Source: a virus
Length of the DNA stretch: 21,581 bases
Reading direction: 5' to 3' (one strand)
Virus record (IMG/VR): IMGVR_UViG_3300032047_001778
Span: 1-21,581 of that record
Notes under the pieces: generated by a model
Told to the model about the DNA's origin: nothing
The model's input: the letters and a program-made list of their open reading frames with translations, nothing else
The model's database searches: none
Program-made: the position numbers and the translations under genes
Shown here: positions 1-21,581 of the stretch, piece by piece
Position numbering within the stretch: the stretch's first letter is position 1
Layout: the number at the start of each line of letters is the position of its first letter

Positions 1-18
1 AAGAGTTCAGCACCATAA
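1..18 (+). CDS. Possible 3' end of an upstream gene (partial)
   Basis: The first 18 bases read in frame 1 as five residues (KSSAP) and a TAA stop, just before a late-promoter motif and the next gene. This would suit the tail of a preceding virion gene, but five codons cannot establish it and the other frames are also open here. No function can be assigned. Confidence 0.25.
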   Translation, partial: KSSAP

Positions 19-19
19 G

Positions 20-27
20 GATAAATA
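20..27 (+). promoter_or_regulatory. T4-type late promoter (GATAAATA)
   Basis: GATAAATA, one base different from the T4 late consensus TATAAATA. A start about six bases downstream (near 33) would leave a short leader that includes the AGGAAG ribosome site at 36-41 for the gene starting at 47. The 13-mer AGGATAAATATTA recurs exactly at the box near 4338. In T4-like phages such boxes are read with the gp55 late sigma factor. Confidence 0.7.
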
Positions 28-46
28 TTACAAATAGGAAGATACA

Positions 47-1624
47 ATGGCAGATAGAATACCACTTATAGTAGATACAGCAGACGGTAATAAATTAAAA
101 GAGTTACCTATCGGTGATAATTTAAATTTAACAGGATCTGGCATTATCGGTGCAGGTAATATTTCAGCAACAAGTTTAACAGTTGCTGGTGTACTTTATA
201 ATCCTTTTAGTGGAAATTATGCAGACTTAACAGGTACGCCAACTATTCCATCTAACACAGATGATATTGTAGAAGGTACTAAACAGTATTTTTCAAATGA
301 ACGTGTAGATGATAGATTAAATGATTTCCTTGTAGCAGGAACAGGTATCACACTAACATACAATGATGCGGCTAATACATTAACTATTGGAGCAACTGGC
401 GTTGGTGGCGGTGGAGGTGGTTCAAGTAATTTACCAGGTTTGACTGATGTTACTATTACTGCTCCTGCAAACCATCAAGTTTTAAAATATGACACTACTA
501 CAAACAAATGGATTAATAGTTTAGTATCATATAACAACCTTCTTAACTTACCAACTTATGCAACTGTGGCAACAAGTGGTAGTTATAACGATTTAAGTAA
601 CAAACCAATTATTCCACTTGACATTGATGATATGTCAGATGTTGACACTTCAACAACACCTCCGACAAACGGACAAGTATTAAAATGGTTAAACAATAAA
701 TGGTTACCAGCAGATGATATTACATCAGGTGGTGGCGGATTAAATGCTGACACACTTCAAGGCTTTGCAGGAAGTTATTACTTAGACTGGAACAATGTTA
801 CAAGCAAACCTGTTTATCAAGTAGATGACTTAGATGACACAAGTGTAAGTGATGTTACAGCAGGTCAAATTATGCAGTGGACAGGATTAACTTGGGACGC
901 AGTTAATTTTGAATTACCATTCACAAGCATTACAAGTAAACCAACGACACTTGCAGGTTACGGAATTACAGACGCACCAAGTGCCTTAACAGACTTAGGT
1001 ATTTCAGACGGTGCGGCAAATACAGTATTAACAACAAACGGCTCAGGTACATTTACTTTTTCAACAAACTTATCAGGTGTAAGTTTAGTTAACACAGGAT
1101 CAGTTGGATTTTCTTCAGGTGTTACAATTAATGAATTTAGTTCAGACGGAACACTTGCTGGTGATAGTAATACAGCAGTTCCTACAGAGAGTGCTGTAAA
1201 AACTTATGTGGACGCACAGGTATCAGGTGGCGGAGGAGGTTCAGAAGGACTTGCTTCAAGATCAACAGCGGCAGTAACAACAAATAGTATTGCTGATGAT
1301 GTAAGCGAAGATGTTTCTATTACAGGTTTCAAATCATACATGCTAATGAGCATACAAACAACATCAGCGGCTTGGGTAAGACTTTACACAAGTTCAACGG
1401 CAAGAACAGCAGATGCAAGTAGAAGTGAAGGTGTTGACCCTGCACCAGACGCAGGAGTAATTGCTGAAGTATTAACAAATGGTGCACAAACTATTGAGTT
1501 TGGTCCAGCAGTATTAGGTTGGAACAGTGCAAACGATACAACAATTTATGCGGCAGTGAAAAACAAAAGTGGGGGAACTGCAACAATAACATCTACACTA
1601 ACTCTACTCAAACTGGAGGGTTAA
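47..1624 (+). CDS. Tail-fibre-like virion protein with repeats and Gly-rich linkers
   Basis: A 525-residue protein with the build of marine T4-like tail-fibre or adhesin proteins. Short repeats alternate: one type contains GQVLKW-like strands ending in W (about residues 132-157, 196-222, 260-286), another contains N-[DN]-L-x-x-K/L-P or SITSKP (about 162-190, 247-256, 292-310). Poly-Gly hinges lie near residues 120-125, 228-231 and 394-398. The segment FSSDGTLAGDSN...VPTESAVKTYVDA (about 365-390) is typical of fibre stalks. Residues 400-525 form a distinct C-terminal domain that may be a tip or receptor-binding module. AGGAAG at 36-41 supports the start. No catalytic motif is seen. It probably forms part of the distal virion, with a target that cannot be read from sequence. 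Confidence 0.7.
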   Translation: MADRIPLIVDTADGNKLKELPIGDNLNLTGSGIIGAGNISATSLTVAGVLYNPFSGNYADLTGTPTIPSNTDDIVEGTKQYFSNERVDDRLNDFLVAGTGITLTYNDAANTLTIGATGVGGGGGGSSNLPGLTDVTITAPANHQVLKYDTTTNKWINSLVSYNNLLNLPTYATVATSGSYNDLSNKPIIPLDIDDMSDVDTSTTPPTNGQVLKWLNNKWLPADDITSGGGGLNADTLQGFAGSYYLDWNNVTSKPVYQVDDLDDTSVSDVTAGQIMQWTGLTWDAVNFELPFTSITSKPTTLAGYGITDAPSALTDLGISDGAANTVLTTNGSGTFTFSTNLSGVSLVNTGSVGFSSGVTINEFSSDGTLAGDSNTAVPTESAVKTYVDAQVSGGGGGSEGLASRSTAAVTTNSIADDVSEDVSITGFKSYMLMSIQTTSAAWVRLYTSSTARTADASRSEGVDPAPDAGVIAEVLTNGAQTIEFGPAVLGWNSANDTTIYAAVKNKSGGTATITSTLTLLKLEG

Positions 1625-1625
1625 C

Positions 1626-4337
1626 ATGTCTTTAAAGAAGCATGTAGAAAAAAAGATCTACATGGTTACACTTAAGAAAGGTGTAGACAGTGTAGCATTT
1701 GCCAATGACATGGAAACACCAGGTGGTTCTTTACACATTCCAGATAGATCAGTAGGTGTACACAATCCAAGACCAGAATCAAGAACAACAGAATATTGGC
1801 TTACAGAATCAGAAAAGAATTTAGTCAGCAATGACGAAAGAGTATTAGCGGTTGAACTCAACCCTAAAGATGCAAACTTAGATGTCTCAGAAAATTCAAT
1901 AATTGAACAGACAGGTTTGTTTGCACGTAATTCAGCAAACACAGCCACAGACTTGAACTGGGGACTTCTACGTCTTGTAGAAGGATCGAATAGAACCAAT
2001 TGGGGATATTCTACCACAGAAATTAACGACACAATATCATTTAATGCAACTGGTCGGAATGTAGATTTAGTTATTTGCGATGGTGACGGTATATACATCG
2101 GACATCCTGAATACAAACAACCGTCAGGACAAGACACCGATGATGGTTCTGCGGAACGCATCGTGCAATATAATTGGTATCAACACAATCCGGCTATCAC
2201 AGGCGGGTCGGCGGGGAACTACAGTTATAGCAATCCTGGAAGTTACCACGCTAATCACGTAATGGGTACAGCGGGAGGAAACAGACAAGGATGGGCAAGA
2301 GATGCGAATTTATATAATCTTTTCTACTATGCTGGCGCTTCTGGTAATACTAATTTTCCTTACGTGTTCGATTACATTAGACAATTTCACGCGAACAAAT
2401 CCGTCAACGGAAGTACAGGAATTAAAAATCCAACAGTCGTCAACAACTCATGGGGAATGAGTATATTTGGATATCAATGGAGTTTTGATGCTATTGATGC
2501 TGTAACCTTTAGAGGTACAAGATTCACACCAACTGGTACTACCACTTATAATGGTACTTCAGGTGTGTTTACTTCTGACACAAGAATAGGAACTTTTACA
2601 GCAGATCCAGAAAACATTTCACAACGTATTACAACTTCAGGAAGTGAAGGAACGGTCGGTGGTGACTTTAATGCCATACCAACAGGCTTTGTAAGAACAG
2701 GTGGAGAAATTGAACTCAGTTTAAATGTTTTACCTAATGCAAGTTACACAGCAACTATACAAGGACCTGCAACTATTAACTATAAACACAATGTTAGTTC
2801 ACAAGGAATTACAGGTATATCAGATATTGATCTTACAGTTACAGTTCAAGATTCAAGCAGTGCTACGGTTCAAACTGAATCAGATAGTGCAACATCAGTT
2901 GATGGTGGATTTGCTGAAGTTAATATTATAAGTGGAAATATTAGTTTACCTAACAACGAACAATACAGTATTACTTGGCAATCAACTGTTACAGAAGGTA
3001 CTGATCCAACATCGGCGGCACTGTTAAGATGTACACTTATAGGTTATCAAGGTGGAAGTCCATCAGCAACGGTTACAAGTCTTGGTACAAATATACCTAT
3101 TGCTTCTACAACAGGATTGACGGCAAGTGTTACGCCTACAACTGGTGGTAATGATGACGGATACTGGACACTTACTGTACCGTTCAATGTAACATTTTTA
3201 AATCAAAGTTCACCAACTATCTATATGGGTACAAACAGTTATCTTACATTTGGTGGTGGAGCGACAACTTATTCTGGTATCGATGAGAATACTCCTAACT
3301 TTCCAAAGGTTATGGTAACAGCAGAAGACTGTAGTTGTCAAAGAATTTTTTATGGTACTTCAGGTACAGTTGGTAGTAGAATTTATAGATTAGTATGGGA
3401 AGGTAATGCAAGTACAAGTGGTACATTAGGTTCGCCTACTATAAGATATGAATATAAATTTTACGAAGCAACACCTACACAGATTGATTTAACAATTGAA
3501 CAAAATGGTAACAAACAATCATCTGGTTCTTTTACAACAGCACAACTTAATGGTTGGGGATTTATAGCAGGTCAACGTATTCCTGTAAGAGTTGCGGCAC
3601 TTGATGCAGACATTGAAGATGCCATAGACGAAGGTGTTATTACAATAGGTGCGGCTGGCAACGGTCAATGGAAACATGATGTGCCGGGTGGTCCTGATTG
3701 GGATAACACATTTGAAATGAGCGGCAATACATATTATTATATGCGTGGAACTTCACCTACAGCAAATGACGATGATGTAAACGGAACATACGATATACCT
3801 AATATTTGTGTTGGTGCTACTGACACAGGTCTTACACAAGATACTGACAGTGTGAGAAAAGATAGAAAAGTATCATTTAGTGACTGTGGTCCTGGCGTTG
3901 ATATTTACGCTCCTGGCACATCTATCATGTCAGTTTTGAATACAAGTTATTCAGGTGGTGGAACAACAGATCCGAGAAGCGGCGTTACGCCCAGTTATAA
4001 AATTGGAAAGATTTCAGGTACAAGTATGGCAAGTCCACAGGTAGCAGGATTGGTTGCATGTTTAATGGAAACATACCCACACTACAAACAAGAAGATGTT
4101 AAGGCATACATAACAAGCAAGTGGGCAGTAGATGGACAACTATATGATGCAGTATCTACAGACGATCCAACAGATACAGATGACTTACAAGGTTCACCTA
4201 ACAAACACGCAAAGTACAATTTCGAACGTCCTTTGACTGGTACAGTACACCCTAAAAAAGATTATAATTTAAGACCTACAGCAGGTGCATTATATCCAAG
4301 GGCAAAACGTACAGTTAGGAAGAGACCACCAGAATAG
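1626..4337 (+). CDS. Subtilisin-like (S8) serine protease of the virion, with large insertion
   Basis: A 903-residue protein carrying the subtilase catalytic set. The Asp motif is VICDGDG (Asp152), the His motif HANHVMGT (His208, compare HGTHVAGT), the oxyanion Asn motif GAAGNG (Asn679) and the Ser motif GTSMASP (Ser800). Between residues about 285 and 655 the fold is interrupted by roughly 370 residues of Thr/Ser/Gly-rich, beta-type sequence, so the catalytic residues are far apart. Residues 1-110 may be a propeptide-like or attachment region; the C-terminus is basic (RAKRTVRKR). GGAGG at 1615-1619 is well placed for the start, one base after the previous stop. No signal peptide is seen, which suits assembly into the particle rather than secretion. 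Its place among virion genes suggests a structural protease that either matures fibres or cuts host surface proteins; the target is unknown. Confidence 0.8.
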   Translation: MSLKKHVEKKIYMVTLKKGVDSVAFANDMETPGGSLHIPDRSVGVHNPRPESRTTEYWLTESEKNLVSNDERVLAVELNPKDANLDVSENSIIEQTGLFARNSANTATDLNWGLLRLVEGSNRTNWGYSTTEINDTISFNATGRNVDLVICDGDGIYIGHPEYKQPSGQDTDDGSAERIVQYNWYQHNPAITGGSAGNYSYSNPGSYHANHVMGTAGGNRQGWARDANLYNLFYYAGASGNTNFPYVFDYIRQFHANKSVNGSTGIKNPTVVNNSWGMSIFGYQWSFDAIDAVTFRGTRFTPTGTTTYNGTSGVFTSDTRIGTFTADPENISQRITTSGSEGTVGGDFNAIPTGFVRTGGEIELSLNVLPNASYTATIQGPATINYKHNVSSQGITGISDIDLTVTVQDSSSATVQTESDSATSVDGGFAEVNIISGNISLPNNEQYSITWQSTVTEGTDPTSAALLRCTLIGYQGGSPSATVTSLGTNIPIASTTGLTASVTPTTGGNDDGYWTLTVPFNVTFLNQSSPTIYMGTNSYLTFGGGATTYSGIDENTPNFPKVMVTAEDCSCQRIFYGTSGTVGSRIYRLVWEGNASTSGTLGSPTIRYEYKFYEATPTQIDLTIEQNGNKQSSGSFTTAQLNGWGFIAGQRIPVRVAALDADIEDAIDEGVITIGAAGNGQWKHDVPGGPDWDNTFEMSGNTYYYMRGTSPTANDDDVNGTYDIPNICVGATDTGLTQDTDSVRKDRKVSFSDCGPGVDIYAPGTSIMSVLNTSYSGGGTTDPRSGVTPSYKIGKISGTSMASPQVAGLVACLMETYPHYKQEDVKAYITSKWAVDGQLYDAVSTDDPTDTDDLQGSPNKHAKYNFERPLTGTVHPKKDYNLRPTAGALYPRAKRTVRKRPPE

Positions 4338-4345
4338 GATAAATA
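4338..4345 (+). promoter_or_regulatory. T4-type late promoter, apparently leaderless
   Basis: GATAAATA begins on the base after the TAG stop of the protease gene and ends five bases before the ATG at 4351. By T4 late-promoter spacing (+1 is the sixth base after the octamer) transcription would start exactly on the A of that ATG. An AGGA overlapping the box (4336-4339) could serve as ribosome site on read-through transcripts. Confidence 0.55.
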
Positions 4346-4350
4346 TTAGT

Positions 4351-5040
4351 ATGGCAATACAAACAGTTAATATCGGCGGCGTAGCAAATGACGGAACAGG
4401 TGATGATTTACGTGAAGCGTTTGTAAAAGTTAATAATAACTTTACAGAACTTGACAATCGTAATCCTGAACAAACAACTGCATCTAACTTAGGTACAGAA
4501 GGACAAGGTGTATTTGCACAAAAGACTGGGTTTGATTTACAATTCAAAAAGATCAGAGCAGGCGGAAATGTTACTGTTACATCAGATAGTACAAATGTTA
4601 CTATTGCAAGTGTTGGCGGTTTACAACAGTTAATTGTTGCTACAGATAGTGGAAACATTACACTTGCTGAAGGTGATACATTTACCATTGCAGGTGGTAC
4701 TAATGTAACCACAGCACAGAACGGCGCAAGTGGTATTACAATTAATTCTGCAACAGAATTAAGCACAGACGCTACACCAGTTTTAGGTGGTGATTTAGAT
4801 GCTAATAATAAAACTATTTTAAACGTAAGAGATGCACAAACTACAGTATATGGCATTGACGTAAGAGATATTTACGGATTTAACTTTGGTAACATTACAG
4901 GTAGTACATCAAGCATTATTGAATTTTTAGGTACAGCAACTAACGTTGATTTAGGTACAATTGATGATCCAGGGATACAAGAAGACAGTACCATTGCAGA
5001 TGTTTCAATTGATAACGGTACAATCCTCAACCCGCTATAA
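4351..5040 (+). CDS. Virion structural protein, short, beta-rich
   Basis: About 229 residues. The reading frame is open upstream to 4285, but that would overlap the protease gene; the ATG at 4351 begins the characteristic N-terminus MAIQTVNIGGVANDGTGDDL, followed by an R-x-x-F-x-x-x-N-x-N-F pattern common in marine T4-like structural proteins. The remainder is Gly/Thr/Asn-rich and beta-like, with segments such as GNVTVTSDSTNVTIAS and LGGDLDANNKTI that resemble fibre-stalk or adaptor repeats. It lies between the protease and the large Ig-like protein and probably belongs to the same tail or fibre assembly. No enzymatic motif is visible. Confidence 0.65.
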   Translation: MAIQTVNIGGVANDGTGDDLREAFVKVNNNFTELDNRNPEQTTASNLGTEGQGVFAQKTGFDLQFKKIRAGGNVTVTSDSTNVTIASVGGLQQLIVATDSGNITLAEGDTFTIAGGTNVTTAQNGASGITINSATELSTDATPVLGGDLDANNKTILNVRDAQTTVYGIDVRDIYGFNFGNITGSTSSIIEFLGTATNVDLGTIDDPGIQEDSTIADVSIDNGTILNPL

Positions 5041-5058
5041 TCATAGCCACAATATTCC

Positions 5059-5066
5059 GATAAATA
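5059..5066 (+). promoter_or_regulatory. T4-type late promoter (GATAAATA)
   Basis: GATAAATA in the 46-base gap before the gene at 5087. A start near 5072 would leave a short leader that keeps the AAGGA ribosome site at 5076-5080. Confidence 0.7.
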
Positions 5067-5086
5067 CTATTGAATAAGGAATCAAA

Positions 5087-7630
5087 ATGGCAACCATCTG
5101 GACTTTAAAAACAGGATCTAATTTAGGTATATTTGCAGAAAATGCGACTATACGTTTTGCTTTACCTGTTAACACAGTATCAAACACTATAAGCACAGTA
5201 AAAGTTATTAGTGGATCATTACCAGGCGGACTTAGAATAGATGGATTATATATTGTTGGTACTCCGTTTGAAGTAGAAAGATTAACAGAATCAAAATTTG
5301 TACTTAGAGCAACTGATAGTTCAGGTGCTATTGAAGATAGAACATACACAATATTAATTGACGGTGCTGATGAACCTGAATGGATTACAAAAGAAGGACT
5401 AATTGCTGTTGATCCTAATAGCAAATATTTTGTTCTTGATAATACTGTTTTAGACTTTCAATTACAAGCCATAGATCCAGACTTACCTGCAGGTGATACA
5501 CTTGAATATTTCATTGCTGATGACGATGGCGAATTACCTCCAGGAACAAGACTTACAACAGACGGAAGAATTGTTGGATTAGTTGAACCAGTACTTGCAT
5601 TAGATAAACGTGCAGGCAGTGGTCATTATGATGCAAACGTATATGGTACGTTTCCTTTCGACTTTGGTGAAAGAAGTGCTAACGGTTACGATAGTTTCTT
5701 TTATGATGTACGTATATACGATGACAGAATTCCAACAAGACAACCAAGAAAATTAAATAGATATTACGAGTTTATTGTTAGTGTTAGCGATGGAGATACT
5801 ATTAAGAAACGTAAGTTTCAAATCTATCTTGTAGGTGATGACTTCTTAAGAGCAGACAATACTAAAATGCAAATTGCAAACGGATTGTTTAGTGCTGACA
5901 ATACATACTTAAGAACACCTGTTTGGTTAACTCCAGGAAACTTAGGTTTCAGACGTGCTAATAACTTTCTTACATTTTTCCTTGACGTATTAGATACAGA
6001 AACAATCTTAGGAAGATTAACTTACACACTTGAAGCACTTAATGATGACGGTAGTACAAGTGAATTACCACCTGGTATGCAAATAGATAGTAGCACTGGT
6101 GAAATTGCAGGTCGTGTACCTTATCAACCAGCAGTTACAAAAGAATATAAATTTACGGTTAAAGCAACAAGACTTGGTGGCGTACCAGAAACAATTCTTG
6201 CAACAAAATCAAAAACATTTACAGTTAAAATATTAGGTGAAGTTGATTCAACTATTAAATTTACAACTCCAGCAAACTTAGGAAATATTAGTGCAAACTT
6301 TATTTCAACAAAAAGTATAAAAGCAACAACAACTGTTCCAGACTCAAGATTGTTATATAGCATTGTATCAGGTAACTTACCTTCAGGATTACAATTAGAC
6401 ATCAGTGGAGAGATAATTGGTAAAGTGAATCAATTTGGTACTGCTAATAATCCAGGACTTACGGTCTTTGATAGTGGTGCAATGACATTTGATGGTGCTA
6501 AAACTATATTAGATAGAGAGTTTAAATTTACAGTAAAAGCAGAAGACCGTTTTGGATTTAGTGCAGTTGAACAAGAGTTTACACTTGATGTTCTTGATCC
6601 AGATGATAACTTGTACAGTAACTTATATATGAAGCCTTTCTTAAAGTCAACTGTTAGAAGTAGTTATGAAGCATTTGTTTCTGATCCAAGTATCTTTCCA
6701 CCAGACCTTGTTTATAGAGCAGGTGATCCGCAGTTTGGTGTACAAAAAGAAATTAAGATGTTAGCATACGCAGGTATACTTACACAAAATATTAGAAACT
6801 ATGTAGCGGCGGCGGCAAAGAATCATAAACGTAAAAGTTATAAAGTAGGTGAAGTTAAAAAAGCAGTAGCAAAGAATCCGGGTAGCAATGACATAGTTTA
6901 TGAAGTTGTATATTTAGAAGTGTTTGATCCTGCAGAACCATCTAAAGGCAAAACTGCAACACAGTTTAAAAGTAGAAACAGTAATAGCATTACAGTAGAT
7001 AGTATTTCTTTTGAAGCACAAGATGATAAGACTGCATTAGGAACAGGTTCAAGTGCATTTGATCTTGGTGTTAGAGGTACAGGTACACCTACAATTAGAG
7101 TACAAAGTATTGGTAATGATTTAGAAATTATTACAAGAAGTGGTCGTGTTGTATTTCCTACAGTAGGTAATATTACAGTAACAACAAGATTAGGTACTAC
7201 AGTTACAAGTGTACAGGAATTCATAATTGAACAAGCAGAACCATATAGATTTAGACCAATTACTAACACACTTAAAGTTGACAGCAGTGCAGTCAAAGTA
7301 AGTCAGGATAACGACAACACCAAATACATATCAAATCTACGTAATATGAGAGATAGGATATCTGAAACAGGTGTTACAGAACGTGACTTTTTACCACTTT
7401 GGATGCGTACAACACAAGAGAGTAGTGTACAAGAATTAGGGTATACAAGTGCGATACCCATTGTTTATTGTCAAGCCGGACAAGCAGACCAAATAATGCT
7501 TAATATTAAGAATAATAACTTCAATTTTAAAACAATTGACTTTGATATTGATAGATACATTATAGATAGCACTACGGGCAGTTCAAACGACCAATATATA
7601 CTGTTCGCAAATTATGAACACAATATATAA
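5087..7630 (+). CDS. Large virion protein with Ig-like (He_PIG-type) repeats
   Basis: An 847-residue protein. At least four repeats of the putative-Ig type are visible, each with an L-P-x-G-[LMT]-x-[IL]-x-x-x-G-x-I-x-G core followed by strands ending in [FY]-x-[FIV]-x-V-x-[AV]: cores at about residues 45-60, 149-168, 327-348 and 434-450. Such domains are common in extracellular and virion adhesion proteins. From about residue 520 the sequence changes to a separate C-terminal region with conserved-looking stretches (FLPLWMRTTQ; IDFDIDRYIID) that I recognise from long structural proteins of marine T4-like phages. The start is supported by AAGGA at 5076-5080 and a late promoter. It is most likely a tail or fibre-network component; its exact position in the particle cannot be told. 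Confidence 0.7.
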   Translation: MATIWTLKTGSNLGIFAENATIRFALPVNTVSNTISTVKVISGSLPGGLRIDGLYIVGTPFEVERLTESKFVLRATDSSGAIEDRTYTILIDGADEPEWITKEGLIAVDPNSKYFVLDNTVLDFQLQAIDPDLPAGDTLEYFIADDDGELPPGTRLTTDGRIVGLVEPVLALDKRAGSGHYDANVYGTFPFDFGERSANGYDSFFYDVRIYDDRIPTRQPRKLNRYYEFIVSVSDGDTIKKRKFQIYLVGDDFLRADNTKMQIANGLFSADNTYLRTPVWLTPGNLGFRRANNFLTFFLDVLDTETILGRLTYTLEALNDDGSTSELPPGMQIDSSTGEIAGRVPYQPAVTKEYKFTVKATRLGGVPETILATKSKTFTVKILGEVDSTIKFTTPANLGNISANFISTKSIKATTTVPDSRLLYSIVSGNLPSGLQLDISGEIIGKVNQFGTANNPGLTVFDSGAMTFDGAKTILDREFKFTVKAEDRFGFSAVEQEFTLDVLDPDDNLYSNLYMKPFLKSTVRSSYEAFVSDPSIFPPDLVYRAGDPQFGVQKEIKMLAYAGILTQNIRNYVAAAAKNHKRKSYKVGEVKKAVAKNPGSNDIVYEVVYLEVFDPAEPSKGKTATQFKSRNSNSITVDSISFEAQDDKTALGTGSSAFDLGVRGTGTPTIRVQSIGNDLEIITRSGRVVFPTVGNITVTTRLGTTVTSVQEFIIEQAEPYRFRPITNTLKVDSSAVKVSQDNDNTKYISNLRNMRDRISETGVTERDFLPLWMRTTQESSVQELGYTSAIPIVYCQAGQADQIMLNIKNNNFNFKTIDFDIDRYIIDSTTGSSNDQYILFANYEHNI

Positions 7631-7633
7631 ACA

Positions 7634-7641
7634 GATAAATA
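7634..7641 (+). promoter_or_regulatory. T4-type late promoter (GATAAATA)
   Basis: GATAAATA three bases after the stop of the 847-residue gene. A start near 7647 precedes the AGAGG ribosome site at 7651-7655 for the gene at 7663. Confidence 0.7.
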
Positions 7642-7662
7642 AAAGCATAGAGAGGTAATAAA

Positions 7663-8238
7663 ATGGCAAGTAATATTGATGATGTAAGCATTAACTCAGC
7701 ATACCCTGTAGCAGGTCAAGATAATGATTCACAAGGGTTTAGAGATAATTTTGGTACAATCAAAAGCAATTTCGTTGCATCAAAAGCAGAAATTGAAGCA
7801 CTACAAGATAACACAGCAAAAAAGAACGAAGCGAATAACTTCTTAGGAAATAATATTTCCAACGCCAATTTAGTTGACGTAAGTGAAGAATTAAACGCTG
7901 GTGGTACTGTTCAAGCCTCTCAGAACATTGACTTCCAGTTTGGCCCAGTTCAAACTTTTATTATCAGTGGTGATGTTACACTTACAACAACTGGTTGGCC
8001 TGAGTCAGGCAAGGTTGGTAAGATTAGAGTAATACTTGTTAACGATGGTACAACACGTACTTTAACTATTGGTACTGAAGCAGGTTCAACATTAAAATAT
8101 CATAATGATTGGCCATACAGTTCACCAAAGAATGAAATCTCAGTAACTAACGACACCAATCCTATTGTAATCGATTTTTGGACTTACAATGCAGGTTCAA
8201 CTATCTTTGTAAAATACGACGGCACATACGCGGCATAG
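7663..8238 (+). CDS. Virion structural protein, short
   Basis: A 191-residue protein. Its N-terminus (MASNIDDVSINSAYPVAGQD, then GFRDNFGTIKSNF and a short helix AEIEALQD) resembles the start of the protein at 4351: both have an Asp/Gly-rich lead, R-x-x-F and an x-x-N-F segment. This suggests a shared particle-attachment module. Residues about 85-190 are beta-rich, with FGPVQTFIISGDVTLTTTGW and WTYNAGSTIFVKYDGTY, like a small capping or fibre-tip domain. The gene has its own late box and an AGAGG ribosome site. A similar architecture is frequent in marine myophages next to tail-fibre genes; the specific role is unknown. Confidence 0.65.
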   Translation: MASNIDDVSINSAYPVAGQDNDSQGFRDNFGTIKSNFVASKAEIEALQDNTAKKNEANNFLGNNISNANLVDVSEELNAGGTVQASQNIDFQFGPVQTFIISGDVTLTTTGWPESGKVGKIRVILVNDGTTRTLTIGTEAGSTLKYHNDWPYSSPKNEISVTNDTNPIVIDFWTYNAGSTIFVKYDGTYAA

Positions 8239-8240
8239 TT

Positions 8241-8465
8241 ATGATTCATCCGCATCATGAAGACTTAAAAGAACTCACGACTCCGCAAATTGAGGAGAAG
8301 TTAACACAACTTTCCAAAAAGTATTTCATGACACGCAACCCTGAAGTCCAAATGCAAATGTCTATGATATTAGACGGATATCGAGATGAACTCCGTACAC
8401 GCTATAGAAAAGAAATGAGCGAAAACGGCGATAAAGATCTTGACAATCTCATTAATATCAGTTAA
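8241..8465 (+). CDS. Small conserved phage protein of unknown function
   Basis: A 74-residue protein starting at the ATG three bases after the previous stop (MIHPHHEDLKELTTPQIEEK). The frame is open upstream, but that part overlaps the preceding gene. It is predicted to be helical and charged, with no membrane segment or metal motif beyond the N-terminal HPHH. I recognise the general type from marine T4-like phages but cannot name a function. No good ribosome site precedes it, so translation is probably coupled to the upstream gene. Its last codons contain the -35 box of the next promoter, and its TAA stop is part of the -10 box. Confidence 0.6.
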   Translation: MIHPHHEDLKELTTPQIEEKLTQLSKKYFMTRNPEVQMQMSMILDGYRDELRTRYRKEMSENGDKDLDNLINIS

Positions 8466-8468
8466 AAT
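8440..8468 (+). promoter_or_regulatory. Sigma70-type promoter, predicted leaderless
   Basis: TTGACA at 8440-8445, a 17-bp spacer and TAAAAT at 8463-8468, followed by six bases and the ATG at 8475. This geometry is identical to the promoters at 10308 and 19465. The expected start site falls at about the A of the ATG, and no Shine-Dalgarno sequence lies before that ATG. Confidence 0.65.
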
Positions 8469-8474
8469 ACATAC

Positions 8475-9032
8475 ATGCTTATAAAAACAGACTCTAACGG
8501 AGTTCCCACATTTACGAATCAAAACTTAATCGATATGATCTATACAGGATCTATTGACAAGTGTCATATTGTTCTTTGTGATAAGAATGATGAACTTGAA
8601 CAGTTTAACAAGTGGGCAAAGGAATTTGGTAATCCTGAATTACAATTTTATGTTCCGTTAGATGTAGATCAAAAAACATTTGATGGTGTATGCCAAAGTG
8701 ATTGGTTTATGCCAAAGAAGTATAAAGAGATCAATCCAAATAGATGGTTAGAAACTAAACTGATGGAAGAACTACAAATTGATGATCCTGTAGCACTTCG
8801 AGATACACCCGAATGGATTAGGGTAACTGATGAACTTACAGAATATTTTGGTCGTGGTATGTATCCATTATTACAGTATATGATATATTTGGTAGACTTC
8901 ATGCGTGAGAATAATATAGTATGGGGCGTAGGTAGAGGATCAAGTGTGGCAAGTTATGTGCTATATTTGATTGGTATTCACAGAATTAACTCAATTCACT
9001 TTGACCTGGACTGGCACGAGTTCCTGAGATAA
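8475..9032 (+). CDS. DNA polymerase III alpha (DnaE)-like fragment lacking catalytic residues
   Basis: A 185-residue protein whose C-terminal third matches the DnaE region just before the active site: VDFMRENNIVWGVGRGSSVA, then SYVLYLIGI, aligns with the DnaE segment containing GPGRGSGAGSLVAYAL, and FDLDWHEFLR matches FDLLFERFLNPER. The protein stops there, before the DFDxDF catalytic aspartates. The N-terminal PHP domain is also absent. Downstream DNA does not continue the DnaE match in any frame, so this looks like a genuine short protein rather than a frameshift. Residues 1-110 are not recognisable. It cannot be a polymerase by itself. It might bind a host replisome subunit or nucleotide, but that is speculation. 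It follows the small gene at 8241 and has its own sigma70-type promoter. Confidence 0.65.
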   Translation: MLIKTDSNGVPTFTNQNLIDMIYTGSIDKCHIVLCDKNDELEQFNKWAKEFGNPELQFYVPLDVDQKTFDGVCQSDWFMPKKYKEINPNRWLETKLMEELQIDDPVALRDTPEWIRVTDELTEYFGRGMYPLLQYMIYLVDFMRENNIVWGVGRGSSVASYVLYLIGIHRINSIHFDLDWHEFLR

Positions 9033-9056
9033 GTAAACATATAATAGGAGAATATT

Positions 9057-9431
9057 ATGGCAGTACAACAAAAAGGACGTAAGGTCTACAAGTCAATGCA
9101 AGGCAAACAAGTTGACATGGATTTATTACGTCAAAAGAACGAACTTACTCCGGCTGTAGGAAATGCTCGTGTAAATGCACGTGGCGATGAATTAGGCCCA
9201 GGTGGTAAGATCATTAGAAAACGTGAAGACGTTATGGCTGACTATTACAGAGACAATCCTAATGTTGTTGCAGATGAACAACCTGTAGCAAAAAAGGCTG
9301 AACCTGTAGAAGCAGTTGTTAATGAAACACCTGTTGCTAAAAAGGCAACTAAAAAAGTTGAGAAGGAAACTGTTGTTGAAGACGAATGGGTCGAAGACGA
9401 CGATGGCAATTTTGTAAAAAGAGGTGACTAA
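9057..9431 (+). CDS. Charged conserved phage protein of unknown function
   Basis: A 124-residue protein. The N-terminal half (MAVQQKGRKVYKSMQGKQVD, then NARVNARGDELGPGGKIIRK) looks well ordered and basic. The C-terminal half (from about residue 78) is low-complexity Lys/Glu/Val/Pro, ending in an acidic DEWVEDDDGNF stretch, probably disordered. AGGAG at 9046-9050 supports the start. Its TAA stop overlaps the ATG of the co-chaperonin gene (TAATG), so the two are probably translated together. A capsid-assembly or chaperone-related role is only a guess from this coupling. Confidence 0.6.
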   Translation: MAVQQKGRKVYKSMQGKQVDMDLLRQKNELTPAVGNARVNARGDELGPGGKIIRKREDVMADYYRDNPNVVADEQPVAKKAEPVEAVVNETPVAKKATKKVEKETVVEDEWVEDDDGNFVKRGD

Positions 9432-9874
9432 TGAGTTTAGACTACGAAGCAATGGCGGCTGGAAAGCCTGCTGTTCCAACTAAAGTAAAAGGTAGTATCA
9501 GACCTATCCATAATCGTGTTATTGTAAAGAACATGAACTTCGGCGAACAAAAGACCGCAGGGGGAATTATTATTACAAGTGATGATGGTAAAGATAGAGG
9601 TATTAAGCCACGTTGGGGACAAGTTGTTTCCAAAGGTAAAACAAATACTGATCCTTATGAAGTAGATGATTGGGTTCTTGTAGAACATGGTCGCTGGACA
9701 CGTACATTCCAAGTTGATGTAAATGACGATGGTAATTACGTAGACATGCGTACAGTTGAAGCAGAATCAATTCTTGCTTGGTCAGATGAAACACCTGAAG
9801 ACGTTGCATTTGGAAGTTATACAGATGCTGGAGATAACGAAGCACATAGGCCAGAAGACTTTGGCGCAAATTAA
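9431..9874 (+). CDS. GroES-like co-chaperonin (functional counterpart of T4 gp31)
   Basis: A 147-residue protein. Residues about 23-115 fit a GroES fold: IRPIHNRVIVKNMNFGEQKT, then AGGIIIT, a flexible mobile-loop-like segment, a GQVVSKG strand and a DWVLVEHGRWTR strand. GroES-type phage proteins cap host GroEL so that the large capsid protein can fold; T4 gp31 is the classic case. A 22-residue N-terminal extension and a roughly 30-residue acidic C-terminal tail are additions to the normal 95-100-residue GroES. GAGGTG at 9421-9426 is the ribosome site, and the ATG overlaps the previous stop. The assignment to the family is firm; the partner (host GroEL) is inferred. Confidence 0.8.
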   Translation: MSLDYEAMAAGKPAVPTKVKGSIRPIHNRVIVKNMNFGEQKTAGGIIITSDDGKDRGIKPRWGQVVSKGKTNTDPYEVDDWVLVEHGRWTRTFQVDVNDDGNYVDMRTVEAESILAWSDETPEDVAFGSYTDAGDNEAHRPEDFGAN

Positions 9875-9877
9875 GAA

Positions 9878-10300
9878 GTGGAAGTAAAGTTGAATAACGT
9901 AGATCTAAACAAGTACAAAGATTTTGTAGAAAAGGTTACCTCATTACAAAGTAATGAAACAGGCGGACTAACTTCACAGTTAGAAAAATTAGAAAAAGAT
10001 AGTGGTGTTAATATGGCACTACTATTAACTGGTGCAATTGGCATCGCATCAGAAGGAGGTGAATTTGCTGAAATTGTTAAAAAATGTATATTCCAAGGTA
10101 AACCATTGGATGCAGACACAGTATTTCATGCTAAACGAGAACTTGGCGACATCGCTTGGTATTGGATTAACAGTTGTCGTGCTTTGGGCCTTGACCCTAA
10201 TGACGTCTTAGAAGAAAACGTAAACAAATTGAAATCAAGATATCCGGGTGGCGAATTTGATGTACACTTTTCGGAGAATCGCAAAGACGGCGATCTTTAA
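9878..10300 (+). CDS. mazG: MazG-like nucleoside triphosphate pyrophosphohydrolase
   Basis: A 140-residue protein with the all-alpha NTP pyrophosphatase signature E-x-x-E...E-x-x-D: Glu59, Glu62, Glu88 and Asp91 (SEGGEFAEI and RELGDIAWYW). The family hydrolyses NTPs or dNTPs to monophosphate and pyrophosphate using Mg2+. In marine phages MazG is often proposed to recycle host nucleotides, or, with less support, to alter ppGpp. The start is uncertain. The GTG at 9878 gives the longest frame but has a poor ribosome site; a TTG at 9890 has GGAAG at 9880-9884 five bases upstream. The gene follows the co-chaperonin gene by three bases. Confidence 0.8.
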   Translation: MEVKLNNVDLNKYKDFVEKVTSLQSNETGGLTSQLEKLEKDSGVNMALLLTGAIGIASEGGEFAEIVKKCIFQGKPLDADTVFHAKRELGDIAWYWINSCRALGLDPNDVLEENVNKLKSRYPGGEFDVHFSENRKDGDL

Positions 10301-10307
10301 AAAAGAC

Positions 10308-10336
10308 TTGACAAACGTCCCGTTTGCAAGTATAAT
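10308..10336 (+). promoter_or_regulatory. Consensus sigma70 promoter, predicted leaderless
   Basis: Perfect TTGACA (10308-10313), a 17-bp spacer and perfect TATAAT (10331-10336), then six bases and the ATG at 10343. The 12-mer TTGACAAACGTC is identical to the one at 19465. There is no Shine-Dalgarno before the ATG. It should be recognised by unmodified host RNA polymerase, so early transcription of the following operon is likely. Confidence 0.8.
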
Positions 10337-10342
10337 AATACT

Positions 10343-10750
10343 ATGAATACAGGAATAACATTCTCATCGTTTGATCTGTTCCATAGTGGACACGTTGCTA
10401 TGCTCAAAGAAGCAAAAGCAAACTGTGATTTCCTAATAGTAGGATTACAAACAGATCCTACAATAGACAGACCAGAAAAAAACAAACCAATACAGAGTGT
10501 GTTTGAAAGATATGTACAACTTGAAGGTTGTAAGTATATCGATCAAATTATTCCATATGCAACTGAACAAGATATAATTGATATTCTATTAACTTACCAA
10601 ATTAATACTCGTTTTATTGGAGAAGAATATAGATCAAAAGAGTATACAGGTAAAGAATTATGTGTTGACAAAGGCATAGAAATATACTATAATAAAAGGC
10701 AACATTCATTTAGCACAAGTGAATTAAGAAAAAGGATAAACCAGGCATGA
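10343..10750 (+). CDS. TagD-like cytidylyltransferase family nucleotidyltransferase
   Basis: A 135-residue protein of the HxGH nucleotidyltransferase superfamily. TFSSFDLFHSGHVAML holds the HSGH motif (His14-His17), aligned with TFDLLHWGH of glycerol-3-phosphate cytidylyltransferase (TagD). The C-terminal FSTSELRKRI matches the I-S-T-T-x-I motif that closes the active site. Enzymes of this type join CTP (or ATP) to a phosphorylated alcohol or sugar, releasing pyrophosphate. The substrate cannot be read here; glycerol-3-phosphate, or a heptose phosphate as in RfaE/HldE, are candidates. It is the first gene after a consensus promoter and overlaps gp44 by ATGA, so it is likely made early. It is a typical auxiliary gene of marine myophages. 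Confidence 0.7.
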   Translation: MNTGITFSSFDLFHSGHVAMLKEAKANCDFLIVGLQTDPTIDRPEKNKPIQSVFERYVQLEGCKYIDQIIPYATEQDIIDILLTYQINTRFIGEEYRSKEYTGKELCVDKGIEIYYNKRQHSFSTSELRKRINQA

Positions 10751-11661
10751 AAGAACTATGGGTAGAAAAGTATCGTCCTAAGACAGTAGAAGGATATGTT
10801 TTTAGAGATGAACATCAAAAGAATCAAGTAAAGCAATGGATCAAGGAAGGAACGATTCCGCATTTGCTATTCAGTGGTAACGCAGGTATAGGTAAGACAA
10901 CACTTGCAAAACTATTGTTTAATGAACTTGAACTTAATGATTTAGATATATTAGAAATTAACGCAAGTAGAACAAACTCTGTAGAAGATGTACGTGATAA
11001 GATTGTAAACTTTGTACAAATGATTCCATTTGGTGAGTTTAAGGTTGTACTACTTGATGAGGCAGACTATTTGTCGCCTAACGCACAAGCGGCGTTGCGT
11101 GGTGTGATGGAAGAATATCACACAACAAGCAGATTTATCCTAACTTGTAATTATCCTAACAGAATTATTCCTGCATTGCACAGTAGATGTCAAGGCTTTC
11201 ATATTGAACGTATTGATCAAAATGAATTTACTGCTCGTGTGGCACAAATTTTAATTGACGAAGGTGTTACTCCAGACTTAGATACACTTGACACTTATGT
11301 AAAAGCAACTTATCCTGATTTACGTAAATGTATTAACATGGTGCAAATGAATGCAGTTGATGGTGCTTTACAAAAGCCACAAGAAGGTGATACAGGTGAA
11401 GCAGATTATAAACTTGAGATGGTTGAATTATTTAAAGCAGGAAAAATTAATCAAGCAAGAAAACTTGTTTGTAGTCAAGTACGCCCAGATGAAGTAGAAG
11501 ATATCTACAAGTGGATGTATGATAACATTGCATTGTTCGGTGACGAAGAAAAACAAGAAAGTGCAATACTTGTAATTAAACAAGGCTTGGTAGATCATAC
11601 TCTTGTTGCAGATCCTGAGATTAACTTGGCGGCGACCATGATTAGATTAGCACGTCTTTAA
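10747..11661 (+). CDS. 44: Sliding-clamp loader large subunit (T4 gp44 type)
   Basis: A 304-residue AAA+ ATPase, close to the length of T4 gp44. Visible motifs are Walker A GNAGIGKT (44-51), Walker B VVLLDEAD (100-107), a sensor-1-like TCNYPNR (about 133-139) and the clamp-loader SRC motif at Ser146-Arg147-Cys148. Four gp44 copies with one gp62 load the gp45 clamp onto primed DNA; in T4 the clamp also couples replication to late transcription. gp62 and gp45 are not in this window, and the next gene is a ferredoxin, so the T4 order 45-44-62-43 is broken here. The ATG overlaps the previous TGA (ATGA), indicating coupled translation. Identification is strong. Confidence 0.9.
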
Positions 11662-11678
11662 TATTAATAAGTAATAAT

Positions 11679-12026
11679 ATGACATACCTTGTAAATGAGA
11701 ATTGTATTAAATGCAAACACATGGACTGTGTCGAGGTATGCCCTGTAGATTGTTTTTATGAAGGTGAAAACATGCTTGTTATTAATCCAGATGAATGTAT
11801 TGACTGTGGTGTATGCGAACCTGAATGTCCTGTAGATGCAATTATTCCTGATTCACAAGATACTGGCAAACGTTGGTATGATATAAACACAGAATATGCA
11901 AACAAATGGCCAAACATTGCAGTAAAAGATATTAGCGATGTTCCGGAAGATGCAGAAGACTGGGCAGACGTTCCTGATAAGTTTAACAAGTATTTCTCGC
12001 CCAAGCCAGGAGGAGCAAGTGACTGA
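11679..12026 (+). CDS. fdxA: Seven-iron ferredoxin, [3Fe-4S][4Fe-4S] (FdxA type)
   Basis: A 115-residue protein close to Azotobacter ferredoxin I. All cluster ligands are present (Met = 1): Cys9, Cys17 and Cys50 for the 3Fe cluster; Cys21, Cys40, Cys43 and Cys46 for the 4Fe cluster. The extra Cys12 and Cys25 of that family are also present. The motif [14 protein letters not shown] and the C-terminal extension rich in EDAEDWADV are diagnostic. It is a cytoplasmic low-potential electron carrier. It lacks a clear ribosome site, and the 17-base gap is AT-only apart from one G. It differs from the plant-type 2Fe-2S ferredoxins known from cyanophages. Redox partners are unknown; an IscU homologue is encoded about 6.3 kb downstream, and a 2OG-Fe(II) oxygenase is close by. 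Confidence 0.88.
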
Positions 12027-12363
12027 TTTTAAAATACAAAAGTTAAGAGCAAGCCATATTTTAATTAGCCACCTGGGTGCTACTGCACAAACAAGTAACC
12101 GTCCTGCACCAGCGGCAGAACAAGAAGCCGGTTTTATTATTCAAGATATTATAGAAGGTTTACTAACTTTCGATCAAGCGGCAAAAGAACATAGTGCTTG
12201 TAGAAAAAGTGCAAAGAATGGTGGCGACTTAGGGTGGTTTCACTATCCAGGTGATATGGAATACGAAATTGCTAAACCTATAAGTGGAATAAACAAAGAC
12301 GAAATGCTTACATTTCCAATTAAAACTGAGTACGGTTATCATATATTACTAAGGACGGGATAG
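12019..12363 (+). CDS. Parvulin-type peptidyl-prolyl isomerase
   Basis: About 114 residues starting at GTG 12019. AGGAGG at 12008-12013 sits five bases before this GTG, and the start overlaps the ferredoxin stop by eight bases. An ATG far upstream (11938) is open but lies inside the ferredoxin gene. The protein is a stand-alone parvulin (rotamase) domain: LRASHILI at the N-terminus, [14 protein letters not shown] in the middle and TEYGYHILL at the end. Parvulins catalyse cis-trans isomerisation of peptide bonds before proline. No signal peptide is present, so it acts in the cytoplasm, perhaps on virion proteins during folding. It joins GroES, DnaJ, deformylase and ClpA as a protein-handling gene. 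Confidence 0.78.
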
Positions 12364-12942
12364 TTGGAAGACTTTTTTCAAGTAACACCATTAATTTCAC
12401 AAGAAGAATTCGACGTAATACAAGTCAGTTACGGCAATTCTGATACACTTAATCCTATACTTGAAAAGAAGATATATGATATGGGTGATGAGTTACAACA
12501 TAGAAGCAATGTAAAAGCGGATATGACTGACTTTAGACTATACGAAGATCCTGACTTTAAAAAGATATGCGACTTTGCTATAATGCAATGTATTAATAGC
12601 ATAGAAGGATTAAGTCAACGTGGCGCACAAATGATGCGTTGGGATATAATTGACTGTTGGGGAATGGTTTATAGAACAGGAGTAGGTCATCATACAGTTG
12701 AACATGCTCACTGGCCTGCTACATTTAGTTTTGTATATTATGTAAATGCATGTGAGAACTGCTCCCCGTTACAGTTTACAAGATCAAACTTTAAGGTCAA
12801 ACCAAGAACTGGATTGATGGTAATATTTCCGGGGAACACAAGTCATAATGTACCACATCAGGATTGCAGTCATGATAGAGTTGCAATATCAGGCAACATC
12901 AGTGCAACTATAAACAAGAAGGAACAGGAACATGCAAGTTAA
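12364..12942 (+). CDS. 2-oxoglutarate/Fe(II)-dependent oxygenase
   Basis: A 192-residue protein starting at TTG 12364, directly after the parvulin stop. AGGA eight bases upstream may serve as ribosome site. The C-terminal half shows the double-stranded beta-helix of marine-phage 2OG-Fe(II) oxygenases: HAHWPATFSFVYYV (metal ligand His114 or His116), a GLMVIFPG strand, SHNVPH (His161) and DRVAISGNIS (Arg172, expected to bind the 2OG carboxylate). The family hydroxylates proteins, nucleic acids or small molecules; many are found in cyanophages and pelagiphages without known substrates. No clear acidic second ligand follows the first His in the classical HxD spacing, so the metal ligands need structural confirmation. 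It overlaps thyX by 11 bases. Confidence 0.72.
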   Translation: MEDFFQVTPLISQEEFDVIQVSYGNSDTLNPILEKKIYDMGDELQHRSNVKADMTDFRLYEDPDFKKICDFAIMQCINSIEGLSQRGAQMMRWDIIDCWGMVYRTGVGHHTVEHAHWPATFSFVYYVNACENCSPLQFTRSNFKVKPRTGLMVIFPGNTSHNVPHQDCSHDRVAISGNISATINKKEQEHAS

Positions 12943-13594
12943 ATTAGTAAGTTATTCAAAGCCTACTGAAGATTATAAAGATAATTTAGAAAATGTACAA
13001 GACCTTATTGCGTTTTGTGCCAGAGTAAGTAATCCAAGTAACCAAATGAATAAAGAAACTAATGAAAGACTTATCAAGTATCTAATTAAACATCAACATT
13101 GGTCACCATTAGAGATGGTTAGTGCTTGTTTAGAAATACAAACTACAAGAGATATTGCACACCAGATTGTAAGACATAGAAGTTTTAGTTTTCAGGAGTT
13201 TAGCCAACGTTATGCTAATCCAGATGAGCAGGGCGATATGTTTGAATACAGTGAAGCAAGACTTCAGGACGAAAAGAATAGACAAAACAGTATTGAAGTT
13301 GATGATGAAAAACTACAACTTGATTGGTTACACGCACAAATGCGTATTGCACATTTAGCCAAAAAAGAATACGATTGGGCAATTAAAAAAGGCATTGCAA
13401 AAGAACAAGCACGTAAGGTTTTACCAGAAGGTATTACTAAAACAACATTATATATGAATGGTACATTACGTAGTTGGGTTCATTATATTGAATTGCGTGG
13501 TGCTAATGGTACACAAAAAGAACACATGGAAATTGCCCATGCTTGTGCCAAAGTAATAGCCACAATATTCCCTCTTGCTGAAAACCTCCAATAA
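12932..13594 (+). CDS. thyX: FAD-dependent thymidylate synthase
   Basis: A 220-residue protein with the ThyX signature RHR-x7-S at residues 81-91 (RHRSFSFQEFSQRY through 94). It makes dTMP from dUMP using methylene-tetrahydrofolate, NADPH and FAD as a homotetramer. Other family marks are the HQHWSPLEM segment (54-62) and LRSWVHYIELR near residue 180. Ribosome-site candidates AGGAA lie upstream of the ATG, within the end of the oxygenase gene. ThyX is widespread in marine T4-like phages and boosts dTTP supply during replication; with MazG it forms the nucleotide part of this region. Full length, no lesions seen. Confidence 0.9.
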   Translation: MQVKLVSYSKPTEDYKDNLENVQDLIAFCARVSNPSNQMNKETNERLIKYLIKHQHWSPLEMVSACLEIQTTRDIAHQIVRHRSFSFQEFSQRYANPDEQGDMFEYSEARLQDEKNRQNSIEVDDEKLQLDWLHAQMRIAHLAKKEYDWAIKKGIAKEQARKVLPEGITKTTLYMNGTLRSWVHYIELRGANGTQKEHMEIAHACAKVIATIFPLAENLQ

Positions 13595-13602
13595 GTAACT
13601 AT

Positions 13603-14373
13603 ATGTTTAACTATATTAAGAGTCTTTTTTCAGACGACACACCTGTGATTAATTTTGCTTGTGCGAATTGGGGAGTACGTAAGTATGCACCAATACAACC
13701 TGCAGGTAAATTTTTTCCAGAAAAGTTTAAAGAGATGAGTCCTTACTATGAAAAAGGTAAGCATAATATAGATCATCATAAAACTGTTAGAGCATGTCCA
13801 GGTATTACAGATTACATGAGCATGGGATTTGTTATTCCTGCATTTTGTGATATAGAAATTACACCTACACCAGATGGAAAGTTTGTAGAAACACGTTACA
13901 GTGAACCTACTTACAATGATGCCTTTCATCCTGAAGAACAATTAGGCAATTTTCTAAGTGAAAAGTTTCCTGTTAGAGGTGCAGTTAAATTAGACAATCC
14001 TTGGTTTACTTGGAACAAGGTTGGATACAGTACTTTATATCTTCCTATGTATTATCACGAAGGTAAGAACTGGGAAGCAGTTCCAGGTGTAATGGATCAC
14101 GATACAGGTGCTCCACAGAGTCCTATTAATATTATGTTAAAAGAAATTAAACCCACTATGATTAAGATGGGTGAACCATTAGTTCAAGTTATTCCGTTTA
14201 AGAGAGAATCGCAAGTTGCAAAGACATTTGAACTAAACGAAACTGCTATCAAACGACATCAAGCAGTGTCCAGCCTACATAATATTACATACGCAGGCTG
14301 GATCAAGTGGGTTAAACAAAAGAAATATTATACTGTTGACGCTCACGATACCGACTTACCCGGCGATCAATAA
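13603..14373 (+). CDS. DUF6065-like conserved phage protein
   Basis: A 256-residue protein. By eye it matches the pattern I associate with DUF6065: ACPGITDYMSMGFVIPAFCD with an IEITPTPDGK strand, DNPWFTWNKVGYSTLYLPM, GVMDHDTGAPQSPINI, and a Gly-x-Pro-Leu-x-Gln-Val-Ile-Pro-Phe-Lys-Arg-Glu block (about residues 197-209). The beta-strand pattern and conserved His/Asp would suit a cupin-like fold, but this is inference. The biochemical role is unknown. No ribosome site or promoter is obvious; it follows thyX by eight bases. Its last seven bases overlap the convergent phoH gene. Family assignment is moderate because I could not search. Confidence 0.55.
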   Translation: MFNYIKSLFSDDTPVINFACANWGVRKYAPIQPAGKFFPEKFKEMSPYYEKGKHNIDHHKTVRACPGITDYMSMGFVIPAFCDIEITPTPDGKFVETRYSEPTYNDAFHPEEQLGNFLSEKFPVRGAVKLDNPWFTWNKVGYSTLYLPMYYHEGKNWEAVPGVMDHDTGAPQSPINIMLKEIKPTMIKMGEPLVQVIPFKRESQVAKTFELNETAIKRHQAVSSLHNITYAGWIKWVKQKKYYTVDAHDTDLPGDQ

Positions 14374-15095
14374 ACATCTCCATATATTTCTAATACTTCT
14401 TTAACTGCCTCGTGTCTTTCAATATCCCCTCTCTGGAATTCGATTACTGTTAGCCGTTCCGTAGTACCTTTGTTTTCTAAATGCCTACAAAAATCTATGA
14501 GTCCGTTATCTCTAAGCCTATCTGCTTGAGCAAGATCACCAGTAACTGCCATTTTACTTCCAGTACCTAATCTTGTTAATAACATTTTCATTTGATTTTG
14601 CGTAGCATTCTGCATTTCATCAGCAACTATAAATGCTTTCTTAAATGTACGACCACGCATATATGCCAAAGGTGCAATTTCAAGTACACCTTCTTGTGTC
14701 ATACCTTCAAGTTCATGTGCTGTAAAATAATCTTTAAGTACATCGAATATTGGCCTTGTCCATGGCGCCATTTTTTGCTCCATAGTACCAGGTAAAAACC
14801 CAAGATCTTCGTCTGCACTTACAGCAGGTCTTGTTACGACTATTTTATCTACCACGCCCTCTTTAAATTGTTTAACCGCGGTTTGTACTGCCAACAGAGT
14901 TTTACCTGTTCCTGCCGGCCCTATGCCAAAGACTATGTCTTTCTTAGGGTCTAACAGTTTCAGTACGTATGTTTCTTGGTTAATGTTTCGGGGTAGTATT
15001 TTGACTTCTTTTTTCTTCTGTGGAAGAAAGTTGTTAATTGCCACAATGTTATTGTAGCCTTGTTTGCTCTTCCGAGCACTTCTTTTTGCACCCAT
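14367..15095 (-). CDS. phoH: PhoH-like ATPase
   Basis: A 242-residue P-loop protein on the minus strand. The start at 15095 is chosen because AAGGAGA (15101-15107) sits five bases upstream; an earlier ATG at 15119 lacks this. Motifs are Walker A GPAGTGKT (59-66), TRPAVSADEDLGFLPG and the Walker B region FIVADEMQNATQNQM, followed by GDLAQAD. PhoH proteins are ATPases, in some cases with RNA helicase or nuclease-related activity, and are among the most common auxiliary genes of marine phages; the link to phosphate starvation is not established in phages. It is one of only two minus-strand genes here. Its 5' region contains an 8-bp inverted repeat (15122-15145). Confidence 0.88.
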   Translation of the reverse strand: MGAKRSARKSKQGYNNIVAINNFLPQKKKEVKILPRNINQETYVLKLLDPKKDIVFGIGPAGTGKTLLAVQTAVKQFKEGVVDKIVVTRPAVSADEDLGFLPGTMEQKMAPWTRPIFDVLKDYFTAHELEGMTQEGVLEIAPLAYMRGRTFKKAFIVADEMQNATQNQMKMLLTRLGTGSKMAVTGDLAQADRLRDNGLIDFCRHLENKGTTERLTVIEFQRGDIERHEAVKEVLEIYGDVY

Positions 15096-15121
15096 TAAGT
15101 TCTCCTTGATAAAGTACACAC

Positions 15122-15145
15122 TTTGTAGGATACCTTCCCTACAAA
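15122..15145 (-). other. Inverted repeat in the phoH leader
   Basis: Perfect 8-bp arms (TTTGTAGG at 15122-15129, CCTACAAA at 15138-15145) flank an 8-base loop. On the phoH strand the loop reads GAAGGTAT, and the hairpin lies about 27-50 bases upstream of the start codon. There is no coding gene in this 135-base divergent gap. It may be an operator, an mRNA leader structure or an RNA-protecting hairpin. Confidence 0.5.
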
Positions 15146-15147
15146 AA

Positions 15148-15154
15148 TATTTAG
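15148..15154 (-). promoter_or_regulatory. Possible phoH late-type promoter (CTAAATA)
   Basis: On the minus strand this reads CTAAATA, a weaker relative of the late octamer, upstream of the hairpin and phoH. Only partial agreement with the local GATAAATA consensus, so it is tentative. Confidence 0.25.
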
Positions 15155-15198
15155 CGAGATATCCTGTGACAAAACCACATACTTATAATCCTAACCCG

Positions 15199-15206
15199 GA
15201 TAAATA
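15199..15206 (+). promoter_or_regulatory. T4-type late promoter (GATAAATA)
   Basis: GATAAATA 24 bases before the ATG at 15231. It is the only clear promoter for the long overlapping run from 15231 to 18352, which includes the lysis genes. Confidence 0.7.
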
Positions 15207-15230
15207 AGTGTATAAGATTGGAAATAGCAT

Positions 15231-15773
15231 ATGAAAGACGTATTAGAAGTTATACAAAACATTCAGGGCATTTACGAAAGCGATACCGCATTTACGGTTC
15301 TAAAAGACTTTGAAAGAGTGCTTGACGAACTGGATTTATATGTGTACGATAACTGGGAAGATGGCGAATTAGTTGCTGGTCCTAAAATTGGTAGACATTG
15401 GGTTACTTGTGCGTTTATGTGGCCAAGAGATGCAATGCCTGATCCTATGGGCGGTAAACGTTTATTAGATTATGACTGTAAAGTATCATATAAAAAAGAT
15501 CATATACTAAAACCAAGAAAGATTCGTAAGCCAGATGATATTAGACCTGGCACTAAAAAAGGCAAACTTGACCGTGAAGAAATTTGGGTCGTAGAAATTA
15601 ATATGCCTAAGAAACTTATTGTAGACATTTACAGTGGATACAATGAAATGGTTGATATTAACACTGAGCCTGGACAAGCACCAGGAGCCGCACCAGAGGC
15701 AGAGCCAGCAGAAGCAGGCGTTGAAGCAGGTACAGGTGCAGGCGCAGAGACTCCGCCAGAAGGAGCAGTATAA
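15231..15773 (+). CDS. Conserved marine T4-like phage protein, probably virion-related
   Basis: A 180-residue protein. Residues 1-145 form the conserved part (an N-terminal helix with LKDFERVLDELDLYVYDNWE, then TCAFMWPRDAMPDPMGGKRL and a WVVEINMPKKL strand), which I recognise as a recurring marine myophage family without a named function. From about residue 147 the protein becomes an Ala/Pro/Glu/Gly-rich low-complexity tail, likely disordered. The gene follows a late promoter and overlaps the next gene by TAATG, so it is a late product, plausibly structural or a particle-assembly factor. No catalytic motif is visible. Confidence 0.6.
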   Translation: MKDVLEVIQNIQGIYESDTAFTVLKDFERVLDELDLYVYDNWEDGELVAGPKIGRHWVTCAFMWPRDAMPDPMGGKRLLDYDCKVSYKKDHILKPRKIRKPDDIRPGTKKGKLDREEIWVVEINMPKKLIVDIYSGYNEMVDINTEPGQAPGAAPEAEPAEAGVEAGTGAGAETPPEGAV

Positions 15774-16483
15774 TGGGATTAAGAAAAGGCGATTTAGTTA
15801 GTCTTGTTGACCGTATTTTTGAAATAGATGCTTTCAAAAGTAAAATGGGTGATGACAAAGACATTGTTACCTTAAGTTTTTCAACTAAGAATGAAGGTAG
15901 TGCAAAGGACTTAGAAAACTTTATTGAAAAAGGTTACCCTTTTGTACTTGACGCTGATGCAACCAACGGTGAACAACGTGATGGTATGTATAAAGTGTTT
16001 GTTGAAATTGAAAGAAGCAAAGATGCTCCAACACAGATACATGAAGTTATAGACGGAGTAGCAAAGATTGCCAGTTTAGAAGGCATGAAATTTAGATATT
16101 ACAAAGGCTTTAAGAGCCACGATTGTAATGAGGCTAATTTAGCCGAGAAGGTCCCGACAGACCATGACGCATATGAAATCAAAGTTAATGAAAGTAATAT
16201 GGATAATTATAAAAACTTCTTTAGCAAGAGTTATGCTGAAGAAATTGATATTATAAACGAGAACCAATTACGTATTAAGAATACATATATGGATCCGATT
16301 TATCTCAATATAGTCGATTTCGCACCCACTGAGAAGGTAAATATCAATGAGTCATTAGATGTCAACGGCTTTGCTGAAGTCATCTACTTAACAAAGTACT
16401 TAGGTGATTATGACATTACCAAGTACGGTAAAAAACTGGTACTTGAACACAATGGGTACTCACTAATTTGTAAACGAGGATAG
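15773..16483 (+). CDS. Conserved marine T4-like phage protein, probably virion-related
   Basis: A 236-residue acidic protein with mixed alpha/beta character and no recognised enzyme motif. AGAAGGAG at 15758-15765 is a strong ribosome site, and the ATG overlaps the previous TAA. Two similar-looking halves may exist (a VFVEIERS strand near residue 80 and a YEIKVNESNMDNYKNFFS segment near 140, each followed by helix then strand), which could mean an internal duplication of a small ferredoxin-like fold; this is only an impression. It is always likely to be co-expressed with the 15231 gene and precedes the endolysin. I cannot name its T4 counterpart. Confidence 0.55.
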   Translation: MGLRKGDLVSLVDRIFEIDAFKSKMGDDKDIVTLSFSTKNEGSAKDLENFIEKGYPFVLDADATNGEQRDGMYKVFVEIERSKDAPTQIHEVIDGVAKIASLEGMKFRYYKGFKSHDCNEANLAEKVPTDHDAYEIKVNESNMDNYKNFFSKSYAEEIDIINENQLRIKNTYMDPIYLNIVDFAPTEKVNINESLDVNGFAEVIYLTKYLGDYDITKYGKKLVLEHNGYSLICKRG

Positions 16484-16489
16484 AACCAA

Positions 16490-17017
16490 ATGGCAAAAGA
16501 TAATTTTAGAAAGTGTTTAGAAGTTATTCTACATCACGAAGGCGGGTACGTAGATCACCCTAAAGATCCAGGTGGCGCAACGAACTTAGGCGTTACCAAA
16601 CAAACTTACGAAGACTGGATGGGCAAAGTAGTTACTAAAGATAGAATCAAAGAACTAACTATCGACGATGTAACACCTATCTATAAAAAGAATTACTGGA
16701 CTGCAATTATGGCAGAAGATATTCCAGCAGGTTTAGACTTATGTGTATTCGACATGTGTGTAAACGGTGGACGTCACAGAGCAACAAAAATGTTACAACA
16801 ATTAGTTGGAGCAACAGTTGACGGTTGGATTGGTCCAAACACTATTGCTAAGACTCAAGCATTCTGTGAAGCGAAAGGTGTTACTGCCGCTATTGAAGGA
16901 TACCAACAAATTAGACAAGACTTTTACGAGTCATTAAAAACTTTTGAAACGTTTGGTAGAGGATGGACACGCAGAGTAAACGAGACCAAAGAGACAGCGA
17001 TATCAATAGCCAAGTAA
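16490..17017 (+). CDS. GH108-type endolysin (N-acetylmuramidase)
   Basis: A 175-residue peptidoglycan hydrolase of the glycosyl hydrolase 108 / PG_binding_3 architecture. The catalytic Glu17 is in HHEGGYVDHPKDPGGATNLG, the family hallmark. The C-terminal half has VGATVDGWIGPNT and a helical region that fit the peptidoglycan-binding domain. It cleaves the glycan backbone of the cell wall to end infection. No signal peptide or anchor is visible, so a holin should be needed to let it reach the wall; a holin candidate is at 19153. GAGGA upstream of the ATG is the ribosome site. A small out-of-frame gene starts inside its 3' end (16963). Confidence 0.88.
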   Translation: MAKDNFRKCLEVILHHEGGYVDHPKDPGGATNLGVTKQTYEDWMGKVVTKDRIKELTIDDVTPIYKKNYWTAIMAEDIPAGLDLCVFDMCVNGGRHRATKMLQQLVGATVDGWIGPNTIAKTQAFCEAKGVTAAIEGYQQIRQDFYESLKTFETFGRGWTRRVNETKETAISIAK

Positions 17018-17124
17018 GTTGTAAAAACTGCGGCCACGAATATCACGAAGGTTCACTATACAAAGAATTTGCAGACGGCGACGGTAAGATGATTACGATT
17101 GAAGTTTGCAAACAAGGAAGATGA
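16963..17124 (+). CDS. Small Cys/His (zinc-ribbon-like) protein
   Basis: A 53-residue reading frame that starts inside the endolysin gene in another frame and fills the gap to the ACP-like gene. It contains SCKNCGHEYHEG (Cys20, Cys23, His25, His28) and a late Cys49, a possible metal site. Its TGA (17122-17124) overlaps an ATG at 17121, as expected for a real gene in this packed operon. The start is uncertain: GGTAGAGG directly abuts the ATG, which is too close for a good ribosome site. Function unknown. The lysis-operon setting suggests a late product. Codon conservation in relatives would decide whether it is real. Confidence 0.45.
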   Translation: MDTQSKRDQRDSDINSQVSCKNCGHEYHEGSLYKEFADGDGKMITIEVCKQGR

Positions 17125-17339
17125 TGGAAAAAGTAGTCAAAGCCATAGCAGAACATTTAGACGTTGACGTATCTAAAGTCATACCAGAAGCATCTTTGAT
17201 AGATGACTTAGGTGCTGACGAGTTTGATATTATTGAGTTAGCAGTTGCGATACAAGAAGCAACAGGCAAAACCATTTCAAGTGAAGACGAAGCCAACGTA
17301 AAAACAGTTGGCGACTTTATTAAACTGGTAGAAGCATAA
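17124..17339 (+). CDS. Acyl-carrier-protein-like protein lacking the phosphopantetheine Ser
   Basis: About 71 residues with clear ACP architecture: an N-terminal helix (EKVVKAIAEHLDVD), the DDLGAD turn, a recognition helix (EFDIIELAVAIQEATG) and the closing VGDFIKLVEA helix. Normal ACPs have D-S-L here, with the Ser carrying 4'-phosphopantetheine. This protein has D-E-F, so the Ser is replaced by Glu (GAC GAG TTT in the DNA). It therefore cannot carry acyl groups in the usual way. It might bind fatty-acid-synthesis enzymes or holo-ACP synthase as a decoy, or serve a different role. AAGGA at 17114-17118 favours the second of two adjacent ATGs. It lies between the endolysin and the spanin-like genes and overlaps the next ATG by TAATG. 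Confidence 0.72.
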   Translation: MEKVVKAIAEHLDVDVSKVIPEASLIDDLGADEFDIIELAVAIQEATGKTISSEDEANVKTVGDFIKLVEA

Positions 17340-17827
17340 TGTTTGGATCAATTAAAATAGCAATGGTTTTAATTATGTTGGCAGGTGCTGGCGGAGGCTT
17401 TGTATATGTTAAGAATATAAAAGCAGACTTGGCTACATCAGAAGCAAACAATCTAAAGTTAGAACAAAGTGTTGCAAGTCAAAAGGCTGTGATAGAACAA
17501 CAGGCTAATGACTTTAAAAAAATCCTCGAAATAAACAAAGATCTTGAAAAAACAAATAAAACGCTTGCCGCAGAGTTTGCCGCTTTGGACAAACGTTTTA
17601 ATAAAATTAATGGTCGTGGTGAAGTAAGAGACTTAGGTGATCTTGCTGTAAAAAGATCAGAGTCAGTAGAACGTGTTGTAAACAATGCTACCAAGAAAGC
17701 AATGAGATGTGTAGAAATTGCTATGGGAGCAGAACTAACAGAGAAGGAAATTAATGCTACACTGAAATCAGAAATCAATTCTGAATGTCCGAGTATAGCA
17801 AATCCAAATTATGTACCGTATAAGTAA
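17339..17827 (+). CDS. Inner-membrane spanin-like protein (Rz type)
   Basis: A 162-residue protein with one N-terminal membrane segment (about residues 5-24, IKIAMVLIMLAGAGGGFVYV), then a long helical, coiled-coil-prone region (about 25-95) and a periplasmic C-terminal part with two Cys residues. This is the build of an i-spanin such as lambda Rz, which links to an outer-membrane lipoprotein and fuses the two membranes at the end of lysis. Its last 17 bases overlap the start of a lipoprotein gene in another frame, as in many Rz/Rz1 pairs. Identification rests on topology and context, since spanins diverge quickly. Confidence 0.65.
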   Translation: MFGSIKIAMVLIMLAGAGGGFVYVKNIKADLATSEANNLKLEQSVASQKAVIEQQANDFKKILEINKDLEKTNKTLAAEFAALDKRFNKINGRGEVRDLGDLAVKRSESVERVVNNATKKAMRCVEIAMGAELTEKEINATLKSEINSECPSIANPNYVPYK

Positions 17828-18179
17828 CATATTAATTATTGCCTTACTTGCTGTTGCAGTGAGTGGGTGTTCAACTGTGAGAGAACTACAAATCTTTGAA
17901 CAAGAAGTTCCAAGAGAGAAGTTAAACTTATCACATCCTGAAGCAGTTAAGATGGAGCCTTTACAATGGGTAATCATCACAAGCGAAAACGCAGAAGAAG
18001 TATTTGCTAAACTAAAAGAACAAGGTAAAGATCCTGTACTGTTTGGTTTAAGCGATAAAGACTACGAATTCCTTTCTAAAAACTTTGCACAGATCCGTGC
18101 ATACATGATCAAGCAACGTCAAGTAATTGATCAATACAAAGAATATTACGAATCCGAAGACGAAAAGACTGAAAAGTAA
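17811..18179 (+). CDS. Lipoprotein, probable outer-membrane spanin partner
   Basis: A 122-residue protein with a lipoprotein signal: MYRISNILIIALLAVAVSGC, Cys20 being the lipidated residue. The mature part is helical and charged (ENAEEVFAKLKEQGKDPVLF, then MIKQRQVIDQYKEYYESEDE). It is larger than lambda Rz1 and lacks its proline-rich stretch, so it is not a textbook o-spanin, but its position overlapping the i-spanin-like gene argues for that role. No good ribosome site lies before the ATG, suggesting translational coupling. A second lipoprotein gene follows at 18185; which of the two pairs with the membrane protein is open. Confidence 0.6.
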   Translation: MYRISNILIIALLAVAVSGCSTVRELQIFEQEVPREKLNLSHPEAVKMEPLQWVIITSENAEEVFAKLKEQGKDPVLFGLSDKDYEFLSKNFAQIRAYMIKQRQVIDQYKEYYESEDEKTEK

Positions 18180-18184
18180 AAACA

Positions 18185-18352
18185 GTGAGACATATATTGA
18201 TCCTGTTGGTGCTGTTCGTATTGGCTTCCTGCACGAAAACAACCTGTAATTTAAAACCTGGTATTGAAATAGATACTGAAAGCATAGAGAAGATAGAGGA
18301 TCTAAGAGATCCTAATATAACACCTAAGGGCGAAGTCGCCTGTACTTTCTAA
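18185..18352 (+). CDS. Tiny lipoprotein, possible second o-spanin
   Basis: A 55-residue reading frame from GTG 18185. It has a textbook lipobox: MRHILILLVLFVLASC, with Cys16 lipidated. The mature part of about 40 residues has two more Cys. Size and topology fit Rz1-like o-spanins. The ribosome site is weak, and GTG is the only reasonable start. It begins five bases after the preceding lipoprotein gene, and its TAA overlaps the stop of the convergent iscU gene within the sequence CTAA. No homologue is recognised. Possible alternatives are a toxin-like entry-exclusion lipoprotein or a superinfection-exclusion factor. Confidence 0.6.
   Translation: MRHILILLVLFVLASCTKTTCNLKPGIEIDTESIEKIEDLRDPNITPKGEVACTF
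18329..18340 (+). terminator. Possible GC-rich hairpin at the operon end
   Basis: GGCG-AAGT-CGCC forms a tight 4-bp GC stem with a four-base loop, followed by T-rich sequence (TGTACTTTCT). It lies inside the last codons of the lipoprotein gene, between two convergent genes, where a terminator is expected. The stem is short, so this is tentative. Confidence 0.25.
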
Positions 18353-18768
18353 ATACTGTTGTGTTTACGATGTTTTGTCTTGTCTGCCCAATCCTGGATA
18401 GCACGTTGTATGGCTTCTTCAGCCAATACAGAACAGTGTATCTTTATAGGCGGTAAGTCTAAGAAATCAGCGATTTCTTTATTGCTTATTTTTACTGCTT
18501 CGTCAAGTGTCTTACCTTTCAAGAACTCTACAAAAGTTGTTGAACTTGCAATAGCACTACCGCAACCATATGTTTTGAATTTTACATCAACAATGCGATC
18601 GTTATCATCTAATTTTAGATCCAACTTCATAACGTCACCACAAGCAGGTGCTCCGACCATGCCTGTTGCAACCATTGGATCATTAGGATCAAAGCGACCC
18701 ACACCGTGTGCTTCTGGGTGAGCAAGAACAGAATTGAATCTGTCTACTACTTCTTTTGAATATGCCAT
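18349..18768 (-). CDS. iscU: IscU-type iron-sulfur cluster scaffold
   Basis: A 139-residue protein, full length for IscU. All ligands are present: Cys43 and Asp45 in GAPACGDVMKL, Cys69 in YGCGSAIASS, His111 and Cys112 in KIHCSVLAEEA. The LPPIK motif (105-109) that binds the HscA chaperone in bacterial IscU is kept. IscU is the scaffold on which IscS and partners assemble Fe-S clusters. It is on the minus strand with its own late-type box (18802-18809). Only an insertion near residues 14-24 (an extra LAHPEAHGV segment) differs from the usual N-terminus. It could use host IscS and HscAB to support phage or host Fe-S proteins; the phage's own ferredoxin at 11679 is an obvious client. Confidence 0.9.
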   Translation of the reverse strand: MAYSKEVVDRFNSVLAHPEAHGVGRFDPNDPMVATGMVGAPACGDVMKLDLKLDDNDRIVDVKFKTYGCGSAIASSTTFVEFLKGKTLDEAVKISNKEIADFLDLPPIKIHCSVLAEEAIQRAIQDWADKTKHRKHNSI

Positions 18769-18801
18769 AATGTAATGAAAATTTATAGTGTACTATACAA
18801 C

Positions 18802-18809
18802 TATTTATA
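18802..18809 (-). promoter_or_regulatory. T4-type late promoter for iscU (TATAAATA)
   Basis: On the minus strand this reads TATAAATA, the exact T4 late consensus, 33 bases upstream of the iscU start codon. It is the only box here with the T4 first base; the plus-strand boxes have G. Confidence 0.65.
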
Positions 18810-18839
18810 TAGTATGTCAACTTATTTTGGCGAAATGTC

Positions 18840-18847
18840 GATAAATA
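18840..18847 (+). promoter_or_regulatory. T4-type late promoter (GATAAATA)
   Basis: GATAAATA 24 bases before the ATG at 18872, with AGAGGG at 18860-18865 as ribosome site in the predicted leader. It sits back to back with the iscU box, about 30 bases apart. Confidence 0.7.
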
Positions 18848-18871
18848 CTAATATAATAAAGAGGGAAACTT

Positions 18872-19153
18872 ATGTGGGAAATGATTGAAAGAATGGCGAG
18901 CGATCGCTTGTGGATATACACAGCATTAGTTGGTTCGCTATTTGGTTTAGCGTTTTCAACATATTTTAAGAGTACAAGAATAGGACTATGGTTATATAGT
19001 TGGTTCGACAGAATAGCAGATTATCTTGTTGAACGTTGGGGCTGGACTTGGTTACAACAACCAGATGATGCTTGGAGACAAAAGTATCCATACGTTACAA
19101 AGAAAATAGACGAACTTGAAAAACGTCTTAAGAAATTAGAGGGTAAAAAATAA
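18872..19153 (+). CDS. Small membrane protein of unknown function
   Basis: A 93-residue protein with one hydrophobic segment (about residues 13-31, LWIYTALVGSLFGLAFSTY), an amphipathic Trp-rich middle (WLYSWFDRIADYLVERWGWTWL) and a basic, helical, coiled-coil-like C-terminus (KKIDELEKRLKKLEGKK). It is driven by the late box at 18840 and overlaps the holin-like gene by TAATG. This pairing suggests a lysis role, for example an antiholin or a second holin component, but there is no sequence proof. The strong ribosome site AGAGGG supports the start. Confidence 0.55.
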   Translation: MWEMIERMASDRLWIYTALVGSLFGLAFSTYFKSTRIGLWLYSWFDRIADYLVERWGWTWLQQPDDAWRQKYPYVTKKIDELEKRLKKLEGKK

Positions 19154-19452
19154 TGAGTGATCCAATTAAAAAGAGCGTACAGATTGATTTAGAAGTAGAC
19201 ACTTCAACAACTGATAGTTCTTCAAATCCTTACCAAGGACTTATCCATTTAGCAAAGGCAGTTGATGCTTGGAGAATTTTTCCAAGATTATTCTTAACTG
19301 TTTATATTGTATTGTTATACAAATGTGTTATTTGGTACATGAACTTACCTGCACCTACAATGGAACAATCAGGTTTGATTAGTATTGTAGTTGGTGCTGG
19401 TGCGGCATGGTTTGGTCTTTATACAGGTACATCTAAAAAGTCAGACAAATAG
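19153..19452 (+). CDS. Putative holin
   Basis: A 99-residue protein with a charged N-terminus, two hydrophobic segments (about residues 44-64, PRLFLTVYIVLLYKCVIWYM, and 73-91, SGLISIVVGAGAAWFGLYTG) and a short basic tail (SKKSDK). Size, topology and the DAWRIFPRLF...Gly/Ala-rich second helix resemble holin-like proteins of marine T4-type phages. Holins form membrane holes that release the endolysin. It lies about 2.1 kb from the endolysin gene and under a separate late promoter. The ATG overlaps the previous stop (TAATG). A non-lytic small membrane protein cannot be excluded. Confidence 0.55.
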   Translation: MSDPIKKSVQIDLEVDTSTTDSSSNPYQGLIHLAKAVDAWRIFPRLFLTVYIVLLYKCVIWYMNLPAPTMEQSGLISIVVGAGAAWFGLYTGTSKKSDK

Positions 19453-19464
19453 ATCAGATACTTC

Positions 19465-19493
19465 TTGACAAACGTCTAAAATAAGTATATAAT
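19465..19493 (+). promoter_or_regulatory. Consensus sigma70 promoter, predicted leaderless
   Basis: Perfect TTGACA (19465-19470), a 17-bp spacer and perfect TATAAT (19488-19493), then six bases and the ATG at 19500. TTGACAAACGTC matches the promoter at 10308 over 12 bases. No ribosome site precedes the ATG. Confidence 0.8.
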
Positions 19494-19499
19494 ACTACT

Positions 19500-20324
19500 A
19501 TGGATTATTATGACAAATTAGGCGTAAGTCGAGATGCCTCAGACAGAGAAATCAAAACTGCATTTCGCAGATTGGCGGCTAAACATCATCCTGACAAGGG
19601 TGGTGATCATAAGTACTTCACCGAATTAAATGAAGCCTACCAAGCATTAAGTGATCCACAAAAGAAAGCAATGTACGATCAATACGGAACTATTGATCCA
19701 CAACAACAAAATCCATTTCAACAAGGCGGTTTTACCTTTGATGGGAATAACATGGAAGACTTGTTTGGCGCAGTTTTTGGTAGAGGCTTTCAACAACAAC
19801 AACGTAGACCACAACGTAATTCAAATATAACTATTGCATGTGATATTACACTGGCAGAAGTGTACACAGGTAAAGGTGTACTTGCTACATTTAGAACACG
19901 CACAGGTAGAGAACAAACAGTTAATATTGATATTCCAAAAGGTTCAAGACACGGAGATACAATCCAATATAATGGTTTAGGTGATGATAGTATAGCACAA
20001 TTACCTAAGGGAGATCTGCTTGTAAAAGTTCGTATAATGCGTGATCCAAAGTTTGAAATAAATGGATTTGACTTGCATACACAAACAGAAATTAATGTGT
20101 TCGATTTAATATTAGGTACTGCCACAAATCTAAGTTTACCCAACGGGCGAACTATAAGTATTAATGTACCAGCAGGCACACAACCAGGCACAACATTAAG
20201 CATACACGGACAAGGTCTTCCCAACTATAACACAGGTCAATCAGGAAACGTATATCTAAATATAAAAGGTACAGTTCCTACAAACTTAACGGATGAACAA
20301 AAAGAAATATTAAGGAAGTTATGA
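19500..20324 (+). CDS. dnaJ: DnaJ-family co-chaperone without zinc finger (CbpA-like)
   Basis: A 274-residue protein. Residues 1-63 are a full J domain with the HPD motif at 30-32, needed to stimulate Hsp70 ATPase. A Gly/Phe/Gln linker follows (about 64-107), then C-terminal substrate-binding domains (about 108-270). The Cys-rich zinc-binding region of classical DnaJ is missing, as in CbpA or type II J proteins. It should work with host DnaK. The start lies directly after a leaderless-type promoter. The ATG of the deformylase overlaps its stop (ATGA). With GroES, parvulin, deformylase and ClpA it belongs to a phage-encoded protein-handling set. Confidence 0.87.
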   Translation: MDYYDKLGVSRDASDREIKTAFRRLAAKHHPDKGGDHKYFTELNEAYQALSDPQKKAMYDQYGTIDPQQQNPFQQGGFTFDGNNMEDLFGAVFGRGFQQQQRRPQRNSNITIACDITLAEVYTGKGVLATFRTRTGREQTVNIDIPKGSRHGDTIQYNGLGDDSIAQLPKGDLLVKVRIMRDPKFEINGFDLHTQTEINVFDLILGTATNLSLPNGRTISINVPAGTQPGTTLSIHGQGLPNYNTGQSGNVYLNIKGTVPTNLTDEQKEILRKL

Positions 20325-20845
20325 AACTAAAATTAGTACTACACCCGAACGAATGGTTAGAGAAGAAAGTCAAACCTTTTGATTTCAATACACTTGACGC
20401 AAAAGATATCGAAAAGCAAATGATTGATATTATGGAAAAGAATGCAGGTGTAGGTCTTAGTGCAAATCAAGTAGGACTTGACGGACAAATATTTATTTTG
20501 AAGCCACATGAAATGGAAGGCTATGATAAATCGTTTGCTATCATCAATCCAGAGATTATTAAGATTGACGATAGAGTTATAGAAGGTGAAGAAGGTTGTT
20601 TAAGTTATCCTGGTTTATACTTTAAGGTTAAACGTGCAACTGCTTTGGTTGCCAAGTGTCTTGACTCTGCAGGCAAAGAGTGTACAATAGAGTTTGTAGG
20701 TTATAATGCAAGAATATTCCAACATGAATATGATCACTTACAGGGTATTAACTTTACAGATAGAGTAAGTAAACTTAGGTTGGATATGGCAAAGAAGAAA
20801 CAAAAGAAATTATTTAAAAAATATAAGGTGGACATTAAATGGTAG
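20321..20845 (+). CDS. def: Peptide deformylase
   Basis: A 174-residue metalloenzyme with all three signature motifs: GVGLSANQ (43-50), EEGCLS with Cys93, and QHEYDH with His135, Glu136 and His139. It removes the formyl group from the N-terminal Met of new proteins. Motif 1 has Ser in place of the usual first Ala (GxGxSANQ), a minor change. Deformylases are common in marine phages, where they are thought to keep up with fast phage or photosystem protein synthesis; the host here need not be photosynthetic. It is coupled to dnaJ (ATGA overlap), and its stop overlaps the start of clpA by seven bases. Confidence 0.9.
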   Translation: MKLKLVLHPNEWLEKKVKPFDFNTLDAKDIEKQMIDIMEKNAGVGLSANQVGLDGQIFILKPHEMEGYDKSFAIINPEIIKIDDRVIEGEEGCLSYPGLYFKVKRATALVAKCLDSAGKECTIEFVGYNARIFQHEYDHLQGINFTDRVSKLRLDMAKKKQKKLFKKYKVDIKW

Positions 20846-21581
20846 AACCAAGTGATGAATTACAAGCAGTATTTGACAAGTCTATTAATGATGCAAAGAA
20901 GTTAAGGCACGAGTACGTAACACTTGAGCACTTATTGTTTGCTATGCTATGCGTAGATAACTTTGTAAAGGTAGTAGAAGGTGCTGGTGCTGATCCTGAG
21001 TTCATTAAAAAGAATATTGAGCATTACTTAAAAACAGAACTTAACGAAATTAAAGTTGCTGACGATGTTAAAAAGTTTAAACCAAAGAAAACTGCAACAG
21101 TTGAAAGGGTTTTAAATAGAGCATTCACACAAGTATTGTTCAGCGGTCGTCAACACATAGAAACAACTGATGTGTTCCTAAGTATTATGGGCGAAAAGAA
21201 AAGTTGGTCATATTATCATATTCAAAAGTCAGGTCTTACAAAAGAAGGCTTTGCAGAATATTTGAACAACGAATTAGATACAATTTATGAAGATGAAGAA
21301 ATGCGTCAAGTCGCTGAAAAGGCTTTACGTGACTTTACAACTAACCTTAATAAACAAGCAGGCGATCAAAAGATTGATCCTGTAATTGGTCGTGCAGAAG
21401 AACTTGAAGGCATTGCACTTGCATTAGGTAGACGTAGTAAGAATAATGTACTACTTGTTGGTGATCCTGGTGTAGGTAAAACTGCTATTGCTGAAGGACT
21501 TGCATTTAATATTGTTAATAAAGCAGTGCCAGAGTTTTTACAAGAGTATTCAGTTTACAACTTAGACATTAGTGCTATGTT
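20839..21581 (+). CDS. clpA: ClpA-like AAA+ unfoldase (partial, runs off the window)
   Basis: The reading frame is open from ATG 20839 to the window end (247 complete codons). Residues 1-145 are a Clp N-domain (YVTLEHLLFAML is typical; this domain binds ClpS or substrates). The D1 ATPase follows, with IDPVIGRAEELEGIALALGR and Walker A GDPGVGKT (208-215). The order and wording match ClpA closely. ClpA unfolds proteins for the ClpP protease, so this may redirect host proteolysis. AGGTGG at 20826-20831 is the ribosome site. The second ATPase domain and the ClpP-binding loop lie outside the window, so it is not known whether it keeps ClpP contact. Confidence 0.88.
   Translation, partial: MVEPSDELQAVFDKSINDAKKLRHEYVTLEHLLFAMLCVDNFVKVVEGAGADPEFIKKNIEHYLKTELNEIKVADDVKKFKPKKTATVERVLNRAFTQVLFSGRQHIETTDVFLSIMGEKKSWSYYHIQKSGLTKEGFAEYLNNELDTIYEDEEMRQVAEKALRDFTTNLNKQAGDQKIDPVIGRAEELEGIALALGRRSKNNVLLVGDPGVGKTAIAEGLAFNIVNKAVPEFLQEYSVYNLDISAM

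Follow-up and report, generated by a model that had tools for sequence, protein, structure and literature searches.

Why would a phage maintain a gene for an acyl carrier protein (ACP) that lacks the very serine to which the phosphopantetheine cofactor is attached? We met this question in a stretch of 21,581 nucleotides that makes up positions 1 to 21,581 of the IMG/VR virus record IMGVR_UViG_3300032047_001778 (hereafter, the window), where a small ACP-like open reading frame (ORF) lies among lysis genes (Table 1). ACPs are defined by their Ser-linked cofactor, and a viral family of this kind is a natural test of an ACP without it.

Fold and site residue of the window protein

We examined the 71-residue ORF, whose translation is MEKVVKAIAEHLDVDVSKVIPEASLIDDLGADEFDIIELAVAIQEATGKTISSEDEANVKTVGDFIKLVEA; a second in-frame ATG is found at 17121, ahead of the start used here. 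The protein has a pI of 4.1 and a net charge of about -11. It matched the Pfam PP-binding domain PF00550 (1.5e-7; 32 bits against a cut-off of 20.8), the ACP family PHROG 5934 (1.2e-9) and ACP sequences of the PDB (2.4e-13 for Aquifex 2ehs), each time over almost its whole length. The AcpP equivalog model TIGR00517 gave 50.6 bits, under its cut-off of 70.45. The AlphaFold2 model, for which the family alignment served as input, had a mean pLDDT of 95.1 and contained four helices (residues 2-12, 33-47, 53-57 and 62-70), and Foldseek matched it to Helicobacter pylori holo-ACP with a TM-score of 0.91-0.94 and an rmsd of about 1 A. Residue 33, a Glu that aligned with the Ser of DSLD in Aquifex 2ehs, opens helix II in this model according to DSSP. 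The original prediction of an intact ACP fold in which D-E-F stands for D-S-L was thus borne out by profiles, structures and alignment alike.

Table 1. Features of the lysis region of the window and the evidence for each.
Feature	Position	Strand	Evidence
Virion structural protein, upstream, same gene run	15231..15773	+	PHROG 12928 2.6e-27
Virion structural protein, upstream, same gene run	15773..16483	+	PHROG 13138 3.1e-24
Endolysin, glycosyl hydrolase 108	16490..17017	+	PF05838 3e-28; PHROG 315 endolysin 7e-49
Small CxxC ORF ('zn53'), start codon uncertain; directly 5' of ACP gene	16963..17124	+	Neighbour retained in related phages
Ser-less ACP-fold protein, 71 aa	17124..17339	+	Profile matches, AF2 model, Foldseek
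Codon 33, GAG = Glu, at the phosphopantetheine Ser position (E. coli Ser36)	17220..17222	+	Sequence and alignments
Codon 34, TTT = Phe; Leu in carriers (DSL)	17223..17225	+	Sequence comparison
Inner-membrane spanin (Rz-like)	17339..17827	+	PHROG 739 Rz-like spanin 1.8e-10
Outer-membrane lipoprotein spanin (Rz1-like), overlaps inner spanin	17811..18179	+	PHROG 812 Rz-like spanin 1.2e-10

Site identity and selection across viral relatives

The first viral scan recovered 26 close relatives, all 26 with Glu or Asp at the site followed by Phe. Profile scans then reached relatives in uncultured marine phages from 100% down to about 27% identity, and all 26 members of the family alignment matched PF00550. 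In the Ser-less viral forms the site was occupied by E, D or, in one lineage, P, and never by Ser, while the residue after it was F, M or I, as opposed to L in carriers. A few distant matches of the viral scans were conventional Ser ACPs from other phages (L027, L270). A separate sample of 80 records was seeded with the neighbouring inner spanin to avoid seeding bias, though it shares some records with the earlier scans: 26 of the 80 had an ACP-like ORF within about 3.5 kb (18 of them distinct), and all 26 had E, D or P at the site and none had Ser (the site was read by eye in the four ORFs of the HLDGDEI variant).

The codon at the site varied among relatives (GAA, GAG, GAC or GAT). Since Ser was absent from every relative at this locus and the codon itself varies, the replacement is due neither to chance nor to sequencing error, and a private mutation is ruled out as well. 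In a tree from which the site column had been left out, we counted at least nine changes among E, D and P and no reversion to Ser; the Pro codons were one transition away from Ser in 10 out of 10 distinct contexts. The original prediction would have lost its ground had relatives carried Ser here: none did inside the family, whereas more distant ACPs of cultured phages keep it. Among the papers searched, none reported a Ser-less phage ACP.

Helices favour Glu, Asp and Pro in their first turn. The presence of Pro in one lineage weakens the idea of the acid as a specific mimic of phosphoserine or phosphopantetheine, so helix-start stability explains the Glu no worse than charge mimicry does, and the replacement seems to stabilise the fold no less than it mimics a charge.

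Loading at another residue was also considered. Members do have other serines (e.g. Ser17 and Ser52 in the window protein), but none is conserved across the family alignment, and the Pro lineage offers no side chain for attachment at the site. We found AcpS in 0 of 50 records of the phage group and ketosynthase in 0 of 19, and each ACP-bearing record held a single ACP, so that a second, canonical ACP acting as the real carrier was not found in them; many of these records are fragments, and the absence of AcpS or extra ACP genes is therefore suggestive rather than proof. With neither transferase nor ketosynthase in the phage records searched, a carrier loaded elsewhere is highly improbable. On sequence grounds, the Ser-less family cannot carry acyl chains conventionally, as had been predicted for the window protein. 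One phage of the same clade (L101), whose lysis locus lacks the gene, encodes a conventional Ser ACP elsewhere (L140:1480-1899, minus strand), which forms the C-terminus of a 139-residue ORF.

Most Ser-less viral forms fell into two supported clades, A (the window's) and B. The model of clade B showed the same ACP fold with high confidence, with the site again at the start of helix II (DSSP). Two independent losses of Ser were considered: the clades are separated on the tree, yet a single origin was not rejected (AU p 0.375); the deeper branching of the ACP tree is unsure, as it relies on only 76 columns.

The gene is under purifying selection, with a median dN/dS of 0.19 over 164 pairs. A functionless, decaying ACP remnant would fit the loss of the defining residue and the frequent absence of the gene, but this dN/dS value, the high-confidence fold in both clades, a site that stayed within E, D and P over nine or more changes, and the wide spread of the family make such decay highly improbable.

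The docking surface was kept in part. D35 and D38 (E. coli numbering) were kept in both Ser-less clades, and so was E41, though as D in much of clade B. In clade A, positions M44, E47, E49, F50 and E53 were mostly replaced (E47 by Q, E49 by A, E53 by K or T), and pocket or carrier positions were changed too (F50 to T, A59 to E or G). Over helix II and the loop after it, the median net charge was -3 in clade A, compared with -6 for clade B and -7 for carriers; within the window's clade the segment ranged from about -2 to -5, against about -7. The predicted acidity of the recognition helix therefore held for D35, D38 and E41 but failed for E47, E49 and E53 in the window's clade. As the second half of the acidic patch of helix II is largely lost there, members of that clade may dock less strongly to standard fatty-acid enzymes.

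The lysis cassette and its phages

The position beside the lysis genes, also part of the original prediction, was confirmed: the ACP gene shares nucleotides with both neighbours, its ATG with the stop codon of the CxxC ORF and its own stop with the start of the inner spanin (TAATG). The ACP gene is translationally coupled within the endolysin-spanin cassette. From position only, we infer that it is expressed late; a promoter scan gave no excess over shuffles. The order vir180 - vir236 - endolysin - CxxC ORF - ACP - inner spanin - outer spanin was common to related uncultured phages. In a diverged group (L173, L174, L196), the ACP was directly 3' of vir236, and neither the endolysin gene nor the CxxC gene gave a match. 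The Pro-type ACP was located after the spanins, and the L220/L253-type among T4-like virion genes, which were recognised by eye.

In close relatives (L059, L060) the ACP gene was cleanly missing between intact neighbours, and the neighbouring genes were mostly 75-95% identical. This clean absence indicates that the gene is accessory cargo and no obligate part of the lysis machine. In L077, a FAD-dependent, tryptophan-halogenase-like ORF (recognised by motif only, at about 5.6-6.9 kb) stands between the CxxC ORF and the inner spanin, in the place of the ACP, so the slot takes varied cargo. Elsewhere in the window we observed a protein of 903 residues (1626-4337) that has a subtilase (Peptidase_S8) domain and lies among tail-fibre-like genes, and a 185-residue ORF (8475-9032) that matches part of DNA polymerase III alpha (PF07733) and is far shorter than a polymerase. 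A search against a defence-gene library returned no match.

The DNA of the whole window had no match among named phages. By clamp loader, the nearest named phages were the jumbo phages PA5oct-like (56%) and Atu_ph07 (47%), and records of the phage group are up to 268 kb long. The closest cellular ACPs that we found were the AcpPs of SAR11, which had DSL in all those read. The phage ACP is possibly of alphaproteobacterial origin, and a phage contig with the Ser-less form that was binned in a Pelagibacter MAG, together with the 46-51% identity to SAR11 AcpP, gives a hint of SAR11 as the host.

Possible functions and comparison with known systems

The viral family is widespread and selected, and it keeps the fold and never the Ser. 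A protein whose fold and part of whose docking face are under selection, but which is unloadable, is best read as a docking protein. We tentatively favour, at somewhat less than even confidence, a captured ACP selected as a permanently 'apo', non-covalent docking protein of the lysis cassette. Under this proposal, a phage would have captured an ACP whose phosphopantetheine Ser was then lost, and selection would have kept the fold as a permanently 'apo' docking protein. Made from the lysis cassette late in infection, the protein would act without covalent attachment and would most likely fill the site at which one or more of the host's ACP partners bind ACP; an acyltransferase of lipid synthesis, AcpS or another hub enzyme are candidates. 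Its effect on them could be that of a dominant-negative or a regulator. According to PMC4736557, which cites Keating 1995, accumulation of apo-ACP inhibits glycerol-3-phosphate acyltransferase and over-expression of a Ser-to-Ala ACP suppressed growth; by analogy, the Ser-less phage ACP is plausibly dominant-negative on host ACP partners. The further claim that a dedicated unmodifiable ACP is a late effector, capturing host ACP-dependent enzymes and stopping or redirecting lipid synthesis around lysis, is possible but doubtful. The family may expose a route by which phages control host membrane synthesis around the time of lysis.

The ACP fold could also serve a partner unrelated to lipid synthesis. 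It may have been re-used as a structural or regulatory adaptor that binds either a host machine or a protein of the phage and leaves fatty-acid synthesis unaffected. The host machine would then recognise the ACP regardless of its modification, like MukB in E. coli, whose ATPase is stimulated by apo-AcpP as strongly as by holo-AcpP (PMC8602292). The lower helix II acidity of the window's clade, the sub-family that sits among virion genes and a Ser-less ACP domain in a Streptomyces nSTAND-TPR protein are all in line with an adaptor, but phages with otherwise intact virion and lysis neighbours can do without the gene, and this speaks against an obligatory part in phage structure; we regard the adaptor as rather unlikely.

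A role in Fe-S cluster assembly, in which the protein would bind host or phage IscS/IscU and tune assembly as ACP does with IscS, was suggested by an IscU-like gene in the window (18349-18768, minus strand), antisense to the lysis cassette, and by IscS-like and IscU-like genes just after the spanins of another phage (L180:5055-6275 and from 6279). D35 and D38, which are kept here, mediate the binding of E. coli ACP to IscS, but that binding needs Ser36, and stimulation needs acylated ACP (PMC13343975). IscU was present in 3 out of 50 records, all among the 35 that bear the ACP, a result that chance gives about one third of the time; the association is not significant, the partnership was rejected, and this role is very unlikely. 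The IscS-like and IscU-like genes make up a phage Fe-S assembly set.

We compared the family with ACPs of cellular and viral origin. Bacterial AcpPs (PF00550; TIGR00517; SAR11, Brucella, Aquifex, H. pylori) share the four-helix fold at about 1 A rmsd, match the Ser-less phage form over its full length and have D35, D38 and E41 in common with it. The phage form differs in the absence of the phosphopantetheine Ser (E, D or P instead), in the change of L37 to F and in its lower helix II acidity. The ACPs of cultured phages (PHROG 5934) are likewise small phage-encoded proteins of ACP fold, but the nine examined (Vibrio 10AMN, 1.063.O, 1.187.O, Bajun, PhiXhv-15, P-HM1, ctuI7215, R6L and ZS04) all keep Ser and have different gene neighbourhoods. 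A chromosomal match in Salmonella was left out of the comparison. Where a phage gene bears the label 'acyl carrier protein', the site residue should be checked before the gene is treated as a fatty-acid auxiliary metabolic gene.

Scanning the genome collection twice for a single sequence pattern, we could confirm the Ser-less form in only three places: in the phage contig of the Pelagibacter MAG, in an actinomycete MAG gene and in a Streptomyces multi-domain protein. The actinomycete gene (L225:5866-6288) is ACP-like, has Glu at the site (LGADELG) and lies downstream of a plsX-like frame; its MAG has a Ser ACP elsewhere (L275). The Streptomyces case is an nSTAND_NTPase5-TPR open frame (L226:2596-6216) with a C-terminal ACP domain (PF00550, 1.9e-10; LVDDLGADELDMVE), which has Glu at the Ser position and is otherwise a good ACP domain. 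Unlike the phage protein, this domain is cellular, is C-terminal in a 1207-residue open frame and has Leu as the next residue, and its loss of Ser is probably independent of the phage loss.

Laboratory ACPs that cannot be loaded, or are not loaded, are the remaining counterpart: the obligate apo-ACP Se-ACP S39A and apo-AcpP likewise have the ACP fold. Those are engineered or transient, with growth suppression shown (PMC4736557), whereas the phage protein is natural; were the late-effector claim true, the phage protein would be the natural counterpart of laboratory apo-ACP toxicity.
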